DNA of 64,000 nucleotides. Origin: a virus. Made by a program: the position numbers and the translations under genes. Positions 1 through 64,000 of the stretch are shown piece after piece. Within the stretch, counting starts at the first letter, position 1. Each line of letters starts with the position of its first letter. The notes beneath the pieces were generated by a model. That model ran no database searches and had not been told where the DNA came from. It saw only the letters and a list, made by a program, of their open reading frames with translations. The DNA is taken from IMG/VR virus record IMGVR_UViG_3300042539_000280, positions 1 through 64,000 of that record. One strand, 5' to 3'.

Positions 1-990
1 ATCAGGATGTGAAAGAATAGCGACACTAGGACCGCCAAGATCGACGGCACTCTTACTCTGGATTCTGTCTTTTGCATATTGTAAGGCATTTTGAAACGCT
101 AACTCCGATTGCGATAGACCGTGAATGGCACAGCCTAATCTAAGTTCATTCATCATAACGAACATTGCTTGGAGACCCTTGCATCGTTCGCTTACAAGAT
201 ATCCAACAGCACCATCAAAGTTCATAACACAAGTTGGCGAACCATGAATACCCATCTTTTCTTCAATAGCACCACATGAAACCCAGTTTCTTTTATTCTT
301 ATATCCAAACTCATTGATAAACTTAGGCACAGCAAACAGACTAATGCCTTTGACGCCTTCTGGATCACCTTTGAAACGAGCAAGGACAAGATGGACAATG
401 TTTTCTGTTAGATCATGTTCACCACCAGAAATGAAAATCTTTTGACCAGTGATTCTATATGTACCATCTTCTTCACTAACCTCTGCGTATGTCTTGAGCA
501 AACCAAGATCGGTTCCGCAATGTGGTTCTGTTAGACACATTGTACCTGTCCATTCACCAGATACCATCTTAGGAATGAAATGATTTTTCTGTGTGTCATT
601 AGCAGAAACTAATAGTGCTTGGATAGCACCACGAGTAATGCCAGGAAACAAAGACCATGCCATGTTAGAAGAAGAAACATATTCATTCGCTGCAACAGCA
701 AGGGTGAATGGTAGACCTTGCCCACCATATTCCTCAGGGACCGAAAGACCGATCCAGCCGCCTTCTGCAAACGCCTTGTAAGGCTCTTTGAACGCTTCTG
801 GCGTTTTAACTTTACTTTCTTCTTTGACATACTTACAACCTTCAATATCACCAATCGCATTAGTTGGTGCAATGCTTTCTTCTGACAGTTTTGCAATCTC
901 TGTTAGGATTGGTTCTAGTAAATCGTTGTCAAACTTTAGAACATCACGAAGAAGGAATAGTGTGGAATCTACTGGTGCTTTATACTGCAT
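1..990 (-). CDS. Acyl-CoA dehydrogenase, DmdC-like (3' part cut by window edge)
   Basis: Starts at 988-990 and stays open through base 1 (330 codons, no frameshift or stop). FAD-dependent acyl-CoA dehydrogenases introduce a trans-2 double bond into acyl-CoA. The N-terminus (MQYKAPVDSTLFLLRDVL) resembles the extra N-terminal segment of the DmdC/FadE branch that oxidises methylmercaptopropionyl-CoA in DMSP degradation. The family signature LTEPHCGTD is at about residue 164, followed by ITGQKIFISGG. The catalytic Glu and C-terminal domain lie outside the window. The start overlaps the upstream gene's stop (TAATG). A metabolic gene in a phage is a candidate auxiliary metabolic gene. The family is secure; DmdC-type substrate specificity is inference. 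Confidence 0.88.
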   Translation of the reverse strand, partial: MQYKAPVDSTLFLLRDVLKFDNDLLEPILTEIAKLSEESIAPTNAIGDIEGCKYVKEESKVKTPEAFKEPYKAFAEGGWIGLSVPEEYGGQGLPFTLAVAANEYVSSSNMAWSLFPGITRGAIQALLVSANDTQKNHFIPKMVSGEWTGTMCLTEPHCGTDLGLLKTYAEVSEEDGTYRITGQKIFISGGEHDLTENIVHLVLARFKGDPEGVKGISLFAVPKFINEFGYKNKRNWVSCGAIEEKMGIHGSPTCVMNFDGAVGYLVSERCKGLQAMFVMMNELRLGCAIHGLSQSELAFQNALQYAKDRIQSKSAVDLGGPSVAILSHPD

Positions 991-1262
991 TAGGATAATC
1001 CTTCTAAGTTCTCTAGCATCTTCTTCCAAGTTGCTCTATCAAATTCTGGTACATCTGTATAAAGGAAGCCCTCTGGCTTCTTCACTGCCATAATCTGTGT
1101 ATGATCTTTGATATGATGCCTCTTTTCTCTCGCATCTAGTTCATCCATATACTTTAGGTAACGCTCTGTAACATTATGTTCAAATCGCTTATCATGAGAG
1201 TAATGGACGGCATGAGAAATGTCCGCCTTCAATAGTTTTCTAAGTTCTTCCCATTTATCCAT
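990..1262 (-). CDS. Hypothetical protein, 90 aa
   Basis: Short charged protein (MDKWEELRKLLK...) with no signal peptide or membrane segment and no family I recognise. His, Lys and Glu are frequent and the C-terminus is probably helical. Its stop overlaps the start of the acyl-CoA dehydrogenase by one base (TAATG), so the two are probably translationally coupled. It follows the oxygenase at 1264 by one base. Function unknown. Confidence 0.7.
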   Translation of the reverse strand: MDKWEELRKLLKADISHAVHYSHDKRFEHNVTERYLKYMDELDAREKRHHIKDHTQIMAVKKPEGFLYTDVPEFDRATWKKMLENLEGLS

Positions 1263-1263
1263 T

Positions 1264-1860
1264 TTAGTCCTCGTATGTCATTGAATTGAAAGATATGGTT
1301 GCTCTATTATCCGAGTTGTTTTCATGTCCATTAGAACCGTGTTTTATCCAACCAGGAAAAAGTATCAGTTCACCCTTAGATGGTTTCATCCAATATGTTT
1401 CGCATGAATATACCGTGTCTGTTTGTTTAGGTATGAAACAAGGAATTTGGCTTGGATTACTAAAGATAATATTATTTGATCCTTCAGGTACAGACAGATA
1501 TAGACAACCTGAAACATAACTCAAAGGATGCATATGATCATGTAAGGCACTACCTTTTCTTTGTATATTGAACCAGCTGTTTGTAATTTTTGTAGGTAGA
1601 AATCCTGTAACATCAGAATACCGTAACAGAGTATCATTTATTCTACTAGAAAAATCTTCAAAACCCCGGATGGTATTCGTTATATCATCAATTATACACG
1701 AGTTGCTTCCATGTGAACAATTAGCATCATTAGTAAAATAGTCATGTTTTGAGGCCATATTTTTATATGTATCCACTAATAGGTCACATTTAGAAGATTC
1801 TAAAAAATTAGGAAATCTCATAACCAAAACAGGAAATAAATTTACTATTTCATAATTCAA
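1264..1860 (-). CDS. 2OG-Fe(II) oxygenase-like protein (TIGR02466-type)
   Basis: 198 aa. The pattern is that of phage 2-oxoglutarate/Fe(II)-dependent oxygenases: NSWFNIQRKGSALHDHMHP with candidate metal-binding His residues, then a strand SGCLYLSV, then LILFPGWIKHGSN supplying a distal His, then RATISFN with an Arg that could bind 2-oxoglutarate. It is clearly paralogous to the protein at 4328-4945 (shared NxWxNIQKKGS and LFPxxLKHG). The gene overlaps the epimerase start by 4 bp. The substrate is unknown; its place inside a sugar cluster suggests a glycan or nucleotide-sugar substrate, which is inference. Confidence 0.8.
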   Translation of the reverse strand: MNYEIVNLFPVLVMRFPNFLESSKCDLLVDTYKNMASKHDYFTNDANCSHGSNSCIIDDITNTIRGFEDFSSRINDTLLRYSDVTGFLPTKITNSWFNIQRKGSALHDHMHPLSYVSGCLYLSVPEGSNNIIFSNPSQIPCFIPKQTDTVYSCETYWMKPSKGELILFPGWIKHGSNGHENNSDNRATISFNSMTYED

Positions 1861-2789
1861 ATTTTCATGCTCTCTATAATCTGGTCTAACGAATACTGCG
1901 GTTCAAATCCGATTGTTTCTTTTGCCTTAGTTGTATCAGCAACTAGATATGGAACATCACCTGGTCTTTTGTCCTTATATTCAATATTCATTTCACCATT
2001 ATGAATGATATTGTTCACTTTGTCAACCACTTCTTTTACGGAATAACCTTTACCACTACCGACATTCAATACAAGATTTTCTTTATTTTGTTCCATATGA
2101 CGATAGGCAAGAGTATGGGCCCGACAAATATCCCTAACGTCAATGAAATCTCTTATACAAGTTCCGTCTTTTGTTGGGTAATCATCACCGTATATTGTAG
2201 CATTTTTGTTTTGAACTAGGAGGGGAATAAGGTGAGTTTCAGGATCATGTTCTTCAAACAGGTTGGCCTTCTTGCTTCTACCTGCCACATTGAAGTATCT
2301 AAGAATGGCACTATTGATACCTTTTTCGTCCTGTAATACCTGCTCAACCATATACTTGGTCTTACCATATACAGAGAATGGATTAGGCGGAGTGTGTTCG
2401 AACAAATGCCCAAACATAGGATTCTTAGAGTTACCATATACTGCGGCAGTAGATGAAAAGATAAAGTATGGTATCTTTTGTTCTAAGGCCCTGGCAATGA
2501 GCCGTAAACTCCCCACGACATTATTTCTGTAGTATTTGAACGGGTCTCTTTCTCCTTCTTCGACACTGATGTAGGCGGCGAAGTGAAAGATGGCGTCCGT
2601 TCCCTCAGGTAAACTAATGGGATCCACAGCCAGATCAACATGATCATAACTATCATAAAGATGCCTAAGATGTCTTTTATCATTCTTATCTATTCCGTGT
2701 ATCTTGCAGTCATTATACAATGTACCAAGTTCGTGACACATATGACTGCCAATATACCCGTTACAACCTGTGACTACAAATGTTTTCAT
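1857..2789 (-). CDS. galE: UDP-glucose 4-epimerase (GalE-type SDR)
   Basis: 310 aa extended short-chain dehydrogenase. The NAD-binding glycine motif GCNGYIGSH lies at residues 8-16, an SSTAAVYG segment carries the active-site Ser, and YGKTK provides the catalytic Tyr-xxx-Lys. IRDFIDVRDICRAH and NVGSGKGYSVKEVV are typical GalE C-terminal signatures. The enzyme would interconvert UDP-glucose and UDP-galactose (or the GlcNAc forms) in the cytoplasm, feeding the neighbouring glycosyltransferases. It overlaps genes on both sides by 4 bp, consistent with one operon. Confidence 0.93.
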   Translation of the reverse strand: MKTFVVTGCNGYIGSHMCHELGTLYNDCKIHGIDKNDKRHLRHLYDSYDHVDLAVDPISLPEGTDAIFHFAAYISVEEGERDPFKYYRNNVVGSLRLIARALEQKIPYFIFSSTAAVYGNSKNPMFGHLFEHTPPNPFSVYGKTKYMVEQVLQDEKGINSAILRYFNVAGRSKKANLFEEHDPETHLIPLLVQNKNATIYGDDYPTKDGTCIRDFIDVRDICRAHTLAYRHMEQNKENLVLNVGSGKGYSVKEVVDKVNNIIHNGEMNIEYKDKRPGDVPYLVADTTKAKETIGFEPQYSLDQIIESMKI

Positions 2790-3334
2790 TTTGTTGCTAC
2801 CATCAATAGAACTGCACCTCTGGCAGGTTCTGGGTTTCTTTCATCTGGTATACGACGGATATCTTTGAATCCGGCGTTGAATAGTTCTCTTTCTAGTGAC
2901 TGTTCACTGAACCCATTGATATGTCCCATGCCTGGTATTTTATGTTCTTCTGGATGGCGCCATCCACCAAATAGATAGTCCATAGCATTATCCCATGAGT
3001 CCGTATTCTGACAGAGCCAATCTACATTAGCCTTTTCAAACCAATCGTTATTGACTATGCGAGTCATGATCCATAGAACATCAGGACAAGATATCTCAAA
3101 TACACCACCTGGTTTCAGGATACGATGTATCTCTTTCAATACCTTGGGTGCATCAAACTTTGTTAGGTGTTCGATAACATCACCAAGATAAATCTTGTCA
3201 GCGGAATTATCTTCATATGGATATGGAATGTGGCGCAGGTCGTGAACTTTAGTCACGCCTGCCCACTGGTGCATATCCATTCTGTCTGTAGCATCTGATT
3301 TAGGATGCGGACCAGAACCGATATCTAATATCAT
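2786..3334 (-). CDS. Class I SAM-dependent methyltransferase
   Basis: 182 aa. Motif I is MILDIGSGPHPKSDATD at the very N-terminus, so the protein has only the Rossmann core. IYLGDVIEHL and VLKEIHRILKPGGVFEISCPD are hallmark Methyltransf_11/23 motifs. Located between two sugar nucleotide epimerases, it probably methylates a sugar or glycan; the substrate is not shown by sequence. Starts and stops overlap its neighbours by 4 bp. Confidence 0.88.
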   Translation of the reverse strand: MILDIGSGPHPKSDATDRMDMHQWAGVTKVHDLRHIPYPYEDNSADKIYLGDVIEHLTKFDAPKVLKEIHRILKPGGVFEISCPDVLWIMTRIVNNDWFEKANVDWLCQNTDSWDNAMDYLFGGWRHPEEHKIPGMGHINGFSEQSLERELFNAGFKDIRRIPDERNPEPARGAVLLMVATK

Positions 3335-4323
3335 TTACCCTCCACGATATACTTGAGGCACATACGAACGGAGTCGTCAACCTTCATCTTTGCTTCCCAA
3401 CCAAGTTCTTCTTTGGCCTTGTCAACATTTGGAATACGAACACGGACATCGTTTTCATAATCACCAATGGAGTCGTATAGTAGGAAGTAATCATCAAGTA
3501 GTCTAAACTCGTTAGCAGCAATGTCCTTGATCTTCTCGGCCAAGACACGCATAGAGATTGGTTCCTGATTACCAAGATTGTAAATCTCGTTATCAGTCTT
3601 TTCAGAGAACGAATGATCGGCAATAGCAGCGGCTACTTCGTCAATCCATGTGAAGCAACGAACCTGGAAGCCATCACCTAGAATTGGTAGAGGACGCTTC
3701 TTTTCAATTACAATGTTCTTGATGTAATCAGCAAAAACGTGGGAAATACCGACTTCTTCGGACTCTGACTTCTCATATGGAGTAATGATGTTGAATGGAC
3801 GCCAGATTGTATATTTTAGGCCATGCTGCTTTAGATATGCCTTAGACACACGTTCACCAACAAACTTTGATAGACCGTAATCGGTGTATGGTGCTGGATT
3901 AGTATCTACAATATCTTCACGGACTGGATAAGCAAGTTCCTGTGGACAGTTCTCATAGACCATAGAAGATGAAATGTAGATTACCTTCTTGACGCCATGA
4001 GCAACGGCAGCACGAAGAACGTTATCGTGTAGAGTAATGTCCTTATACATTTCACCACAATACTTATTGAAGCCACCAACACCATAGATCGTAGCAGCAG
4101 CCTGAATGATATAGTCTGGCTTGACTTGCTTGATTAGATTATCAACGTTCAATCTATCGGTGAGGTCACACTTGATAAACTCATAATCATCGCCAGCAAT
4201 ACCTAGACGACCACCATAGCGGGCCAAATTGTCCACGCCATAAACAATATACTTCTTCTTTAGTAGAAGCGGAATTACCGCCTGCATCAAAGAACCTTCT
4301 GAACCTGTCACTAAAACTCTCAT
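3331..4323 (-). CDS. NAD-dependent epimerase/dehydratase
   Basis: 330 aa extended SDR acting on nucleotide sugars. It begins MRVLVTGSEGSL (modified GxxGxxG), has SSSMVYENC and a YGLSK catalytic Tyr/Lys, and NLGNQEPISMRVLAEKI in the C-terminal substrate domain. I placed the start at 4323 because AAAGG sits 8 bp upstream; a start 15 bp further up (4338) would overlap the preceding gene more. It is diverged from the GalE at 1857. Likely a GDP/UDP-sugar 4,6-dehydratase or epimerase; the exact reaction is unknown. Confidence 0.9.
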   Translation of the reverse strand: MRVLVTGSEGSLMQAVIPLLLKKKYIVYGVDNLARYGGRLGIAGDDYEFIKCDLTDRLNVDNLIKQVKPDYIIQAAATIYGVGGFNKYCGEMYKDITLHDNVLRAAVAHGVKKVIYISSSMVYENCPQELAYPVREDIVDTNPAPYTDYGLSKFVGERVSKAYLKQHGLKYTIWRPFNIITPYEKSESEEVGISHVFADYIKNIVIEKKRPLPILGDGFQVRCFTWIDEVAAAIADHSFSEKTDNEIYNLGNQEPISMRVLAEKIKDIAANEFRLLDDYFLLYDSIGDYENDVRVRIPNVDKAKEELGWEAKMKVDDSVRMCLKYIVEGK

Positions 4324-4327
4324 TTTA

Positions 4328-4945
4328 TTACCTTTCATATTCTGTATTTGTATTGAAACTTATGACACATCTATTTTCTGTATTGTTTAGATTAGGAGCA
4401 CCGTGTTTTAGATAACTAGGAAAAATAATCAAACTACCCACTTTAGGTAAAAAAGAAAAATTTCCATATGTATATTCGGTCAATTCTTTTTTATCTATAT
4501 AATCACAAAAAGGATTTGGATTTAAAATTTGAAGGTGACTGCTATCTTTATCTACATTTAGGAAAACTGCTCCAGAGACTACACTAGAAGAATGTGTATG
4601 ATACTTTAGTAAACTGCCTTTCTTTTGTATATTATACCAGCAGTTTGAAACCTTTAGTCGTTTTAAACCCATATTCTTACTAAAAGTATCCAAATAACTT
4701 TTTAATTTATCGTCAAAAGATATACCAATTTTTTCTAAAAAAATATTACGAATATAATCATCAGTATCAGAAAATTTCCATGATGTGTAACCATCACCTA
4801 TTGCGTTGTATAAGGACTCGGGAGTCTTTTCAAAATTAGTTTCTGGCAATAAATGATCGAAAAGTAATTTACATTCATCTTCTGTGAGGAAATTTTCTAT
4901 TTCCATGACAAGAGTAGGAAAAAGTTTCCACTCTTTTATGTTCAT
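4328..4945 (-). CDS. 2OG-Fe(II) oxygenase-like protein (TIGR02466-type), paralogue of 1264-1860
   Basis: 205 aa. Begins MNIKEWKLFPTLVMEIENFL, parallel to MNYEIVNLFPVLVMRFPNFL of the other copy. Candidate iron ligands lie in LLKYHTHSSSVVSGAVFL and in LIIFPSYLKHGAPN; RCVISFNTN supplies the putative 2-oxoglutarate Arg. The locally AT-rich DNA of both copies differs from the epimerases around them, which may indicate separate acquisition or relaxed codon use. Its start overlaps the sugar dehydrogenase stop by 4 bp. Substrate unknown. Confidence 0.8.
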   Translation of the reverse strand: MNIKEWKLFPTLVMEIENFLTEDECKLLFDHLLPETNFEKTPESLYNAIGDGYTSWKFSDTDDYIRNIFLEKIGISFDDKLKSYLDTFSKNMGLKRLKVSNCWYNIQKKGSLLKYHTHSSSVVSGAVFLNVDKDSSHLQILNPNPFCDYIDKKELTEYTYGNFSFLPKVGSLIIFPSYLKHGAPNLNNTENRCVISFNTNTEYER

Positions 4946-6189
4946 AGCATATCTCCAACTTTATAAATGCCCGTATTACTTAGCTTACTTTCTGGAAACA
5001 TCTTCCAGACGTCCGCAATGATACAATCTTTTCTGAATAATGAAATGTTATATGCCATTTCTTTACCATCCATAAATTCATCATGTGGTGTCATTACAAT
5101 CACAGCATCAAATTCACCTTCACGAGGCACATTCAAATCCTCAATATGAAATGGGTCGATCATCCAAGATTGAACACCATGTTTCTTACACACCTTACGC
5201 ATCTTGAATGACAGACTGTTACGAGTATCATCACAACCCTTCTTGAAGGTTGCACCAAGGATCAACACCTTGTCTATCTGCGGGTTGAGTTCTTTGATAC
5301 GGTTAAAGACATACTCTGGCATGCCTTCATTGATAAGGAAGCTAGTTTGAATAAGGTCGCCGAAAGGAATATCAGAAAGAAGAAAACGACCATCTTTGAA
5401 TAGACAAGGGCCTCCGACATTAGGTCCAGGATGAGGTACTTCCATTCTCGGATAATCGAAATTACATGCGTCGATAACTTTGTCAATGTTCACTCCATGC
5501 TTTTCACCAATCATCCACATTTCATTGGCAAACGCAAAAGTAACATAACGATACATATTGGTCATCAACTTGCCAAGTTCTGCCTCTTTAGGAGTCAGTT
5601 GGAAGATTTGATTAGTAATAAATGTGCTAAAAAACTCCTTAGCAGTTCTATATGAAAAATCATTGAACGCACCAACAATCTGTGGTAGTTTGGTAGTTTC
5701 AATGATAGACTTACCCTGAACCACTCGCTCAGGACAGAATACTAGAAAATAGTCCATTCCCTCGACCCACTGTTTAGCATTGTTGATATGCTTTTTGAGA
5801 ACCTCAGTGGTACCAGGAGAAACAGTTGACCTAAGAACAATCAACTGGTGTTTTCTCATACGAGGAATAAGAGTAGTGTCAAGAAAATCAAAAAGATCAT
5901 CCAAGCGGGCATTGCCTTCTCCATCTACTGGTGTACCAATCATAATGGCAACAACGTCAACGTCCTTGATAAAATCAAAATCAGTTGTAAATAACAAACT
6001 CTCCTTGCGAAGGTTCTCCTGTAGAAATTCTACAGCACCTTCTTCAACATAAGGAACGAAACCTTTATTTAGTTGGTCAACCGCACTCTGGTTGACATCG
6101 ATACCATAGACAGTATGACCAGCATTAGCAATCACACATGAGAATGGAAAACCAACATGGCCGCCGGCACCAATTACTGCTACTTTCAT
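4942..6189 (-). CDS. UDP-glucose/GDP-mannose dehydrogenase family protein
   Basis: 415 aa, usual length. The N-terminal NAD site is VIGAGGHVGFPFSCVIANAGH, followed by VDVVAIMIGTPV and LIVLRSTVSPGTTE. The central domain has the catalytic Cys in GGPCLFKDGRFL, and the C-terminal UDP-binding domain contains VLILGATFKKGCDDTRNS. The reaction is the NAD-dependent four-electron oxidation of a UDP-hexose to a UDP-uronic acid. With GalE it implies synthesis of an acidic sugar donor. It overlaps both neighbouring genes by 4 bp. Confidence 0.93.
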   Translation of the reverse strand: MKVAVIGAGGHVGFPFSCVIANAGHTVYGIDVNQSAVDQLNKGFVPYVEEGAVEFLQENLRKESLLFTTDFDFIKDVDVVAIMIGTPVDGEGNARLDDLFDFLDTTLIPRMRKHQLIVLRSTVSPGTTEVLKKHINNAKQWVEGMDYFLVFCPERVVQGKSIIETTKLPQIVGAFNDFSYRTAKEFFSTFITNQIFQLTPKEAELGKLMTNMYRYVTFAFANEMWMIGEKHGVNIDKVIDACNFDYPRMEVPHPGPNVGGPCLFKDGRFLLSDIPFGDLIQTSFLINEGMPEYVFNRIKELNPQIDKVLILGATFKKGCDDTRNSLSFKMRKVCKKHGVQSWMIDPFHIEDLNVPREGEFDAVIVMTPHDEFMDGKEMAYNISLFRKDCIIADVWKMFPESKLSNTGIYKVGDML

Positions 6190-7136
6190 CGTAACGTCTC
6201 CAATAAAACATCTTCAATATCATTACAGGTGTCTTGAATGGTATGATTAGCCATAACATAGTTATAGGCATCTTCAATCTTCTTATCGTTCCGTTTATGC
6301 TTACGGAGAAGTTTCATCAATTCCTGTTCGTCATTGTAAGTGGTGCCATAATAGCACATATCTTTAGCGCCGGCAATATCTCTCGCATACCAAGGAGTCT
6401 TATTCATCATGGCCTCTAAAAGGACAAGTCCGAAACCTTCCTCATAAGAGTTCATAATGTAAGCATCTGCCGATGCAATAGCAAATAATACATCCGTTTT
6501 AGATTTACCAAAGAAACACTTGACCACATCATTCTCGGTAGGCATCAAATGCTCCTCACCATATCCATATAGATGGAGTTCGGCATTAGGAATCTTGGCC
6601 TTCTTGAAAGCGGTAGCAAGAGGTGACATTGCCTTATGGGCCCAGAATCCACCAGCAGAAACAAAGATAGTCTTTTCTTTTGGTTTAGGTGTAAACCTCA
6701 TATGTCTTTCTATCACAATACCGTGACGCACACGGCGCCCTTTATCCATAACATTATGCTTTTTGAGGTGTTCAATGTCCATAGAGGTAGAGTAACCAAG
6801 AAAGCGATGGTGCATAAGGCCATGAAAACAACTTTGACTAATAGAAGGTTTGACGATTAGATATAGAACGGGTGACCGTAGTTTATCAGCATTGATATGA
6901 ACCATAGTCTGTGAGATAACATCACCACCATGAACAATAATCAAATCCCATTTCTGGTTCAGAATGGTGTTGTAATCATTTGTTACGATAACTCCATTTT
7001 GGTCACCTTTGTGTTCATGTGCTAGAACGGTAACATCATGCTTACGCTTTAGCATTTCCTCGGCCATATCTCTGACATAGTATTCAGAACCACCAGGATA
7101 TGGAACATAACGATGCACAACAAATAGTAATCTCAT
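6186..7136 (-). CDS. Glycosyltransferase family 4 (GT-B)
   Basis: 316 aa from the start at 7134-7136 (MRLLFVVHRYVPYPGGSEYYV), which gives an ATGA overlap with the upstream gene; a longer start at 7163 is less likely. The Gly-rich acceptor loop PYPGGSEYYVRDMAEEM and the C-terminal EEGFGLVLLEAMMNKTPW (the E-x7-E nucleotide-sugar motif) are typical of GT4/GT1-like retaining enzymes. It would transfer a sugar from an activated donor in the cytoplasm or at the inner membrane face. The acceptor is unknown. Confidence 0.9.
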   Translation of the reverse strand: MRLLFVVHRYVPYPGGSEYYVRDMAEEMLKRKHDVTVLAHEHKGDQNGVIVTNDYNTILNQKWDLIIVHGGDVISQTMVHINADKLRSPVLYLIVKPSISQSCFHGLMHHRFLGYSTSMDIEHLKKHNVMDKGRRVRHGIVIERHMRFTPKPKEKTIFVSAGGFWAHKAMSPLATAFKKAKIPNAELHLYGYGEEHLMPTENDVVKCFFGKSKTDVLFAIASADAYIMNSYEEGFGLVLLEAMMNKTPWYARDIAGAKDMCYYGTTYNDEQELMKLLRKHKRNDKKIEDAYNYVMANHTIQDTCNDIEDVLLETLR

Positions 7137-8020
7137 TTTCCACCCATCACATTTTGTTCCCACCAGTCACATAGATTGATCATGCTGGTGTAACAGTTAG
7201 GTATATCATTCTTGAAAGCAGGTTGTTCTATAATATCTAGGTACTCTTGTTTACCAGCAGGTGAATCGAGGTGCTGAATATAGTTTACCAACTTTTGGAA
7301 ATCACCATGATCGGACGCATTGATAAAGGCACGACTATTGAAATCTCTACCTACAGTAGGAGAACCCCAATAGATTGGCATAGTCTTGACCTGTAGAGCA
7401 TTGTATAGTTTTTCGGTCACATAACCTGGATAAGAACCGTTTTCAAAACAGATATTGAAACGGTAACTATTCAGAAAGTCCAGTTTGTAATGGAGTTTGT
7501 CTCTAGGTAGAACATGACCAATATTGTTTAGATGTGGTCCGCCAGAATCAACATGCTTATATTCATTGATAAAATGAAAAGCACGGTTACGCATTTCTTG
7601 ATTGGGATTAGATACAACGAAAGAGCAAAACTTTCTTTCATCATAATCTCTTTCATAATCATGTTCAAGATCGACCAATTGATAATAGTTAGTCGTCCAC
7701 TTTTCAGTAACCGCACCACACATATCGATCACATATAAAGGCAAACGATAGTGTCTAATACTATTCTCGTGGTCAAATGTCATGGCAAACTGACATTCAC
7801 CCCATGGCGGCCGGCAGTTTTCACCTGTATAAAAGATTTTGGTGACTTCTGTTCCAAAACTACGGTGGTTTTGTCCGTAGACTCCTTCACCGTAGATTAG
7901 ATATTCTGGGTGTGCATCGTCACGAATGATATGGAATCGCTCACTCAATGCCTTGGTAAAAAAGTTTACCGCAGTAGAAAAAGTATCAGCGAAGCCAAGT
8001 TTCAATGGCTTACGATTCAT
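7133..8020 (-). CDS. Glycosyltransferase family 10 (alpha-fucosyltransferase-like)
   Basis: 295 aa. The C-terminal half carries the GT10 donor-site signature: FNICFENGSYPGYVTEKLYNALQ, then MPIYWGSPTV, then FINASDHGDF. The N-terminal half has FYTGENCRPPW, also typical of bacterial alpha-1,3/4-fucosyltransferases. GDP-fucose is the usual donor, though no GDP-fucose synthesis enzyme is certain here. The start overlaps the preceding methyltransferase stop by one base. A GT10 enzyme in a tailed phage suggests it decorates virions or alters the host surface; this is inference. Confidence 0.88.
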   Translation of the reverse strand: MNRKPLKLGFADTFSTAVNFFTKALSERFHIIRDDAHPEYLIYGEGVYGQNHRSFGTEVTKIFYTGENCRPPWGECQFAMTFDHENSIRHYRLPLYVIDMCGAVTEKWTTNYYQLVDLEHDYERDYDERKFCSFVVSNPNQEMRNRAFHFINEYKHVDSGGPHLNNIGHVLPRDKLHYKLDFLNSYRFNICFENGSYPGYVTEKLYNALQVKTMPIYWGSPTVGRDFNSRAFINASDHGDFQKLVNYIQHLDSPAGKQEYLDIIEQPAFKNDIPNCYTSMINLCDWWEQNVMGGK

Positions 8021-8604
8021 TACTTATACCAGAAAAAAGCGGAGTTGGTTGAAAGGTTGATTGGTGCGGTGATTCCACGCTTATCACGGAAATCAGTGAC
8101 AGCACGTTTTACATCCTCAATAGATGAATAATCATGACCGCAGAATAGACCACCCTTCTTTAGTTTAGGATAGTATCTGATACAATCGGCAAGTGTAGCA
8201 TCATATGAATGATCGCCATCAACAAAGATAAAATCATAGGATTCATCATCAAACTTATCAGCAGCATTTACTGATTCCTGACGGACCATTTCAAATCTTT
8301 TGCCATATGGTTTTAGATTGGCCTTGGCGATTTTCATAAACTTGTCCACAGTCTCCTGTGTAATTTCACCATTCCAATCATCATAACCCTTATAAGGATC
8401 CACAGTATAAATTTTCTTGATGTTTGGACATTTCTCTAATAGAAATGCAGTAGACTCGGCACGACAGGTGCCAATCTCAATACCAACCACATCGTCTCCG
8501 AGTCTACGAATATAAGGTGCCAATCCACGGGTAGAAACCCATTCATAGGGCCACTTCTCACCAAGTTCCTTGATGGTCATAAAATCTTCATCAGTCAAAG
8601 CCAT
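8020..8604 (-). CDS. Class I SAM methyltransferase (Methyltransf_24-like)
   Basis: 194 aa from 8604, chosen because TTTGGAG lies 6-7 bp upstream; an upstream ATG at 8628 has no such site. Motif I is VVGIEIGTCRAESTAFLL; the acidic post-I strand is IKKIYTVDPY; FDDESYDFIFVDGDHSYDATLAD is the diagnostic DGDHSY motif of methyltransferases often found with glycosyltransferases. KKGGLFCGHDY follows. Probably O-methylates a sugar of the cluster's product. Confidence 0.88.
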   Translation of the reverse strand: MALTDEDFMTIKELGEKWPYEWVSTRGLAPYIRRLGDDVVGIEIGTCRAESTAFLLEKCPNIKKIYTVDPYKGYDDWNGEITQETVDKFMKIAKANLKPYGKRFEMVRQESVNAADKFDDESYDFIFVDGDHSYDATLADCIRYYPKLKKGGLFCGHDYSSIEDVKRAVTDFRDKRGITAPINLSTNSAFFWYK

Positions 8605-8605
8605 G

Positions 8606-9181
8606 TTATTCTCCAAATATAAATTCAATATCCAAGTTTGTTAGGAATGCTACTGCGTTACCTGCATAGTAAGGATGGTTATACTCAAAATCAGAGAGAG
8701 GTTGTCCTTTAGCAGGTGACCAGTTATTATTCTGATCACGTTTCATTATTATATATGGTGCCTGGTTTTCTGTCAAGACCTTTTCAAAAGGTTTATTATA
8801 TCCGACAGGAAAACTTATAAGATAGTTTTGGGATTCGTTTCTGATCTTTTCGTAAATTTTCCAGGCCTTGTTATCTTCGGCCTTATGTCCATAATCAGTT
8901 GTACCAACATGCTCAATAGTGCTAATGGAAACTACATTCTTACCTTTGTAGTCAACGTCCATTGCATCTTTATGTATAGTGGTATTCTTATCAGTTACCA
9001 AGTCATATACAGGGTGTTCTGGGTCAGCATAGAAAGGAGTAACCTCACCGATTTCAATGAGGTTATCCTTATACTCTTTCATAAACCAAAATGCGACAGG
9101 TAATTCTACCCTTCTTTCATTTCCATTCGGATTGTTATATCCGTTCCATGATCCGTATTTTAGTTTTATTAGGTCAGCCAT
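8606..9181 (-). CDS. Methyltransferase-like glycan-cluster protein
   Basis: 191 aa from 9181 (MADLIKLKYG), preceded by GAGGAG at good spacing; a longer reading to 9217 would overlap the next gene by 44 bp. The order of elements NLIEIGEV, HPVYDLVTDK, MDVDYKGKNVVSISTIEHVG resembles SAM-dependent methyltransferases that carry SISTIEHVGW after motif I. A canonical GxGxG loop is not obvious, so catalytic activity is uncertain. It lies between two sugar-active genes. Confidence 0.65.
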   Translation of the reverse strand: MADLIKLKYGSWNGYNNPNGNERRVELPVAFWFMKEYKDNLIEIGEVTPFYADPEHPVYDLVTDKNTTIHKDAMDVDYKGKNVVSISTIEHVGTTDYGHKAEDNKAWKIYEKIRNESQNYLISFPVGYNKPFEKVLTENQAPYIIMKRDQNNNWSPAKGQPLSDFEYNHPYYAGNAVAFLTNLDIEFIFGE

Positions 9182-10082
9182 ATTTCTCCTCGAAAGCGAC
9201 TCTCCATTCGGGCACACGGTCCCACTGATGAACGACAGTCACTTTCGAACCATTGGCAAATACTTCGCCATTGGTAAATGTATAATCAACATTTCTAACA
9301 AATGGAAGAGGCATGTTAGGGTTTCTTTGGTATTCTTCACCAATACCACCTGAACCAGCCTGAATAGCAGGGAGGGAGGTACCCGCATGAACAACCCAAC
9401 CCTCAGTTGGATTGCTAAACTTTGTATTATACTTGTATGCTTCCATACCAAGAGCAATATTCATTGCTGCCTGATCTGGACCTCCGCCGCCTGGCACCTG
9501 TGGGTTTAGACCACGGCAAATTAGCCAGAGGTTTAGAGCAAAGTCTTTTAGTGCCATTCTTGTACCAGCAATTACACCAGCACAATAGATTTCTTTTGCC
9601 TTATTGTTCTCTAAGAAATACTCACCAAAGGCGTGCTTCAAATTGTTACGACCCCATGGTTCGGAAGCATAAGTCATGTTCTCCGAACCGACAAGCAATT
9701 GAGTGTTGGTAAGGAAAAATGTATCCAACCACTCGGTAGGATTAGACTGAAACACAACGTCTCTAACGTCTGTCATAACTACACGGTCAACGTCCATAGG
9801 ATGCTCTAGCATTTCAAGCAGACTGTATAGATGGAAGAAACGGTCGACCATGACCGAACCACGAGAATTATCGTGAGTGAAACCAGTGTTTTCATCAAAC
9901 TGGTTACAACCGATAATCATGAATCCTTCATCGGTTAGTTTCTTGACCGTAGGTGCATCCATGTTATAAACAAGGAGGGCCTTGTGTCCGGTGAATCCTG
10001 ATTTCTTGATTGAGTTGGCCCAATACTTGATCTGGTCCCAATTATAACGATCAACTACACCAACGATTAGGTCTTTAGCCAT
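9174..10082 (-). CDS. Putative glycosyltransferase (GT-A-like)
   Basis: 302 aa. Begins MAKDLIVGVVDRYNWDQIKYWANSIKKSGF, the layout of GT-A nucleotide-diphospho-sugar transferases. RVVMTDVRDVVFQSNP contains a DxxD motif in the place of the DxD metal site. The C-terminal part contains PGGGGPDQAAMN, which resembles the acceptor-side DQ motif of GT8/GT-A enzymes. It overlaps the genes on both sides. Donor and acceptor are unknown. Confidence 0.75.
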   Translation of the reverse strand: MAKDLIVGVVDRYNWDQIKYWANSIKKSGFTGHKALLVYNMDAPTVKKLTDEGFMIIGCNQFDENTGFTHDNSRGSVMVDRFFHLYSLLEMLEHPMDVDRVVMTDVRDVVFQSNPTEWLDTFFLTNTQLLVGSENMTYASEPWGRNNLKHAFGEYFLENNKAKEIYCAGVIAGTRMALKDFALNLWLICRGLNPQVPGGGGPDQAAMNIALGMEAYKYNTKFSNPTEGWVVHAGTSLPAIQAGSGGIGEEYQRNPNMPLPFVRNVDYTFTNGEVFANGSKVTVVHQWDRVPEWRVAFEEKYG

Positions 10083-10819
10083 GGGTATTTTCCTCCATAA
10101 TAATTCTCTTGTGTTTTGTTACCTTCAACGAAAAATTCTTTTGTCACAGACCCCTCATTACCATCTAATCGGTAGCAAAGTGTGTGTTTACTGTTCGTAT
10201 CATATTTAGCATGTTCTTTGACAGCATAGAAATAACGGCGATCACCACCCCATCCAGAATGCCATAGATGACAAGTCTTTTGAATAAAATCTCGTGTGAA
10301 ACAGAATGATGATGTGTCGATTAGGTATTGCTTGCCATGATTAGAATGACGGGAACCGAAAATCTCCCACTTACCTAAGGATTCACAGTTATCATCCAGT
10401 AGATACTTTTTATCAGGTGAGTAAATCTTACGGAGAGAATATGAAAAGTCCAGTTTCTTGGATTCAATAGTCTTGACCAGTGTTTCAACGTGGTCTGGTT
10501 CGTACCAGTTATCTTCGTCTAGGAATAGAATATAATCTGAATTGATTAGATGTGGATATGCCGCATAGATGCGGTGACCATAAAAGTTACCACCTGTCTT
10601 ACCTGTGTTCTCTGGTGTCTTTACAATAATGCTATCATAACCATCATGCGGCCATGGCAAGCGGTCTGCTTTGACATCCTGTCCATCAAGGACGATTAGA
10701 TGCTTACAAGGATATGTCTGTGCTTTGACACTTTCAACAGCATCCCAAAGTTTAGGGGAACCAATTGTAGGAGTAATAACCGTTACGGTCTTGGGAGATT
10801 CTTCAATCACGAGTTGCAT
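10067..10819 (-). CDS. Glycosyltransferase family 2
   Basis: 250 aa. GT2 fold: TVTVITPTIGSPKLWDAVESVKAQTYP at the N-terminus, then HLIVLDGQD, then YILFLDEDNWYEPDHVETLV carrying the metal-binding acidic motif. WHSGWGGDRRYFYAV may be the acceptor-side segment. First gene of the glycan operon; a TATAAATA late-type element lies about 45 bp upstream at 10864-10871. Confidence 0.9.
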   Translation of the reverse strand: MQLVIEESPKTVTVITPTIGSPKLWDAVESVKAQTYPCKHLIVLDGQDVKADRLPWPHDGYDSIIVKTPENTGKTGGNFYGHRIYAAYPHLINSDYILFLDEDNWYEPDHVETLVKTIESKKLDFSYSLRKIYSPDKKYLLDDNCESLGKWEIFGSRHSNHGKQYLIDTSSFCFTRDFIQKTCHLWHSGWGGDRRYFYAVKEHAKYDTNSKHTLCYRLDGNEGSVTKEFFVEGNKTQENYYGGKYPWLKT

Positions 10820-10825
10820 GATACC

Positions 10826-11125
10826 TCACATAGCATTATGATGATGGGTCTTACCATCGTGCGTATTTATATGTACCGATCTAACGTAGAAACATTCTTT
10901 TGCACCAGGAACAATAAACTTGTCACCTTTTTGCATTGTCTTATGATGTAGTTTAGAACTATATGGTGACTCACACTCACCGCCATTGATTAGAATGGAA
11001 CTAATCGCAACTCCATCTTCTTTAGCCTTACATTCAACATCACCACCATCTTTCTTATGGCAGTCAAATGCTTCGGCTAATGCTATAGAGGGAATAAAAC
11101 AGAGTAGAAGAATAAGTTTTTTCAT
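10826..11125 (-). CDS. Small secreted protein with signal peptide
   Basis: 99 aa from ATG at 11123-11125. MKKLILLLCFIPSIALAEA is a textbook signal peptide with an AxA cleavage site after about residue 18. The mature part of about 80 aa has four Cys (FDCHKK, VECKAK, GECESP, KECFYV) that could form two disulfides, and ends in a His-rich tail (HINTHDGKTHHHN). It would be exported to the periplasm. No family recognised. It follows the Hsp20 gene after an 84 bp spacer with two hairpins. Confidence 0.75.
   Translation of the reverse strand: MKKLILLLCFIPSIALAEAFDCHKKDGGDVECKAKEDGVAISSILINGGECESPYSSKLHHKTMQKGDKFIVPGAKECFYVRSVHINTHDGKTHHHNAM
10864..10871 (-). promoter_or_regulatory. Late-type promoter element TATAAATA before the glycan operon
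   Basis: Exact match on the minus strand to the T4 late promoter octamer, inside the 3' end of the small secreted-protein gene and about 45 bp ahead of the GT2 start at 10819. Its position fits a promoter for the whole leftward glycan cluster. The sequence match is certain; use in vivo is inference. Confidence 0.5.
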
Positions 11126-11144
11126 CACAGGATCCATAGTAAGT

Positions 11145-11164
11145 GGGGAGGGTTACCCCTCCCC
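11145..11164. terminator. GC-rich hairpin downstream of hsp20
   Basis: Perfect 8 bp inverted repeat (GGGGAGGG, 4 nt loop, CCCTCCCC) between the Hsp20 stop and the secreted-protein gene. No U tract follows in the minus direction, so it may be a weak terminator or an RNA-stability element rather than a classic intrinsic terminator. Confidence 0.5.
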
Positions 11165-11169
11165 GAATA

Positions 11170-11199
11170 AACCTTCTGGTGCGCCTAGGCGTGAAGGTT
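11170..11199. terminator. Second hairpin downstream of hsp20
   Basis: Outer arms AACCTTC/GAAGGTT enclose a near-palindromic core (GCGCCTAGGCGT). In the minus direction it is followed by TTTATT. Lying 11 bp after the Hsp20 stop, it is a plausible terminator of the hsp20 transcript. Confidence 0.5.
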
Positions 11200-11209
11200 C
11201 TTATTAGCA

Positions 11210-11746
11210 TTATTTAGGAGTTACGGCATCCATGGTCTTTTGTGCCATATCGGCCCAGACCTTAGTGCTTTCATTCAGTAATTGCTTCGTCGCCTCGCCC
11301 ACACCGAATGGATCCATGATGTCGATTTTCTTCGCCTTCTTTTCTTCGGGGATATAGCGTTCAAGAGCAATTCTAAGTAGACCATTGACCAACTCCGCAT
11401 TTTTTACAACTACAGTATCAGCAAGGGTAAACTGGCGAGTGAAGGCACGATTGGCGATACCTTGATAAATATAGTCCTTATCTTCCGCTTCATGCTTACC
11501 AGTGATTGTTAGGGTATCATCCTTCAATTCAATATCAAGATTTTGCTTGCCGAAACCGGCAACGGCCATTTCGATTTCAAAATGCTCGTCGTCAATCTTT
11601 TTGATATTGTATGGTGGATAGGTAGGGATCTTTGGCATTGCTTCTGCTGCCTCACGGAAACGTTCCAGAACCTGGTCGAATCCAATAAATTGCTTAGTGA
11701 GGTTAGGAATACCAAAGTTTTCGGTATTGAATTTATAGTTTGTCAT
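11210..11746 (-). CDS. hsp20: Small heat-shock protein Hsp20 (IbpA-like)
   Basis: 178 aa. Alpha-crystallin domain from about residue 45 to 135: PPYNIKKIDDEHFEIEMAVAGFGKQNLDIELKDDTLTITGKH, then IANRAFTRQFTLADTVVV, with the core LVNGLLRIALERYIPEEKKAKKIDI including the IxI-type tail. It acts as an ATP-independent holdase in the cytoplasm. Hsp20 genes are widespread in marine T4-like phages, where a role in capsid assembly or host stress has been proposed. A consensus sigma-70 promoter and an AAGGAG ribosome site lie upstream, so it is transcribed separately from its neighbours. Confidence 0.95.
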   Translation of the reverse strand: MTNYKFNTENFGIPNLTKQFIGFDQVLERFREAAEAMPKIPTYPPYNIKKIDDEHFEIEMAVAGFGKQNLDIELKDDTLTITGKHEAEDKDYIYQGIANRAFTRQFTLADTVVVKNAELVNGLLRIALERYIPEEKKAKKIDIMDPFGVGEATKQLLNESTKVWADMAQKTMDAVTPK

Positions 11747-11775
11747 TGTAGTCTCCTTTTCAGCGAGATATAAAA

Positions 11776-11796
11776 ACGATACCTTTCGGCTATCGT
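11776..11796 (-). promoter_or_regulatory. Leader hairpin with U run in the hsp20 5' UTR
   Basis: The minus-strand transcript would begin almost exactly at this stem-loop: ACGATA-GCC-GAAA-GG-TATCGT, with a GNRA loop, one bulged G and five U residues directly after it. It could be a 5' stabiliser, an attenuator or part of a thermosensor; the sequence alone does not decide. Confidence 0.5.
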
Positions 11797-11801
11797 CATA
11801 T

Positions 11802-11831
11802 ATTATATAGTAAACTTTATACGTTTGTCAA
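11802..11831 (-). promoter_or_regulatory. Sigma-70 promoter of hsp20
   Basis: Minus strand: perfect -35 TTGACA (11826-11831) and perfect -10 TATAAT (11802-11807) separated by 18 bp. Predicted start near 11795, about 50 nt before the Hsp20 ATG. It would be read by unmodified host RNA polymerase. Confidence 0.8.
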
Positions 11832-11838
11832 GAAAAAT

Positions 11839-12174
11839 TTATCCAATCAACCAATATGTTCCGTTAGAAAATACAGGAACGGCATTTGAACCACCACCAA
11901 ATACTCTTGTATTGAAAGTTGTATTATTCGCATCAGTAACAAATGAACGAGAACCTAAAGTAGGTGAAGGAAGAACCGCAACCGTATTGGGTCTCGAATA
12001 TTGTGTGCCTACCGTATCGACATTGAAAACTGTATTACCGTCTACACTAAAATTCAATACTTTTGAATTGGTATTAGCGCCATATCCAAGAGTAGAAATG
12101 GACATAGAAATAGCATTATATACGTTGCTATTGGACATCCAAACTTGTGTCATATTTGCAATTGATACTGTCAT
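11839..12174 (-). CDS. Hypothetical, probable virion-associated protein
   Basis: 111 aa, rich in Asn, Thr, Ser and Val with almost no charged residues, ending in FSNGTYWLIG. This composition is typical of beta-rich tail or fibre tip domains; no catalytic motif or membrane segment is visible. It overlaps the PAAR-like gene by 4 bp and may be its partner at the tail spike. No family recognised. Confidence 0.65.
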   Translation of the reverse strand: MTVSIANMTQVWMSNSNVYNAISMSISTLGYGANTNSKVLNFSVDGNTVFNVDTVGTQYSRPNTVAVLPSPTLGSRSFVTDANNTTFNTRVFGGGSNAVPVFSNGTYWLIG

Positions 12175-12890
12175 ACTGTTATCACCGATGCTGTTAGATT
12201 TTGTGTTGGATATAAATTGAAATAATCGTCAATAACTATATATTGGCCGTCATCTTGAACAAGAGCGTTAGTAACAGTATCCACGGCAGGATAACTATAT
12301 TCATATGAAACAACTCTACTGTCAATAACATTAGAAAACGAAAACGTTACACCCGACGTTTGCCCCGTTACGGTTGTACCTGCTGTGATTGGTGTGCCTT
12401 GCATGTTATTCAATTGTGCAACGGCAGCACCACCACCTATCTGTGTAAAGTTTTGTACCGTACCTATAATCTGGCCTGCAACTGATACCAATTCACCTAT
12501 TTGCAGCGGATTGAATCCTATAATTTGACCTAATCCACCAAGAATAGGTTGCATCATACCTAGACCGGCCATACCTGATCCCATACCAATCATCACATTA
12601 GGCGAACCCATTATAGGTATAGGCAAACCTTGAACATGAGGTATAAGACCCAACACATCTGGTGATGCCATACTAACAATTGAAGGAATAGCAGGTATGC
12701 CGCCGATCATTACATTGTGTTGTAATACATTTATAAGCATACCCAAATTGTTATGTGTATCTCTATCACCTTCTACTGCGGGAACCATATTGTTTATTTT
12801 GATAGGAAGCGCAGAGGCTAATCCTGGTACAGTAATACCACCACACATTCTCATAGCATATGATAGACAAAGGTGAATTGGAAATGTCAT
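12171..12890 (-). CDS. PAAR-like / tail-spike tip candidate protein
   Basis: 239 aa. The first half has two Gly/Pro-rich segments that recall PAAR-like proteins (HNVMIGGIPAIPS and GSPNVMIGMGSG; compare the usual GSPNVxIGG... of the family). The middle is Gly/Met/Ile-rich and the C-terminal 80 residues look beta-rich. In T4 the PAAR protein gp5.4 caps the central spike. It overlaps dut on one side and the 111 aa gene on the other. Assignment is tentative because the His/Cys zinc ligands of classical PAAR are not evident. Confidence 0.5.
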   Translation of the reverse strand: MTFPIHLCLSYAMRMCGGITVPGLASALPIKINNMVPAVEGDRDTHNNLGMLINVLQHNVMIGGIPAIPSIVSMASPDVLGLIPHVQGLPIPIMGSPNVMIGMGSGMAGLGMMQPILGGLGQIIGFNPLQIGELVSVAGQIIGTVQNFTQIGGGAAVAQLNNMQGTPITAGTTVTGQTSGVTFSFSNVIDSRVVSYEYSYPAVDTVTNALVQDDGQYIVIDDYFNLYPTQNLTASVITV

Positions 12891-13552
12891 GCTTTCTTCT
12901 TAGGTCTCCCCGGTCCCTTTTTCTTTACAACCGATTTAGATACTTCTTCTTTGGTAACTGATCTTCTATGATTAGATGTCTTTGCTGCTCTCTTTACAAA
13001 ATCAGGAATCTCAGGTTCTTTGATATTTAGAGTGATTGTGCCTGCACTCTCGGTAATGCCAGTTGAACCCATACCACCTGTGCGGTCAGTCTTGAGAATA
13101 GGTCTGACAGCGGTTTCTACGATATCAAAATCTTCGTCTTTGACTAACTCAGCTTGTGCAATACGGTCACCACCACTAATAGTAATAGGATTTCCACTAA
13201 TATTGTAAACAAGTACCATTACCTCCTGAACATAGTCGGAATCAATAACACCCTCGGCATTAGCAAGTACCAGGCCTTGCTTCAAGGACGCACCGGAACG
13301 GGCGTGGAGACGCACCGAGTAACCCTTTGGTATGTCCATGATCAAACCAGTTGGCACCATAATCCTATCGCCTGGCTGAACAATAATCTGATTGTTCATA
13401 GGACGTTTGAAGTTCTTATTGTTGGTGCTATAACCTTCATAGTTACTCTTACCGAATCCTTGAAAGGATAGGTCAAAACAAGCCGACTGTGCCGTTTGCT
13501 TTTGTGGGAGTTTTATCATGGAATGTGTTCTATAAATTTTCAATGTAGTCAT
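12887..13552 (-). CDS. dut: dUTP pyrophosphatase with basic AT-hook-like tail
   Basis: 221 aa. Trimeric dUTPase motifs in order: SACFDLSF (motif I), HARSGASLKQGLVLANAEGVIDSDY (II and III), GDRIAQAEL (IV), DRTGGMGSTG (V, the P-loop-like arm). It hydrolyses dUTP to dUMP and pyrophosphate, protecting phage DNA from uracil. Unlike the usual 140-150 aa enzymes it has a C-terminal extension of about 50 residues ending in KKKGPGRPKKKA, an AT-hook-like DNA-binding motif. A further 28-residue insertion follows motif I. Confidence 0.93.
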   Translation of the reverse strand: MTTLKIYRTHSMIKLPQKQTAQSACFDLSFQGFGKSNYEGYSTNNKNFKRPMNNQIIVQPGDRIMVPTGLIMDIPKGYSVRLHARSGASLKQGLVLANAEGVIDSDYVQEVMVLVYNISGNPITISGGDRIAQAELVKDEDFDIVETAVRPILKTDRTGGMGSTGITESAGTITLNIKEPEIPDFVKRAAKTSNHRRSVTKEEVSKSVVKKKGPGRPKKKA

Positions 13553-13567
13553 AACAAACTCACTTTC

Positions 13568-13975
13568 TTATTCTGGATAACGCTTCTTACCTAGTGAATA
13601 CTTGGCAACAAGGTTCCATTCATTCTTTTCACCGTATGAAATAATTTTGATTCTGTTTAGTGGAGTTAGAGGTTCTTCTGATTTGGTAGAATCGATTAGT
13701 TCAACCAATCCCCATTCTGCTAGTAGATTAGCAATGGTGTTTCTTCTACCACGATCCTCTTCCGAGAAATCGGTTGGTTTACCATCTAACATAAACATTT
13801 CTTTGAAATGAACTAAGTAATATCTACCCTGCTTATGAAGGATATGACATGACTGGTACAAAGTTTTGTCCTTCTTGGACGCAACACCAATACGGGTCAA
13901 TGTTTCTTTTACCTTCAAGAAGGCTTGTGGGTCAGGTAATCTAACTTCCACGAAGTCGTCTAGGTTTACTGTCAT
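13568..13975 (-). CDS. regA: RegA translational repressor
   Basis: 135 aa from ATG at 13975, which has AAGG 8 bp upstream; a GTG at 13984 lacks this spacing. Very close to T4 RegA: FLKVKETLTRIGVASKKDKTLYQSCHIL, then YYLVHFKEMFMLDGK, then EEDRGRRNTIANLLAEWGLVE, then KIISYGEKNEWNLVAKY. RegA binds ribosome sites of early phage mRNAs and represses their translation. As in T4 it follows gene 62, whose 3' end overlaps the regA start by about 35 bp. Confidence 0.97.
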   Translation of the reverse strand: MTVNLDDFVEVRLPDPQAFLKVKETLTRIGVASKKDKTLYQSCHILHKQGRYYLVHFKEMFMLDGKPTDFSEEDRGRRNTIANLLAEWGLVELIDSTKSEEPLTPLNRIKIISYGEKNEWNLVAKYSLGKKRYPE

Positions 13976-14357
13976 CTGTGCCACCTTTATAAATTCTTTT
14001 TCTAATTTCTTCTAGTTGGGCATCGCTGAGTAGAACCATCACATCTTTCGCCTTGGCGTCTGAATATCCATAATATTCTTTCACGGCTTCGAGGTCATCA
14101 GGTTTCTCCCTTTTGACCCATTTCTGATATGGTCTTTTATACCCTCGTATCTTATTTAGTAAATAGTGGTATTGCATAGTACCAGGCAGATTAGGCAACT
14201 TATTCATTTCATTAGATTGTAGCACACAGTCATAATGAAAAGACAATGCCTTATTTACGATAAAGGCATTATAATCTTTCTCATTATCCAAAACGTCTTT
14301 CTTATTCTGGAGGACAGATGGAATGATATCTTTGAATAGATCAGTCAACAAGGTCAC
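13941..14357 (-). CDS. 62: Clamp loader small subunit gp62
   Basis: 138 aa (T4 gp62 is 187). KDYNAFIVNKALSFHYDCVL, MQYHYLLNKIRGYKRPYQKWVKRE and LLSDAQLEEIRKRI match the conserved C-terminal portion of gp62. With gp44 it loads the gp45 clamp on DNA. The start is uncertain: GTG at 14357 or TTG at 14348; the TTG has AAGG 8 bp upstream. Overlaps the endonuclease VII gene by 8-17 bp and regA by about 35 bp. Confidence 0.88.
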   Translation of the reverse strand: MTLLTDLFKDIIPSVLQNKKDVLDNEKDYNAFIVNKALSFHYDCVLQSNEMNKLPNLPGTMQYHYLLNKIRGYKRPYQKWVKREKPDDLEAVKEYYGYSDAKAKDVMVLLSDAQLEEIRKRIYKGGTDDSKPRRLRGS

Positions 14358-14760
14358 CTTTCAAATAATTTATGGCCCGATTCATTATCTCAATGTTATC
14401 TTGGAACATACCTATACCTCTGTTACAAGAATGACAGATATATCCTCTATACTCTCCTGTAATATGATCGTGATCCATAACCCAACCACTTTTCAAATGC
14501 ATACCTCCTGAACCCAGGACTTCATCATGGTTTCTTTTACATATAGGACATATATGCTTGTTGGGATCTTTCAGAGGATTCTGTTCTTTTAGTAGTTTTC
14601 TAACCTTGTTATGTTTTCTGGTACATTCTTTACATTCATAGTAAAGATAGTTTGCCCCGGATGCTTTTCCAAAACAACTTAACGGTAGATCCCTACCGCA
14701 CTTTCTACAGTATTTAGTTTTAACTTCTTTACCGAAGATTTCATCCGGAAACAAACTCAC
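14341..14760 (-). CDS. 49: Recombination endonuclease VII-like HNH nuclease
   Basis: 139 aa. Two zinc-binding CxxC pairs (KYCRKCGRD with YECKECTRK, and HICPICKR with YICHSCNRG) surround the catalytic DHDHITGEYRG core of the Endonuclease_7 family; GIGMFQDN is typical of the end of the domain. T4 endonuclease VII (gp49) resolves branched DNA before packaging. Here the gene lies between 44 and 62, overlapping both (ATGA with 44), unlike T4. It may be the functional gp49 or a free-standing HNH gene that moved into the replication operon. Confidence 0.88.
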   Translation of the reverse strand: MSLFPDEIFGKEVKTKYCRKCGRDLPLSCFGKASGANYLYYECKECTRKHNKVRKLLKEQNPLKDPNKHICPICKRNHDEVLGSGGMHLKSGWVMDHDHITGEYRGYICHSCNRGIGMFQDNIEIMNRAINYLKGDLVD

Positions 14761-15692
14761 TTGGTTTCACACTCCACCATAATCTCTGTTAGACATGCCA
14801 CGAGATTGATTTCTTTATCAGCAACAAAGGCCTCTTGATACTGATACTTACCAATGGTAACAACAGCATATGGGATACTATCAGGTTTTAGAAAGTCCGT
14901 CAACCCGTCATAGATATCACGGTAGATACGAGCCGGATCAACGTCAGAGTTTACAACAACCCACTTACGCATGGCACCAAAATCTTTCTCACGCAAGGCA
15001 CTCACGAGTTGTTCTAGTTTTCTTACGCCATCGACTTGAGCAAGAACACCAGCATCAATGCTTCCAGCAGAAGAATAGCGTTGTAACTCGTTGAGAGTTC
15101 GTCGATAGTCTGGGAAATAACGTTCGACAATCTTTGCCAAAACTTGCTTGTCATAATCAATACCCTCCTGTGTGCAAATGTTAGTTAGTCTCTTGAACAT
15201 CTGTGCGGCCATCTTGGACTTTTCATCACCTTTTAGTGTAAAGTCCACTACAGCAGAACGAGAATGTAAGGCATCCATAAGGCGTGCCTTGAAATTACAA
15301 GTAAAGATAAAAGAGCAATTAGCAGAAAACTCCTCAATCGCACCACGCAGGCCTGCCTGTGCCTCTGGAGTTAGATAGTCTGCCTCGTCAAGGATGATAA
15401 CCTTACGGCCACCTGTTAGAGATATAGTAGATGCATAACTCTTGATACGGTTACGCAGCATATCGATACCACGTTCCTCAGACGAATTGATAAAGATATG
15501 GTTCAAACCAATCTCCTCACACATCGCCTTGGCAACTGTAGTCTTACCGCAACCGGCAGGACCGGTCAACATAAGATTTGGAATATCACCGTTCTTCACA
15601 TACTCCTGAAACACCGCTTTCAGGCGTTCAGGAAGAATACAGTCCTCGATCTTGTGAGGACGATACTTTTCCACAAACAAAAATTCTTCCAT
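14757..15692 (-). CDS. 44: Clamp loader large subunit gp44
   Basis: 311 aa AAA+ ATPase. EKYRPHKIEDCILP at the N-terminus, Walker A GPAGCGKTT at about 44-52, Walker B VIILDEADYLT, sensor 1 FIFTCNFKARL and the arginine-finger region LHSRSAVVDF. It forms the gp44/62 complex that opens and loads the gp45 clamp. Two ATGs are adjacent; the second (15692) has AAGG at better spacing. Confidence 0.96.
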   Translation of the reverse strand: MEEFLFVEKYRPHKIEDCILPERLKAVFQEYVKNGDIPNLMLTGPAGCGKTTVAKAMCEEIGLNHIFINSSEERGIDMLRNRIKSYASTISLTGGRKVIILDEADYLTPEAQAGLRGAIEEFSANCSFIFTCNFKARLMDALHSRSAVVDFTLKGDEKSKMAAQMFKRLTNICTQEGIDYDKQVLAKIVERYFPDYRRTLNELQRYSSAGSIDAGVLAQVDGVRKLEQLVSALREKDFGAMRKWVVVNSDVDPARIYRDIYDGLTDFLKPDSIPYAVVTIGKYQYQEAFVADKEINLVACLTEIMVECETK

Positions 15693-15701
15693 CATTCACC
15701 T

Positions 15702-16394
15702 TCATTTCATAACAAGCCAAAATCTTTTGAACCATACGTTACCTTCCATCTGTTCATAACATCCGGAAATATATTTCTCGTAGGTCCAATCATATATAAA
15801 AGATATCTTTTGATTGTTCAACCATTGGTTTTCGACATTGAGTTCACTGTCATCTAATCTAAGAAACTTACAACCATTGTTGGTGAGTTCCCTCTCCACT
15901 TCTTCCTGCGTAAAGTAAGTTCTGGTATTTTTCTTGGTGCAGTATCCATATACTGTATCAAAATCATTTAGATTCAATACGGTATTGTTTTGTGCAACAT
16001 TAGCAGCAACAGTGGATTCTAATATCATTAGATTGGAATGATTCAGGGCATTTGTTATATCATTCCTCCAATTTTGAAGGTGATATAACAGACCCATATG
16101 TATGACTAGATCAAACTTTTGGTTTAGGTCATAATCATTATCATTGTCTATCAATGCAAAACCAGCGGAGTAATTATATAAGTCTTTTAGTCTTTTGTCA
16201 ATATCCTCTAGGTATTCCATTCTCTCGTCGGAAAAGACTACCTCTGATCCTAGTCTGAGAAATTCCATACCAATGTCTCCATGGGCGCAACCCAGTTCCA
16301 AAATTCTTTTGTTTTGGAACCAGGTTTCACCGAAGATATTGACTATCTTGTTTAGTCGCTTTTTGTAATACTGTTCATAAAACAGTGATTTCAT
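15702..16394 (-). CDS. Class I SAM-dependent methyltransferase
   Basis: 230 aa. Motif I is RILELGCAHGDIGMEFLRLGSEVVFSDERMEYL; FDLVIHMGLLYHLQNW is a typical motif of Methyltransf_25/small-molecule methyltransferases. It sits within the replication operon, between gp44 and a small DNA-associated protein, with one-base overlap at its start. The target (DNA, RNA, protein or metabolite) is unknown. Locally AT-rich codons contrast with gp44. Confidence 0.85.
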   Translation of the reverse strand: MKSLFYEQYYKKRLNKIVNIFGETWFQNKRILELGCAHGDIGMEFLRLGSEVVFSDERMEYLEDIDKRLKDLYNYSAGFALIDNDNDYDLNQKFDLVIHMGLLYHLQNWRNDITNALNHSNLMILESTVAANVAQNNTVLNLNDFDTVYGYCTKKNTRTYFTQEEVERELTNNGCKFLRLDDSELNVENQWLNNQKISFIYDWTYEKYISGCYEQMEGNVWFKRFWLVMK

Positions 16395-16690
16395 TAGGGC
16401 GCAGTTTTTTCAATAACAGTTGAATAAAACTCCTCAAAGTCGGTATTCTCCTGAACCTCGTCCTTGAAGTTTGCCTTGAAATAGGCCTTTGCCATACGAC
16501 GAAAGAGTTTCTTATCAACACCTAACTTGTCACAGTTCTCATTGACAATCTCTTTCATCAACTCACGTTCGGCAGCAATGCGGGTCATGGAGTCATTCAT
16601 TTCCATGATGGCCTTGCGGAACAACTTACGATCCTCATCTGTAAGACCCTGTACCGAACGCTGCTGCTGGTTATGACCAATCATACTCAT
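16394..16690 (-). CDS. Small conserved phage protein (possible DsbA-like)
   Basis: 98 aa from ATG at 16688-16690, after a G-rich ribosome site; a longer reading (to 16717) is unlikely. MSMIGHNQQQRS is followed by a helical charged body: DEDRKLFRKAIMEMNDS, ERELMKEIVNENCDKLG, FRRMAKAYFKANFKDEV. The C-terminal half resembles small late dsDNA-binding proteins of the T4 DsbA type, but I cannot confirm this. Its start overlaps the next small gene. Confidence 0.65.
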   Translation of the reverse strand: MSMIGHNQQQRSVQGLTDEDRKLFRKAIMEMNDSMTRIAAERELMKEIVNENCDKLGVDKKLFRRMAKAYFKANFKDEVQENTDFEEFYSTVIEKTAP

Positions 16691-16800
16691 TATAGACCCC
16701 CATATCCAATACCACAATGCTTCTGCTTTGCGGTCTGCTTTGTTTCAAGTAGTTCAATAACCTTCAATAGAAGGCTTACCATATAACGATCATCAAACAT
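16690..16800 (-). CDS. Very small protein, 36 aa
   Basis: MFDDRYMVSLLLKVIELLE... begins at 16800 with GAGGTGG 5 bp upstream and ends at 16690, where its stop overlaps the next start. The upstream stop and this start form TAATG, implying translational coupling. Contains one amphipathic helix. No family recognised. Confidence 0.5.
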   Translation of the reverse strand: MFDDRYMVSLLLKVIELLETKQTAKQKHCGIGYGGL

Positions 16801-16961
16801 TAGTCCACCTCTATAACTGCCGAAGGATTGATACATACTGAAGGTGTGGCATAAACTCCGCCAGCATCTTGACATTTCTTTTCGAGACTTAGTGTTAGGG
16901 TTATATCTGCTGCTGTAATAAGAACCAACAAGAAAACCGATCCAATAAGAATTTTATCCAT
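16800..16961 (-). CDS. Small membrane protein, 53 aa
   Basis: MDKILIGSVFLLVLITAADI is a single N-terminal membrane segment, possibly an uncleaved signal anchor or a signal peptide; the 30-residue outer part has two Cys (KKCQDAGG and SVCINPS) spaced for a disulfide. Start and stop both overlap neighbours as TAATG, so it fits the gp45 operon exactly. No family recognised; a membrane or periplasmic micro-protein in the replication operon is unusual. Confidence 0.6.
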   Translation of the reverse strand: MDKILIGSVFLLVLITAADITLTLSLEKKCQDAGGVYATPSVCINPSAVIEVD

Positions 16962-17614
16962 TACTTTGCCTCTTGCGAAACAAAATACTTGAGGTTGCCG
17001 TCCTTATTCACAAACTGGGCAAATGCACCAATCTGTAATTCAACGTCGTAGTCATCAGGGACAAGTTTGAGATTTTCAGTCTTGAATGTGGCCTTGAAGT
17101 CATTGCCAGCATAATCACCAAGGCGTGATGCACCATGATTGGAAGTATCATTACCTGGATCATAGACCTTGAGAAGAAGCGAACCATTCTCACCAACAAG
17201 TGAAATGTGGGTTAGAGAGTTCATGTTGGCAACCTTGAGTAGACGAGAAAAGTTTGCGTTAGATAGTTCAAACTTTACATCAACCGACTTTAGTGCCAGT
17301 TCCTTGTTTGGAGGTGTGATGATTAGATTGGGTGAACAGGCCATATAGGTGAGGGTAAAGTCACCGTCTGTCATAACGGCATGTTCTTTGGTAAAGTTGA
17401 GTTCTGGATTCTTGAGTGAGGTAACGTTACCTAGAAAGTTATTCAGATCATAGATACCAAACTCGGACGGAAAGTCGTCATCAAGGGTTGCCTCAACAAG
17501 GATCTGTTTATTGGCATCAATAGACTTCTGCACCTTACCTGGGCGGAAGACCACACCAGAATTGATTGAAGCAAAATTCTTGAGAACGGCAAGGGTCTTA
17601 TCACTAAACTTCAT
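16961..17614 (-). CDS. 45: Sliding clamp gp45
   Basis: 217 aa (T4 gp45 is 228). MKFSDKTLAVLKNFASINSGVVFRPG, then LVEATLDDDFPSEFGIYDLNNFL, and the C-terminal YDVELQIGAFAQFVN match the two-domain gp45 fold. It is the trimeric processivity clamp of DNA polymerase and also the mobile activator of gp55-dependent late transcription, linking replication to the NTAAATA promoters found elsewhere in this window. A consensus sigma-70 promoter lies just upstream. Confidence 0.95.
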   Translation of the reverse strand: MKFSDKTLAVLKNFASINSGVVFRPGKVQKSIDANKQILVEATLDDDFPSEFGIYDLNNFLGNVTSLKNPELNFTKEHAVMTDGDFTLTYMACSPNLIITPPNKELALKSVDVKFELSNANFSRLLKVANMNSLTHISLVGENGSLLLKVYDPGNDTSNHGASRLGDYAGNDFKATFKTENLKLVPDDYDVELQIGAFAQFVNKDGNLKYFVSQEAK

Positions 17615-17630
17615 TATATACTCCTTTGTA

Positions 17631-18224
17631 TCACTGTATATGTTTCATTATATTATTATTTTCGAGCATTGTCAATAGATCACTGATACCATCTTTCAGT
17701 TCTTCCATTGTTCCGTTGTTTGTTATTGTAGCATCAGGAACAATATTGTTCCAAGCCGTTTCTGAGATATGCATCTTGGAACGTTCCTCGAAAGAAGGAT
17801 CTTCGCCTCTTTTGACACGAAGAATGATGCCGCCGGCACTCCGCACAAAATCAATTTCGTTAGGAAAGCGAACGTCGGAGATAACCACATCATCATATCC
17901 CTGAATACGTTTCTCCAAGGCCGCAATCCAGATGTTATCTGCAATTCCGTGCCTACAGGATTCGGTACCCATTTTCTGTAGAATAAGGCGAGGTGTTACC
18001 TCATAACCCAACTTGTTAGACCACCAGGGATCCACTCTCTCACGGAAGGCCCGTGAGGCATTACTATCACCTTCTAAAAGTCCACGAGGCCACATAAAGA
18101 TTGTGGACGTGGCATCTTTCAGAGCATCAGCAAAAGCAAACTTGGTGTATTGGTGATCTCTCACCAATATGTCACCAACGGTGCCCTTGCCGGATCCGAT
18201 AAACCCGACAAGGCCGATAATCAT
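17631..18224 (-). CDS. 1: Deoxynucleoside monophosphate kinase (T4 gp1-like)
   Basis: 197 aa. P-loop GFIGSGKGTVGDIL at residues 7-20; FAFADALKDATSTIF is the dNMP-binding segment. PRLILQKMGTESCRHGIADNIWI and VVISDVRFPNEIDFV match phage dNMP kinases of the T4 gp1 family. It phosphorylates dNMPs (in T4 dTMP, dGMP and hydroxymethyl-dCMP) for DNA synthesis. Start overlaps the glycosyltransferase stop by 4 bp. Confidence 0.92.
   Translation of the reverse strand: MIIGLVGFIGSGKGTVGDILVRDHQYTKFAFADALKDATSTIFMWPRGLLEGDSNASRAFRERVDPWWSNKLGYEVTPRLILQKMGTESCRHGIADNIWIAALEKRIQGYDDVVISDVRFPNEIDFVRSAGGIILRVKRGEDPSFEERSKMHISETAWNNIVPDATITNNGTMEELKDGISDLLTMLENNNIMKHIQ
17647..17675 (-). promoter_or_regulatory. 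Sigma-70 promoter of gene 45
   Basis: Minus strand: TTGACA (17670-17675), 17 bp, TATAAT (17647-17652), both hexamers perfect. It lies in the 3' end of the dNMP kinase gene; predicted start near 17640, about 26 nt before the clamp ATG. Confidence 0.8.
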
Positions 18225-19027
18225 CGCAGGTTACCGCTCAATGCTGCTACGGCAGGAAGGTCACCCTGGAATCCGTATGTACCAACGTGAGTTGTTTTCA
18301 TCCATGGGCATAGCCATACCTTGAAACCAATCTCTCTGGCATTCTGACAGAACATATAGTCCTCAGATAGGTAGCGGTGAGATTTTGGATCAATGACAGT
18401 ATCAAAGTAAGCATGAATGTATCTCGAACCATCAAAGTTGGCCTGACCAACGTGGTCTGGCTTATAATGAAGGTGAGGAAACTCCTCAGCATACTTGTCA
18501 AATACTTCACGCTTTACCATCATGAAACCTGTACCAATCTCCATAACCTCGACTGGTTCGGTCACACGGAAGGAGGTGGTGCCTGGAACTGGGTTGAACA
18601 CAAAGTCACCTGTTACACCATCAAGCATACCAGGATTGAAGTCTTTGTTATCGACATTCTTCTTGACGGCATTGACGATGTTATTCCAGTTGATTGACTT
18701 CTTTGGATATGGTCCGCCGATAATGTCTTTATCAAGTGCCAATAGTGCTAGAATATCCTGTGGGTTGAATTGGATATCAGAGTCAATGAATAGTAGGTGA
18801 GTGCAACCAGAACGTAGAAATTCATCCACGAGATAGTTGCGGGCACGGGTGATTAGTGACTCATTGAAGATAAACGAAAAGCGACATTCCATCCCATATT
18901 GGATGCAAGTCGCTTGAAGGTCTAGGCAGGCCTTGGCATAAAGACCGAAACACTGGCCTCCGTAGCAAGGTGTAGCAACAAATAACTTTTTTGTTCTCAA
19001 TTCTTCGGTTGAAATTTTCAATTCCAT
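18221..19027 (-). CDS. Glycosyltransferase (GT-A family)
   Basis: 268 aa from ATG at 19027, which has TGGAG 6 bp upstream (the ATG at 19039 lacks a site). KLFVATPCYGGQCFGLYAKACLDL, then SLITRARNYLVDEFLRSGCTHLLFIDSDIQFNP with the DSD metal motif, then IIGGPYPKK. The C-terminal LCPWMKTTHVG holds a His often used for metal binding. Proteins of this type are common in T4-like marine phages. It lies in the replication operon, away from the glycan cluster, so it may modify DNA or proteins; the acceptor is unknown. Confidence 0.85.
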   Translation of the reverse strand: MELKISTEELRTKKLFVATPCYGGQCFGLYAKACLDLQATCIQYGMECRFSFIFNESLITRARNYLVDEFLRSGCTHLLFIDSDIQFNPQDILALLALDKDIIGGPYPKKSINWNNIVNAVKKNVDNKDFNPGMLDGVTGDFVFNPVPGTTSFRVTEPVEVMEIGTGFMMVKREVFDKYAEEFPHLHYKPDHVGQANFDGSRYIHAYFDTVIDPKSHRYLSEDYMFCQNAREIGFKVWLCPWMKTTHVGTYGFQGDLPAVAALSGNLR

Positions 19028-19046
19028 AATGTTCTCCATAAACGAA

Positions 19047-19084
19047 AGAGGACGGTGCCTAATATTATATAGGCGCCATCCTCT
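19047..19084. terminator. Terminator hairpin after the winged-helix gene
   Basis: 13-nt arms AGAGGACGGTGCC / GGCGCCATCCTCT with one mismatch and one wobble around an AT-rich 12-nt loop. It ends with CCTCTTT in the minus direction and TTTT in the plus direction, so it may work both ways. It separates the winged-helix gene (19107) from the operon starting at 19027. Confidence 0.7.
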
Positions 19085-19106
19085 TTTATGCTACTAGTTT
19101 AAAATC

Positions 19107-19334
19107 TTAGTAGGTATCTGCAAGGCGATAGAAAGCGGTGCGCTTACCATTTACATTGCGATAGTTGGTGTAAATCTGGTAGTATTCACGCAGATCATGA
19201 ACACGCTTTGAGACTGTCTCATAAGGCACACGAGCCATGTTAGCAATGGCCTGGGCGGTGACGCCTGGCGTAGCCGTGTGGCGGAGTAGGACGTTCTCAA
19301 TCTTCTCAATCTGGGTCTTGCGTGGGGTAGCCAT
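19107..19334 (-). CDS. Small winged-helix DNA-binding regulator
   Basis: 75 aa from ATG at 19334 (GGAG 9 bp upstream). RKTQIEKIENVLLRHTATPGVTAQAIANMARVPYETVSKRVHDLREYYQIY is a winged-helix fold with recognition helix near PYETVSKRVHDL, followed by a short wing (NYRNVNGKRTAFYRL). It is a self-contained transcription unit with its own promoter and terminator. The promoter is embedded in an 11 bp inverted repeat, which suggests autoregulation. Targets are unknown. Confidence 0.78.
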   Translation of the reverse strand: MATPRKTQIEKIENVLLRHTATPGVTAQAIANMARVPYETVSKRVHDLREYYQIYTNYRNVNGKRTAFYRLADTY

Positions 19335-19388
19335 AATATATTTCTCCATTTCAAAGTTATCGGTGTTGGTGGTGATGAAAGGAAAGGA

Positions 19389-19427
19389 CCCGTGTATAAC
19401 CACCAACACCATTTTATTATACACGGG
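19389..19427. promoter_or_regulatory. Inverted-repeat operator over the winged-helix gene promoter
   Basis: Perfect 11 bp arms CCCGTGTATAA (19389-19399) and TTATACACGGG (19417-19427) separated by 17 bp. The distal arm contains the -10 hexamer, and the other arm falls about 10-20 nt into the transcript. This is a natural site for a dimeric repressor, most simply the product of the gene itself. Confidence 0.6.
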
Positions 19428-19444
19428 TATTCTTGTTATGTCAC
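19416..19444 (-). promoter_or_regulatory. Sigma-70 promoter of the winged-helix gene
   Basis: Minus strand: GTGACA (19439-19444, 5 of 6), 17 bp, TATAAT (19416-19421, perfect). Predicted start near 19409 gives a 75 nt leader to the ATG at 19334. Confidence 0.7.
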
Positions 19445-19479
19445 GGACTTGTCAACCAAGTTCCCGGGACAGGAGCATT

Positions 19480-20682
19480 TCAAAACGCTACTTCTTCCGT
19501 AACGTTAGGGGTCGCCTGTTCCACAGGAGCAACCGGGTCAATAGTTTCATCGACCTTTTTGTATAGTTCCATAAAGGCATTCTTTGTATCCACATCAAAG
19601 CGGTTCAGGCACAATTCAATGGCCTTGACCTTGTTTTCACCAAAGATGGCATATGCCTCGCAGATATGGACGAGACGACGGGTTGAGATAATCTCGGACA
19701 AAGCACCTTCATAGAAGGACTTGCGGATAACATCCGCCCAAGTAACCAACTTATCAACAAAATCGGAGTTGGAGATACCCGAAGAACCAAGGACATTGTT
19801 GAGGATTTTGGACTCAACCTTAGCAGACGGATATTCCTGTTCCATTGTAATGCTGAAACGTTCGAGGAACGCCTCATTCATAACATTGGTACCGATAAAG
19901 CGACCATCATCAGAACCTTTACCCTTGGTATTGGCAGTCGCAATCACATTGAAACCAGGTGCAGGGTGAACCACACGATTAGTCTTTTTGAGATAAACAG
20001 ACTTACCTTCAAGGACAGGCTGGAGGCACATCATCTTATTGGAACCAAGATCGACCTCGTCCAACAGAAGGACAGCACCACGGGTCATGGCCGTGATAAC
20101 AGGACCATCCTGCCACACAGTCTCACCATTAACAAGACGGAAACCACCGATAAGGTCATCTTCGTCCGTTTCAATAGTGATATTGGTACGGACCAATTCA
20201 CGCTTTTCTTGGGCACAAATCTGTTCAACCATCATAGTCTTACCATTTCCAGAAAGACCAGTGATGTAAGCAGGATAAAACTTACGAGACTTGATAATAG
20301 AGCGGACATCAGCAAAGTTTCCAAACGGAACATAGCCAGTAGCCTTTTCAGGAACGAGTGACAATTCAGCATTATGCGAAAGGACAGACGGAGCGACCAT
20401 CGCAACAGCAACGGCGGACTCTTTAGGTGCCAAATCAGGAAAAGGTTTCATAACGGCACGTTTTGCATCTTGAACCTTAGCGGCAGGTGTAGAACCGTTT
20501 TCGATCAGAGCATAAACACCACGACCAATACGACGAGAAACGTCATTCAAGATCCAGTTAGGACGGTCGAGATTATACTTTTCGCAAATCTCAAGGACCT
20601 GAGGACGGGTAATTTCACGAATAGCACCAAACTCGAAACGAACCTTATCAAGGAACTCGCTGCGGTCAATACGCTTAGTCAT
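19480..20682 (-). CDS. cobS: MoxR/CobS-type AAA+ ATPase
   Basis: 400 aa from ATG at 20682 (AAGGA 6-7 bp upstream). A roughly 60-residue N-terminal region is followed by the AAA+ core: Walker A TGLSGNGKTMM, DEDDLIGGFRL, Walker B AVLLLDEVDLG, sensor FNVIATANTKGKG and FLERFSITME. The family is annotated CobS in cyanophages after the cobaltochelatase ATPase, but MoxR-type enzymes are general remodelling chaperones acting with a VWA partner, encoded here directly upstream. There is no cobalamin context. Own promoter at 20716-20744. Confidence 0.9.
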   Translation of the reverse strand: MTKRIDRSEFLDKVRFEFGAIREITRPQVLEICEKYNLDRPNWILNDVSRRIGRGVYALIENGSTPAAKVQDAKRAVMKPFPDLAPKESAVAVAMVAPSVLSHNAELSLVPEKATGYVPFGNFADVRSIIKSRKFYPAYITGLSGNGKTMMVEQICAQEKRELVRTNITIETDEDDLIGGFRLVNGETVWQDGPVITAMTRGAVLLLDEVDLGSNKMMCLQPVLEGKSVYLKKTNRVVHPAPGFNVIATANTKGKGSDDGRFIGTNVMNEAFLERFSITMEQEYPSAKVESKILNNVLGSSGISNSDFVDKLVTWADVIRKSFYEGALSEIISTRRLVHICEAYAIFGENKVKAIELCLNRFDVDTKNAFMELYKKVDETIDPVAPVEQATPNVTEEVAF

Positions 20683-20715
20683 CATCTTTCCTTTCACAAT
20701 CATCATTATATACGG

Positions 20716-20744
20716 AGTATAGCATACGGAGGGTCACTTGTCAA
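20716..20744 (-). promoter_or_regulatory. Sigma-70 promoter of the AAA+ gene
   Basis: Minus strand: TTGACA (20739-20744), 17 bp, TATACT (20716-20721). The start would be near 20709, about 27 nt from the ATG at 20682. It is interlocked with the hairpin at 20726-20752. Confidence 0.78.
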
Positions 20745-20752
20745 CCCTCCGT
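20726..20752. terminator. Hairpin interlocked with a promoter, after the VWA gene
   Basis: Perfect 9 bp arms ACGGAGGGT / ACCCTCCGT with a 9 nt loop. On the minus strand it follows the VWA gene stop by 12 bp, so it could terminate or punctuate that transcript, although no U tract follows. The loop carries the -35 hexamer of the next promoter and the distal arm forms its spacer. Confidence 0.6.
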
Positions 20753-20764
20753 AAGTCATTGATT

Positions 20765-22948
20765 TTACGCAACCTTCTTGGACTGGCCGGCAATCCGTTC
20801 CACAAACTGGCGGAGAAGGACACGATTTACGGATTTCTTAGCGGCAAACTTGGAGAATGCCGAAGCCATCTTTTTGACCGTCATCTTCTTATCACCAGTA
20901 TTGTCGATGGCCAGATCATTGGTTGTATCCTTCATGGACGGTGTATCGATGATGTAGTATTCATCATACCCGGCACTCTTGACAGGATAGAACTTGTTAG
21001 ACGACCAGAACTTACGGGCCTTTTCATATGCCTCAGGATTACCACTCGACACATTAAAGTCACGATCAACAATCTTAAAGTTGGAACGCTCATACAAGAA
21101 GAAACCAACCAGATTGCAACCGGTGCTATCTTTCAGGATACGCAGCAACGTATTGGTGTTGTCACGAGTCTGACTCCAGTTATAGGGATACCAGTCATAC
21201 GTTTTATTCGTATTAGGATCCACATAGAAGTACCGATTATTCTGACCACGAACAGCGGTACGAGGAGTGGTATCGTTTTCAACACCAGCAGAACCGTTGG
21301 ACTCACCGTCGGTGAGGAAGATGACGTTAGTGATTTCCAGTTTGTTGCGGACAGTAAAGTCACGAACAACCTTAGGAGCAATCATAATGGCATCATTCAA
21401 CGGCGTGCCACCCATACCATCAGAATTGATATGGTAATGACAACCAGCGGCCCAGAGGACACCCATTGCAAAATTCATTTCCTCTGTATTCATACGGGAG
21501 GAAAGAAAGTTACGCAGGACGACACGTTCACCACGGATAACATTCGTCTTACCAATGTAAGAGAACGGAGAATCCGCACCGTAATCCTTGAAAGCATAAA
21601 GTTCGAATGGAACACCGATTTGCTTACAAAACAAGGCAAGCGAAAAGGTTTGCTTCAAAGTTTCCAGCAGATTGTAATGCATTGAACCAGACCAGTCAAT
21701 GAACATCACAAACCCGTGGTTCTTACCCTTAGGGATAGTGGTCAAACGACGGAAGATATCGTCATTATACTTGTAAGTATGGAGTTTATTCGTATCGATA
21801 ACTCCAGTCTTGGCAATATTCTGACGGGCATAAAGTTCGGCAGCCTTACGCTGTTCAAACTCTTTTACCATGAAGGAGATAGACTCACGTTCTTTCACCT
21901 TCCATTCCATCATCGCCTTGCGGGCGTTGGCATAGTCTGATGCCTGAAGGCCACGGTTCCAACGATCCTGCATTTTACCAGCAAGTTCATCTTTCCAATC
22001 AGCAATGACTTTTTTGAAGTCATGGATCGCCTTGTCCCAGTTAACAGTCGGCAGAGAAAGGTAAACGAAATTTACGTTTTCGTTTTTGACAATGCTTTCC
22101 GACTTTTTCTGCCAAGTATCGTCCGTTTCAGAACGAGGAGCAAGAGGACCTTCCTGGGAAGGACCAGCACCTTTACCGTAACCGGACTGGCCGCTTACAT
22201 CACCTTCACCCGGACGGGCACCTTGACTGCGGCCGTTCGGATCGCCGTCACCATCTTCGTCACCAAAATCAAATTCATCACCGTCAATGTCAGCATCGCC
22301 TTCTCCTTCACCAATTGAGAGAGTCATTTCCATTTCATTCATTTCTTCCAGTTTCTTCTTACAGTAGATATAGATTTCTTCTGTAAGAGCAACTACCTCG
22401 TCCCAAGTCTCGGCATTCTCAACTTTCTTGAGCATGACCTTTTCTTCGGGTGAGAAAGTAAGATTTGAATGAATGTTACCACCCTTGAAATACATATTCA
22501 AGCGGTCGATAAAGTTCATAGCATTAACGTCACGTTTGGCGGTACCAAAGAAGTCACGATCAACCAGTTCCTTATAACCAAGGAGATAGTTTTTGCGAGA
22601 ACCAGGATAACGACGCTTTTGACGCTTATCGATACGGGCATCCTCAATAACATTCAAGAAGCCTTGAACGGTACGACGAAGTTGTTCCGTAACAGTTTCA
22701 CCAGGGAAGATTTTAGCAGCAAGGTCATCGGCAGTCTGCTTATAGACCTCGGCTTCGGGAGTATCAAGGGCATGACCAGTCTCATGGACTAGCAACAAAT
22801 CTTCAAGGTCGTTTGAAATGCCTTGCCAAATCGGCAACATAAGAACACGGTTCTTGAGGTCGAACATAGCCGTTTTAAGGGCAGGGTTCTTTTGAATAGT
22901 AATGTTTTCCGTGGCAAGCAATTTTGCGAGAAGCGACTTATCCGACAT
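20765..22948 (-). CDS. VWA-domain protein with N-terminal HETGH zincin-like motif (CobT-like)
   Basis: 727 aa. A zincin-like HETGH motif lies at residues 55-59. The middle has a very acidic, Gly-rich linker (about 212-265, GEGEGDADIDGDEFDFGDED). The C-terminal von Willebrand A domain has the MIDAS motif DWSGS at 418-422 and a later LTDGESNG. This is the partner architecture of MoxR/CobS ATPases (CobT, ViaA). HExxH followed by VWA suggests a remodelling or proteolytic complex with the AAA+ protein downstream; the substrate is unknown. Preceded by its own perfect sigma-70 promoter. Confidence 0.85.
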   Translation of the reverse strand: MSDKSLLAKLLATENITIQKNPALKTAMFDLKNRVLMLPIWQGISNDLEDLLLVHETGHALDTPEAEVYKQTADDLAAKIFPGETVTEQLRRTVQGFLNVIEDARIDKRQKRRYPGSRKNYLLGYKELVDRDFFGTAKRDVNAMNFIDRLNMYFKGGNIHSNLTFSPEEKVMLKKVENAETWDEVVALTEEIYIYCKKKLEEMNEMEMTLSIGEGEGDADIDGDEFDFGDEDGDGDPNGRSQGARPGEGDVSGQSGYGKGAGPSQEGPLAPRSETDDTWQKKSESIVKNENVNFVYLSLPTVNWDKAIHDFKKVIADWKDELAGKMQDRWNRGLQASDYANARKAMMEWKVKERESISFMVKEFEQRKAAELYARQNIAKTGVIDTNKLHTYKYNDDIFRRLTTIPKGKNHGFVMFIDWSGSMHYNLLETLKQTFSLALFCKQIGVPFELYAFKDYGADSPFSYIGKTNVIRGERVVLRNFLSSRMNTEEMNFAMGVLWAAGCHYHINSDGMGGTPLNDAIMIAPKVVRDFTVRNKLEITNVIFLTDGESNGSAGVENDTTPRTAVRGQNNRYFYVDPNTNKTYDWYPYNWSQTRDNTNTLLRILKDSTGCNLVGFFLYERSNFKIVDRDFNVSSGNPEAYEKARKFWSSNKFYPVKSAGYDEYYIIDTPSMKDTTNDLAIDNTGDKKMTVKKMASAFSKFAAKKSVNRVLLRQFVERIAGQSKKVA

Positions 22949-22974
22949 ACATCAATCCTTTCCTGATTTTCAGT

Positions 22975-23003
22975 ATTATAGCAAATCGCTTCTCACTTGT
23001 CAA
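22975..23003 (-). promoter_or_regulatory. Sigma-70 promoter of the VWA gene
   Basis: Minus strand: TTGACA (22998-23003), 17 bp, TATAAT (22975-22980), both perfect. The first bases of the spacer (AGTGA) are the same as at the AAA+ promoter. An AATCGCTT/AAGCGATT inverted repeat has one arm in the spacer and the other about 40 bp upstream. Confidence 0.82.
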
Positions 23004-23023
23004 GTTCGTTTAGGATCAATCAC

Positions 23024-23158
23024 TTATCGAAAGCGATTGTAAACCCATGATACGGAAAAAATTAGAATGTAGACACCGGCGACCATAACAACGGCATTCA
23101 AAAGTTCCATCTTATGTTCGAGTCCATCAAAGTCAAAGTATGTCGGTGTATATTTCAT
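23024..23158 (-). CDS. Small single-pass membrane protein, 44 aa
   Basis: MKYTPTYFDFDGLEHKMELL is followed by one clear membrane segment (NAVVMVAGVYILIFSVSWVY) and a short basic tail NRFR, giving an N-out/C-in prediction by the positive-inside rule. Start overlaps the ParB-like gene stop as ATGA, so it is coupled to it. Last gene of the 23-26.3 kb operon. No family recognised. Confidence 0.6.
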   Translation of the reverse strand: MKYTPTYFDFDGLEHKMELLNAVVMVAGVYILIFSVSWVYNRFR

Positions 23159-24174
23159 AACTTGATTACCTTTTTCTTGTTCAATTCGGACACTTTTTGT
23201 GGCAAAGCACCTTCGATTCGATATGCCTTTAGAGAAGGATTCTTTTTCTTCCAGTTAGCATATGCATCAAAGATACCAAACACTTCTTCGAAACCTTCCA
23301 CAGAACCATGTCGAAGATCATCGATATCTACCTGACCATGAGGCATCTTTGTGTGAATAGTCACATAAGAGGTATTACCTGTTTCAGCAAGTTTCTTTAG
23401 AATGTTTAGTGCAGTTTCATGTTCGTAACCTGTCTTACAAGTCCATCCATGTTCGCCACGAGAAAGGTCATAATTGCCTTGTGATGCAATACCAAAACGA
23501 CCTAGGCCTTTCTTGATATCATTGGGTGAATAAAGGACGATGGCATCTTGTGATCCTTCAGCGGCAGCAACTTCATTAGCAATAGCGGTTGCCGTTGCCT
23601 GGCCGATGCGACACACATTCACGATCCAATTAGCAATGGTTGGAATATCGCACTCCAACTCTTTCTTCTCTACTAGATTTCGAGCAGCCTTGAAGATATC
23701 CTTGTTGGTCGATGGAACCTTGGGAAGGTCAACGTTTGAGGACATTGCAAAGTTTGTTCTAGCCTTATCATATGATATATTTTCATCACCAAAAACAGCA
23801 ACATCGAACCAGTATCCAAGACATCCTTTTTCTTTCAATGCTTCAATACGGTTATGACCGTCTACCAACTTAGCATAATAATATTCAACATTACCATTTT
23901 CGTCGATATACTTCTTAGGTGTTGGATGCATTTCAACAACAGGAATACATGCACTAAACCGAACACCTCGTGAAAAAGATTCCACAAGTCTTGCGACAAG
24001 GGCAGGAATCAATCCACCGTCACGGTGATCCGCATTGTTTACAGCATTTGCTTCTAGGTTTTTGAATAGAATCCATTTACGACCTGTATATTTGACACCT
24101 TCAACGATATCAAAAAGATCATTATGGGCAAACAGACCTGAGTCTGTCTTTTCATCGACAGTTATATTCATCAT
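23155..24174 (-). CDS. ParB/Srx-fold protein
   Basis: 339 aa. The segment KLVDGHNRIEALKEKGCLGYWFDVAVF carries the VDGHxR motif of the ParB N-terminal/sulfiredoxin-like fold, which in various phage proteins has nuclease or nucleotide-dependent DNA-binding activity. The C-terminal half (PTIANWIVNVCRIGQATATAIANEV) is helical and may be an HTH. It follows the DUF4338-like gene in one operon. A role in phage DNA handling is likely; plasmid-type partition is not supported, since no ParA is nearby. Confidence 0.7.
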   Translation of the reverse strand: MMNITVDEKTDSGLFAHNDLFDIVEGVKYTGRKWILFKNLEANAVNNADHRDGGLIPALVARLVESFSRGVRFSACIPVVEMHPTPKKYIDENGNVEYYYAKLVDGHNRIEALKEKGCLGYWFDVAVFGDENISYDKARTNFAMSSNVDLPKVPSTNKDIFKAARNLVEKKELECDIPTIANWIVNVCRIGQATATAIANEVAAAEGSQDAIVLYSPNDIKKGLGRFGIASQGNYDLSRGEHGWTCKTGYEHETALNILKKLAETGNTSYVTIHTKMPHGQVDIDDLRHGSVEGFEEVFGIFDAYANWKKKNPSLKAYRIEGALPQKVSELNKKKVIKL

Positions 24175-24240
24175 ACTTTCTCCTTTGCCGATCTCAAATA
24201 GATACGGCGATCATGGCCACCAAAATGTGGACCAATCTCT

Positions 24241-25497
24241 TTATCTACCAACTTGTGGCAGGTATTTCGTTTTTGTTTCTTCCCAATCCATATAGATTAG
24301 GTCATCATAGAATAGAGTTTCCTTTGTAAAACGGTCGTTCTCAATCAAGGACTTTACCCGTCTAGCAACATACTTCTCTTTCCATATTCCAACCAGTGCA
24401 TTATAACTGGTATCGAACGCTTTGGCAAGTTTATCTTCGGAGATTTCCTTACGAAGAAACTCATTAGTGTTTGTATATAGTGGACTGAAATAGATACCAC
24501 GAGCATGTTCGGATCTAATCAGTTCCTTGTCGATACCAAGTTGTGAGTAGATAAAAGTATAGGAACGGTTTTTATGATCACGCTTATAAGGCATACCATC
24601 AAGGTTCTTGGCCACATACCATTCAAAATACTTTCTTGTATGGTTCTTCTTCAACCAGTTTAGCATAAGTGCTACAGTAGGTTTTCTTGCCTCATAAGAG
24701 ACAGAGCCTGATGTGTAGCCCATCTTTTTCCAATGTTTGAGATTATCATATTGTGATAAACCGCCAGCCTTATTCTGACCGTATAAAGATGTAGTAGTAA
24801 CGCCAATGAGTGTATCATTATATTGCTCTTTCCAATCTTGCTGAACCTTATCGGTAAGGCACATCAATGCTAGTAGTTTACCACCAAGGTAATTGAAACC
24901 TAGTGGTTGTAGAGGAACGATTGTCGAACCGATTGCGGTATGATTGATCATACCTTGACTGGTCTTGACATCACGGGACCACCCAATGTGGTTATCTCGT
25001 GGAGTTAGATCGAGGAAGTCAGAAGAAATGCAAATTACCCCTAGGTAGTTTCCGGTAACTTCGTCTTGAACGATGTAATTGAGATTGCGGCCGATGTTAT
25101 TGTTGTTCTTCATGGTAGAGGTGAACGTGCGGATTGTGTTCCACTTTTCCGCAAGTTCGGTACCATTTGTGTAGATTAGACGAGGTTCAAGTTTCATATA
25201 GTCCATAGGATCATTAGGAATCCAAATGTTATCTTTCACCTGATCAATATAAATTCGGTCTGCCTCGTTTAGTTCAGCACCAAAAAGGCCGTCAACCAAA
25301 GGATATTTGATATGGATTTCTAACCACTTTTGATAGAGTGTATATTCCTCTACAGTCATTTTGGAGACGTTAGAAAGGTCCTCAGTAACGACGGCCTTTA
25401 GTTCATCATCGGTTAGTGCGTCTGGTGCTTCAAATGTTGCCTGAAAGGCATCCCACTGGCGTTCAACGGATTCAAGTTCTTCATTACTCTTTGCCAC
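24241..25497 (-). CDS. DUF4338-like (DruA-related) protein
   Basis: 418 aa. The central domain reads DNHIGWSRD, then QPLGFNYLGGKLLALMCLTDKVQQDWKEQYND, then GVTTTSLYG and YDNLKHWKKMGYTSG, the order of conserved blocks I associate with DUF4338, the domain of DruA from the Druantia defence system and of related transposon- and phage-encoded proteins. The N-terminal 60 residues are acidic and helical. It is paired with a ParB-like gene. Biochemical function is unknown. The family call is from memory of the motif pattern. Confidence 0.6.
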   Translation of the reverse strand: MAKSNEELESVERQWDAFQATFEAPDALTDDELKAVVTEDLSNVSKMTVEEYTLYQKWLEIHIKYPLVDGLFGAELNEADRIYIDQVKDNIWIPNDPMDYMKLEPRLIYTNGTELAEKWNTIRTFTSTMKNNNNIGRNLNYIVQDEVTGNYLGVICISSDFLDLTPRDNHIGWSRDVKTSQGMINHTAIGSTIVPLQPLGFNYLGGKLLALMCLTDKVQQDWKEQYNDTLIGVTTTSLYGQNKAGGLSQYDNLKHWKKMGYTSGSVSYEARKPTVALMLNWLKKNHTRKYFEWYVAKNLDGMPYKRDHKNRSYTFIYSQLGIDKELIRSEHARGIYFSPLYTNTNEFLRKEISEDKLAKAFDTSYNALVGIWKEKYVARRVKSLIENDRFTKETLFYDDLIYMDWEETKTKYLPQVGR

Positions 25498-25711
25498 TCA
25501 TTTCTCCATTATGTATAAGTTCAAATGCTTCATCTGGAAATGTTTTGTTGTAAGGCAAACCTTTTAGTGTCACAACGCCAGCGTCAGCAATCATTTTCTC
25601 TATAGTATATATTTCACCATCTAATAGCACTCTATTGACATAAGGAAAACCTGGTCTCACCCTTACAATGTCGCCAGGTTTGAATGTCTCAAAGTTCTTT
25701 CTTACTTCCAT
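25484..25711 (-). CDS. Hypothetical protein, 75 aa (small beta-barrel)
   Basis: MEVRKNFETFKPGDIVRVRPGFPYVNRVLLDGEIYTIEKM has the FKPGDIVRV pattern of KOW/SH3-like small barrels, then VVTLKGLPYNKTFPDEAFELI. It overlaps both neighbours (14 bp into the DUF4338-like gene, 10 bp with the gene before). Probably a small nucleic acid- or protein-binding barrel. Confidence 0.65.
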   Translation of the reverse strand: MEVRKNFETFKPGDIVRVRPGFPYVNRVLLDGEIYTIEKMIADAGVVTLKGLPYNKTFPDEAFELIHNGEMSGKE

Positions 25712-25878
25712 CGATCAGTAATTTCTTTTACACGATCCTGCATATACTGTTCAATAATCTCACGGACGTTATCATACTTTGGATTCTTTCTCACATGATA
25801 GATTTCTTGTGTGTAAGCAAACTTTATAATCTGTTCATGTGAATAGTTGTGAGTCATATGCGGATCAGTTTTTTCCAT
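25702..25878 (-). CDS. Hypothetical protein, 58 aa
   Basis: Starts at 25878 (MEKTDPHMTHNYSHEQ) with GGAG 8 bp upstream. Charged and helical with a His-rich N-terminus and IIEQYMQDRVKEITDRWK at the C-terminus. No family recognised. Overlaps the preceding 35 aa gene by 14 bp. Confidence 0.6.
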   Translation of the reverse strand: MEKTDPHMTHNYSHEQIIKFAYTQEIYHVRKNPKYDNVREIIEQYMQDRVKEITDRWK

Positions 25879-25972
25879 ACTGCTTACTCCAGACGAAGTT
25901 GTTGGCATTTACAATAAAACGGGCCAAGCAATTCATAAACCAAGAGTTCCAGAACCAGTGATTGTATCTCAT
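25865..25972 (-). CDS. Very small protein, 35 aa
   Basis: MRYNHWFWNSWFMNCLARFIVNANNFVW...; ATG at 25972 forms an ATGA overlap with the membrane-protein stop, and GGGAG lies 10 bp upstream. Strikingly aromatic (four Trp and four Phe in 35 residues). Possibly a membrane-surface peptide. No family recognised. Confidence 0.5.
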   Translation of the reverse strand: MRYNHWFWNSWFMNCLARFIVNANNFVWSKQYGKN

Positions 25973-26220
25973 GTGTGTATTACTCCCTTATCGATAAGAC
26001 CAGCAACATAGATGAATGATATCACCAACTGGATAACTATTAGTGACGGTCTGCGCCACATTAGAGAAACGACCAACCATCCTAGATTGCCTGCTAATGA
26101 TAGAAAGACATTCATAGGGTAGATGTTCAAAGAAGTTAGAGCGGCGCCGGCCAATAGAATAAAGGTCGAGGCCCACTCAAAGAAAAACTCAATTTGTTTC
26201 GAGGTTAACATTGACATCAC
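25969..26220 (-). CDS. Small polytopic membrane protein
   Basis: About 80 aa (start GTG at 26220 or ATG at 26211). Three hydrophobic segments: FFFEWASTFILLAGAALTSLN, VFLSLAGNLGWLVVSLMW and LIVIQLVISFIYVAGLI. It would sit in the host inner membrane. Its 5' end overlaps the 36 aa gene by 20-30 bp and its stop is coupled to the next micro-gene. Function unknown. Confidence 0.65.
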   Translation of the reverse strand: MMSMLTSKQIEFFFEWASTFILLAGAALTSLNIYPMNVFLSLAGNLGWLVVSLMWRRPSLIVIQLVISFIYVAGLIDKGVIHT

Positions 26221-26299
26221 CCATTTGTGAGAGACCAGTCCAAAGGTTGTCGATGCTATAGGTATAATAACCGTAAGGTGTGTTTACTATGGTGATCAT
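26189..26299 (-). CDS. Very small protein, 36 aa, first gene of an operon
   Basis: MITIVNTPYGYYTYSIDNLW... begins at 26299 with AAAGGA 7 bp upstream and about 20 nt after the start predicted for the promoter at 26324-26352. It could be a real micro-protein or a translated leader, because the next gene begins inside it. No family recognised. Confidence 0.5.
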   Translation of the reverse strand: MITIVNTPYGYYTYSIDNLWTGLSQMGDVNVNLETN

Positions 26300-26323
26300 A
26301 GATATTCCTTTCATTGATGGTTC

Positions 26324-26352
26324 ATTATAGACCATCAGGACTCTTTTGTCAA
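26324..26352 (-). promoter_or_regulatory. Sigma-70 promoter of the 23-26.3 kb operon
   Basis: Minus strand: TTGACA (26347-26352), 17 bp, TATAAT (26324-26329), both perfect. It overlaps the last codons of gp46 and would transcribe the leftward run of small genes plus the DUF4338-like and ParB-like genes. Confidence 0.82.
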
Positions 26353-28059
26353 GGTGCTAAAGTTCTTTACCTTCTCGAAACGGATAGTTCTTTGGAATCT
26401 ATCGATCATTGTGTCCTTATGGGAAATGACAAAGATATTTGTTCCTTTATCACCCATTTCCCACATGATCTTGATAAACTCGTCCGTTCCTGCACCATCC
26501 ATTGCTCGGTCTAGGATTTCGTCAAACACTAGAATGTTGACGTTGACCGAGTTTTTCATCTTGGCAATCTGTCTCCATGTTAGAAGAATAGCCAAGTCAA
26601 TTCTTAGCTTCTCTCCTTCCGAGAAGTTGTGGTAAGAGAACTCGTCTCGGTATCTGGACTTGATGGATTCTTCGAAGGATTCGTTAATATTGAAGTTGAC
26701 AAAGAAACCCAGTTTTGCCAGGTATTTGTTGATGTGCTTGTTGATGATAGGAAGATATTGTTTAATAATCTTCGTCTTGATTCCACCATCTTTGAGTAGA
26801 GTAGTTGCGAGGTCGATGTATTGTCTATCATCTAAAAGGGTCTCCTTCTCCGTTTGTAGGGAGGAAATATCATGTTCCACTGTTTCGAGTTGTCGTTCTG
26901 ACTCTTGGGTGGTCTTATCTGACCCAGCGAAGGATTCAATCTGCTCAATAACTTGGCGCAGATTATTAGCAATATGGTTATAGGAAGACTTAGCAGATGA
27001 AAGACCCATTTTGAGTTCGTTGATCTTTGTGAGAACTTCATCAATCTTCTCAATCTCTGATAGAACTGTGTCTATCTGCTCGGAAACCTTATTTAGTCCA
27101 TCCTCAATTTCTGTAATCTTCTGAGTGTTAGTTGAAACCGCCTCACTCTTGAATGATTCTCCAATAGTTTGCCGGCAAGTAGGACAAGTATCATTCTCCT
27201 CAAAGAACGAATTATCTTTGCGTAAACGTTCAACGTTATTCTCCATCTTGGCCTTGAAACCAATGAGTTTGGAATGCTTTGACTTTAGAGGTGTAAGGTC
27301 TAGGTCTTCCTCCATTGCCTTTTCAAGCAACACCTTATGATTTGAAACACCAATGTCGGCCGATTTGAGGTCGAGTTCCAGATCATCTTTCTTGGTCTGT
27401 AATTCTTTTAACTTTTCTTCGCTGTTGGCCTTCAAGGACTTTAGTGTCTGTTCAATATAGGTCTTATTCTCTTCCTTGCTAGTCAACTGAATACGGTTCT
27501 TCTCAAGGCCTTCTCTATTCATTTGGAGGCGGTTCTTGACCACTGTAGACATGGCAGAGAAGATTTGAATATCAAGCAAGTCCTCGATGACCGCACGACG
27601 GTCACCTGGTGACAACTGCATGAAAGGCACAAACGAGGCCGATCCTAGAATGACCACCTGTGTAAAGGACTTATAGTTCATTCTTAGGATATGCTTTTCA
27701 AGGTATTCTTGATAGTCTTTGGCCGCAGCATCTTGATTGACCATATTACCTTCACAATAGATTTCGAAGATATTAGGTTTGGTACCACGGATAATTCTGT
27801 ACCGCTTGTTATTGGAACTAAACTCAATCTCAACCGCACAGTTCTTACCGTTGACCGAGTTTACCACATTACCTTTGTTCACCTTACGAAAAGGTTTACC
27901 GAACAAGGCAAAAGTCAATGCGTCGAGGAAGGTTGACTTCCCCGACCCATTGTGTCCCATAATAAGGGTATTCTTGTGTGTATCTAGTTCAATTTCTGTC
28001 CACTGATTACCTGCGGACAGAAAGTTCTTCCACTTGACATAATGAAAAGTTATCATCAA
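26335..28059 (-). CDS. 46: Recombination endonuclease subunit gp46 (Rad50/SbcC-like)
   Basis: 574 aa. Walker [10 protein letters not shown] at 35-43, two long coiled-coil arms flanking a zinc hook CPTCR (about residue 290), the ABC signature [15 protein letters not shown] and Walker [10 protein letters not shown] near the C-terminus. With gp47 it forms the Mre11/Rad50-type nuclease that resects DNA ends for recombination-dependent replication and degrades host DNA. Overlaps ftsH by 4 bp; in T4 46 directly follows 47 apart from small ORFs, whereas here ftsH lies between them. Confidence 0.96.
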
Positions 28060-29843
28060 TAATCTCTTGTTGGTACCTTACCTTCTAGCAAATCCTTGAT
28101 TTCTTCACCAGACAAGGTCTCATACATTATAAGCCCTTCCGCTAAGGTGTCAAGGTCTTTTCTTTTCTCTGTGAGGATTTTCTTAGCAGTAATATATCCA
28201 TCCTCTACCAGATCAAGGATTTCACCATCAACAACCTTCTGTGTTGCTTCGGCAATCTTAGGTGTATGGAACATATCAGCATTAGGTGTTGAGTATGCCA
28301 TTCTACCTAGTTTCTTGGAGAATCCATACTCGGTAACCATAGCACGAGCCAACGAGGTTGCCTGCTGAATATCACCAGATGCACCAGAGGATACCTTGTC
28401 TTGACCAAAGATCATTTCCTCTGCTACACGACCACCCATTGCCATAGCAAGATTGGCGATCATTTCATCATAGTGCATGGAGATTTTATCACGCTCTGGT
28501 AGAGATTGAACCATACCCAATGCACGACCACGAGGAATGATTGTTGCCTTATGAATTGGAACAGAACCAGGCATGTTGAGTGACACTAGAGCATGTCCAG
28601 CCTCATGATAGGCAGTCATCTTCTTTTCTTCTTCTGTCATCATTAGGGTGCGACGTTCTGGTCCCATTAGGATCTTATCACGGGCATCCTCAAACTCAAG
28701 GTTTGTAACAATACGCTTTGAACGTCTTGCTGCTAGTAGTGCCGCCTCGTTTACAAGGTTGGCTAGATCAGCACCAGAGAACCCTGGTGTACCTTTTGCT
28801 ACTCGCTTTAGTTCAACGTCTGGACCGATTGGAACCTTACGGGTGTGAACCTTTAGAATTTTCTCACGACCCACAAAGTCTGGATTTGGAACAGTAATCT
28901 GTCTATCGAAACGTCCAGGGCGGAGTAAGGCCTTATCAAGGACATCAACACGATTGGTCGCAGCAATAATGATAATACCTTCATTGTCATTGAAACCATC
29001 CATTTCAACCAGCATAGCATTTAGTGTCTGGTCTCGTTCATCATTACCTGAAATACCATTTGCTCTTGAGCGACCAACGGCATCGATTTCGTCAATGAAG
29101 ATGATACATGGAGCGTTCTTCTTTGCCTGTTCAAACATATCACGGACACGGCTTGCACCGACACCCACGAACATTTCAACGAAGTCAGAACCAGAGATAG
29201 AGAAGAAGGGAACACCTGCCTCACCAGCAACGGCACGGGCAAGCAAAGTCTTACCAGTACCAGGAGGACCAACGAGCAATACGCCCTTTGGAATCTTACC
29301 ACCTAGGCGTTCGAACTTATGTGGGTCTTGTAGAAACTCTACAACTTCTTGTAGGTCTTCCTTAGCTTCATCAACACCAGCAACATCTTCAAAGGTCTTG
29401 CGGCCATGTTCTTCTGTTAGTAGTTTTGCTTTAGACTTACCTAAGCCCATAACACCACCGCCGGCGCCGCCTTGACGGCGTGATAGCATGAGCCATAGTC
29501 CAAAGAATAGTAATACAGGAAGAAGATTGATCAGTAGACCAATCCAAAAACCATTAGAACCTTCTTCTTTAACGGTGATGTTTACTTTGTGTGCTTCTAA
29601 TCTAGGAAGGAGATTACCGACACCAGTAACCGTAGTTGAAAACTGTCGATTATCCATAAAATGGCCGACAATATCTTGACCGATAATTGTTACATCATGG
29701 ACTCTACCTGCATCAACTTGTGCAACAAAGTCAGAGTAACCGATTTCGGATACTACCTTTTGTTTCGGGCCGTCTAGCATAACTGCCATCAACACGATAG
29801 TCATAAGCAGTAGCAAAACCCATGGTAAATGTTTTTTCATCAT
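28056..29843 (-). CDS. ftsH: ATP-dependent zinc metalloprotease FtsH
   Basis: 595 aa, essentially complete and with all catalytic parts. TM1 at 5-23, a periplasmic loop of about 75 residues, TM2 at 99-120, Walker A GPPGTGKT at 192-199, Walker [13 protein letters not shown], second region of homology [20 protein letters not shown], zinc site HEAGH at 413-417. It is shorter than E. coli FtsH (644 aa) only at the C-terminal tail. FtsH degrades membrane and regulatory proteins at the inner membrane. It overlaps gp46 by 4 bp and has a TATAAATA late-type element 27 bp upstream. Confidence 0.97.
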
Positions 29844-29869
29844 ATCAAACCTCTAGTGTGTTATTAGAC

Positions 29870-29877
29870 TATTTATA
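29870..29877 (-). promoter_or_regulatory. Late-type promoter element TATAAATA before ftsH
   Basis: Exact T4 late octamer on the minus strand, overlapping the last bases of gene 47 and 27 bp ahead of the FtsH ATG. It would let ftsH and gp46 be transcribed late, independent of gp47. Confidence 0.55.
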
Positions 29878-30949
29878 CAGTCTCAACCTGTAAGGCCTCA
29901 TTGTATATGTCCATCATAAAGTGCTTCATTTTGCCGCTATCTAAGGGTAACGTTAGTGTATCGATATACTTACGAAGGATCGTAGGTGTATCTTCCGCTT
30001 CGTTTACTTCGTCCATTTCTTCATTCTCTAAAAGAACCGTCGGGTCCTCAACAATAGTAATATCAAGTGGTCCCACCTTATAGATGGAATCAAACAGTAG
30101 GTCAAAAGCATATGGATTCGATTTATTAACCACGACCAACTTAACATAAGCATCCTTATACTTAGAGAAATCAGTCTTTTGAATTTTGTCCACAATCTCT
30201 GGATTTGCAACGTCGTCATATTTGGCTATCCTAAACATTTTGTGTGGGTTTTGTATAAACTCTAAAACAGATGTTTCCGTGTCAAACACCGAAAAACCTC
30301 TGGGATCGTTATAATCATGCCAAGTATATTCCCCAAAAGCGCCAATGTAGGATACATTACCAAGAGTGCTACGGTGATGGTAATGACCTGAATATACCTT
30401 ATCAAACTTATCAAAGACGCTGCGATCCAATCCATGGTCTGCTATCAATCCTCTATGCATAGTAAATCCATTCAACTCAAGGTGACCCATGAGAACAGAT
30501 GCTTTTGGTTTTGTGATTGCTTCCATGGCCTCCTCACGGTTAGAATCCGTGATCCATGGCATTATTTGAATGGGGAATCCATCAACAGAAATAAGAGTAG
30601 GGACAGAATAAGTATGAATGTGATTATATCGTCCAACCACAAGTTCATCCAAGGCGTTAACCTCATGCGTGTCCTTGTAATAAGAGTCGTGATTGCCTTG
30701 AATAATGTGAGTCTCAATGCCTCTCTCCTCTAATGGTTGTAGGAAGTCCTCACGCAGCCGCTTTGACGACATGAAATTGACATACTTACGGCGATCATAG
30801 ATATCACCAAGATGGATAACGGTCTTGATATCATTTGTATCGATATAGTCAAAGAACCATTTCCAGCATTTCTTTTGATACAACTGAAATGCCGGGTTGT
30901 CATTTCTGACCCCGGCATGTGTATCGGTTACCATTGCAATCTTTGTCAT
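29873..30949 (-). CDS. 47: Recombination endonuclease subunit gp47 (Mre11/SbcD-like)
   Basis: 358 aa metallophosphoesterase. Phosphoesterase motifs in order: MVTDTHAGVRND (I), HLGDIYDRRKYV (II), IQGNHDSYYKD (III), LMGHLELNG (IV), SGHYHHRS (V), giving all Asp/His/Asn manganese ligands. It is the nuclease partner of gp46. Confidence 0.96.
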   Translation of the reverse strand: MTKIAMVTDTHAGVRNDNPAFQLYQKKCWKWFFDYIDTNDIKTVIHLGDIYDRRKYVNFMSSKRLREDFLQPLEERGIETHIIQGNHDSYYKDTHEVNALDELVVGRYNHIHTYSVPTLISVDGFPIQIMPWITDSNREEAMEAITKPKASVLMGHLELNGFTMHRGLIADHGLDRSVFDKFDKVYSGHYHHRSTLGNVSYIGAFGEYTWHDYNDPRGFSVFDTETSVLEFIQNPHKMFRIAKYDDVANPEIVDKIQKTDFSKYKDAYVKLVVVNKSNPYAFDLLFDSIYKVGPLDITIVEDPTVLLENEEMDEVNEAEDTPTILRKYIDTLTLPLDSGKMKHFMMDIYNEALQVETV

Positions 30950-30953
30950 TACC

Positions 30954-31571
30954 TTACCTTATGTGAAAGAATGTGGAGAAACAAAATCTTCCATTGGAAT
31001 TATACCGGTCCATTTTATCATACATTTCGATTTTGTCAACCTTGTGATCTACCCAAGAAGGAAATAAAACACCCATATTACTTTTTACATTCACCTTATA
31101 GTTTAACTCAGGAAAGGACAAATCACCTCCAGAAAACCTTTTAGGTTCTTTAAACAACCAAAAAACATAGGTATAACAAGCAATATCTATGTGACTTTCA
31201 TAATAATCCTCATTCTCATAATAACTCAACAATGTAGAATCAAAATTAGTCATAAAAAAGAGTTTTAGATTTATATCATACTTAGTCAAGTCATCTTTTT
31301 GATTTGAGAGTTGATTCAAACCTTTTTTATACAAACTCATATAATTTGAGGAATTATTCGAATAGTATTCACTTATCCATAATCCTTTATTACTTTTTTT
31401 GGGAGTACCGTCATTTCTCATGTCGCTCCCTGTGCCGAAAGGATCTTGTAGTTTATTTTCATCACATAAAAAATCAACTTCTTTCCAAAGATATTTTTGT
31501 TCTTTATCATCAAAGATATCTTCTAATACAATGAAAGAGGCCTTATCACATTTGATATGTTTTATTTCCAC
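30954..31571 (-). CDS. 2OG-Fe(II) oxygenase, prolyl-hydroxylase-like
   Basis: 205 aa with GTG start at 31571. Core YYESHIDIACYTYVFWLF gives the HxD iron ligands, FSGGDLSFPE is the conserved loop, and MGVLFPSWVDHKVDK gives the distal His; GRFCFSTFFH carries the Arg. Different family branch from the two proteins in the glycan cluster. The gene is AT-rich and lies between gp47 and the late transcription genes. Substrate unknown. Confidence 0.78.
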   Translation of the reverse strand: MEIKHIKCDKASFIVLEDIFDDKEQKYLWKEVDFLCDENKLQDPFGTGSDMRNDGTPKKSNKGLWISEYYSNNSSNYMSLYKKGLNQLSNQKDDLTKYDINLKLFFMTNFDSTLLSYYENEDYYESHIDIACYTYVFWLFKEPKRFSGGDLSFPELNYKVNVKSNMGVLFPSWVDHKVDKIEMYDKMDRYNSNGRFCFSTFFHIR

Positions 31572-31657
31572 ATCATGTCTCTAAAGTCTAATAGCAAATT
31601 TTTGATCACCGTGTAGATCATAAACAGAACTTCATCAATCTTCTTTGGTAATTTCAA
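31562..31657 (-). CDS. Possible micro-protein, 31 aa, TTG start
   Basis: Reads LKLPKKIDEVLFMIYTVIKN... from a TTG at 31657 (GGAAA 8 bp upstream) to a stop at 31562, bridging an otherwise empty gap and overlapping the GTG start of the oxygenase, which has a weak ribosome site of its own. It may serve mainly for translational coupling. Low confidence. Confidence 0.3.
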   Translation of the reverse strand: MKLPKKIDEVLFMIYTVIKNLLLDFRDMMWK

Positions 31658-31817
31658 TGTATGTTTCCATTTCGGACTGACGCAACCAACCTAAATTGAC
31701 CATACGTTCCATTATTTTCTGTTTACTTTGCTTGTCGAGAGGAACAGGTTCAACAATACGGTCACAGAACCATTCTATATTCTGTTCAATCTCTTGCACG
31801 ATATCATCAACGTCCAT
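31635..31817 (-). CDS. Hypothetical protein, 60 aa
   Basis: MDVDDIVQEIEQNIEWFCDRIVEPVPLDKQSKQKIMERMVNLGWLRQSE... starts at 31817, overlapping the preceding gene by 11 bp. Acidic and helical. It follows the gp55 gene closely, so a late-transcription accessory role (such as a gp33 analogue) is conceivable but not shown. Confidence 0.55.
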   Translation of the reverse strand: MDVDDIVQEIEQNIEWFCDRIVEPVPLDKQSKQKIMERMVNLGWLRQSEMETYIEITKED

Positions 31818-32010
31818 TGGACTTACGGCGTGTAGGTGCCGTCCCCATTTCATTGTCATAGTCCAGTAATGCCTTATCGATGGCCTTACGGATACCTTCA
31901 AGTCTCATGCGATAGTTGCCACGAACATGGACACGTTCCTTCTTATCTTTCAAGGTGGTGATCAATGTCTGCACCTGAAACGGAACCTCAAACTGATTCT
32001 CTTCCTTCAT
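31807..32010 (-). CDS. Hypothetical protein, 67 aa, next to gp55
   Basis: Starts at 32010 (MKEENQFEVPFQVQTLITTLKDKKERVHVRG) with GGAG 7 bp upstream, overlapping the gp55 3' end by 23 bp. Basic, with a C-terminal PTRRKSNGR tail. Position beside the late sigma factor suggests a transcription or DNA-binding accessory; not recognised. Confidence 0.6.
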   Translation of the reverse strand: MKEENQFEVPFQVQTLITTLKDKKERVHVRGNYRMRLEGIRKAIDKALLDYDNEMGTAPTRRKSNGR

Positions 32011-32560
32011 CGTCATTCTCCACAAATTTCTCTAAACCTTCTTTTTTCTCTTTGCGTTTCTCTTTTTTGACCTGTTCTCTGGCCTCAAAGTTCCTGATAA
32101 AGTCATTCAGGTTATCATACATGGTTGAGGAAATCAAGTGATTATCATCACTATCAACCATCAATGCCGCATCAGAGGTATCTAGGACACTTTCCTGAAA
32201 CTTCTTATAGATTATATAGCGATTTTTCTCCTCTTTGGAGATACGTCTATGGAAGGCATAGTAGATGATCTGAGTAAAGTAGGCAAAAGGATTACTAGAC
32301 TTGGCGGGATCAAAGTTATCGAAGTATAGAAAGCAATTCTCAATAGCATCGGAAACCAATTCATCACGGAACGAATAGTTCATAAAACGAGGCTTATGTG
32401 ACAAGTTCTCGGCAATCAAGTAGATACACTTACCAATGTATTCGGAAATACGAGGTTTTTCTTTGCCCTGATCTAAGGCCTCTCTACATTGTCTCTTATA
32501 CTCAACAATCTCTTCCAAGAATTTTACGTTATCTACATAATGCTTTTTTGCTTTTGCCAT
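31988..32560 (-). CDS. 55: Late sigma factor gp55
   Basis: 190 aa from ATG at 32560 (GGGG 6-7 bp upstream). PRISEYIGKCIYLIAENLSHKPRFMNYSFRDELVSDAIENCFLYFDNFD followed by NPFAYFTQIIYYAFHRRI is the sigma region 2-like core of T4 gp55, which recognises the late TATAAATA element. The C-terminal tail ends in LEKFVENDDEG, a hydrophobic-acidic patch in the position where gp55 binds the gp45 clamp. Confidence 0.95.
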   Translation of the reverse strand: MAKAKKHYVDNVKFLEEIVEYKRQCREALDQGKEKPRISEYIGKCIYLIAENLSHKPRFMNYSFRDELVSDAIENCFLYFDNFDPAKSSNPFAYFTQIIYYAFHRRISKEEKNRYIIYKKFQESVLDTSDAALMVDSDDNHLISSTMYDNLNDFIRNFEAREQVKKEKRKEKKEGLEKFVENDDEGRESV

Positions 32561-32561
32561 A

Positions 32562-33308
32562 CTATTCCCCAAATCCAAACGGACACTTTTTATCGTTATC
32601 TTTTATCATATTTTTACATGCTCTCCATCCATGAAAATATACCAAAGATGGATTATATGACATTTTCTTATATTCCTCTTCCGTTATCAGATGGTTTTTT
32701 ACCACCAGTTTCTTTTCCGTCAGTGGTAAAAAATTTGTAAGAGGTTGATTTACTGGTATGATAAACTTATTTTGTTCTTTTGGCAACATAATATTTACAT
32801 TAGTGAAACTATTTACCCTAAATTCCATAACTCCGGGTAATACTCTGAAAGAAAATTTATCCAAATTCCATTCCGCACCTAAATTTATAAATTTTATTCC
32901 TGTTTTTTCTTTAAAAATCCAAGGACTAGACAATTTCATATGATGATAATCTTCAAACCCCTTTCCTATCTGTTGTCTATTATGTTCTATCGGTTTATCT
33001 CCTGTCGAACAATAATAGTTATATCCTTCTTCCGAAGTTTCAACAAAAAGGTCGGCCCAATGTCGGACACATATGGAGTTTTGAAAATATTCCAAAAAAC
33101 CATAACAATTTTTTAAATTCAATCTACTCTGGTTGGTCAGAATACCCTGATCATCTTTACCTAATGTAAATTCTTCATTGGGTAGTTCTTTCCACCAGTC
33201 AGGAATAGTCTTAGATGATTTAACAATAGGAGTGAATTGATATACATGAGGTTGTGTGGTGTAACAATCCAAATGAATTTTTGGTGTTCGATGAAAAAAA
33301 CTAAACAT
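32562..33308 (-). CDS. Conserved phage protein of unknown function, 248 aa
   Basis: MFSFFHRTPKIHLDCYTTQPHVYQFTPIVKSSKTIPDWWKELPNE; IPDWWK and an aromatic, Asn-rich body recall a protein seen in marine T4-like phages, with no function I know. No membrane segment or catalytic motif is visible. A start at 33326 is also possible. The DNA is AT-rich compared with gp55. Immediately upstream is the plus-strand promoter region. Confidence 0.7.
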   Translation of the reverse strand: MFSFFHRTPKIHLDCYTTQPHVYQFTPIVKSSKTIPDWWKELPNEEFTLGKDDQGILTNQSRLNLKNCYGFLEYFQNSICVRHWADLFVETSEEGYNYYCSTGDKPIEHNRQQIGKGFEDYHHMKLSSPWIFKEKTGIKFINLGAEWNLDKFSFRVLPGVMEFRVNSFTNVNIMLPKEQNKFIIPVNQPLTNFLPLTEKKLVVKNHLITEEEYKKMSYNPSLVYFHGWRACKNMIKDNDKKCPFGFGE

Positions 33309-33334
33309 TTTATCACTTTCTTTCATTTTGGGGC

Positions 33335-33362
33335 TTGACAGGTTTTAGGAACTGTGTATAAT
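33335..33362 (+). promoter_or_regulatory. Strong plus-strand sigma-70 promoter
   Basis: TTGACA (33335-33340), 16 bp, TATAAT (33357-33362), both hexamers perfect, reading to the right against the direction of all genes. Predicted start near 33369. No plus-strand gene follows except a 13-codon ORF without a ribosome site, so an RNA product is the likeliest output. Confidence 0.65.
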
Positions 33363-33368
33363 ATTCTC

Positions 33369-33440
33369 CGAATCCAACCAACCAATAACCAAACCAAAAC
33401 CGTCGAGCGAAGCGAGACAACATGCGTAAGCATGTCCTAC
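33369..33440 (+). ncRNA. Candidate structured RNA from the plus strand
   Basis: The 72 bp after the plus-strand promoter hold a C/A-rich single-stranded stretch (CCAACCAACCAATAACC...), then a small symmetric hairpin GTC-GA-GC-GAA-GC-GA-GAC (33402-33418) whose GA/GA internal loop could form sheared pairs, then ACATGC-GTAA-GCATGT (33420-33435) with a GNRA tetraloop. These features are stable on the plus RNA and not on its complement. No terminator is seen, so the 3' end may run antisense into 33441-33698. Confidence 0.4.
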
Positions 33441-33698
33441 CTATACCTCGGTTAGAGACTTGAGTTTTGCTATCTGTTTCTTTAGTACCGGCTCACGATT
33501 GGGCCATTTGATAATAGGCTGTTCGGGGTTCTTTGCTAAGTTCTCCAACAAAGGAAGATAAATCTTCCGAATGGCCTGTAGTCTTTGCTTGAGGTCGTCT
33601 ACCTCGTCTGTAATCGGAGTTAGATCGGCTTCGTCGTCGAAAGTAAATCCGAAATCGTCTCCGCCATCTAAATCGAGATATTTATTCTTCTCTACCAT
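33441..33698 (-). CDS. Conserved T4-like hypothetical protein, 85 aa
   Basis: Acidic N-terminus (YLDLDGGDDFGFTFDDEAD) and a helical C-terminus with YLPLLENLAKNPEQPIIKWPNR. The IKWPNR ending resembles a small protein regularly found near uvsW in marine T4-like phages; function unknown. Its stop overlaps nothing, but its start overlaps the preceding gene by one base. Confidence 0.75.
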   Translation of the reverse strand: MVEKNKYLDLDGGDDFGFTFDDEADLTPITDEVDDLKQRLQAIRKIYLPLLENLAKNPEQPIIKWPNREPVLKKQIAKLKSLTEV

Positions 33699-34102
33699 TA
33701 GTGATAAACCTTCTTTTCGCTATTCTCTGCTAATTCATCCAAAACTTCTTTTATTCTATCTAAGTCTGTTCTGGATTCCGGTTCTTGTGGTTGTTCTTCG
33801 GAAACACCCGTTAGATGATCGATACTATTCCAATAGTATTCTTCCATATAGTCAGACACACTATGGGTTAGCATAACCTCAACCGCATCGATGACAAATT
33901 CCTGTGTATCACATAGTTTACTATACACCCAAGGCACAAAGGCTACTTGAAGGTAACCTGCGCCTCGGTTTGAAGTCATATATAATCCCTTGAGAGGATT
34001 CATTAGAACATAATACCTACCATTGTCATCTTCGTATTGATAACATTCCGATACAATATCATCACCGTTCTTTAGTCGCAGAAACATAACAACACCAGTC
34101 AT
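33698..34102 (-). CDS. Conserved phage protein, Sm/LSM-like N-terminus
   Basis: 134 aa. MFLRLKNGDDIVSECYQYEDDNGRYYVLMNPLKGLYM is a strand pattern like an LSM-type small barrel (compare the conserved RLKNGDDI motif of phage proteins near uvsW). The C-terminal 40 residues are acidic and helical. Possibly RNA- or protein-binding. Start could be the ATG at 34087. Confidence 0.65.
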   Translation of the reverse strand: MTGVVMFLRLKNGDDIVSECYQYEDDNGRYYVLMNPLKGLYMTSNRGAGYLQVAFVPWVYSKLCDTQEFVIDAVEVMLTHSVSDYMEEYYWNSIDHLTGVSEEQPQEPESRTDLDRIKEVLDELAENSEKKVYH

Positions 34103-34105
34103 GGT

Positions 34106-35593
34106 TTAACCTTTCATATCTATCTTATATATCTTGAACCGGAACCCTTCTTCACTGTAGACTTTTACCCTCTCCATAAAGTGCTTGAGGGTATAATTAT
34201 TTTTCTTTTTCCAACTAAAGTCGTCGGCAATGTCAAAGAGGGTGGCGGATTTCTTTGTGTCACTAATCCGAAGGCCTCTACCGATTGATTGTAGGTTACG
34301 AATCTTGGACTTGGAAGGAGATGCAAAGATGACGTTATCCAAGGCCACGATGTTAGTACCAGTGCTAAGAACACCAACGGACCCAACAAGAATAGCGTTC
34401 CGCTCGTGTTCCAGGATTTTTCTAATTTGTTCTCTATCTTCAACGTCGGTTCCTCCGTGGATAAAGAAAACCTTTCGGCCATCCTTTACCCGTTTGTTGA
34501 GCATGTCATATAGAACCTGACCATGCTTCTCAACATAGTTGAAAAACACAATCGTATTACCTTCCAATGACAATGCAAGGTTGCAAATAAATTTATTTCT
34601 TTCTTTGTTGGCGACAATATAATTGATCTCCGACTTATAGTCCGCAGATTTCATATATTGACATTCTTCCTCACTATACTTTAGCATAAGGCATTTGATA
34701 GTAAGGTCGGCCAGTTGCTTTCTCTCCATAAGTTCTTTGGAACTGATAACTTTATAGATATCACCAAAGAGACCAACGAGAGAAAAATCTACACCAGGAC
34801 CTTTTGGAAGGGTACCGGTTACACCAATACGATACTCCGCATTGACGCAGTTGGTGACGATATTAGACATCACCTTCATGTTCTGGGATTTCTCCACAGC
34901 ACCATGAACTTCATCGACTATAACATAGTCGAATCTCTTGAAATAATCTTTAGGTAAATTCTGCAAAGATTGCCAGGTGGAAATAATGAGTGGACAATCC
35001 ACATCTTTATCCTTGCCCGCATATACACGGTGACAATACTTGGACATATCCTTGCCATTCTTGGTAGAATAGTCCTGAAAGTCAGAATACATCTGTTCGA
35101 CAAGGGCAGCACGAGGAACAATTAGTAGTCCTCTCTTACCTTGTTTCATCAGATACATAAAGATCATATATTGCAATAAGGACTTACCCGAACCAGTAGG
35201 AGATATAACAATCTTCCTTTTAGAACGAATAGCATGGACGAAACCGTCCATCTGATAATCTCTGGGCGGATGCTTAGGATTTAGAGACTCAACAAATTCC
35301 TCAGCCTCGCTAAGTGAAAATGAATTGTCATAAAGTTGATCCGGATATTCTACTTCGTATCCTCTTTCCTCGGCCCATTCAACAACCTTATTAGCAAGAC
35401 CACGGTATATCTGTCTTGTGTTAGGATTGAAAGCACGGATGTATCCATCCCACAACTTTTGTTTGTAGGAAGGTACAAATTGGAATCCTTCTGGACGGAA
35501 AGCAAAGGCGTCACGGAGTTCCCATGCTACATCAACATCACAATCTACACGAATGTAGGAGTGGTTTGCATTAGAAATTTTCAACACTTTCAT
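34106..35593 (-). CDS. uvsW: RNA-DNA/DNA helicase UvsW
   Basis: 495 aa SF2 helicase. N-terminal DNA-binding domain, then Walker A SPTGSGKSLLQY (about 130), DEVH box VIVDEVHGAVE (about 225), GVTGTLPKG (motif III), FFNYVEKHGQ, and motifs V-VI in VLSTGTNI and QSIGRGLRIS. UvsW unwinds branched DNA and R-loops and turns off origin initiation late in T4 infection. An NTAAATA element lies only a few bases before the start, along with AGGTG. Confidence 0.95.
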   Translation of the reverse strand: MKVLKISNANHSYIRVDCDVDVAWELRDAFAFRPEGFQFVPSYKQKLWDGYIRAFNPNTRQIYRGLANKVVEWAEERGYEVEYPDQLYDNSFSLSEAEEFVESLNPKHPPRDYQMDGFVHAIRSKRKIVISPTGSGKSLLQYMIFMYLMKQGKRGLLIVPRAALVEQMYSDFQDYSTKNGKDMSKYCHRVYAGKDKDVDCPLIISTWQSLQNLPKDYFKRFDYVIVDEVHGAVEKSQNMKVMSNIVTNCVNAEYRIGVTGTLPKGPGVDFSLVGLFGDIYKVISSKELMERKQLADLTIKCLMLKYSEEECQYMKSADYKSEINYIVANKERNKFICNLALSLEGNTIVFFNYVEKHGQVLYDMLNKRVKDGRKVFFIHGGTDVEDREQIRKILEHERNAILVGSVGVLSTGTNIVALDNVIFASPSKSKIRNLQSIGRGLRISDTKKSATLFDIADDFSWKKKNNYTLKHFMERVKVYSEEGFRFKIYKIDMKG

Positions 35594-35598
35594 ACACC

Positions 35599-35605
35599 TA
35601 TTTAG
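35599..35605 (-). promoter_or_regulatory. Late-type element CTAAATA at the uvsW start
   Basis: Minus-strand CCTAAATAGG ends about 6 bp from the UvsW ATG. If used it would give a nearly leaderless mRNA, so it is the least certain of the late-type sites. Confidence 0.3.
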
Positions 35606-35608
35606 GTC

Positions 35609-36070
35609 TTATCCCTGACCCTTAGTATATTGAAGATATTTGACGTAGTTGCCTAGGTCCCAGGTACGATTGTTTAGAGACTTTAGAACAGTCTCACAAT
35701 AGGATACAATCTCCTCGTGGGCACCTTTTTTGAGTAGGATTTTGGTGAGGTGAGGATCGGTGGAGAGTTTTTCTTCCTGTGCTGTCCTCATAGTGATAGC
35801 ATTACCCTGCCACTGTTCCCAACCATACTTATTCAAGGTCTCCAGATCGGCATGGCCTTGATAGTAATCACGGCGAATCTCTTTCATATCCTTGTAATCA
35901 TTATCTAGTTTACGGATGACATGACGATGGTAAGACATAATATTGAGGTATTTACCATGTAGATAGGAAATCTTTAGCAGTTCCTTCTCCATGGATGACG
36001 GATCGATATTAGTGTCCTTTGACCATTCGGACATAAGACTGTCAATAGTTACAGGCGGTTTCATAATCAC
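35609..36070 (-). CDS. uvsY: Recombination mediator UvsY
   Basis: 153 aa. SLMSEWSKDTNIDPSSMEKELLKISYLHGKYLNIMSYHR and the C-terminal SYCETVLKSLNNRTWDLGNYVKYLQYTKG are the conserved ends of UvsY, which loads UvsX recombinase on ssDNA covered by gp32. Own sigma-70-type promoter at 36089-36117. Confidence 0.95.
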   Translation of the reverse strand: MIMKPPVTIDSLMSEWSKDTNIDPSSMEKELLKISYLHGKYLNIMSYHRHVIRKLDNDYKDMKEIRRDYYQGHADLETLNKYGWEQWQGNAITMRTAQEEKLSTDPHLTKILLKKGAHEEIVSYCETVLKSLNNRTWDLGNYVKYLQYTKGQG

Positions 36071-36088
36071 TCCATTTCCTAATCACAT

Positions 36089-36117
36089 ATTATACTATAA
36101 GATTGATACTAAGTCAA
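36089..36117 (-). promoter_or_regulatory. Sigma-70 promoter of uvsY
   Basis: Minus strand: TTGACT (36112-36117, 5 of 6), 17 bp, TATAAT (36089-36094). It overlaps the last codons of the upstream tail gene; start predicted near 36082, leaving a very short leader before the UvsY ATG at 36070. Confidence 0.75.
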
Positions 36118-36639
36118 TCTCTCAATTTCATAATAATCGTAGCGGAAGGTAAAGTCGGCTACAGGAATGATATCCGCATCCACCTTAGTATCGAAGGAAA
36201 CCATACCGATTGAGGTAGGGTGACAGTTACGGAACTTGAAACGAATGTTAGGATTATTAGAGTTGGTATTTACAGTTAGAAACCCATCAAAGTATAGAGG
36301 TGCAGTAATAGGATTCTGGTGAGGTTTTCTAGCATAATCTTCCCAGTCAGTGATACGGGTAAGAGATTTCAACCATTTGTAAGACTCTTCCCAAATGCGG
36401 AGGTCTTCGTCAATGATGGCCGTGATAGTAAGAGCATCAAAGGTGAGTTTATCACCATGACGATATGTATTGACAAAAGGAGTTGGAACCGATACCTCTG
36501 TGGTAGAGATAGAGGGAATGTTTACGGTCTGACAAAAGTATTTCAAGAATGGTTTATCTGGAATCAAAAACGTAAATTTTGTAGACTGGAGAATAGAGGT
36601 ATTCTCCGGTGTATTGACGTTGAAATTTTCTATTGTCAT
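36109..36639 (-). CDS. Tail tube/tail completion family protein (gp3 position)
   Basis: 176 aa. KFTFLIPDKPFLKYFCQTVNIPSISTTEVSVPTPF, then TITAIIDEDLRIWEESYKWLKSL, then PNIRFKFRNCHPTSIGMVSFDT and ADFTFRYDYYEI: the strand pattern of tail tube-like proteins. Marine T4-like phages carry the tail completion protein gp3 at this place between 23 and uvsY, and the length equals that of T4 gp3; identity as gp3 is inferred from position. Preceded by an NTAAATA element and GGAGG. Confidence 0.7.
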   Translation of the reverse strand: MTIENFNVNTPENTSILQSTKFTFLIPDKPFLKYFCQTVNIPSISTTEVSVPTPFVNTYRHGDKLTFDALTITAIIDEDLRIWEESYKWLKSLTRITDWEDYARKPHQNPITAPLYFDGFLTVNTNSNNPNIRFKFRNCHPTSIGMVSFDTKVDADIIPVADFTFRYDYYEIERLT

Positions 36640-36654
36640 GGTTCCTCCGTCTAT

Positions 36655-36661
36655 TATTTAG
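36655..36661 (-). promoter_or_regulatory. Late-type element CTAAATA
   Basis: Minus-strand CCTAAATAATAG, about 15 bp before the start codon of the 176 aa tail protein, immediately after the gp23 terminator. Confidence 0.5.
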
Positions 36662-36665
36662 GCAT

Positions 36666-36693
36666 AAAAAAAGAGAGGCCCGAAGGCCTCTCT
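36666..36693 (-). terminator. Intrinsic terminator after gene 23
   Basis: On the minus strand: 9 bp perfect stem AGAGAGGCC / GGCCTCTCT with a stable UUCG tetraloop, followed by a run of seven U. It lies about 30 bp after the capsid gene stop. This is the clearest classical terminator in the window. Confidence 0.93.
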
Positions 36694-36724
36694 CTGAGTT
36701 TGCTAACTCTAATCTTATAAGCGA

Positions 36725-38116
36725 TTAGGTTAGGTTTCTTACACGGAAGATGCGGTAATAGATGTTTGTGTTATTACCTGAGTTGGCCTCACGACCAGCA
36801 ACAACACCGTCACCAGCAGCGGTAGCAAATGGGTTTGCAACCATGCCGTAACGAGTCTTGAAGCCAATCTTTGGCTGGAAGGTATCCTGACCGATTGCAC
36901 GAACCATCTGTAGTGGAACGTATGGGCAGTAGAATAGACCAGCGTCAAATGGTGACTGACCACGGTAACCAACGGTTACTAGTTCGTCGCCGTTTGCTGA
37001 ACCACCGAAGTAAGGATCGATGTAAACCTTGATACGACCATGTAGCATACCAACGAAGGTGTTGCCTGTATCGTCAACGGTTAGGTCGGCAGATAGGGCT
37101 GGTGTATAAGAAAGAACACCGGCCATTGCCATGGCGGATGCAACGTCTGATGAAACGATCAGAACGTTACCCTTACCACGACGGGTTGCCTTGGCGATAG
37201 CGTTGGCTTCACGTTCGATGTGGAAGATTAGGCCCTTGAACTTTTCAACTGACCAACGACCGTTTGAGTCGGTGTCTAGATCGAAAGTACCGGCAGTTGT
37301 AACACCATACTGGGCACCAACTGTAGCAGAACGATAAATTGTGCGGATAACCTCACGATTGATTTCAGCAAGAATCTCTGTGGAGAGAATGTTTGCTAGT
37401 TCTGTTTCTGCGTCAAGACCGTGGATTGCCTTTAGGTCCTGTGCAAGTTCAGTGGTGTATTCTGCCTTTAGCGCACGGCTACGAGCAGTAACAGTTACCT
37501 TGTCAATGTTGAATGCCATTTCAGCAAATGCGTTAGAAGCGGCATCGCCTAGTGCTTCTGCCTGTGCTGTGGTCATACCACGGCCAACACCAAATGCAGT
37601 ACCGTCGCCAGATAGGTCGGCAACTGGGTTGTTGTTAGCGGAGTCACCGAATGAGGTGTTTGCCCATGCGGTACCAGCATCACCACCGGTGTTACCAGCA
37701 GCGTTCTTGGAAGAAAATGCGGTATTTGCTTCGAAGAATAGTGCTTCACCTGTAGTGCCTGCACCCTGTGCCTGCTGCTGCTTATAACGTGAACGCATAG
37801 CAAAGATTAGTCCTGTTGGACCAGTCATTGGCTGAACGCCACAAACGTCATAAGCGATTAGGTTTGGAAGCGCACGACGAACTAGGGAGATAAGAATTGG
37901 GTCGTATGAACCAATTGCAGTACCAGTACCTAGGCCACCACCAGCGTTTGTTGGTGCTGCTTCGTTTAGTGTGCGGGCTTCCTCAGCCATTGCCTTTTCT
38001 TGGTTCTCAAGGATAACGGCAGTGACCGCACGGCGGTATGGATCCTTGATCTGGGTGAGACCGTCGTGGTCAAGAACTGGTGACCACTTGGACTCTAGTT
38101 GTTCTGTAAGATACAT
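36725..38116 (-). CDS. 23: Major capsid protein gp23
   Basis: 463 aa. MYLTEQLESKWSPVLDHDGLTQIKDPYRRAVTAVILENQ at the N-terminus; the diagnostic C-terminal block FDAGLFYCPYVPLQMVRAIGQDTFQPKIGFKTRYGMVANPF. The N-terminal roughly 60 residues should be removed by the prohead protease gp21 during maturation. Followed by a strong terminator. Confidence 0.98.
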   Translation of the reverse strand: MYLTEQLESKWSPVLDHDGLTQIKDPYRRAVTAVILENQEKAMAEEARTLNEAAPTNAGGGLGTGTAIGSYDPILISLVRRALPNLIAYDVCGVQPMTGPTGLIFAMRSRYKQQQAQGAGTTGEALFFEANTAFSSKNAAGNTGGDAGTAWANTSFGDSANNNPVADLSGDGTAFGVGRGMTTAQAEALGDAASNAFAEMAFNIDKVTVTARSRALKAEYTTELAQDLKAIHGLDAETELANILSTEILAEINREVIRTIYRSATVGAQYGVTTAGTFDLDTDSNGRWSVEKFKGLIFHIEREANAIAKATRRGKGNVLIVSSDVASAMAMAGVLSYTPALSADLTVDDTGNTFVGMLHGRIKVYIDPYFGGSANGDELVTVGYRGQSPFDAGLFYCPYVPLQMVRAIGQDTFQPKIGFKTRYGMVANPFATAAGDGVVAGREANSGNNTNIYYRIFRVRNLT

Positions 38117-38144
38117 TTTAGTTTCCTTCTTTCTTGGTTACTAA

Positions 38145-39572
38145 TTAGATTAGTTTAGTTTTTCCGATAGCCTGGACATACTTTGCCATTGGACCATTTA
38201 GGTTACCTTCAACGAGGGCCTGTGGATCGTCTGACACTTCGACCTTGTCAAGAACGTTGTCGGTCTTGACTGTGGCAGGGAAATAGTTTTCTCTTAGTGT
38301 AGAAATCTTTGTAATAAATTCGTCATCGTTGGAATATTCAACACCCTCAACGAGAGACTTTAGTTTCTCGGCCTGGGTTGTTGTAAGACCTTCACAGACA
38401 TAAGATGTCAATTCACTCTTGCGTGACTCAGAAATCATGCTGGTTAGTTCAACGTTGCGGTTGATTTCTTCGTTTATCTTTGCTTCAAGGGACTCAACGG
38501 TCTGTGATAGTTCCTCAACTACGTTGACTGAATCTTCTGGAATGTCAATGTAGTGTTCGGCAAATAGTGAACGTAGGCCAGAAATGAAATCTTCGGTTAG
38601 TTCGCTACGGAGAGCGGACTCAACGGCAACTTCATTCTCCTCAATCCACTGTTCAACAACGTAGTTTAGATAGTTATCAACATCTTCTGCTAGTTGTGCC
38701 TGAATTTCAGCAACTCTTTCCTCTAGGGTCTCGGCATATGCCTGCTCTAGTAGGGCAACTTCTTCTTCTAGTTTTGCCTTGACAGCAGCTTCGAAGATTG
38801 TGGTTGCTTTAGCATGGAATTCTTCTGATAGATCCTCACCTGCTAGAAGGGCGTCAACATGCTCAGACATATCAACCTGATAATCTTCAACTGCGGATTC
38901 TTCTAGTTCTTCTTCCTCTGAAATGATTTCAAAGTTTTCGTCGATAGCAGCAAGAATTTCTTCCTCAGAAAGACCGGCTTCGATGCCTTCGTTGATAAAT
39001 GCTTCTAGTTCTTCGGAGAGTTCAAACTCTTCCTCTTCCTTCATGCACTTGTCATCGTCATCATCTTCGTGGTCATCATCGTCATGCTTCATCTTGGACT
39101 TCTTTGCAGCTTCCTTGATGATTGCAACACGCTCGGCAACTGCGGCAGCATTATCTTCTGCTACTAGTGCTTCACCTTCTTCTTCCATCTCCTCGGCCAT
39201 TGCTGGCTGGGACTTTAGAGATTTCTTTGCTTCTGGTGCCACGCTTGAACGTGAGGACTTAGAGGTGTCCTTACCAGTCTTACCAGCAGCCTTAGCACCT
39301 AGATTTTCACCTGGTACTTCTGTTGGTGTCTGACCGCCTAGATCATCAACACCAGAGAAAGATGCAACATCAGCCGCACCTGCGGATGCGGGATGTCTTC
39401 CTTCTACTGCCTTTGAATTTGGGCGTAGTGTCTTAGCATTGCCTGTTGAAGCGGTAGATGGATCTACAGGATTTGGATTAGAAATCTTACCAGGGGAAAC
39501 CTCTGGATAATTACCCTCCTCTAGGACCTTACCTTCTAAAACAGCCTTTGCTGCTTCTGTTAGTGATGCCAT
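38145..39572 (-). CDS. 22: Prohead core scaffold protein gp22 (enlarged)
   Basis: 475 aa, far longer than T4 gp22 (269). The N-terminal third is Ser/Pro/Ala/Lys-rich and looks disordered. A very acidic stretch follows (about 155-235, including DDDDHEDDDDD), and the C-terminal half is helical and matches scaffold proteins (ALVEGNLNGPMAKYVQAIGKTKLI at the end is a conserved scaffold tail). It forms the internal core around which gp23 assembles and is degraded by gp21. Late-type element 31 bp upstream. Confidence 0.9.
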   Translation of the reverse strand: MASLTEAAKAVLEGKVLEEGNYPEVSPGKISNPNPVDPSTASTGNAKTLRPNSKAVEGRHPASAGAADVASFSGVDDLGGQTPTEVPGENLGAKAAGKTGKDTSKSSRSSVAPEAKKSLKSQPAMAEEMEEEGEALVAEDNAAAVAERVAIIKEAAKKSKMKHDDDDHEDDDDDKCMKEEEEFELSEELEAFINEGIEAGLSEEEILAAIDENFEIISEEEELEESAVEDYQVDMSEHVDALLAGEDLSEEFHAKATTIFEAAVKAKLEEEVALLEQAYAETLEERVAEIQAQLAEDVDNYLNYVVEQWIEENEVAVESALRSELTEDFISGLRSLFAEHYIDIPEDSVNVVEELSQTVESLEAKINEEINRNVELTSMISESRKSELTSYVCEGLTTTQAEKLKSLVEGVEYSNDDEFITKISTLRENYFPATVKTDNVLDKVEVSDDPQALVEGNLNGPMAKYVQAIGKTKLI

Positions 39573-39603
39573 TTGGAATATACTCCTTTTCAGTATTACC
39601 GTT

Positions 39604-39610
39604 TATTTAG
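39604..39610 (-). promoter_or_regulatory. Late-type element CTAAATA before gene 22
   Basis: Minus-strand ACTAAATAAACGG, 31 bp before the gp22 ATG, with AAAGGAG between. Best spaced of the late-type sites and the only one ahead of 22-23. Confidence 0.6.
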
Positions 39611-39614
39611 TATT

Positions 39615-40262
39615 TCAAAGTTTTGAAATGTAATTTTCAAAAATCTTTAGAGCCACTTCTTCTAAATCATGGCGAGAAGTTTCTTTTATGAGTTTTCTTG
39701 CATAGTCATTGTTCTGTTCGGTCCATTGACCATTCAAGAATACCCACTCTTTACCTTCCATAATGCCACGAACGAAAGCATCTGGTGCCGATGGGTCAGC
39801 CACAACATCTGCTGCTGTTGCTAACTTGTAGTCGTCTTGTACCAACTGGTAACCATTGTGTGGTCTAAGAGACCCTACGCCTCTTGTTGATACACCTAAA
39901 CTTGCACCACCATCTAATAAACTCTTTACGATCTTACCGTTTGGAGTATCCAAAATTTTAGCTTTACCAATAAAGTTATTACCGTCACGATGTAATGATG
40001 TAATAAGATGTGAAACTCTGTCTAGGTTGATTTGTGGATTCTCTGGGTGTCCTAGTTCACCAAAGGCACGGTTCTTTGTAACATATTCCCGATTATAACG
40101 ATCTGCCTCTTTGGCAAGCACGTTGACAGGATAAACACGACCATTACGGTTCTGCTTTTCTGCCTGCATAAAGATGCCGGTGATAAAGTGGTTCTTACCA
40201 CCCTTACCATCGGATTCTGTCAAATATTGAACGTCTAAAATTTCTTCGGTAATAAGTTTCAT
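39615..40262 (-). CDS. 21: Prohead core protease gp21
   Basis: 215 aa. AEKQNRNGRVYPVNVLAKEADRY, FGELGHPENPQINLDRVSH (catalytic His), and SLGVSTRGVGSL (catalytic Ser) are the conserved blocks of the T4 prohead protease (herpes-assemblin-like serine fold). It cleaves gp22, gp23 and other head proteins during capsid maturation. Confidence 0.95.
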   Translation of the reverse strand: MKLITEEILDVQYLTESDGKGGKNHFITGIFMQAEKQNRNGRVYPVNVLAKEADRYNREYVTKNRAFGELGHPENPQINLDRVSHLITSLHRDGNNFIGKAKILDTPNGKIVKSLLDGGASLGVSTRGVGSLRPHNGYQLVQDDYKLATAADVVADPSAPDAFVRGIMEGKEWVFLNGQWTEQNNDYARKLIKETSRHDLEEVALKIFENYISKL

Positions 40263-40284
40263 TGTTTCCTCTACCTATTAGGTA

Positions 40285-40291
40285 TATTTAG
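40285..40291 (-). promoter_or_regulatory. Late-type element CTAAATA before gene 21
   Basis: Minus-strand ACTAAATATACC, 22 bp before the gp21 start. A small stem TACCT-AAT-AGGTA follows directly, then AGAGG as ribosome site. Confidence 0.5.
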
Positions 40292-40298
40292 TATATTT

Positions 40299-41090
40299 TT
40301 ATTCCGTATCTTCTTGTAATCCGCTAATAATACCTTTAGCGAATCCACCCATTGCTTTACCATAATCACTAGCAACTCTTTTTGCACCGATCTTTTTACC
40401 GGCAGATGACCACTTTAGTCTGCTAATAGCACCGGTCTTGCCTCTGCGTTCTAGTCTCTTTGCTCTTTCCATAGCAGCATCATATCTGTCACCAGCATCG
40501 ATACCAACAGAAGGTGCCTTTAGTTTCTTGACACCACCAGATGGTTTCTTGACATCAGATGGTTCAAGTTTTACCTCTGGTGCTTTGCCTGTTTCTGGTT
40601 TTGGTTCTGCCTTAGGGGGAGCAACGTATGGTTTACCTGGTTCGGCGGATGCTCTTTTCTGTTTTGCTGCTCTCTTTTCAACTTCACGTTTTACACGTTC
40701 TGCTCTAGCCTGTGCGGCACCTTTTACTGCTGCACCTAATTTACCAGCAGCCTTCTTAGCACGAGCCTCAAGTTCTTTATCTGATCCTGAACCTGTACCA
40801 GTAAATGCTTCTTCGACTTTCTTTTTCTTTTTACCTTCGATATCGCTTTTAGCCTTCTTTTCGATTTCTTTTGCTGTGTTCAATGCTGCAAAATAATCAG
40901 AGGCCTTCATGAATCCGGCCTTCTTGCGTCTTTCGATATCTGCCTTGGTCATACCACCAAAGGCCTCTGCCTGAATCATCTTTTTCTTTTCGTAGAGTTT
41001 CTTTTCTAGGATTTCACCTAGTCTCTCCTCAAAGATTTCCTGTGCAGAAACATAATTTTCATTTAGGATGTTTTCTAGTAGTTCTGACAT
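40299..41090 (-). CDS. Prohead core-type protein (gp67-like N-terminus)
   Basis: 263 aa. MSELLENILNENYVSAQEIFEERLGEILEKKLYEKKKMIQAEAFGG resembles the start of T4-type head core proteins such as gp67. IQAE/AFG fits a possible gp21 cleavage site. The remainder is extremely Lys/Ala-rich and basic (about 100-200 largely KKAAGKLGAAVK... type), which could bind DNA within the head. Placed between gp21 and a structural gene. Confidence 0.65.
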   Translation of the reverse strand: MSELLENILNENYVSAQEIFEERLGEILEKKLYEKKKMIQAEAFGGMTKADIERRKKAGFMKASDYFAALNTAKEIEKKAKSDIEGKKKKKVEEAFTGTGSGSDKELEARAKKAAGKLGAAVKGAAQARAERVKREVEKRAAKQKRASAEPGKPYVAPPKAEPKPETGKAPEVKLEPSDVKKPSGGVKKLKAPSVGIDAGDRYDAAMERAKRLERRGKTGAISRLKWSSAGKKIGAKRVASDYGKAMGGFAKGIISGLQEDTE

Positions 41091-41584
41091 TAGGTTGCCT
41101 TATGAACGTTGAATGCCGCTGGATCTCTTGTCTGACCCTGATCATAATCACGGCCATCTTTCTTTATTTCAATGAAAGCGGTCCATGTATCGGTTGCACC
41201 GGCGGTCGATGTGAATACAATATCGCCTGTGCAATTTGCTGGATCAGGAATCTCGATTGTACCTGGTGTTGAACCTGCATCAAAGTTATAATCGAATGGC
41301 CCGTTACCAAATGTAACAATAGAAGTATTAGTATTACCGCCCCACTGTAGAGTAACTGCCTTAGCAGCGGTCATCTGTCCTTGACCCCAAATACGCTTGA
41401 TAGCAACTCTATTGAGGCGCTTTGGATTTGATGTGCTTACTTGGCCAGTAGCATTGATAGCATATGCTAGGTTTGCTGCTACGATCATTGAAGCATTAGC
41501 ATCGCTGCCACCAACACCAACAACCTTGATAACGGAAATTCTATTGGTATCAACCAATGTTTGTGTAGTTAGAACTGTTGCCAT
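41090..41584 (-). CDS. Probable virion structural protein, 164 aa
   Basis: Beta-rich, Thr/Asn/Gly-rich protein (VTLQWGGNTNTSIVTFGNGPFDYNFDAG), with FTSTAGATDTWTAFIEIKKDGRDYDQGQ at the end. Compatible with a capsid decoration or head-associated protein. No family recognised; the position in the head block supports a structural role. Start overlaps nothing; stop is coupled to the next gene by one base. Confidence 0.7.
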   Translation of the reverse strand: MATVLTTQTLVDTNRISVIKVVGVGGSDANASMIVAANLAYAINATGQVSTSNPKRLNRVAIKRIWGQGQMTAAKAVTLQWGGNTNTSIVTFGNGPFDYNFDAGSTPGTIEIPDPANCTGDIVFTSTAGATDTWTAFIEIKKDGRDYDQGQTRDPAAFNVHKAT

Positions 41585-41588
41585 TTAG

Positions 41589-42383
41589 TTATGCCTTTAT
41601 TGAAAAGTTTAGTAGTTTCTTGAAGGATTCAAGGTCCTCGTTTAGCATACTTTCAACAATCTTTTTGTTCTTAGTATTGACCGAATCATAAACTTCAAGG
41701 ATTCTTTTTGCCATAGATGTATTTAGTGTAACTTGTCTTCCGTTGATAGAAAGGTCAGTTGACTCAATACCTTCGCTAACCATCTTGCGAATATCTGCAA
41801 TCTTATTTTCTTTTAGAGAGGCCTGCTTTAGTCTTGCTTGATATACAGGATCACTTTTTGGTGCCTTTTCCCAGGTGCTATAATGCTTGGATTCACCTTT
41901 TTCTGCTGGTGTCTTAGAACCTGGTTCTGATAGATTTACACCAGATTTCTTTTCTTTCTTATCTTCATCATCGTCTTTTTCTTTACCTTTGAAAAGACCT
42001 TTCATGCCACCTTTCAGAGCACCACCAATACCGCCTTTAGCATAACCACTAATAGCACCACCAATGGCATCTGCAATACCTTCTTCAAGGGATTCAAGAG
42101 AGTCATATACTTTCGACTCACTCAGATTTAGATTACCATCAGGTCCAAATGGGATTGATAGATACTTGTTTAGCAACTTAGAATAGTAAAGTGCCACAAC
42201 CTGTTTGTTAGGATAAAGTCTATATGATATTCTTCTAAAGATAAGTAGTGAAGGCATTTCTTTAGAAGAAGGTATGGTTTTTACGATACCTTTTTCCTCA
42301 AGCATCATTTCATCAGGAAGATGATCTACCTGATTTACAAAATTACCATCATATTCTTCACGAATCTGCTTGAGAGTTTTCAT
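41589..42383 (-). CDS. Head-block structural/core protein, 264 aa
   Basis: N-terminal globular part (MPSLLIFRRISYRLYPNKQVVALYYSKLLNKYLSIPFG), then a Gly-rich hydrophobic segment (GIADAIGGAISGYAKGGIGGALKGGMKGLFKGK) and a charged linker, ending in a helical domain. The Gly-rich segment looks membrane- or DNA-interacting. It resembles conserved but unnamed core proteins of marine T4-like phages. Function unknown. Confidence 0.65.
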   Translation of the reverse strand: MKTLKQIREEYDGNFVNQVDHLPDEMMLEEKGIVKTIPSSKEMPSLLIFRRISYRLYPNKQVVALYYSKLLNKYLSIPFGPDGNLNLSESKVYDSLESLEEGIADAIGGAISGYAKGGIGGALKGGMKGLFKGKEKDDDEDKKEKKSGVNLSEPGSKTPAEKGESKHYSTWEKAPKSDPVYQARLKQASLKENKIADIRKMVSEGIESTDLSINGRQVTLNTSMAKRILEVYDSVNTKNKKIVESMLNEDLESFKKLLNFSIKA

Positions 42384-42385
42384 TA

Positions 42386-44230
42386 TTAGTCCTTTACAAA
42401 GTAGTTAGCAGCAATTTCTTTCTTACGCTCTTCCAACTTTTCGATAGCCTTTTCCTGTAGAGCAACCATTAGGTTCTCTTTCATAGCACCGAGATTATCT
42501 TCCATAATATTCTCGATTGCTTCGTTGATTAGTTTGTTTTCCATTTTAGTTTCCTCGTAAACTGTTTTGGTTGTGCCCATAGCACCAGGCTCTTTGATAG
42601 TATCTGGTTTATTTATGTTAGCATCTTCCCTGAATGGAACATTTTCGTTCCAGTCTTTATCCTGAGAAACTGCTTCGGATGTTAATTTCTTGATAGCAGT
42701 TCGGATACCGTGTTCTCTCTTGGACCAAGTCTTGATATCTGGTTTTGGACCTTCGAGAGACTTCTTACGGGATGCAGCGGCCTTCTTGGTGTATGAACCA
42801 AGAGTTTCTGCCTTTAGTTCATTGATCTGTGTTTCTTCTTCACAATTCCAACGGCGTAGTGCCTTATTGATGCGTGAATCCGGATCTCTTGCTGTCTTAG
42901 CAGAGGTCAAACGCTTCTTCATTCCACCCATGCGTGAACAGAATGATTTACGGCGTGATGCTCTTTTACCAGTAGGATTCTTTTCGGTTACGGCAGTTTG
43001 TAGTTTGGAACCTGGATTCTCACGCTTATAGGCATCAACTGCCTTCTGTGATAGACCATCGGTCTTATCTTTACGATTTACGGACTGCCAATCTTCTTTG
43101 ACAGGCTTGACCTTATTTACGTTAGTACCACCTTGCTTTGAACCTTTATAGGTATCGTCCTTTTCATCGTTCTTTGTGGTGGTTGGTTTTGGTTTGCTAC
43201 CATAAAACTTTGCTCTACGATTTACGTCACCAAAACGGTCGAATGGATGACCGATTAAAGCATAACCTTCTTGTTGATAGATACCACGTTCTGCGGTGTC
43301 AGGATACTTGTTTTCTTCATAGGTTGGACGCTCGGTATAACGAGTAGCAGATGAACCTTGTTCTGAAACTGGTACGCAATTAGGGACTTTCTTTCCACCC
43401 TTCTTCTTCATACCAACCATTTCGTATCCCTTCCAGCAGGGATCTTTATCTTCTTTCATATGTCTTTTTCCTTTGACAAGATCGTATGCTTTCTTTGCAT
43501 AATGAACGCCCGTAGCACCCCAACCTGCGGCGCCCGGTAATGTAGATGCCATTCTAACAACGTCACCCTTTGGTGAACCGTGACCGGATGATGCTTTACT
43601 CATAACATCACCCATGGTATAAATGTTAGCGGCAGTCATTCCTGCCATAGCAATTCTTTTGGCTTTCTTTAGTTTTTCACCTTCAACTTGAACGTCTTTT
43701 CTCATAGCACGAAGATCATTTGTTCCTTCGTATCCAGTCATACCGCCTAATTCATTTAGTTTACTGTATTGTGAAAGACCAATACCTTGTTCATGCAAAG
43801 CACGATTAGATGTTGTTTCGATTTCTTTTGGATTGAAAAAATTATATCCTAATCCAGAATTGTGAAGATCAAGATGTGCCTTTTTGATCCATGCAAACTT
43901 ATTACCGTTCTCGTCCTCATAGGACATAGAGTTTGTATCAATGTATTGTTGAACAAAGTTTGTACCAGCAGGATCACCAGAATAATATCCTAGACCTCTT
44001 ACACCATATGATGTTGATTCTTCCTCAATCTTGGATAGTTTCTTATAATAGTCCAACTTTTCACCAAGATGATCCAAAGCAATCTCTCTGGCAATCTTAG
44101 GATTATTAGTATGTTCTTTTTCTACTTTTATGCCATGCATCAACTGTTTTCTAACCTCAACGGAAGAAACACCATATTTCTTGGCCAAATCATTTACAGT
44201 TGGTGTTGGATTGTTTAGCAGTTTACTCAT
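42386..44230 (-). CDS. Large head-block protein with DUF5661/DUF6321-like modules
   Basis: 614 aa. N-terminus VEKEHTNNPKIAREIALDHLGEKLDYYKKL matches the pattern of DUF5661. Two Cys modules follow: DPCWKGYEMVGMKKKGGKKVPNCVP (about 265-290) and ASRRKSFCSRMGGMKKRLTSAKTARDPDSRINKALRRWNC (about 430-475), of the DUF6321 type seen in marine T4-like phages. Very basic and probably packaged in the head. Overlaps the portal gene by 8 bp. Domain names are from memory. Confidence 0.65.
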   Translation of the reverse strand: MSKLLNNPTPTVNDLAKKYGVSSVEVRKQLMHGIKVEKEHTNNPKIAREIALDHLGEKLDYYKKLSKIEEESTSYGVRGLGYYSGDPAGTNFVQQYIDTNSMSYEDENGNKFAWIKKAHLDLHNSGLGYNFFNPKEIETTSNRALHEQGIGLSQYSKLNELGGMTGYEGTNDLRAMRKDVQVEGEKLKKAKRIAMAGMTAANIYTMGDVMSKASSGHGSPKGDVVRMASTLPGAAGWGATGVHYAKKAYDLVKGKRHMKEDKDPCWKGYEMVGMKKKGGKKVPNCVPVSEQGSSATRYTERPTYEENKYPDTAERGIYQQEGYALIGHPFDRFGDVNRRAKFYGSKPKPTTTKNDEKDDTYKGSKQGGTNVNKVKPVKEDWQSVNRKDKTDGLSQKAVDAYKRENPGSKLQTAVTEKNPTGKRASRRKSFCSRMGGMKKRLTSAKTARDPDSRINKALRRWNCEEETQINELKAETLGSYTKKAAASRKKSLEGPKPDIKTWSKREHGIRTAIKKLTSEAVSQDKDWNENVPFREDANINKPDTIKEPGAMGTTKTVYEETKMENKLINEAIENIMEDNLGAMKENLMVALQEKAIEKLEERKKEIAANYFVKD

Positions 44231-46088
44231 TTGTATTTACTAACTTTCCTCTGTCAGCAATGTGAGTTACTTTACCTTCATTATTCATGTATCTGTTATT
44301 GCCTGCATAAACCAATCCAAGGTCTTTTGCTTCTTCGGAAATAGTTTTCTTCTTAGCAGGCACCTGTTTCTTTTGTTTCATTTTTTCAAGTTCAATCTTT
44401 TTATCCATCATAGTGGATTCATGATCACGATTAGCAAGTTCTGCCTTACCAGGTCCTTCATCAGGTCCTGTAATCTTATCAACTTCTTTTTGAACTTGTG
44501 CCTGTGCAATTTGCTGTTGAGCACCAAAGGCAATCTGGTTCTGCATATCCTGTTGCTGTTGAACCGCTTGTGCTTCGGCATCAGCCTGCATTTGAATTTG
44601 CTGTTGCTGTGCAACGATAGCAGTTTCTTGTTCCATTTCGGCATTGATTTCTTCAATATCCTCGTCGGATTGCATTAGAATATTTTTACGAACCCATAGT
44701 TGTGAATAATACTTACCAACGAAAGGATCAACCTTTGTTAGTGTGTCGAGACGCATATTGAGGAGTTCTGCCTCTTTTAGTTCATCAAAGTTATTGTCTT
44801 TTTTGAAGTCGTACCAAATATCTTCCTTGAACTCTTTCCATTCTTCTTCGGTACAAACCTTCTTAGAAACCAACTGGACTCTTAGTAAGTCATCGAATAG
44901 AATAGAGAACTTATTGCGGAGTCTCTGAATAAACTTGGTAAATTTTAGTTCGTCTCTGGTAATTTCAGTAGAACGACCTAGAGAGAAACCTTGTGATGGT
45001 TCCATACGACCAATTGGAACATTTAGCGAACGATATAGTTTAGACTGGAAATACTTGACATCTTCCAATTCACCAAGGTTACGAGCACCTTCTAGTGTAG
45101 AGATTTCTGTACCTTTTGAACCTTCACGGCGTGGTAACCAAAAGTCCTCAAGCATTGATAGATGCTTACGGTCGTCCTTGATTTCACCAGTATTGGAATC
45201 GTATACCAACTTGTTACGATACTTGACCATGATATCACGGACATACTGTTCCGCTTTGACTGTGGGCATGTTACCAACGTCAATATAGAATACACGGCGT
45301 TCTGGTGCTCTTGATAGACGATAGATAACGGTAGCATCTTCAACCATTCTTAGATTGTTGAATGGCTTGATGGCCTTGTGGAGATAAGAAAGAACCATGG
45401 TCTGTTTAGGATCCATAAGTCCTGAGTTTACGTTTACGATGGAGTCTGGTGCAATCTTGGCACCTAAATTGGTACCTGAACCAATCATACCCTTTTCGTT
45501 ATAAAGATAGTATTCAATCTGTCTGCGGATTAGTTCGATGCCGGTTTGCGGATCACGCATTTTTTGAATTTCACGGATCTTTCTAATGCGACGTGGATCT
45601 ATATACTTTAGTTCTTGAATGCCTGCATCAGGCATAGTTTCGTCTATAACAATATGATAGAACATTCTTCCATCAACGTAGTAACGGCGGAAGATATCAT
45701 GTCCCATATTGTTGAAATTCAGTAATTTTAGAATGAAATTGAACTCGTCCTCAATACGCTTTTTGATAGCAGGAGGAACTTTTAGTTCATCCATGTTGAG
45801 TTCTACGCATTGACCACCATCTTCGACAACGATTGCTTCGTTTACGATTTCGTCAATTGCGGTTTCTACTTCTGGTTGGATTGAAAGTTCACGGTATTTG
45901 GTGATAAGTTGAGTTTCGTTACGGAAGGTGCCATCGAGGTCTACATATGTGCCATAATAACCGGCGCCAGCAACCGTTACTGCACCATCATCATTCTGAG
46001 GCAGTGTAAATGTTTTATTCTTTGGTTCGATTAGTTGCTGATCTTCAACCTTTTTAGGTGAACCGATTTCAAATCCGAAAAGTTTTAT
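44223..46088 (-). CDS. 20: Portal vertex protein gp20, with ATA start codon
   Basis: 621 aa from ATA at 46086-46088. The frame is open from there through an N-terminal domain KLFGFEIGSPKK...LPQNDDGAVTVAGAGYYGTYVDLDG, then LITKYRELSIQPEVETAIDEIVNEAI, into the classical gp20 body (FRRYYVDGRMFYH, IYRLSRAPERRVFYIDVGNMP, LPRREGSKGTEISTL). An in-frame TAG lies four codons before the ATA and no ATG, GTG or TTG lies between. GGGAG is 8 bp upstream. The first ATG (45794) would remove 98 conserved residues. The C-terminal 120 residues are Gln-rich. Confidence 0.92.
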   Translation of the reverse strand: MKLFGFEIGSPKKVEDQQLIEPKNKTFTLPQNDDGAVTVAGAGYYGTYVDLDGTFRNETQLITKYRELSIQPEVETAIDEIVNEAIVVEDGGQCVELNMDELKVPPAIKKRIEDEFNFILKLLNFNNMGHDIFRRYYVDGRMFYHIVIDETMPDAGIQELKYIDPRRIRKIREIQKMRDPQTGIELIRRQIEYYLYNEKGMIGSGTNLGAKIAPDSIVNVNSGLMDPKQTMVLSYLHKAIKPFNNLRMVEDATVIYRLSRAPERRVFYIDVGNMPTVKAEQYVRDIMVKYRNKLVYDSNTGEIKDDRKHLSMLEDFWLPRREGSKGTEISTLEGARNLGELEDVKYFQSKLYRSLNVPIGRMEPSQGFSLGRSTEITRDELKFTKFIQRLRNKFSILFDDLLRVQLVSKKVCTEEEWKEFKEDIWYDFKKDNNFDELKEAELLNMRLDTLTKVDPFVGKYYSQLWVRKNILMQSDEDIEEINAEMEQETAIVAQQQQIQMQADAEAQAVQQQQDMQNQIAFGAQQQIAQAQVQKEVDKITGPDEGPGKAELANRDHESTMMDKKIELEKMKQKKQVPAKKKTISEEAKDLGLVYAGNNRYMNNEGKVTHIADRGKLVNTNE

Positions 46089-46117
46089 GGCCGTTACTCC
46101 CTATTCATGATGTAGTT

Positions 46118-46141
46118 CCCGTGGAGAGAAATCTCCACGGG
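46118..46141. promoter_or_regulatory. Hairpin in the gp20 leader
   Basis: Perfect 10 bp stem CCCGTGGAGA / TCTCCACGGG with a 4 nt loop between the tail tube gene and the portal gene. On the minus strand there is no U run after it, so it is not a standard terminator; with transcription starting at the late-type element next to it, it would form the 5' end of the portal mRNA. Confidence 0.6.
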
Positions 46142-46149
46142 GTTTATTA

Positions 46150-46156
46150 TATTTAG
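46150..46156 (-). promoter_or_regulatory. Late-type element CTAAATA before gene 20
   Basis: Minus-strand CCTAAATATAAT, just after the tail tube stop and 62 bp before the portal start codon. Predicted transcript start falls about 2 nt before the 10 bp leader hairpin. Confidence 0.55.
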
Positions 46157-46164
46157 GACACTAA

Positions 46165-46731
46165 TTAGATCGAAGCAACCGAATCGGTTGTTGGTAGTGG
46201 GAAGATTGATTCCCACCACTGATATGCTAGTGTAACACTAAATTCTTCAATCTGGTCACCTGAAGCCCAATCAAGATCAATTGCAGCAACGTCAGTTGGA
46301 AATGCACCAACAATGTGATACTGCTTGATCAATTCACCGGTCTTAGCAAACTGTGAAACCCAAGCATCTGCCTGATAAAGGTTAGCAGTTGCTAGTGCAG
46401 GGTTACGGAGGTTGCCAACGTGTGAGTTGAGTCCAGACATCCATAGTTCTAGGTTATTACGGATACGGAAGTTTTCATCGTTGATAACGGTGAAAGACCA
46501 ATCTGTAAATGTGCGGGTACCAGCAACCTTGATTTCACGTCCAAAATATGGAACTGAAATTGAAGATACGCTGTCACCTGGTAGCGATGTTGCTCTTGCC
46601 TTGAAACGAATTTCCTGGTCAAGAGCGGTGAAACCTGCTGCCGGAGGTAGGTTCATCACAACCTCAAATAGAGAGGCACGTGCCCCGTCTAGTTGTAGGC
46701 TTGCTCTGAAATTTTGAACATTAAATGCCAT
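46165..46731 (-). CDS. 19: Tail tube protein gp19
   Basis: 188 aa. MAFNVQNFRASLQLDGARASLFEVVMNLP, then IRFKARATSLPGDSVSSISVPYFGREIKVAGTRTFTDWSFTVINDENFRIRNNLELW and SVTLAYQWWE are conserved gp19 blocks. It polymerises to form the inner tube within the gp18 sheath. A TAATAAATA element lies about 22 bp upstream. Confidence 0.95.
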   Translation of the reverse strand: MAFNVQNFRASLQLDGARASLFEVVMNLPPAAGFTALDQEIRFKARATSLPGDSVSSISVPYFGREIKVAGTRTFTDWSFTVINDENFRIRNNLELWMSGLNSHVGNLRNPALATANLYQADAWVSQFAKTGELIKQYHIVGAFPTDVAAIDLDWASGDQIEEFSVTLAYQWWESIFPLPTTDSVASI

Positions 46732-46753
46732 TTGTTATTTCTCCTTGTCTCTC

Positions 46754-46761
46754 TATTTATT
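46754..46761 (-). promoter_or_regulatory. Late-type element AATAAATA before gene 19
   Basis: Minus-strand TAATAAATAGAG, overlapping the gp18 stop region by a few bases and about 22 bp before the gp19 start, with AAGGAG between. Confidence 0.45.
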
Positions 46762-48445
46762 AGAATTTACCGACGATTTCGGAGAAAGCAACTCCGGTGC
46801 TGACCGCTACGAAGTTCAACTGGATGAAGTTGATTGAGCGGGCTGGCTTGATGTAGATATCACCAACGAAGCGGTTGCTGTCGATGACCTCTGGTGTATT
46901 GTTTGTTTCGTCACAAACTACCTTATAATCAAAAATACCACGACGGCCCTTGACATCACGGAGGAATGGTTCTACTAGAGCAACAAACTGTGAACGGGTA
47001 AATTCATCGTTGAACTCGAATAGAGAATACTTGGCGGCCTTGGAAATTGACTTTTCAAGGGTAATGAATAGGCGACGAACGTTGATACGATCAAATGCCG
47101 ATGGCTTGTTGGTCATTGTCTTATCGCCGTATAGAACTGTTCCTAGACCCTGCATTGTTACAACTGGGTTGATGGAGTTCTTGTATAGGTTATCACGATC
47201 TGTCTGGTTTGGTGACCATGCAAGTTGTGTAACATTCTTGACTAGACCACGATTTAGACCTGCTGGTGAGAACCATGGATCTCTTGCCATGTCTGTGTAT
47301 GCACATAGACCTGCAATGTCACCGTTTAGTGGAACCCAACGATATACCTTGTTATACTTGTCAAACTGCTTCTTCCAACCAGAATCCATAACGGCATAGT
47401 TAGATGGGTTATAGTTTTCTTTGGTTGCAATAATAGCAAGTGTTTCACCACCTTGATTGTTTACAACATCGTCCATTTGTGGAGATAGGAATGTAACAAG
47501 ATCTTTTCTTGATTCAGCAATATTATCGACAACATATTCCGCAACTGTTGAATCATGTGGACCAGTCATTAGTAGTGAAACATCAACTTTATCGATATTG
47601 TTGAATAGATCATAAGCCTGTGTTAGATCACCAGTGGTTGGTGTACCAACTGAACCACCAGATAGTCTTGATGTTACTGTATTGGCAGTATCAAATGTGG
47701 TTGTTAGTGATTCGGAACCCCAATTGGTAACGTCAGCAGGATGCTTTAGAATGTAAAGATACTGTGATCTATCTTCGATTACGTTTACATAGTAGTTAGA
47801 AGAACCATCATCGTTCTTAGCATCAGATGCCTTAGAAACGTATGAGAATTTTTCTAGGATTGTGTTTGGAACACCAGTAAACTTACCACCAGCGTCAACA
47901 ACGATAATGTGCATTTCGTCGTTAGCACCTTGACGATCTTCGGTCCACTTTGATGTGCCTGTTGGACCATTGAAGTTTGGTGAATATTCCCACTGAGCAA
48001 ACTTTGTGGTATTTGCGGAAGAGAACATTGAAACTTTGATGCTATTACCTAGTTCACCAGGATAACGTGCAGCAAATGGGCCAGTATTTGCGGATGCTGA
48101 TAGATCCTTATACTGTAGGTCATAAACGTCTTGGTTCTGAATGACGATATTATCGACACCACCAGTAGCGTTATTTGCCTTAGTTAGATCAGCAGCACGA
48201 ACCAACTGTAAGTTCTGTGCATATGAAAGAAAGTTTGCAGCGGTAAAGAATGATGTAAATGTGTTCTGGCTTGGCTTACCGAACCATCTAACAAGTTCTA
48301 CCTCGTTAGAAATGGTCATAACCTTGTTTACAGGACCCCAATCAAAGTCGCCGGCAAAACCTCCTGCTGTAGTGGATAGTGATGGTACGATTGTAGTCAG
48401 ATCAATTTCGGACCAAATCACTCCAGGGGAAAGTTGATATGCCAT
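46760..48445 (-). CDS. 18: Tail sheath protein gp18
   Basis: 561 aa (T4 gp18 is 659). MAYQLSPGVIWSEIDLTTIVPSLSTTAGGFAGDFDWGPVNKV is the conserved sheath N-terminus; the C-terminal FALVEPFLRDVKGRRGIFDYKVVCDETNNTPEVIDSNRFVGDIYIKPARSINFIQLNFVA is the conserved core shared by contractile sheaths. It contracts during DNA injection. Confidence 0.96.
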   Translation of the reverse strand: MAYQLSPGVIWSEIDLTTIVPSLSTTAGGFAGDFDWGPVNKVMTISNEVELVRWFGKPSQNTFTSFFTAANFLSYAQNLQLVRAADLTKANNATGGVDNIVIQNQDVYDLQYKDLSASANTGPFAARYPGELGNSIKVSMFSSANTTKFAQWEYSPNFNGPTGTSKWTEDRQGANDEMHIIVVDAGGKFTGVPNTILEKFSYVSKASDAKNDDGSSNYYVNVIEDRSQYLYILKHPADVTNWGSESLTTTFDTANTVTSRLSGGSVGTPTTGDLTQAYDLFNNIDKVDVSLLMTGPHDSTVAEYVVDNIAESRKDLVTFLSPQMDDVVNNQGGETLAIIATKENYNPSNYAVMDSGWKKQFDKYNKVYRWVPLNGDIAGLCAYTDMARDPWFSPAGLNRGLVKNVTQLAWSPNQTDRDNLYKNSINPVVTMQGLGTVLYGDKTMTNKPSAFDRINVRRLFITLEKSISKAAKYSLFEFNDEFTRSQFVALVEPFLRDVKGRRGIFDYKVVCDETNNTPEVIDSNRFVGDIYIKPARSINFIQLNFVAVSTGVAFSEIVGKF

Positions 48446-48495
48446 CTTTTACTCCTTTTTATAGGTTGGAATGGTGTAGAATATCCATTTCTACT

Positions 48496-48502
48496 TATTT
48501 AG
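48496..48502 (-). promoter_or_regulatory. Late-type element CTAAATA before gene 18
   Basis: Minus-strand GCTAAATAAGTAG in the 77 bp gap between gp17 and gp18, 51 bp before the gp18 start. AAAGGAG precedes the ATG. Confidence 0.55.
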
Positions 48503-48522
48503 CGTTTTGATGTTTTCCAAAA

Positions 48523-50190
48523 CTATAGTCTTGGGTCCCAATTGTCGTGGATATACAGACCATCCTTATCACTTTTCAACCATAGGTCACCGTTGTCATC
48601 TTGTTCCACATAATCATCTAAACCGTTGTCAATAAAACCAAAAGGTACGTTCTCCACATCTTGAAGATAACCAAGTTCTTTCTGTAGAGCATATCTAATG
48701 TCGTTTGAAACTGTTTCTTTGAATAGTTTTTGTGCTGTCAACCAACCAAAATGAACCAATGTCATGGCCAAGTCGTCGTTGGTTCCTTCTTCTGCCTTGA
48801 ATGTCTTTTTATCCGCAGCAAAAGAAAATAGTTCTGTAATTGTATCTTCATCATTGAGAATAAGTTTATCACTCTCAACCAGGGTTTTGAGGTTAGCACA
48901 ACCGATCATCTTAGATTGTGCGGTAATCTTTAGACCGAATGCCAACTTATTCTTACCTGCCGCAAACCCACCTGAGGCCTGCATACCTTGTTTGCCTTTT
49001 ATCTGGAATTTCATAAGATTTTCGTAGTTCAATTCAAAATGCAGAATGTCGGCCACCTGTAAACCAATTGAATTGATTTCAATAAGGACAAATGCTTCGT
49101 TGTATCTAGTTGCTGCCGAGTATATTACGGCAGGTAATAGCATAGGACTAATTTCGTTGTTTCTATATTTAGCAACTTGTTTATACGGAATCTCTGTAAC
49201 GTCAAAGATAGAGAATGTCGAATAGTCTAATCCTTGACCCTCCGAAACATCGGCACACAAGACATATGTATGTTTTGGAATAGGATCTTCAAATACATCC
49301 ATACATTCGTTTCTATAGATAGGTTCTTTCCAATGCAATGATGCTAGTTTAGAACCGGAAATAAGAGTATTGGATGAACCTAAGAACTCACAACCAAACT
49401 CTTGGTCGAACTGTCTTTGAGAGGTGTTTCTGATAGTTTCTTCTGCCCACTTGGCATCACGACCAGGAACCATACTCCAGTGAATTTCGATAGGTACATA
49501 GGTACTGGTCTTTTCGACCGCTTTCGTCCATAATTTGTAAAAAAGATTCATGCCGTTTGGTGTCGAAACAATAACAACCTTTGAACTTTGACCAGATGAA
49601 ATAGTAGGATAGGTTGAGTTGAAAAACTCCTCCGCCATATTATTAGGTACGAAGGCAAACTCGTCCAGAAAAATCAAGTTGAACGAGAAACCACGGACAG
49701 AACTACCGCTCGTGGAGTCAGCCAGAACTCTCGATCCATTAGCTAACCAAATAGAACCTTTATTCCACTCTTTGATGCCTTGCTTGAGGAACATAGGTAG
49801 ATACTCGAACGCAAGTTTCAACTTACCTAAAAGTTCTCTTGCTGTTGGAGCACGGTTAGCAAGGATTGCCACAACAAACTGTTCATTGAACAAAACTTGG
49901 TGTAGAATATAGGCCACGGATGTTGTAGATTTTCCAACCTGTCGAGGTAGTTTACATATAGAAAAACGATTTTCGTGGAATGTATTCAACATTTTCTTTT
50001 GAAAGTCCCACATAGAGAATGGTATGAGACCTTTATCGACGTTGATGATTTTTATGTATTTTTCAGCAAAGTAAACAGGATCGGCAGCACATTTGATATA
50101 TTCATCCAACTCATGTTGAGTAAATGAATGTCTGTATTGCTCATTAGGGAGATTGGGGTTTGATTGATAACTAAACGGTAATCTGGCCAT
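48523..50190 (-). CDS. 17: Terminase large subunit gp17
   Basis: 555 aa. Walker A CKLPRQVGKSTTSVAYI (about 78-94), Walker B LIFLDEFAFVPN, motif III VIVSTPNGMN, and the RNase H-like nuclease domain with VLCADVSEGQGLDYS (catalytic Asp) and FVLIEINSIG. It translocates DNA into the prohead and cuts the concatemer. Its first codons overlap the NUMOD gene by 20 bp. Confidence 0.97.
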   Translation of the reverse strand: MARLPFSYQSNPNLPNEQYRHSFTQHELDEYIKCAADPVYFAEKYIKIINVDKGLIPFSMWDFQKKMLNTFHENRFSICKLPRQVGKSTTSVAYILHQVLFNEQFVVAILANRAPTARELLGKLKLAFEYLPMFLKQGIKEWNKGSIWLANGSRVLADSTSGSSVRGFSFNLIFLDEFAFVPNNMAEEFFNSTYPTISSGQSSKVVIVSTPNGMNLFYKLWTKAVEKTSTYVPIEIHWSMVPGRDAKWAEETIRNTSQRQFDQEFGCEFLGSSNTLISGSKLASLHWKEPIYRNECMDVFEDPIPKHTYVLCADVSEGQGLDYSTFSIFDVTEIPYKQVAKYRNNEISPMLLPAVIYSAATRYNEAFVLIEINSIGLQVADILHFELNYENLMKFQIKGKQGMQASGGFAAGKNKLAFGLKITAQSKMIGCANLKTLVESDKLILNDEDTITELFSFAADKKTFKAEEGTNDDLAMTLVHFGWLTAQKLFKETVSNDIRYALQKELGYLQDVENVPFGFIDNGLDDYVEQDDNGDLWLKSDKDGLYIHDNWDPRL

Positions 50191-50590
50191 ATTTTTCTGC
50201 TCTATATCCTTTATATGTCCATCCGTGTATTAGATTGGATTGACCATATTTCAAATCATTGTCTCTACAGAATTGAGAGAGGTTTACTATTATTTCTGTT
50301 TGACCATCAGGATAAGTTATAATCCATTTTGAACTTTTGTTCATGGCCTTTTTATATTTATGCTCGGCCGACTGTTTATGACCTTTTTTCTTAGGTTTTC
50401 TCAAAGCCTGCTTATGCTTTTCGGACTTTGGTTTACCTGTAAGGGATTTACGAATGGCATCTTTGGTTTCATCTGTATGTCTTATAGGTATGTAATCCAT
50501 AGGAATACAGTTACTATAATCATCGTAGTCAATAGGATGATCTGGTGGAAGAATATTGAGTGCTTCTGATAGAGGACAATAAATAGACAT
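50171..50590 (-). CDS. NUMOD-containing protein, homing-endonuclease remnant or relative
   Basis: 139 aa from ATG at 50590 (AGGAG 8-9 bp upstream; a longer start at 50647 is unlikely). DETKDAIRKSLTGKPKSEKHKQALRKPKKKGHKQSAEHKYKKAM is two or three NUMOD3-type units (S/T-GKxxSExHK), and KWIITYPDGQTEIIVNLSQFCRDNDLKYGQSNL is the C-terminal DNA-binding module of GIY-YIG/HNH homing enzymes. No catalytic GIY-YIG or HNH domain is present. Inserted between gp16 and gp17, a place favoured by mobile endonuclease genes. Confidence 0.78.
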   Translation of the reverse strand: MSIYCPLSEALNILPPDHPIDYDDYSNCIPMDYIPIRHTDETKDAIRKSLTGKPKSEKHKQALRKPKKKGHKQSAEHKYKKAMNKSSKWIITYPDGQTEIIVNLSQFCRDNDLKYGQSNLIHGWTYKGYRAEKYGQITV

Positions 50591-50650
50591 GCTGGCGCTC
50601 CTGTTTAGCGTTAGAGTCCGTGGGAGGTGGTGCTCCGTGACGGACATTCC

Positions 50651-50657
50651 TATTTAG
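50651..50657 (-). promoter_or_regulatory. Late-type element CTAAATA between genes 16 and 17
   Basis: Minus-strand ACTAAATAGG at the gp16 stop, 61 bp before the NUMOD gene start. It could drive the NUMOD gene and gp17 separately from gp16. Confidence 0.45.
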
Positions 50658-51112
50658 TTTTCTATAGTTTTCTGCTCGTCTTCCTGCTGTTTCTGTTTGA
50701 TTGCCGACAATAGTTCGGCAGTAGAACCTACGAATACGGCCTGTTCCACGTTGATGTGGTCTGCACCCTTCTTTCTTGGATCGGATGCAGGATCAGGTTC
50801 TTTTAGGTCCCTTTTCATTTTCTGTAGGTTATATAGGTCCTTGGACGTTTCTCCTACAGTTTTTATCAGGTTGGCAACTACCTCAAACCCTCTAGCGGAT
50901 TCGTTCTGTCGTGCAATAGTGGAAATGTCCTCTAATGCATCATTACCCTTTTCAATTAGATTACGAAGGGTATTTCTAACAAGTAGATAATCTTCATCTT
51001 GATCGTCAAGAGGTTCTACTTGATGCACAGGTTCATATGGAACCACTTCTTTTTTAGGTGGTTCCTCGTGGTTGATGCCTAAGGCATCTGATAAGTTTTT
51101 CTCAAGTCCCAT
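50654..51112 (-). CDS. 16: Terminase small subunit gp16
   Basis: 152 aa. DDQDEDYLLVRNTLRNLIEKGNDALEDISTIARQNESARGFEVVANLIKTVGETSKDLYNLQKMKRDL is the paired-helix oligomerisation core of gp16; the C-terminal VFVGSTAELLSAIKQ matches the gp16 tail. It recognises DNA and stimulates gp17. Immediately upstream of the gp17 unit as in other T4-like phages. Confidence 0.92.
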   Translation of the reverse strand: MGLEKNLSDALGINHEEPPKKEVVPYEPVHQVEPLDDQDEDYLLVRNTLRNLIEKGNDALEDISTIARQNESARGFEVVANLIKTVGETSKDLYNLQKMKRDLKEPDPASDPRKKGADHINVEQAVFVGSTAELLSAIKQKQQEDEQKTIEN

Positions 51113-51123
51113 AATAATTCACT

Positions 51124-51516
51124 TTACTGTTTTCTCAAATGTTCCAATATAACAGTAGGATCATTTGAAAGTTTACCTTTTTCAATCAATTTCGAAACTT
51201 TTTTTAGTTCGCTGTCAGGATATGTTTTGATTTCGGTAAGAATATTATCCAACTGTTCAACATATAGTTTTTCTTCATCAGTCATTTCACTAATTATATA
51301 TTTGTCTTGCCATCCATAATTAGTTTTCTCATAGACAACACCTTCAATTTTTTGAAAACGGTCTAATTCTGGTGGAGGTAAACGTGTAAATCTTTCGTAA
51401 CCTTTTGGAGGGTTTTCTGGATTCAGATCAGGATGAAACATACGAAGATTCCATCCTGCAATAGGATGATCTACTGCTTTGCCTTTTTCCACTCTAATGT
51501 ATAGTTCTTCGTCCAT
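51124..51516 (-). CDS. Fibre-associated hypothetical protein, 130 aa
   Basis: Starts at 51516 (MDEELYIRVEKGKAVDHPIAGWNLRMFHPDLNPENPPKGYERFTR); GGGA lies 7 bp upstream. The pattern 'IRVxxGxxVDHPIxxxNL' then 'MTDEEK' recalls small phage proteins found beside tail fibres, possibly fibre assembly chaperones. It directly follows the glycine-rich adhesin. Confidence 0.65.
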   Translation of the reverse strand: MDEELYIRVEKGKAVDHPIAGWNLRMFHPDLNPENPPKGYERFTRLPPPELDRFQKIEGVVYEKTNYGWQDKYIISEMTDEEKLYVEQLDNILTEIKTYPDSELKKVSKLIEKGKLSNDPTVILEHLRKQ

Positions 51517-51517
51517 T

Positions 51518-52231
51518 TTATTCCCACTCAATAGTTACAGAACCGGCAGTACCATTACCACCATTAGTGCACCATTGACTACCACGATAACCGCCTACAC
51601 CTGCACTACCTACTGTTACCGTAACATTGCTTTTCCAAACAGGAGTATTATCAGTTATAAGATGTGTCCATTCTTTTATTGCTCTACCGCTGTCACCACC
51701 TTGTCCACCATCTGAATATACACCGCCTGGTCCAGATCCGTGTCCTCTTGAACCGCCTGTATGTCCTGTAGTGTTTGTGTCGCCGCCAGTACCTACTGAG
51801 TCTGCCGCATCTAAGTCACCTACACCATATCCATAACAACCACCTTGTGATGCACCGGCGCCACCAGGACCTACAACAGGAACAGTTGATCCAAATCTTG
51901 AGGTACCACCTGAGGTACCAGGTCCGCCGCCCCAACAATACAAATATGGAAAGTGATCGGATCCACCACCTCCACCGCCTGAACCTCCTATTACATCAAC
52001 TGTAAGTGTAACAAATGGTGGAACAAGAAATGTATATGTACCTGGTGTGGAATATGTTCTTGAACCAGGTGCTGGTTTAGAATAGGCGTCGGATAATTTG
52101 ATTGTGCCTTTTTCTTTGCCTGCCAAATAACGAACATCCCAATCAGACAAGTTTATCTGTTGATTGGTGTTACCTCTTGCTAGATTGGATATATCTGATA
52201 AAGATATAGGGCCATTACTTTGAAGTGCCAT
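51518..52231 (-). CDS. Glycine-rich tail adhesin (gp38-like)
   Basis: 237 aa. MALQSNGPISLSDISNLARGNTNQQINLSDWDVRYLAGK is a common fibre/adhesin attachment domain. Then a short beta segment (PGTYTFLVPPFVTLTVDVIGGSG) leads to about 150 residues with poly-Gly stretches (GGSGGGGGG, GGGPGTSGG, GPGGAGASQGG), as in T4-like gp38 adhesins whose glycine-rich motifs form polyglycine helices with receptor-binding loops between. Probably a receptor-binding tip. Confidence 0.78.
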   Translation of the reverse strand: MALQSNGPISLSDISNLARGNTNQQINLSDWDVRYLAGKEKGTIKLSDAYSKPAPGSRTYSTPGTYTFLVPPFVTLTVDVIGGSGGGGGGSDHFPYLYCWGGGPGTSGGTSRFGSTVPVVGPGGAGASQGGCYGYGVGDLDAADSVGTGGDTNTTGHTGGSRGHGSGPGGVYSDGGQGGDSGRAIKEWTHLITDNTPVWKSNVTVTVGSAGVGGYRGSQWCTNGGNGTAGSVTIEWE

Positions 52232-52233
52232 TT

Positions 52234-53583
52234 TTATCCTTTGTTTATTTTAGATGACAACTCATTTATGGCTTCGATTAGTAGAGGAACAACTCTTTCA
52301 TATCTAACTGCTTTTGTTCCATCTGGTCTTGTAATAACGGCCTCTGGTAGTACCTTTTCTAATTGTTGTGCAAGGACACCAACATCATGTTTTCTAATAA
52401 AGTAGTCATCAAGACCTCCATGATTGTTGATATATTCTTCTGACCAATCGAACTCAACACCTGTAATTGAGTTTACTTTTTCAAGTGCATTAGGTATTTT
52501 TGTTACGTTTTCTTTGAATCTTTCGTCAGATGTAAAGAATCCGGAAATGTCACCATATGTTCTGATATCACCGGATGATGTAATTTTTCCTTGAACAGTG
52601 ACATTAGATGAAATGTGTGCGTTGCCGGTATTTGCATAAATGCTGGATAGAACTGTGCTTCCTGATGCATTATAGAAATAAAGATAGGAAATACCAGATG
52701 CAGGGTTTGCCTTGATCTTTACAGTTTTGCCAAAAGTAGCACCATTAGAATCCAGAATATGTGAACCAGATGCAAATGTGCTTGTACCATAAACTACAAG
52801 ATTACCTTCTGCGGTAAATGTTCCAGTTGATACACCATCTACAGTATTGATTTTGGAATTTGCTGTACCAAATGCGGCATTTACTACAGTATATGCGGAG
52901 TTTATCTTGAAGAATCCAGCATTAGCAGCACCATAAGCAACATTGGTAACATTATAGGATGAATTAGCAACTCTATATGATGCCGTGGTATTTGTAGAAA
53001 CACCATTAGCAAATACAAAGGCAGCGGATGCATTGACGCCTGCACCAAGAGCAAGTATTGTGCCTACATTTGCCTGACTCCACGCCAAATCGGATCTGAC
53101 ATATGCAGCATTGGCCTGATCAAAACCTGCCGCAGCATTTCCATCTACTACTGATAGAATAGCATTGATTGTATTAGCAATACCACTAAGATTTAGAATT
53201 AGATTGATAGCAGTATTAGTTGCGGTATAATATGAGAAGAATGTGGTATTGACCGTATTGGCAAGGTCAAATGCGGCTTTAGCATTAGCAGCAGCACCAT
53301 TTACTGTATTAGCAATTTGTGTGGCAGCCTGGGCCGAACCAAGAACAAGATTAGCATATCCATATGCATCATTGGCAACATCAAATGCGGATGATGTTAG
53401 AAATAGAAGATCACCATCAGTAGTATCGACTACGGTAATAAGATTAGCAAGGTTTGAAGTAACATTGCTTACATTATTATAAAGTTCATTGAAGTTGTTA
53501 CTTGCTTTACCGAACGCATTTCTTAGCGTATCACCGGTACCATCATTAGCATTTGTTCCAATGTTGATTGTCTGTTTTGCCAT
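52234..53583 (-). CDS. Tail fibre with S74 intramolecular chaperone
   Basis: 449 aa. MAKQTINIGTNANDGTGDTLRNAFGKASNNFNELY is a shared fibre N-terminus. The middle repeats Ala/Asn-rich units (ANxAYxxAN), predicted trimeric coiled or beta-helical shaft. From about residue 355 SDERFKENVTKIPNALEKVNSITGVEFDW begins a peptidase_S74 domain that self-cleaves at the Ser after folding the trimer. TATAAATA lies 26 bp upstream. Confidence 0.9.
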   Translation of the reverse strand: MAKQTINIGTNANDGTGDTLRNAFGKASNNFNELYNNVSNVTSNLANLITVVDTTDGDLLFLTSSAFDVANDAYGYANLVLGSAQAATQIANTVNGAAANAKAAFDLANTVNTTFFSYYTATNTAINLILNLSGIANTINAILSVVDGNAAAGFDQANAAYVRSDLAWSQANVGTILALGAGVNASAAFVFANGVSTNTTASYRVANSSYNVTNVAYGAANAGFFKINSAYTVVNAAFGTANSKINTVDGVSTGTFTAEGNLVVYGTSTFASGSHILDSNGATFGKTVKIKANPASGISYLYFYNASGSTVLSSIYANTGNAHISSNVTVQGKITSSGDIRTYGDISGFFTSDERFKENVTKIPNALEKVNSITGVEFDWSEEYINNHGGLDDYFIRKHDVGVLAQQLEKVLPEAVITRPDGTKAVRYERVVPLLIEAINELSSKINKG

Positions 53584-53609
53584 TGCCTTTTCCGCAGTTG
53601 TTCGTTAGG

Positions 53610-53617
53610 TATTTATA
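53610..53617 (-). promoter_or_regulatory. Late-type element TATAAATA before the S74 fibre
   Basis: Exact T4 late octamer on the minus strand overlapping the gp15 stop, 26 bp before the fibre ATG, with AAAGG between. Confidence 0.6.
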
Positions 53618-54620
53618 ATTCTGTTTCTGGCCATTCGGTGACTTCAATATTATAACCATAATCATCGGTAGGTTGTGCCGTTGATGGATCTGGAGTAATT
53701 ACTATCTCTGCAAGTTTCATTGATATGACATAGAATGAATCTAATGTGCATACGCCGTTTGTAGATAATGCATGAATTTCAGTATTTACCTTGAATGTTC
53801 CTTGAACCGCACCAATCACCATCTGATCTAAATCGGAGTTATATTTGACAACCGAACCATATGCAGTAGCAGTCTGATATGTATTACCCTGATAGACCAT
53901 ATCATCTACTTTGAATACACCATTAGCATTGGCCACATTTATTCTGGCAATGTAACCAGACTGTAATGCAGGATCGTTGTAAATGTTGGTGTAGATAGAA
54001 CGAATGATCTTTGGATATGAGATTGGACCATAGTAATACATCTTCATGGTAAAGTTTAGTGTCCAATTGACATATCTTACTGAATCATAATCACCCTCAT
54101 ACTGAATATCATTAGAGACATTGTTGAGAATGATTGGAACGTCCTTATACATTCCTAGATCAGGAATCATATTAGTGGTAACTGTAAAGTCAGGATTGAA
54201 GAACGGTAAAATCTGCTCTACAATATGGGTACCGTCGTCAATGTTTCTTGTATAAATATTCAATTGAAAATTGATATCATACGGAACACCCATATAAGAC
54301 GCCGAAACATGAGTAGTGGTATTCGATCTTGCGGCCTTTAGTAATGAGTTTTGTTTGCGAGAGGCATCATAGGTAATACCAGTAATCTCGAAACCCATTC
54401 TTGGTAGCATAACCTGAATTTGTCTTAGCAAATCTGGATCAGAGAAGATACGAGTAACCATCTTCTCTTTTGGTGAATAAACCAAAGGAACACGAAAGCG
54501 ATTGACCTCCTCACCGGACTGGTCATTCTTTCTAACTACAATGATATCATCAAACAAACGGCCGAATAGAACGACCGCCTTACGAGTAAGTTGATGATAG
54601 AATGGACTATTACCTAACAT
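53613..54620 (-). CDS. 15: Tail completion/sheath terminator gp15
   Basis: 335 aa (T4 gp15 is 272). FYHQLTRKAVVLFGRLFDDIIVVRKN, then RVPLVYSPKEKMVTRIFSDPDLLRQIQVMLPRMGFEI, and YDINFQLNIYTRNIDDGTHIVEQILPFFNPDFTVTTNMI match gp15. It caps the tail tube and sheath for head joining. The extra 60 residues at the C-terminus look like an added beta domain. Confidence 0.93.
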   Translation of the reverse strand: MLGNSPFYHQLTRKAVVLFGRLFDDIIVVRKNDQSGEEVNRFRVPLVYSPKEKMVTRIFSDPDLLRQIQVMLPRMGFEITGITYDASRKQNSLLKAARSNTTTHVSASYMGVPYDINFQLNIYTRNIDDGTHIVEQILPFFNPDFTVTTNMIPDLGMYKDVPIILNNVSNDIQYEGDYDSVRYVNWTLNFTMKMYYYGPISYPKIIRSIYTNIYNDPALQSGYIARINVANANGVFKVDDMVYQGNTYQTATAYGSVVKYNSDLDQMVIGAVQGTFKVNTEIHALSTNGVCTLDSFYVISMKLAEIVITPDPSTAQPTDDYGYNIEVTEWPETEL

Positions 54621-55517
54621 TTATGGTGTTCCAAATGGATTGAACTCGGACAAATCTAAAATCTCTCCGGCATCGGTGTTTAGTTGTTTGTTGTCGAACA
54701 TATCATATTCCGACAAATCTGAGATTGTATCGACATTGATAGTAGTATAAATGGCATTACTGGTATTACCAATTATCGTATAGTTATTAGTAAACTGACC
54801 AACAATGTTATAGAGTTGCAATGTATTATTAGATGCAAACCACTGTTTGACAGTTGCCTGTGCATATGCAGAATTTATATTACTGTTAGATGACTGATAT
54901 ACAGTTTCACCCATAAAGTAATCGATGGGTGAAATATTTGCAGAAGGTACAAGATTGATATTGATTGTATAAAGATTGTCTGTACCTACCTGATCAACTT
55001 CATCAATACCAGTAGCAATCTGTTCCTGAGAAGCACGGAAGGCCTCACATTTCAATTCATACACATAAGGTAGTTTCTTACCGATTTGGTGGAACATAAC
55101 TTCATGTTCAACAAACTTTACTTCAAACATTTTATGAAGAATAGGAACATAGACAAGATCACCTTCTTGTGGTCTTTGTCTAATAGAACCAGGCATAATG
55201 CTACGGAATGATCTGCGTGATATAACAAAGTTATCGTTGTCTCTAATCTCTAAACCAAACTTAGAGAAAAAGTCTTGCTGTCCTTCGTGCCCACCAACAT
55301 TCAATAGATATGCCTCAATTAGATAGGCCTTCTTGAATGCCGAGTTTTTATATTCACCAAAGATCATATCACCTTCATCAAATGATTCTCTTGGAATATA
55401 ATAAACGTTGTGACCCATAATCTGGATGGATTCAACAATAAGGTCTTCCATCAACAAATGTTCATTGTTGATTCTTTCTTGTGACGGATAATTGTTGAAA
55501 TAACGGTTGACTGCCAT
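54621..55517 (-). CDS. 14: Neck protein gp14
   Basis: 298 aa. NRYFNNYPSQERINNEHLLMEDLIVESIQIMGHNVYYIPRESFDEGDMIFGE and FFSKFGLEIRDNDNFVISRRSF are conserved gp14 motifs. It forms the neck ring under the portal with gp13. It sits one base from gp15 and one base from gp13. Confidence 0.93.
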   Translation of the reverse strand: MAVNRYFNNYPSQERINNEHLLMEDLIVESIQIMGHNVYYIPRESFDEGDMIFGEYKNSAFKKAYLIEAYLLNVGGHEGQQDFFSKFGLEIRDNDNFVISRRSFRSIMPGSIRQRPQEGDLVYVPILHKMFEVKFVEHEVMFHQIGKKLPYVYELKCEAFRASQEQIATGIDEVDQVGTDNLYTININLVPSANISPIDYFMGETVYQSSNSNINSAYAQATVKQWFASNNTLQLYNIVGQFTNNYTIIGNTSNAIYTTINVDTISDLSEYDMFDNKQLNTDAGEILDLSEFNPFGTP

Positions 55518-55518
55518 A

Positions 55519-56268
55519 TTATCCTACTAGGAATCCTGGTGGTTCTTGATAAGTATCACGAATAGTTTGCTCTAAGTCTTTGATTTCTGCCACCGCTTCG
55601 TCAAAAACTTGCTGGCCATTCATGGTTATACCACCTGCCAACTGCATTCCACCATATTTCTTCATATTATTTCCCCACTGACGCTTGATATATGCTGTAC
55701 CTAAGGCCTTGAGCATACGATCATTCCAGAATAGGTTATAGGCATTTGGATCGGTAACGACACGACCTTGTGCAATGATAAACTGTCCTTCTTCAATATC
55801 ACTACCCCAATCCCAGTCGATATAGAGACGGTTGTTGATCTTGTTATAACGGATTGGTGTTTCACCTGAGAAGATCATGTCCAATGTTCTTAGATGCTGC
55901 ATGGTTAGAGCATAATTGACATAGGAGGTGGATGAAAGATCCCAGAGGTCGTTTAGACGCAACTGGTACCTTAGATCGAAAAATGTCATGGATTGATTGG
56001 TGCCACCGACAGGGAATACCTGAGTAACGGAATTTACACCTTCGGACATTTGAATATAATTGTTGGCAATATCACCGGCGGTGATTTGATGTTTTAGATA
56101 TGACTTTTCGGTTCCATCATAGTGGAATTCCTGAAAATATTGGACTGCAATAGTTATACAATCTTCGGCCTGCACATCATCAACGTTGACCTTGATTACA
56201 GGTTCACCTAGTTGACGAAAGCAAAGAGCCTTAAATTCTTCTCTATTTGCTGGTGCTGACTGTGACAT
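55519..56268 (-). CDS. 13: Neck protein gp13
   Basis: 249 aa. REEFKALCFRQLGEPVIKVNVDDVQAEDCITIAVQYFQEFHYDGTEKSYLKHQIT, then VFPVGGTNQSMTFFDLRYQLRLNDLWDLSSTSYVNYALTMQHLR match gp13. It lies between portal and gp14 in the assembled neck. Late-type element upstream. Confidence 0.94.
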   Translation of the reverse strand: MSQSAPANREEFKALCFRQLGEPVIKVNVDDVQAEDCITIAVQYFQEFHYDGTEKSYLKHQITAGDIANNYIQMSEGVNSVTQVFPVGGTNQSMTFFDLRYQLRLNDLWDLSSTSYVNYALTMQHLRTLDMIFSGETPIRYNKINNRLYIDWDWGSDIEEGQFIIAQGRVVTDPNAYNLFWNDRMLKALGTAYIKRQWGNNMKKYGGMQLAGGITMNGQQVFDEAVAEIKDLEQTIRDTYQEPPGFLVG

Positions 56269-56295
56269 GGCAATCCTTTTAGTAGTTATTCATAC

Positions 56296-56302
56296 TATTT
56301 AG
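56296..56302 (-). promoter_or_regulatory. Late-type element CTAAATA before gene 13
   Basis: Minus-strand CCTAAATAGTATG in the 39 bp gap, 28 bp before the gp13 start, with AAAGGA between. Confidence 0.55.
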
Positions 56303-56307
56303 GATTC

Positions 56308-56928
56308 CTACCGAAACTTAGGACCCTCTACCCATATCACAATTGATTTACGAACACCTGATAAAACAGGGGTCACACGATGAATCATAAATGAAGGAAA
56401 AGCAATAATAGTTCCTCTTTCCATACAAATTGTCAAAGGATTTTTTTCTTGCCCGGTATTTATTTGAAAATCACCACCTTCAAATTCATTTCTATCATTC
56501 AAAAGCATAACAAGTGTAAGTTTTCGGGTATCAAGCATTTTCATAACAGGTTCTAATTCATAACCAAGTACCGTATCACCGTGCCAATCATATTTACCTT
56601 GTTCATTTCCATTATACACTGTATATTGAATAGTATTATATCCATGCAGATCGAATTGATAAAACTGATCATTTATGGATTCAATCACATTATTATAGGT
56701 ATCAAATATCCAGGATGTTTCATCATTTCTTTCGAAAAATTTAATATCCGAAACTCTGACCGATCCATCTACTGTCTGTCCGTTTTCTTTTACAACTCCA
56801 CCTCTATACAAATCAAATTTACTACACATATTTTCAAAATGATCTAATTGGACGTTGGTAAAAGCATCTTTCCACCACACATAAAATGGTGTTATTCTTC
56901 TTCTAGTAAAGGTATCATTATGTATCAT
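56308..56928 (-). CDS. 2OG-Fe(II) oxygenase (PiuC/prolyl-hydroxylase-like)
   Basis: 206 aa. HGDT in YDWHGDTVLGYE provides the HxD iron ligands, followed by RKLTLVMLLNDRNEFEGGDFQI, then GTIIAFPSFMIHRVTPVLSGVRKSIVIWVEGP with the distal His and the 2-oxoglutarate-binding Arg. All catalytic residues are in place. Such proteins recur in marine T4-like phages. Here the gene is in the structural block beside neck and fibre genes, suggesting a late role, perhaps hydroxylating a virion protein (inference). Confidence 0.88.
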   Translation of the reverse strand: MIHNDTFTRRRITPFYVWWKDAFTNVQLDHFENMCSKFDLYRGGVVKENGQTVDGSVRVSDIKFFERNDETSWIFDTYNNVIESINDQFYQFDLHGYNTIQYTVYNGNEQGKYDWHGDTVLGYELEPVMKMLDTRKLTLVMLLNDRNEFEGGDFQINTGQEKNPLTICMERGTIIAFPSFMIHRVTPVLSGVRKSIVIWVEGPKFR

Positions 56929-56948
56929 ATTATATCTTTCATTATGTG

Positions 56949-57470
56949 TTAAATAGATTCAATTTTTATTGTAGGAAGTGTGTTTGCCGATGCTGAATTA
57001 GTAAACGTAATTGTCATATCTTTATTAGGAAATTCTTTGTAAAGTTTCACAAAGATTTCGTTAAAATAACTAAGAGGATCCTTTGAAGGATCTGTTGGTG
57101 AATCTTTATCAATTGTATAATTAAATTCATTTTTTTCATGTAACATTGATTCAACCACATCCAAATTTGGTTGGTTGTTAGCTAACATTAATTTTTCTTT
57201 TAGTAAAAACCACTCTGATGGTGCACCCTTTTCTATTGAATAAAGTATATCTTCTCTCGTTGGATTAAAATTAGTACCTAAAGGTACATTAATGTCAGAC
57301 TGACATCTTACCGGATAACCATCAGAAGTTCTTGCTATATCTCCTACAGCATCAAAATGTGTTGCCAAAGAATCTTCGGTAATAATATCTGTCCAATATC
57401 TAACAACAAAAGAATTATTCTCTTTATCAATTTCGATTATTCTATAGTAGATTTTAATATTATTTTCCAT
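56949..57470 (-). CDS. Hypothetical protein, 173 aa
   Basis: IKIYYRIIEIDKENNSFVVRYWTDIITEDSLATHFDAVGDIARTSDGYPVRCQSDINVPLG, then a helical part and a C-terminal beta segment. No membrane or catalytic motif. AT-rich. Lies between an oxygenase and the glycine-rich fibre; may be a fibre chaperone or virion protein, unproven. Confidence 0.6.
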   Translation of the reverse strand: MENNIKIYYRIIEIDKENNSFVVRYWTDIITEDSLATHFDAVGDIARTSDGYPVRCQSDINVPLGTNFNPTREDILYSIEKGAPSEWFLLKEKLMLANNQPNLDVVESMLHEKNEFNYTIDKDSPTDPSKDPLSYFNEIFVKLYKEFPNKDMTITFTNSASANTLPTIKIESI

Positions 57471-57487
57471 TTAATCCCTCTATTTTA

Positions 57488-58840
57488 TTAGACTTGTCCG
57501 CCATTAATTGTACCTGCATTTATATATGTGATGTTGGTAGTACCAGAAACACCACTACCAATACCACCTGCTTGTCCAGACAGACCAATACCACCTGCTT
57601 GTCCAGACAGACCAATACCACCTGGTTGTCCAGACAGACCAATACCACCTGGTTGTCCTGCTAATCCCGTTAGACCAATACCGCCAGGTTGTCCTGCGGT
57701 ACCAATACCACCTGCAACACCACCACCGCCGCCGGCGAATATAGGACCGTTGACACCGGCGTTACCGCCTTGACCAATTGAACCACCTCGACCACCTGGG
57801 CCGGCAGGAACACCGCCGCCTGAACCGCCTGCTCCGCCAGCGCCGCCTGTATTTCCTAATCCAGCTTGGCCAACTTGTCCTGGAGATGCAGGTGGACCAT
57901 ATGGTCCAAACGGCGAAAGGGCGCCGCCGGCACCTACAGGAGATCCACCACCGCCGCCGCCGCCGCCGCCGCCGTATGAATATGAACCGCCACCGCCGCC
58001 GCCACCGCCGCCTCCGCCGCCAGCAGCACCACCGGCGCCGCCGCGTCCGCCGGGCCCGCCTGGACCACCAATTCCTCCTCGACCACCAGTGCCACCTGCG
58101 CCGCCTGGGCCGCCTGGGCCGCCGGCGCCGCCTGGCCCACCTGATCCTCCGGGACCACCGGTTCCGCCAGTAATAGTTGTTGTATTATTCAATAGAATTT
58201 TTATTCCTGAAATAGTATCTGCTCGAAAAGCCACACCTCCAGATTGACCGTTATTTCCTACACCGCCGATGCCGCCGTTATTTCCTACACCGCCGATGCC
58301 GCCGTTATTTCCTACACCGCCGATGCCGCCGGCATTTCCTACACCGCCGATGACTCCTATTAGACCATTATTTCCTCTACCTCCGATGCCTCCAGCGCCG
58401 CCCGCTTGTCCTGCACCTCGACCGCCGCCGGCGCCGGCACCACCTCTGCCGCCTGCACCGGATGCACCAGGTTGTCCGGCGGTCCCGGCGGCACCAACAC
58501 CACCTACGGTACCATTTGCACCAGGATTTCCTGTATTACCAGCGGCACCAACACCACCTACGTTACCTGCGGCTCCGGGGTTACCTACTGTTCCTGATGC
58601 ACCGACAGCACCAGTAATCGTGGCAGCATTTTTGATATACAGTAGCGAACCTCCCTTCCAGGATGTTCCTGTTCTAAATGCTGGTGTTGCAACGGAAGAA
58701 CTACCAATGTTGGCATTGATAAAACAAAGTAAGTTTAGAGGGTATGCTGGGCTACCCGATGTAGAATAAAGATCGACATTGTTAGTTGCTGCCGAGAGAG
58801 TTACGATCTTAGTTGGTCTAAGAATAGGAAATAACATCAT
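57488..58840 (-). CDS. Giant glycine-rich repeat protein (fibre/adhesin)
   Basis: 450 aa. A non-repetitive N-terminal part of about 75 residues (PTKIVTLSAATNNVDLYSTSGSPAYPLNLLCFINANIGSSSV) is followed by about 360 residues dominated by Gly (GAAGNVGGVGAAGNTG, GGVGNNGGI, GGPGGPGGAGG, GGIGLSGQA) and a short C-terminal tail (TNITYINAGTINGGQV). Likely forms polyglycine-II or collagen-like shafts in an adhesin. The DNA is strongly GC-rich and repetitive. Confidence 0.78.
   Translation of the reverse strand: MMLFPILRPTKIVTLSAATNNVDLYSTSGSPAYPLNLLCFINANIGSSSVATPAFRTGTSWKGGSLLYIKNAATITGAVGASGTVGNPGAAGNVGGVGAAGNTGNPGANGTVGGVGAAGTAGQPGASGAGGRGGAGAGGGRGAGQAGGAGGIGGRGNNGLIGVIGGVGNAGGIGGVGNNGGIGGVGNNGGIGGVGNNGQSGGVAFRADTISGIKILLNNTTTITGGTGGPGGSGGPGGAGGPGGPGGAGGTGGRGGIGGPGGPGGRGGAGGAAGGGGGGGGGGGGSYSYGGGGGGGGGGSPVGAGGALSPFGPYGPPASPGQVGQAGLGNTGGAGGAGGSGGGVPAGPGGRGGSIGQGGNAGVNGPIFAGGGGGVAGGIGTAGQPGGIGLTGLAGQPGGIGLSGQPGGIGLSGQAGGIGLSGQAGGIGSGVSGTTNITYINAGTINGGQV
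57564..57644. repeat. 27 bp tandem repeats in the glycine-rich gene (C-terminal coding end)
   Basis: Three consecutive 27 bp units (57564-57590, 57591-57617, 57618-57644) differing by one base, plus a diverged fourth, encoding the nine-residue unit GGIGLSGQ(A/P). Such repeats can change copy number by slippage. Confidence 0.85.
58250..58357. repeat. 27 bp tandem repeats in the glycine-rich gene (middle)
   Basis: Four consecutive 27 bp units from 58250, the first three nearly identical, encoding the nine-residue unit GGIGGVGNN. Independent of the repeats at 57564. Confidence 0.85.
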
Positions 58841-58867
58841 GGTTGTTTGTGCCTTTATCCTTCTAAA

Positions 58868-61800
58868 TTATCTACAATCAGGAATATATGTACCGTAAAG
58901 GTTTGTACCATCGCACCAGAATGAGAATACGTCAGTGGTTGATGCGGTAGTTGATAATGTTGGTGCTACTGCGGCAGGCCACTTGAATACCGATCCCCAT
59001 GTGGTGATGGTTTTAGAACCTACGCCATCCTGCTTACATATGAATATATAGGAGCCAGCCTTTAGATTGGTTGGGTTTGCCATTGTTCTACCGGTACCAG
59101 ATAGTGTCACGGTTGCCATTCTTGATGTTGATGCATCCCATGAGATTGTACCAGAGGCATCGGACAATGAGGTTACGGTCATTGACTGTGCGGCCAGGCC
59201 GGTATTGAATGGGGAATAGCTAGAAACCGCACCAGCAGTATCGGCATAACCAGCAGAGATTTTCTGCCAAGAACCTAAAGCATTAGCTTCATTATATCTG
59301 ATGGCAAGGTAAGGTGTGGATACGTTTCTTGGAATAGCAAGTTGCATACCATACGAACCAGCACCAGTGGCTGCATAATCGTTGCCTAATCCAATATATA
59401 AACTATAATATTGGCCGGCACCGTTTACACCAGGTCCGTTAGTTGATCCTTGAACAAATCTCCAACCAAAATTATAAGATGGTGTTGTGGCATCAAATGC
59501 TGTTCTTGTGCTGTGATTATCGCCCATGTTATTGAAAACACGGTGTTCATCGGTAATGTTATCAATAGATGCAGAGAGTGTACCACCAAGTGTCAAACTG
59601 CCTGTTGATGTTACTGTTCCTGTAAGAGTTAGTCCGGAAACCGTACCAGTGCCGGAGACAGAGGTAACACCAGATGATGTGACATAACCAGCAGATCCGG
59701 TAACAGATGTTACACGACCATAGGCATCGACTGTAATAGCGGAAATACCGGAAGAATACGATGCTGCGCCAGCACCTGCTGTTGCCAAATCAACTGTGAT
59801 TGCTGTGGTGCCGGTCGATGTAACACGTCCTGATGTACCAGAAACAGTTGCAACCTTTGTACCAGCAACCGCATTGGCAGCATTGGCCATGACACCAGCA
59901 TAGTTATTTGCTGCCGTAGTTGATGTATTGGTATAGGCGTTAGCGGCACCAGTCGAGGTATTCACATAAGCATAATCCATACCAGAAACGGCAACGTTTG
60001 ATGCGCCGGTGATGCGACCATATGCGTCTACAGTAAGAACTGGAATCTGTGTGGCGCCGCCGTATGTGGTAGCAGTTACACCAGAGGTTGAAAGGTCAAG
60101 ATAGACAGTTTCGATACCACTGACACTAACAGTATTGGCCCAAACTCTTGCCGTGCTATTACTTGTAACAGAGGAAACTTTGGTATTTGACCAATCATTA
60201 GCAGATGACACAGAAGTATTGGTATATGCTCTGGCAGTTACCAGGTTAGCATCTACAATGGTCTGTGTCCAGGCATTACCGGAGTTAGCCATTGCACCGG
60301 CATAGTTGTTAGCAGAAGTAACATCAGTATTGGTTGCAATGTCATACCAGGTAGTACCATCTTCTGTGAGAGTCCATGTATCTGAACCTTCTCTCCATAG
60401 AATGGACACATTAGCGGAAGAACCACGTTTGATTTCAATACCAGCATCTTCCGATGGTGCCACCGCAGCAGGAATATCATTATTGAGTGTAATGATACTA
60501 TCACCAATCAATAATGTCTGTGTATTGGCATAAGTTGTATTACCAGAAATGGTAAGATTGCCTTGAATAACAAAATCACCAGTAACGGTATCTCCGGCCT
60601 TCTTTAGATAAGTTGATCCTGCATATGTGTTAGCATTATTAGCAACCACGCCGGCCTGGTTAGCAGCGGCAAATGCCGCATTGGCAATAACACCTGCTTG
60701 GTTGGCAGCACCAAAGGCACCATTCGCAACAGTACCAGCACCATTGGCCATTACACCAGCATAGTTATTAGATGATGTTCCAACGACTCCTGCATAAGCA
60801 TTGGCACCAATACCTGTGTTATAAGCCAAGACGTTTGCGGAGTTGGCCTTATCAAAGGCAGCATTGGCAACAGTATAGGCGTCATTAGCCTTATTGAAAG
60901 GAGGAGATAAGTCTGGTGTCAGTGAAGAAGCATAAGCATTGGCGGCGTTTGCCATGACGCCGGCATAATTGTTAGCAGAAACGGCAGTATTTGCTAAATC
61001 GCTTGATACTGTGTTTGCCTTATCAAATGCTGCATTAGCAACCACATAACCAGCATTTGAAGAAGTATATGCGGCATTTATAACACCAAAGGCACTGTTG
61101 ACTGCTGCATAAGTTGTATTGGAGTGACCAAAGGCAGCAACAGCATTTGTAGCAGGCCCTGTGTTATTTTCATTGACATTTTCAAATCTACCGTTAGCGG
61201 AAACATAACGAATCAAATCGCCGTTAGTAAGTGATCCGTTGAAGTGTGCTAATTCGTCGTCAGCAAGTGATGAACCACGCTGAACCGCAGCAAAGATCAT
61301 GCCTACTGTGGAAGACTTAGTAATAACAGTACCAATTTGCACTTTATTGTTTGGAGCAGTTGGTTTGGTATTCTGTAATGCACCAGGATTTGATGAACTT
61401 ACATAAAGGATATCACCTTCACTAAACATACTGGTATCGATCTTACGAACTTTACCAAATGTTGTGACAAAACCTTCTTCGCCGTTCGGAATATCTTCTG
61501 TAGCAATACCAAGAATATACTTAGAGTCATATGAGTTATTAGCAATGGCACGACGGACAGTTAGTTTACCAGAATTTCCTACTGTAGAAAGATACGCAAC
61601 TGCATTGGAATTGTAAATAGTTTCCCCGGACTGATTCAATACTCTATAGTATTGCTCTTGACCAAGTTGCAATATAGACTCACCTGTACCAACATCAAGT
61701 GTTTTGTCGTCTGGATTCCAAGTTACTTGGCCTTCTACAACCTGACCGTTAGCAGCAGTTAGAGAAGTTGTGTCAAAGAAAATACTATTGACACCTGCAA

Positions 61801-62632
61801 GGTTATCCCTAATGTTTAGTGTACCGTCGAATATAACACCATCGGTATTAGCAAGTTTGGTGTTTGCCCATCCATTAGCAGAGTTGGACATAACACCAGC
61901 ATAGTTATTGGATGCCTGTGTAGAAACGTCCGTATAAGCATTAGCACCAATACCGGTATTATATGCAAGTAAATTGGCAGCATTGGCCTTATAATATGCT
62001 GCATTAGCAGTATCATATGACGACTCAATGAATAGAATATCGTTGGAAAGATTAGCACGATCAAATGCTGCCTGGGCTAATGTTAGAGTTGCATTAGCAT
62101 TTGTATATGCTGAATTTGCTACGGTATATGCAGCATTGGCAGTATTGAAAGCAGGTGATAAATCTGGTGTCAGTGAAGATGCATAAGCATTGGCAGAATT
62201 TGCCATCGCACCGGCATAGTTATTTGCGGCAGTAGTAGAAACATCCGCATATGCATTAGCACCAATACCTGTATTATAAGCAAGGACATTAGCAGAGTTG
62301 GCTTTATCAAAAGCAGGTTTTAGATTAGCAGTAATAGTAAAAGAATCGGTAAAAATATCGGCAGATAATTCAATATTATCACCTTTATCAATAGTAAGAT
62401 AGTCACCCGAGGTATCAGCAACGAGTAGTGATCCGGCGACGTTTACTACGCCAAAACTATCAGCACCTCCGCCGCCGCCACCTCCGCCAGCAACTTGGAC
62501 GATATGTGAGGTTAGATTTTTATAATAAAGTTTACCATCCGCATAGTTGATGGCAAGTTCACCATATTCTAGCGTAGATGGAACTTCATTAGGTGTAGAT
62601 GATTTCTTGAGTTTGATTACTGTGTTTGCCAT
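58868..62632 (-). CDS. Large tail fibre protein, 1254 aa
   Basis: N-terminus IKLKKSSTPNEVPSTLEYGELAINYADGKLYYKN is a common fibre attachment domain, then a Gly run. Shaft: many Ala/Asn-rich units (ANNYAGVMANSANAYA, FDKANSANVLAYNTGIGANAYA). A folded domain (about 300-420) reads SGETIYNSNAVAYLSTVGNSGKLTV...IPNGEEGFVTTFGKVRK. A second module, NTTYANTQTLLIGDSIITLNND...DAGIEIKRGSSANVSILWREG, is duplicated in the partial gene at 63219. C-terminal tip: SYIFICKQDGVGSKTITTWGSVFKWPAAVAPTLS. Main receptor-binding fibre candidate. Confidence 0.88.
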   Translation of the reverse strand: MANTVIKLKKSSTPNEVPSTLEYGELAINYADGKLYYKNLTSHIVQVAGGGGGGGGADSFGVVNVAGSLLVADTSGDYLTIDKGDNIELSADIFTDSFTITANLKPAFDKANSANVLAYNTGIGANAYADVSTTAANNYAGAMANSANAYASSLTPDLSPAFNTANAAYTVANSAYTNANATLTLAQAAFDRANLSNDILFIESSYDTANAAYYKANAANLLAYNTGIGANAYTDVSTQASNNYAGVMSNSANGWANTKLANTDGVIFDGTLNIRDNLAGVNSIFFDTTSLTAANGQVVEGQVTWNPDDKTLDVGTGESILQLGQEQYYRVLNQSGETIYNSNAVAYLSTVGNSGKLTVRRAIANNSYDSKYILGIATEDIPNGEEGFVTTFGKVRKIDTSMFSEGDILYVSSSNPGALQNTKPTAPNNKVQIGTVITKSSTVGMIFAAVQRGSSLADDELAHFNGSLTNGDLIRYVSANGRFENVNENNTGPATNAVAAFGHSNTTYAAVNSAFGVINAAYTSSNAGYVVANAAFDKANTVSSDLANTAVSANNYAGVMANAANAYASSLTPDLSPPFNKANDAYTVANAAFDKANSANVLAYNTGIGANAYAGVVGTSSNNYAGVMANGAGTVANGAFGAANQAGVIANAAFAAANQAGVVANNANTYAGSTYLKKAGDTVTGDFVIQGNLTISGNTTYANTQTLLIGDSIITLNNDIPAAVAPSEDAGIEIKRGSSANVSILWREGSDTWTLTEDGTTWYDIATNTDVTSANNYAGAMANSGNAWTQTIVDANLVTARAYTNTSVSSANDWSNTKVSSVTSNSTARVWANTVSVSGIETVYLDLSTSGVTATTYGGATQIPVLTVDAYGRITGASNVAVSGMDYAYVNTSTGAANAYTNTSTTAANNYAGVMANAANAVAGTKVATVSGTSGRVTSTGTTAITVDLATAGAGAASYSSGISAITVDAYGRVTSVTGSAGYVTSSGVTSVSGTGTVSGLTLTGTVTSTGSLTLGGTLSASIDNITDEHRVFNNMGDNHSTRTAFDATTPSYNFGWRFVQGSTNGPGVNGAGQYYSLYIGLGNDYAATGAGSYGMQLAIPRNVSTPYLAIRYNEANALGSWQKISAGYADTAGAVSSYSPFNTGLAAQSMTVTSLSDASGTISWDASTSRMATVTLSGTGRTMANPTNLKAGSYIFICKQDGVGSKTITTWGSVFKWPAAVAPTLSTTASTTDVFSFWCDGTNLYGTYIPDCR

Positions 62633-63195
62633 TAAAAGTCGTCATTCTCGTCTTCCGGCTGATCATTTGCCACAGGAGCATTTTCAACCTCGGTTGTCTT
62701 TTTCTTATTTATAACTTTTTTAGGAGGCGGAATTAGTTGTGTGAGTTTGACGATTTCGGCCTCCTTTTCAGAAAGTCGGCCTGTCATAGTGGCATTTTCT
62801 AATTTTAGTTTTTCAGTCTCATTTTTCAGATTTTGAAGTTCATTCTTTAGAGTATCATATTCATTGTTCTTAGTCAACAATGCTTGTTTAATTTCATTCA
62901 TCTGTGAGGTCAAAGCATCCATATGTGAGACTTTATTTTTTATAGCCTCATATGATGCCTTTATATTATCTGCTTCCTCAACACTTTTCTCAACACTTTT
63001 GGTTAGTCCCGACGCCGTATTCTTACATTCGTCCAACTGCTCCTGGAGGGATGCTATCAAAGCATCCTTCTCAGGAACAATTTCTGTAGCGAGTCTTAGT
63101 TGAGTTCTCAACTGTAATATTGTTGACACTTGATCGTGGATCATACCCATTGCATGATCAACATATGCATTTATATACTTTTGTGGGTCACTCAT
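62632..63195 (-). CDS. Coiled-coil protein between two fibre genes
   Basis: 187 aa. Almost entirely heptad-like coiled coil (TQLRLATEIVPEKDALIASLQEQLDECKN... through KNELQNLKNETEKLKLENATMTGRLSEKEAEIVKLTQL), then a basic segment (PPPKKVINKKKTTEVENA) and an acidic tail. Could be a fibre connector or whisker-like element; the family is unknown. Its stop is coupled to the large fibre gene by one base (TAATG). Confidence 0.7.
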   Translation of the reverse strand: MSDPQKYINAYVDHAMGMIHDQVSTILQLRTQLRLATEIVPEKDALIASLQEQLDECKNTASGLTKSVEKSVEEADNIKASYEAIKNKVSHMDALTSQMNEIKQALLTKNNEYDTLKNELQNLKNETEKLKLENATMTGRLSEKEAEIVKLTQLIPPPKKVINKKKTTEVENAPVANDQPEDENDDF

Positions 63196-63218
63196 ATTCT
63201 AATTCTCCAATATTACTG

Positions 63219-64000
63219 TTAGAAATTACCTCCGTCGAGCATTCCAAACTGTGGAACACCAGAACTATTCACTTGTAAGACATTACCTTCGGTACCAGCG
63301 GCGGTAACCTTTAGATCACCCGATGTATTACCGAATAGGATACCGTTTTCGGTGAATGAAGTCTGACCTGTGCCGCCGTATGGGACTTTGACTACGCCGG
63401 TGCTGATATAAGAACCATTAGCAGCATTTGTATTAGCGGCACCGCCAACAACATCAGCATATGCATTGGCCGATGTTCCTACGGAGTTAGCAAATACTCT
63501 TGTATAAGCATTAGCAGAGTCACCAACTACCTGTGCATATGCATTACCGGATGAACCGACAACTACTGCATAAGCATTGGCCGCTGCTCCAACAAAATCA
63601 GCGTAAGCATTGCCTGACTGTCCTACTGTTACAGCATAAGCATTGGCCGCATTTGCCATGAATCCTGCATAATTATTTGCTGATGATCCAACCGAGTCTG
63701 CATAACCATTTGCAGAGTTGGCCATAACACCGGCATAACTATTTGCAGAAGTTGTAGCTGTCTCAACATCTGTATTGGATGCGATATTTAGATAGGTAGA
63801 ACCGTCATTTGTAAAGGTCCACTTTTCTGATGTTTCATTCCATAGAACAGAAACGTTAGCGGATGAACCACGATTGATTTCCATACCTGCATCTTGTGTA
63901 GGTGCTGTAGCACCATCAAGATCGGAATTTAGAACAAAGATATTATCGCTAACAAGTAGTGACTGGGTATTGACATATGTAGTCGTGCCAGTAACAGTTA
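63219..64000 (-). CDS. Tail fibre protein (5' part cut by window edge)
   Basis: Open from the right edge to 63219, at least 259 aa. TTYVNTQSLLVSDNIFVLNSD...TQDAGMEINRGSSANVSVLWNETSEKW is paralogous to the corresponding module of the 1254 aa fibre. About nine Ala/Asn-rich units follow (ANAYAVTVGQSGNAYADFVGA...), then a common C-terminal fibre module GVVKVPYGGTGQTSFTENGILFGNTSGDLKVTAAG. Confidence 0.82.
   Translation of the reverse strand, partial: TVTGTTTYVNTQSLLVSDNIFVLNSDLDGATAPTQDAGMEINRGSSANVSVLWNETSEKWTFTNDGSTYLNIASNTDVETATTSANSYAGVMANSANGYADSVGSSANNYAGFMANAANAYAVTVGQSGNAYADFVGAAANAYAVVVGSSGNAYAQVVGDSANAYTRVFANSVGTSANAYADVVGGAANTNAANGSYISTGVVKVPYGGTGQTSFTENGILFGNTSGDLKVTAAGTEGNVLQVNSSGVPQFGMLDGGNF

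What the first reader, a model, noticed from the sequence alone, without database searches (positions are those of the whole stretch)
33335..33440. Consensus plus-strand promoter driving a probable small structured RNA
In a window where every protein gene is on the minus strand, a perfect TTGACA-16-TATAAT faces right in a 114 bp gap. The downstream DNA encodes no credible protein but holds a C/A-rich linker and two hairpins: one with a GA/GA internal loop and GAA loop, one with a GUAA tetraloop. These are RNA motifs of the plus strand and would not be stable on its complement. This suggests an early phage sRNA, or an antisense regulator of the convergent small gene at 33441-33698.
Basis: partly seen in the sequence, partly recalled or inferred. 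Interest (0 to 1): 0.7.

Follow-up and report, generated by a model that had tools for sequence, protein, structure and literature searches.

The report
Conserved early phage small RNA gene
A short stretch between two genes of an uncultured T4-like virus of bacteria is very probably the gene for a small folded RNA, because about 40 distinct relatives keep the same perfect promoter and keep re-pairing the same two hairpins while the letters change; no known RNA family matches it, and what it does is unknown.

Summary
In the 114-bp gap, a perfect sigma-70 promoter (33335-33362, +) is followed by a C/A-rich linker and two hairpins. It is the only plus-strand perfect promoter among 14 found in the 164-kb phage record. 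Among 80 viral contigs fetched only by homology to the neighbouring 85-aa gene, every distinct flank with the hairpins has a perfect TTGACA/TATAAT. A hairpin pattern that did not ask for a -35 box hit 65 contigs, and all 65 are this element: 63 beside that gene, all with TTGACA, and 2 contigs of a second copy elsewhere. Both stems covary, while a tandem GA/GA mismatch is invariant (40/40 protein-anchored copies). No Rfam family matches, and isolates lack it. Best reading: an early, host-sigma-70-transcribed, trans-acting small RNA of about 65-90 nt, with a single-stranded ACC-rich 5' arm and a two-hairpin 3' domain. It is a new RNA family in an uncultured T4-like clade. Transcription, 3' end and target are not shown. 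Cis-antisense action on the 85-aa gene is possible but weaker, because a second copy sits beside an unrelated gene.

The parts
33335..33340 (+). -35 hexamer TTGACA
   Evidence: exact consensus; TTGACA in all 63 gene-adjacent relatives found by a pattern that did not ask for it
33357..33362 (+). -10 hexamer TATAAT
   Evidence: exact consensus; 0 mismatches in promoter of every distinct hairpin-bearing flank fetched through the 85-aa protein
33363..33373 (.). small dyad ATTC-TCC-GAAT directly after the -10 box, spanning the expected start site; arms covary among relatives; meaning unknown
   Evidence: 68% Watson-Crick cells against 46% shuffled, 0/5000; pair types
33370..33401 (+). predicted 5' single-stranded C/A-rich arm (start site about 33370 inferred from the -10 position)
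   Evidence: linker composition over 42 copies A 0.40, C 0.31, G 0.11, T 0.19; ACCA in 41/42 linkers against 17.8 expected
33402..33418 (+). hairpin 1: three covarying outer pairs, invariant tandem GA/GA, GC(GAA)GC cap
33420..33435 (+). hairpin 2: six-pair stem, GUAA loop here, GAA in most relatives
33441..33698 (-). convergent 85-aa gene of unknown function; its stop codon lies 5 nt beyond hairpin 2
   Evidence: no PHROG match
33698..34102 (-). 134-aa gene, conserved neighbour
   Evidence: weak PHROG matches
34106..35593 (-). uvsW helicase
32562..33326 (-). 254-aa gene, present in about a third of relatives, absent in the others
31988..32578 (-). late sigma factor (gp55-like)
   Evidence: phrog_234 E 1.4e-57

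Best explanation
The 114-bp gap holds the gene of a small non-coding RNA. Host RNA polymerase with its housekeeping sigma factor would start at about 33370 right after infection, before gp55-dependent late transcription, and make an RNA whose conserved part is about 67 nt here (59-88 nt in relatives). It has a G-poor, ACC-rich single-stranded 5' arm and a compact 3' domain of two hairpins, the first built on tandem sheared-type G-A pairs. The most likely mode is trans-acting: the hairpins give stability or a protein dock, and the open 5' arm pairs with RNA or is bound by an RNA-binding protein. Shown here: promoter, its conservation, the covarying stems, the invariant GA/GA, synteny and a second copy in one phage. 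Inferred: that it is transcribed, that it is early, where it ends, that it acts in trans, and its target.
For: Relatives were found in three ways: by promoter plus hairpin, by the neighbouring protein, and by hairpins with or without a -10 box. All three converge on the same layout. On 33 sequences, 98.6% of cells pair against 80.8% shuffled; double-sided changes 44 against 13.5; covariation 0.429 against 0.123; 0/500 shuffles reach these values, and slid structures collapse. In the protein-anchored set (40 copies, not chosen for the hairpins) hairpin 1 outer pairs are CG/TA/GC and TA/AT, hairpin 2 pairs TA/CG, AT/TA, CG/GC/AT/TA, and GA/GA is 40/40. The second pair of hairpin 1 changes 9 times and the fifth pair of hairpin 2 14 times on a tree of a neighbouring protein. 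The promoter is perfect in all distinct hairpin-bearing flanks and is the only perfect one on the plus strand of the phage. A second full-layout copy sits elsewhere in one genome. Linker length varies from 24 to 54 nt and the start codons are not shared, so a conserved peptide is unlikely.
Against: There is no transcript data. There is no U-tract after hairpin 2, although the phage has a textbook terminator elsewhere (minus strand, 36695-36670), so the 3' end is undefined. The same stems could be read as single-stranded DNA hairpins or as part of minus-strand mRNA. Target prediction for the linker among the phage's own translation starts gives nothing better than shuffled linkers. MFE folding of some relatives prefers alternative pairings between linker and hairpins.
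Confidence: 0.6

Rival explanations
1. Cis-antisense regulator: the plus-strand transcript runs on into the 85-aa gene (and perhaps further) and controls it by pairing or by transcriptional collision; the hairpins only stabilise its 5' part.
For: Convergent to that gene in 63 of 65 contigs; no terminator between hairpin 2 and the gene; distance nearly constant.
Against: A second copy with the same layout lies beside an unrelated 129-aa gene. The selected structure lies outside the gene. A more distant clade keeps the promoter but not the hairpins, so promoter and hairpins are separable.
Confidence: 0.2
2. Bidirectional or minus-strand 3' structure: the hairpins cap or end the uvsY-uvsW mRNA and the plus promoter is a separate matter (a PeSL-like promoter plus stem-loop cassette).
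For: Hairpin 2 lies directly after the stop codon of the minus-strand gene. The hairpins alone occur 3' of a minus-strand gene in another phage, with only a weak promoter-like site (L089). Strong early promoter plus stem-loop is the make-up of PeSLs.
Against: GA/GA and GNA loops are plus-strand motifs and become UC/UC and UUC on the minus strand. No U-tract in that direction either in most copies. Spacing and linker motifs are conserved between promoter and hairpins. One copy per genome, driving no gene.
Confidence: 0.12
3. DNA-level element, for example an R-loop type replication start or a single-stranded DNA hairpin site near uvsY-uvsW.
For: Sits two genes from uvsW. GC(GNA)GC and 5'-Py-GA-Pu-3' motifs are very stable in DNA too (general knowledge). 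A covarying dyad spans the expected start site.
Against: GC skew shows no switch at this place. A C/A-rich transcript is unfavourable for R-loops. A duplicated copy lies elsewhere in a genome.
Confidence: 0.05
4. RNA anti-CRISPR (Racr-like): the hairpin region mimics a CRISPR repeat of the unknown host.
For: A strong promoter followed by a solitary hairpin unit in a phage intergenic gap is the described setting of Racrs (PMC10651486).
Against: Two hairpins with a fixed mismatch core and freely covarying stems look like a structural RNA, not a sequence mimic; linker and hairpins are conserved over a whole clade.
Confidence: 0.03

Closest known systems
Phage-encoded trans-acting small RNAs (e.g. 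PreS of lambda, VpdS of VP882; list in PMC12197685)
   Same: short, structured, no protein
   Different: those listed are mostly from temperate phages or prophages; this one is in a T4-like clade, has no homologue in Rfam and no known target
CfrI antisense RNA of cyanophage S-PM2 (PMC12197685)
   Same: RNA antisense to the phage gene strand in a T4-like aquatic phage
   Different: CfrI is a longer cis antisense RNA of the psbA region; this phage has no psbA match and the conserved part here lies between genes
PeSL cassettes of T4-like phages (Arbiol 2010, Comeau 2014; cited in PMC4503421)
   Same: perfect early sigma-70 promoter with stem-loop, next to a place where a gene (254 aa) comes and goes
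   Different: single copy, opposite to all genes, drives no gene, stem-loops without U-tract, internal conserved linker
Racr RNA anti-CRISPRs (PMC10651486)
   Same: promoter plus small hairpin RNA in a phage gap
   Different: no evidence of identity with a CRISPR repeat; two hairpins with GA/GA core

Membership tests
Phage-encoded small non-coding RNA (functional class) | own promoter | tested here: met
Phage-encoded small non-coding RNA (functional class) | conserved secondary structure by covariation | tested here: met
Phage-encoded small non-coding RNA (functional class) | no conserved open reading frame | tested here: met
   linker length varies freely, start codons not shared; judged by eye, no codon-substitution test
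Phage-encoded small non-coding RNA (functional class) | transcript detected | not testable with these tools
   no expression data
Any Rfam 15 family | covariance-model match | tested here: not met
   none at gathering score in the window, none up to E 10 on 33330-33480
PeSL cassette | sigma-70 promoter plus stem-loop | tested here: met
PeSL cassette | many copies per genome | tested here: not met
   one copy in this genome; at most two in any record scanned
PeSL cassette | stem-loop is a transcription terminator and promoter drives a gene | tested here: not met
   no U-tract in most copies; no plus-strand gene downstream; termination itself not tested
Cis-antisense RNA | conserved part overlaps its target gene | tested here: not met
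   hairpin 2 ends before the stop codon of the 85-aa gene; a longer transcript is not excluded
Racr | matches a host CRISPR repeat | not testable with these tools
   host unknown; capsid protein equally near phages of Pelagibacter, Stenotrophomonas and Synechococcus
T4-type R-loop origin | replication start at the promoter | tested here: inconclusive
   no skew switch at the site, which is weak evidence in a phage with nearly all genes on one strand

The most novel reading that the evidence does not exclude
A previously undescribed family of early phage RNA, kept next to the late sigma factor and recombination genes in a whole uncultured T4-like clade, that captures a host RNA-binding factor or host RNAs through its ACC-rich arm and tandem-GA hairpin, and so is a takeover device rather than an antisense of a neighbour.
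Probability: 0.3. Interest if true: 0.75.

Novelty: new member of a known kind. Interest (0 to 1): 0.55.

Why it matters
Small RNAs of strictly lytic T4-like phages are little known. This one has strong comparative support, an unmistakable early-type promoter and a compact structure, so its expression and role can be tested at once in any cultured member of the clade. It would also mark an RNA arm of the early takeover in an uncultured phage group, and it could be added to RNA family libraries.

Tried and rejected
Known RNA families: none. Isolate phages: no DNA match of the element, and the 85-aa protein has only three distant matches, two of whose genomes have other gene neighbours. Bacterial genomes with the promoter-hairpin pattern: six unrelated places in Clostridia. 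Linker targets in the phage's own translation starts: chance level. First MAFFT alignment of whole elements (A1) misaligned hairpin 2 because of the variable linker and gave almost no covariation; replaced by the hairpin-only alignment A2 and by counts registered on the loops. psbA as a sign of a cyanophage: absent. The PeSL papers themselves are not held. In one search seven hairpin flanks show two promoter mismatches, most likely because the stretch was cut at 170 bases, with 260 bases, shows none.

Full report
WHAT IS THERE. Between two minus-strand genes (32562-33326 and 33441-33698) lies a 114-bp gap with TTGACA-16-TATAAT on the plus strand (33335-33362), then a C/A-rich stretch, then hairpin 1 (33402-33418) and hairpin 2 (33420-33435). 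Perfect promoters of this kind are about 40 times commoner in the window than in shuffled sequence (8 against 0.21). Over nearly all of the 164-kb record there are 14, and this is the only one on the plus strand. The predicted RNA folds better than shuffled sequence (z -3.6); its complement does not differ from shuffles. The claim that the complement would not be stable is too strong, since the hairpin segment of the complement still folds at -11 kcal/mol.

RELATIVES. A scan of 2.9 million viral contigs for promoter plus hairpin core gave 28 loci. A search that used only the neighbouring 85-aa protein gave 27 loci, 22 of which show the same promoter, linker and two hairpins. A profile search with that protein gave 80 loci. 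Among the distinct flanks with enough sequence, every one that has the hairpins has a promoter with no mismatch, and a more distant clade keeps a plus-strand promoter-like site at the same place without the hairpins. A last scan asked for a -10 box and the hairpins but not for a -35 box or a neighbour. It hit 65 contigs: 63 lie convergent to the 85-aa gene and all 63 have TTGACA at the right distance; the other 2 contigs carry one further copy.

STRUCTURE. Over 42 distinct elements the layout is: promoter with 16-18 nt spacer; linker of 24-54 nt, poor in G, with ACCA in 41 of 42; hairpin 1 with three covarying outer pairs, then GA/GA, then GC(GAA or GUA)GC; hairpin 2 with 5-6 covarying pairs ending in GC(GAA, GUAA or GUUA)GC. 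Pair counting with controls: 98.6% paired against 80.8%, covariation score 0.429 against 0.123, 0 of 500 shuffles, and slid versions lose everything. In the 40 copies reached only through the protein, GA/GA is invariant and the outer pairs still vary in compensated fashion. On a tree of the next gene's protein these are many separate changes. Template-switch 'repair' of palindromes could produce compensated changes without selection, but it would also be expected to mend the GA/GA mismatch, which is never mended (inference). GA/GA and GNA loops are motifs of the plus strand.

WHERE IT SITS. Gene order is late sigma (gp55) - [254-aa gene, sometimes] - element - 85-aa gene - 134-aa gene - uvsW - uvsY, all genes on the minus strand. 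In some genomes without the 254-aa gene a consensus minus-strand promoter for gp55 lies back to back with the element (read). A covariance model finds one copy in most records and a second copy in one 165-kb phage (the second locus is also seen in one related contig), again at the 3' end of a minus-strand gene, but an unrelated one.

HOW IT PROBABLY WORKS. A perfect host-type promoter implies early transcription by host polymerase (inference). The conserved RNA is about 67 nt here. The open 5' arm and the compact 3' domain are the build of a trans-acting or protein-binding small RNA. The 3' end is unexplained, because no U-tract follows hairpin 2; trimming back to the hairpins after termination further downstream would fit (inference). 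Attempts to find a target within the phage gave chance-level results. The host is unknown: the capsid protein is about 63-66% identical to phages of quite different hosts and psbA is absent. Cis-antisense control of the 85-aa gene remains possible but does not explain the second copy.

NOVELTY. No Rfam match and no isolate phage with the element. It works like known phage small RNAs but belongs to no described family that I could test. PeSL cassettes share promoter plus stem-loop but fail on copy number and on driving a gene. Racr identity could not be tested.

Noticed in passing
window 33363-33373 and the same place in relatives: A dyad with 4-nt arms and 3-nt loop begins at the first base after the -10 box and spans the expected start site; its arms covary. 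Its left arm would not be in an RNA started at this promoter, so it is unexplained.
   Followed up: partly
L136, L143, L151, L155, L175-L178, L180, L183, L187-L191, just 3' of the 85-aa gene homologue: A more distant clade has at the same place a plus-strand promoter-like site with a doubled TTGACA (TTGACA-N5-TTGACA; TGTCA-N6-TGTCA on the other strand, like a Pho box) followed by a conserved short stretch such as GGCTATGTCCGCCATGATATGAATA that could be a five-codon frame.
   Followed up: no
L068 5384-5478 (-), L097 3201-3280 (-): Second copy of the element in one phage, with -35 TTGCCA and its own dyad TGGTT-CCGGA-AACCA, at the 3' end of an unrelated gene.
   Followed up: partly
L089 1892-1925 (+): The same two hairpins with only a weak promoter-like site upstream, between two genes of another T4-like phage.
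   Followed up: partly
L067, L076, L081: Clusters of several different GNA-loop palindromes (GCGAGCGAAGCGAGC, TTCGCGTAGCGAA, ATGCGAAGCAT, GCGCGAAGCGC) in a row in other viral contigs.
   Followed up: no
window 36695-36670 (-): Strong ordinary intrinsic terminator (11-bp stem, TTCG loop, U-tract) downstream of the major capsid gene.
   Followed up: no
L105: A bacterial contig (Sinanaerobacter) carries direct repeats holding GAGCGAAGCGAG and GGCGAAGCC hairpins, resembling this pair by chance or as a repeat family.
   Followed up: no

Follow-up and report, generated by a model that had tools for sequence, protein, structure and literature searches.

To our knowledge, only a handful of bacterial genes have been shown by experiment to initiate at codons other than ATG, GTG and TTG (NTG), with AUA being one of the least frequent of such starts. 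In Escherichia coli, infC starts at ATT, and IF3 discriminates against this AUU start (PMC5472188). The GTC start of Streptomyces sigR is repressed by IF3 and holds one protein below its partner, excess protein being made when it is replaced with ATG, GTG or TTG (PMC5472188). More generally, suboptimal starts tend toward compensation by stronger Shine-Dalgarno (SD) sequences, as is known for GUG and UUG, and prokaryotic switches away from GUG or UUG starts are mostly directed to AUG (202 of 241 reconstructed switches from GUG and 43 of 79 from UUG), only one switch to AUU being found for 61,358 ancestral AUG starts (PMC5622118). The present study concerns a phage portal gene (gp20) that appears to start with ATA, in a window of 64,000 nucleotides corresponding to positions 1 to 64,000 of the 164,392-bp IMG/VR virus record IMGVR_UViG_3300042539_000280. 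The codons AUA, AUU and AUC (ATH in DNA) are collectively designated AUH. A search of open-access papers turned up no previous description of a portal with an AUH start.

The portal reading frame and its first codon

The features that define the start of the gene are the following:
44223..46088, minus strand: portal gp20 reading frame, 621 amino acids counted from ATA, matching Pfam Portal_T4 (PF07230) with E=4e-175
46086..46088, minus strand: ATA read as the portal start codon (46086 is its last base), aligned with the ATG, GTG, TTG, ATT and ATC starts of relatives
46101..46103, minus strand: in-frame TAG 5' of ATA, four codons upstream
45795..46085, minus strand: portal codons 2-98, lost if translation started at the first in-frame ATG; median dN/dS 0.07

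The initial annotation had proposed that the portal frame continues for 98 codons beyond its first ATG (45794) up to ATA, and that an in-frame TAG precedes the latter with no NTG in between. Both statements were borne out. From stop to stop the frame spans 625 codons (46100..44223, minus strand), its first codons between TAG (46103-46101) and the conserved KLFGFEIG being GGA GTA ACG GCC ATA, and ATG, GTG and TTG are absent from the upstream stop until codon 99, the ATG at 45794. Purifying selection on codons 2-99 is strong, with a median pairwise dN/dS of 0.07 in comparisons of AUH-start relatives, and the LFGF motif beside the start is common to nearly all relatives; a start at ATG 45794 was therefore rejected. 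The PF07230 match is full-length (portal residues 59-488 against profile positions 2-433 of 433), such that codons 2-98 include about 40 residues of the portal domain; solved T4 gp20 homologues (6uzc, 9lu6, 3ja7) cover residues from about 43 on. On these sequence grounds, the ATA at 46088-46086 is almost certainly the only plausible start of the gene. Gene callers limited to ATG, GTG and TTG will truncate such proteins and would here drop 98 conserved residues. The 102-codon gap between upstream stop and first NTG makes the portal the only clear gene of this kind in the 164,392-bp record, the few other long gaps belonging to short or overlapping ORFs.

The gene order is that of a T4-like portal, with gp18-like (tail sheath) and gp19-like (tail tube) genes directly upstream. 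Elsewhere, the phage carries a tmRNA of the alphaproteobacterial permuted type (L304:14597-14939, minus strand, about 96597-96939 of the record), which matches RF01849 and RF04321 with 98 and 94 bits, respectively, and for which ARAGORN gives the tag ANDNNAYEAFALAA; this tmRNA is a hint as to the host. Twenty-six tRNA genes are clustered at L307:5713-11989 (record about 144713-150989), and one more lies at L308:3544-3618 (record about 161544-161618). A phage initiator tRNA aiding AUA was considered and rejected, as the three G-C pairs that an initiator has in its anticodon stem are, by eye, present in neither of the two phage tRNAs with anticodon CAU. No phage-encoded IF3 was found.

Start codons at the homologous position in relatives

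Among 211 distinct N-terminal contexts of related portals, the start is ATG in 119, GTG in 43, TTG in 14, ATT in 15, ATA in 15 and ATC in 4, with one row undetermined. AUH thus occupies the homologous codon in 34 of the 211 relatives, or 35 with L087, which was tallied as GTG although ATT is the better reading, the SD directly adjoining that GTG. As the initial annotation had suggested, the same codon was compared in related phages: ATA recurs in independent contigs from this species and from related ones (L082, L083, L084, L086 and L122, the first three of which derive from other samples and share the ATA of the window), and others have ATT or ATC. An essential phage structural gene has repeatedly used AUA, AUU or AUC. 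The closest cultured relatives are distant, the best named phage among 50,697 phage records showing less than about 60% identity.

A quick maximum-likelihood tree was built from 128 representatives, and the start codons placed on it require no fewer than 8 switches between AUH and NTG. The clade that includes the window (34 representatives, SH-aLRT 100) comprises 14 GTG, 11 ATT, 6 TTG and 3 ATA starts and not a single ATG, and requires 6 changes among start-codon states. Neighboring genes at the portal loci of this clade served for comparison:
46165..46731, minus strand: tail-tube gp19-like gene, the upstream neighbor and start-codon control; ATG at all 55 loci from the window's clade

The gp18 gene likewise starts with ATG in all 41 loci in which its start was determined, as does the downstream gene of 264 amino acids in 11 of 11. 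Given its recurrence in dozens of relatives, and the absence of AUG from these leaders, the AUH portal start is real and not a sequencing mistake, and it is probably under selection.

Leaders, cassettes and insertions ahead of the portal gene

The SD sequence that had been placed 8 nt from ATA is indeed found there:
46097..46102, minus strand: Shine-Dalgarno AGGGAG, ending 8 nt before ATA

The distance is shared by other AUH leaders: of 18 distinct ones, 16 have a GGAG or GAGG core 8 nt from AUH, and the remaining 2 have it at 7 nt. This conserved spacing favors direct initiation. Using the anti-SD of E. coli, which may not be that of the host, predicted pairing in the window's clade amounted to -8.4 kcal/mol for AUH leaders vs -5.4 kcal/mol for GTG/TTG leaders (U=0, p=8.5e-11); under the same assumption, values in a second clade were -6.3 kcal/mol for AUH and -4.1 kcal/mol for ATG/GTG (p=1e-7). 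About 6 of 6 independent pairs agreed in the association of AUH with a stronger SD (median p 0.03). Weak start codons and strong SDs thus go together in portal leaders, which fits compensation of the GUG/UUG type and offers a natural system for studying how start-codon weakness is balanced against SD strength in setting the dose of a 12-copy component.

Two further elements lie upstream of the SD:
46118..46141, minus strand: leader hairpin CCCGTGGAGA-TTTC-TCTCCACGGG
46150..46156, minus strand: CTAAATA, resembling a T4-type late promoter and lying immediately 5' of the hairpin

Of the 34 clade representatives, 30 have a strong hairpin, whose stem differs in sequence among them, although the best hairpin was chosen for each sequence, so that pair counts are not independent evidence. 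In the species of the window (L082) the folding z of the leader is about -4.9, with energies far below those of shuffles; none of the known RNA families matched the portal leader. In 26 of the 34 representatives, vs 1.6 expected from shuffles, a CTAAATA-type motif occurs between -58 and -72, and the related late motif of cyanophages is NATAAATA (PMC2984593). Given this motif and the hairpin upstream of ATA, the portal probably has its own late transcript, beginning near the hairpin. Across the window, CTAAATA/ATAAATA motifs are rarer than expected by chance, and 27 of 31 lie on the minus strand, that of the structural genes (e.g. 46150-46156, 46754-46760 and 48496-48502). Leaders of the second clade (e.g. 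L014 and L017) are devoid of the late-promoter motif and display a hairpin followed by a T run ahead of the portal, resembling an intrinsic terminator after gp19; the portal there may depend on read-through.

The AUH leaders of the two clades are unrelated in sequence. That of the window's clade reads GGAGTNACGRCM-ATH, a pattern found in 13 stretches, and that of the second clade GAGAGGYAYCTAAA-ATH, so that at least two unrelated AUH cassettes evidently exist; L282 and L204 carry variant AUH leaders. A scan of IMG/VR retrieved the second-clade cassette from 36 contigs representing 18 distinct contexts (ATA in 23, ATT in 9 and ATC in 4) and, with ATG in place of ATH, from none. The pair L177 (ATA) and L178 (ATG) delineates the unit that is exchanged. 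Their coding DNA is 95-97% identical outside the first codons, whereas their leaders are only 40% identical; the last 15 leader bases of L177, in turn, are exactly those of L014, the portal bodies of these two being 68-79% alike. The mosaic unit consists of the leader and the first seven or so portal codons, which have evidently been exchanged between lineages by recombination, as a cassette. Since recurrence of AUH is partly due to such lateral transfer, its independent origins are fewer than 8. This near-identical natural pair, with its ATA and ATG leaders, also makes the effect of the start codon directly testable.

The gp19/gp20 junction is, in addition, a site of repeated insertion, where endonuclease-like ORFs end at or overlap the portal start:
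L087:1915-2502, L122:1911-2501 and L279:1969-2502: endonuclease-like ORFs between gp19 and portal, with Pfam HNH_3 in L122 and L087 and NUMOD3 in L279
L007:2500-2994, L018, L020:196-837 and L037:2316-2963: endonuclease-like ORFs at the same junction, unrelated in appearance and lacking a Pfam match

In the first three, the stop codon of the ORF overlaps the AUH start (ATTAA or ATAA). The other four end at an ATG start and are probably endonuclease genes as well. That GGAGTAACGRCC represents the tail of an endonuclease gene is less likely, as endonucleases whose C termini differ in type finish with these same letters of the leader. Elsewhere, proteins related to the HNH one end differently, without the shared tail, and the leader letters therefore probably belong to the portal side.

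Proposed initiation at AUH and alternative readings

AUA, AUU and AUC are codons against which IF3 discriminates, and T4 assembles 12 portal copies compared to a far more abundant tail-tube protein. We consider it likely that the portal is initiated with fMet directly at an IF3-discriminated AUA, compensated by a strong SD, and that the start is kept weak for low or gated portal synthesis. The initiator tRNA would start the protein at AUA itself, and the strong, ideally spaced SD would offset the weakness of the codon. Discrimination by IF3 against AUA, AUU and AUC would then result in low initiation, possibly varying with the state of IF3 in the infected cell, and selection would hold portal synthesis at a much lower level than that of the tail-tube gene next to it. 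That a weak start holds portal output low had been put forward in the initial annotation and gains support from the absence of ATG in the window's clade and its presence in the neighboring genes, the low expression itself being presumed from sequence; both low output and IF3 control are proposed by analogy with infC and sigR. The strong SD could also bring output back to normal, and low expression would then not be the point. More tentatively, the AUH start may act as a timing or dosage gate that ties portal synthesis to the state of IF3 or initiator tRNA during infection, with strong-SD/AUH cassettes being repeatedly installed and exchanged, some of them carried by endonuclease genes with an overlapping stop.

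Somewhat doubtful is a reading in which ribosomes that finish a short upstream ORF, or a homing endonuclease gene in some relatives, are held by the SD and restart at the nearby AUH, such coupling relaxing the need for AUG. The candidate ORF in the window is:
46094..46108, minus strand: mini-ORF ATG AAT AGG GAG TAA, of putative role, ending 5 nt before ATA

The initial annotation had this ORF end 8 bp before ATA, a figure that is in fact the spacing of the SD. At 33 of 34 AUH loci, an ATG lies no more than 30 nt upstream and in most cases begins a very short ORF that stops near AUH; in the window's clade, such an ATG is present at 2 of about 46 loci with GTG or TTG starts. Essentially every AUH start is accompanied by a short upstream ORF or by the stop of an upstream gene, including the endonuclease ORFs ending at ATAA or ATTAA in L122, L279 and L087. 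This near-universality could mean that initiation depends on coupling and not on direct binding. However, no SD is evident for the ATG of the mini-ORF itself, the frame (0, 1 or 2) and stop position of the mini-ORF vary among AUH leaders, mini-ORFs also accompany ATG starts in the second clade, and the association becomes borderline upon correction for relatedness (agreement in about 5 of 6 independent pairs, with a median p of 0.06 in the sign test). The best conserved feature of these leaders is, instead, the SD spacing.

It is unlikely that the AUH leader is a neutral cassette that spread through recombination, perhaps as a passenger of homing endonucleases, and in which strong SDs rescued expression with no selection for weakness. 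The mosaicism of the leader and first codons and the HNH-family endonuclease ORFs adjoining AUH starts in three loci are in line with such a history, yet ATG, which is a single mutation away from every codon seen, occurs neither in the window's clade nor in the second-clade cassette.

Very improbable is that AUH is an internal isoleucine codon, with an upstream ATG joined to the portal frame by programmed frameshifting or stop readthrough. ATA, ATT and ATC do all encode isoleucine, the third base being only A, C or T, but relatives differ in the upstream ATG, which is missing from some and otherwise falls in any of frames 0, 1 and 2 with respect to the portal, and the homologous codon is ATG, GTG or TTG in other relatives, directly so in the L177/L178 pair. 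No slippery sequence was apparent upon inspection of the AUH leaders, and frameshifting was rejected since the frame of the upstream ATG and the stop position of its ORF are not conserved. Finally, an error of sequencing or assembly in an ordinary ATG or GTG start, from the former of which ATA differs by one base, had been named as the main alternative and is excluded by the recurrence of ATA in independent assemblies and of ATT or ATC at the homologous codon of many independent contigs.

Direct initiation at a weak codon thus remains our favored reading, and it places the portal start alongside the systems described at the outset. Like infC, it combines an AUH start kept in evolution with a functional SD (PMC5472188); unlike infC, which encodes IF3 and autoregulates, the gene is a phage structural gene, and its control by IF3 would be a parallel drawn from the codon. 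With sigR the portal shares a rare non-NTG start and, by analogy, a presumed stoichiometric role, in another gene and with another codon. As with the GUG and UUG starts analyzed by Belinky et al. 2017 (PMC5622118), a weaker start is accompanied by a stronger SD, but the portal extends this association to AUA, AUU and AUC in a single phage gene, where changes have recurred and AUG is absent. Compared to T4 gene 20, the protein is homologous (PF07230, 12-subunit head portal), whereas the T4-like isolates inspected, e.g. Pelagibacter phage Mosig, start this gene with ATG.
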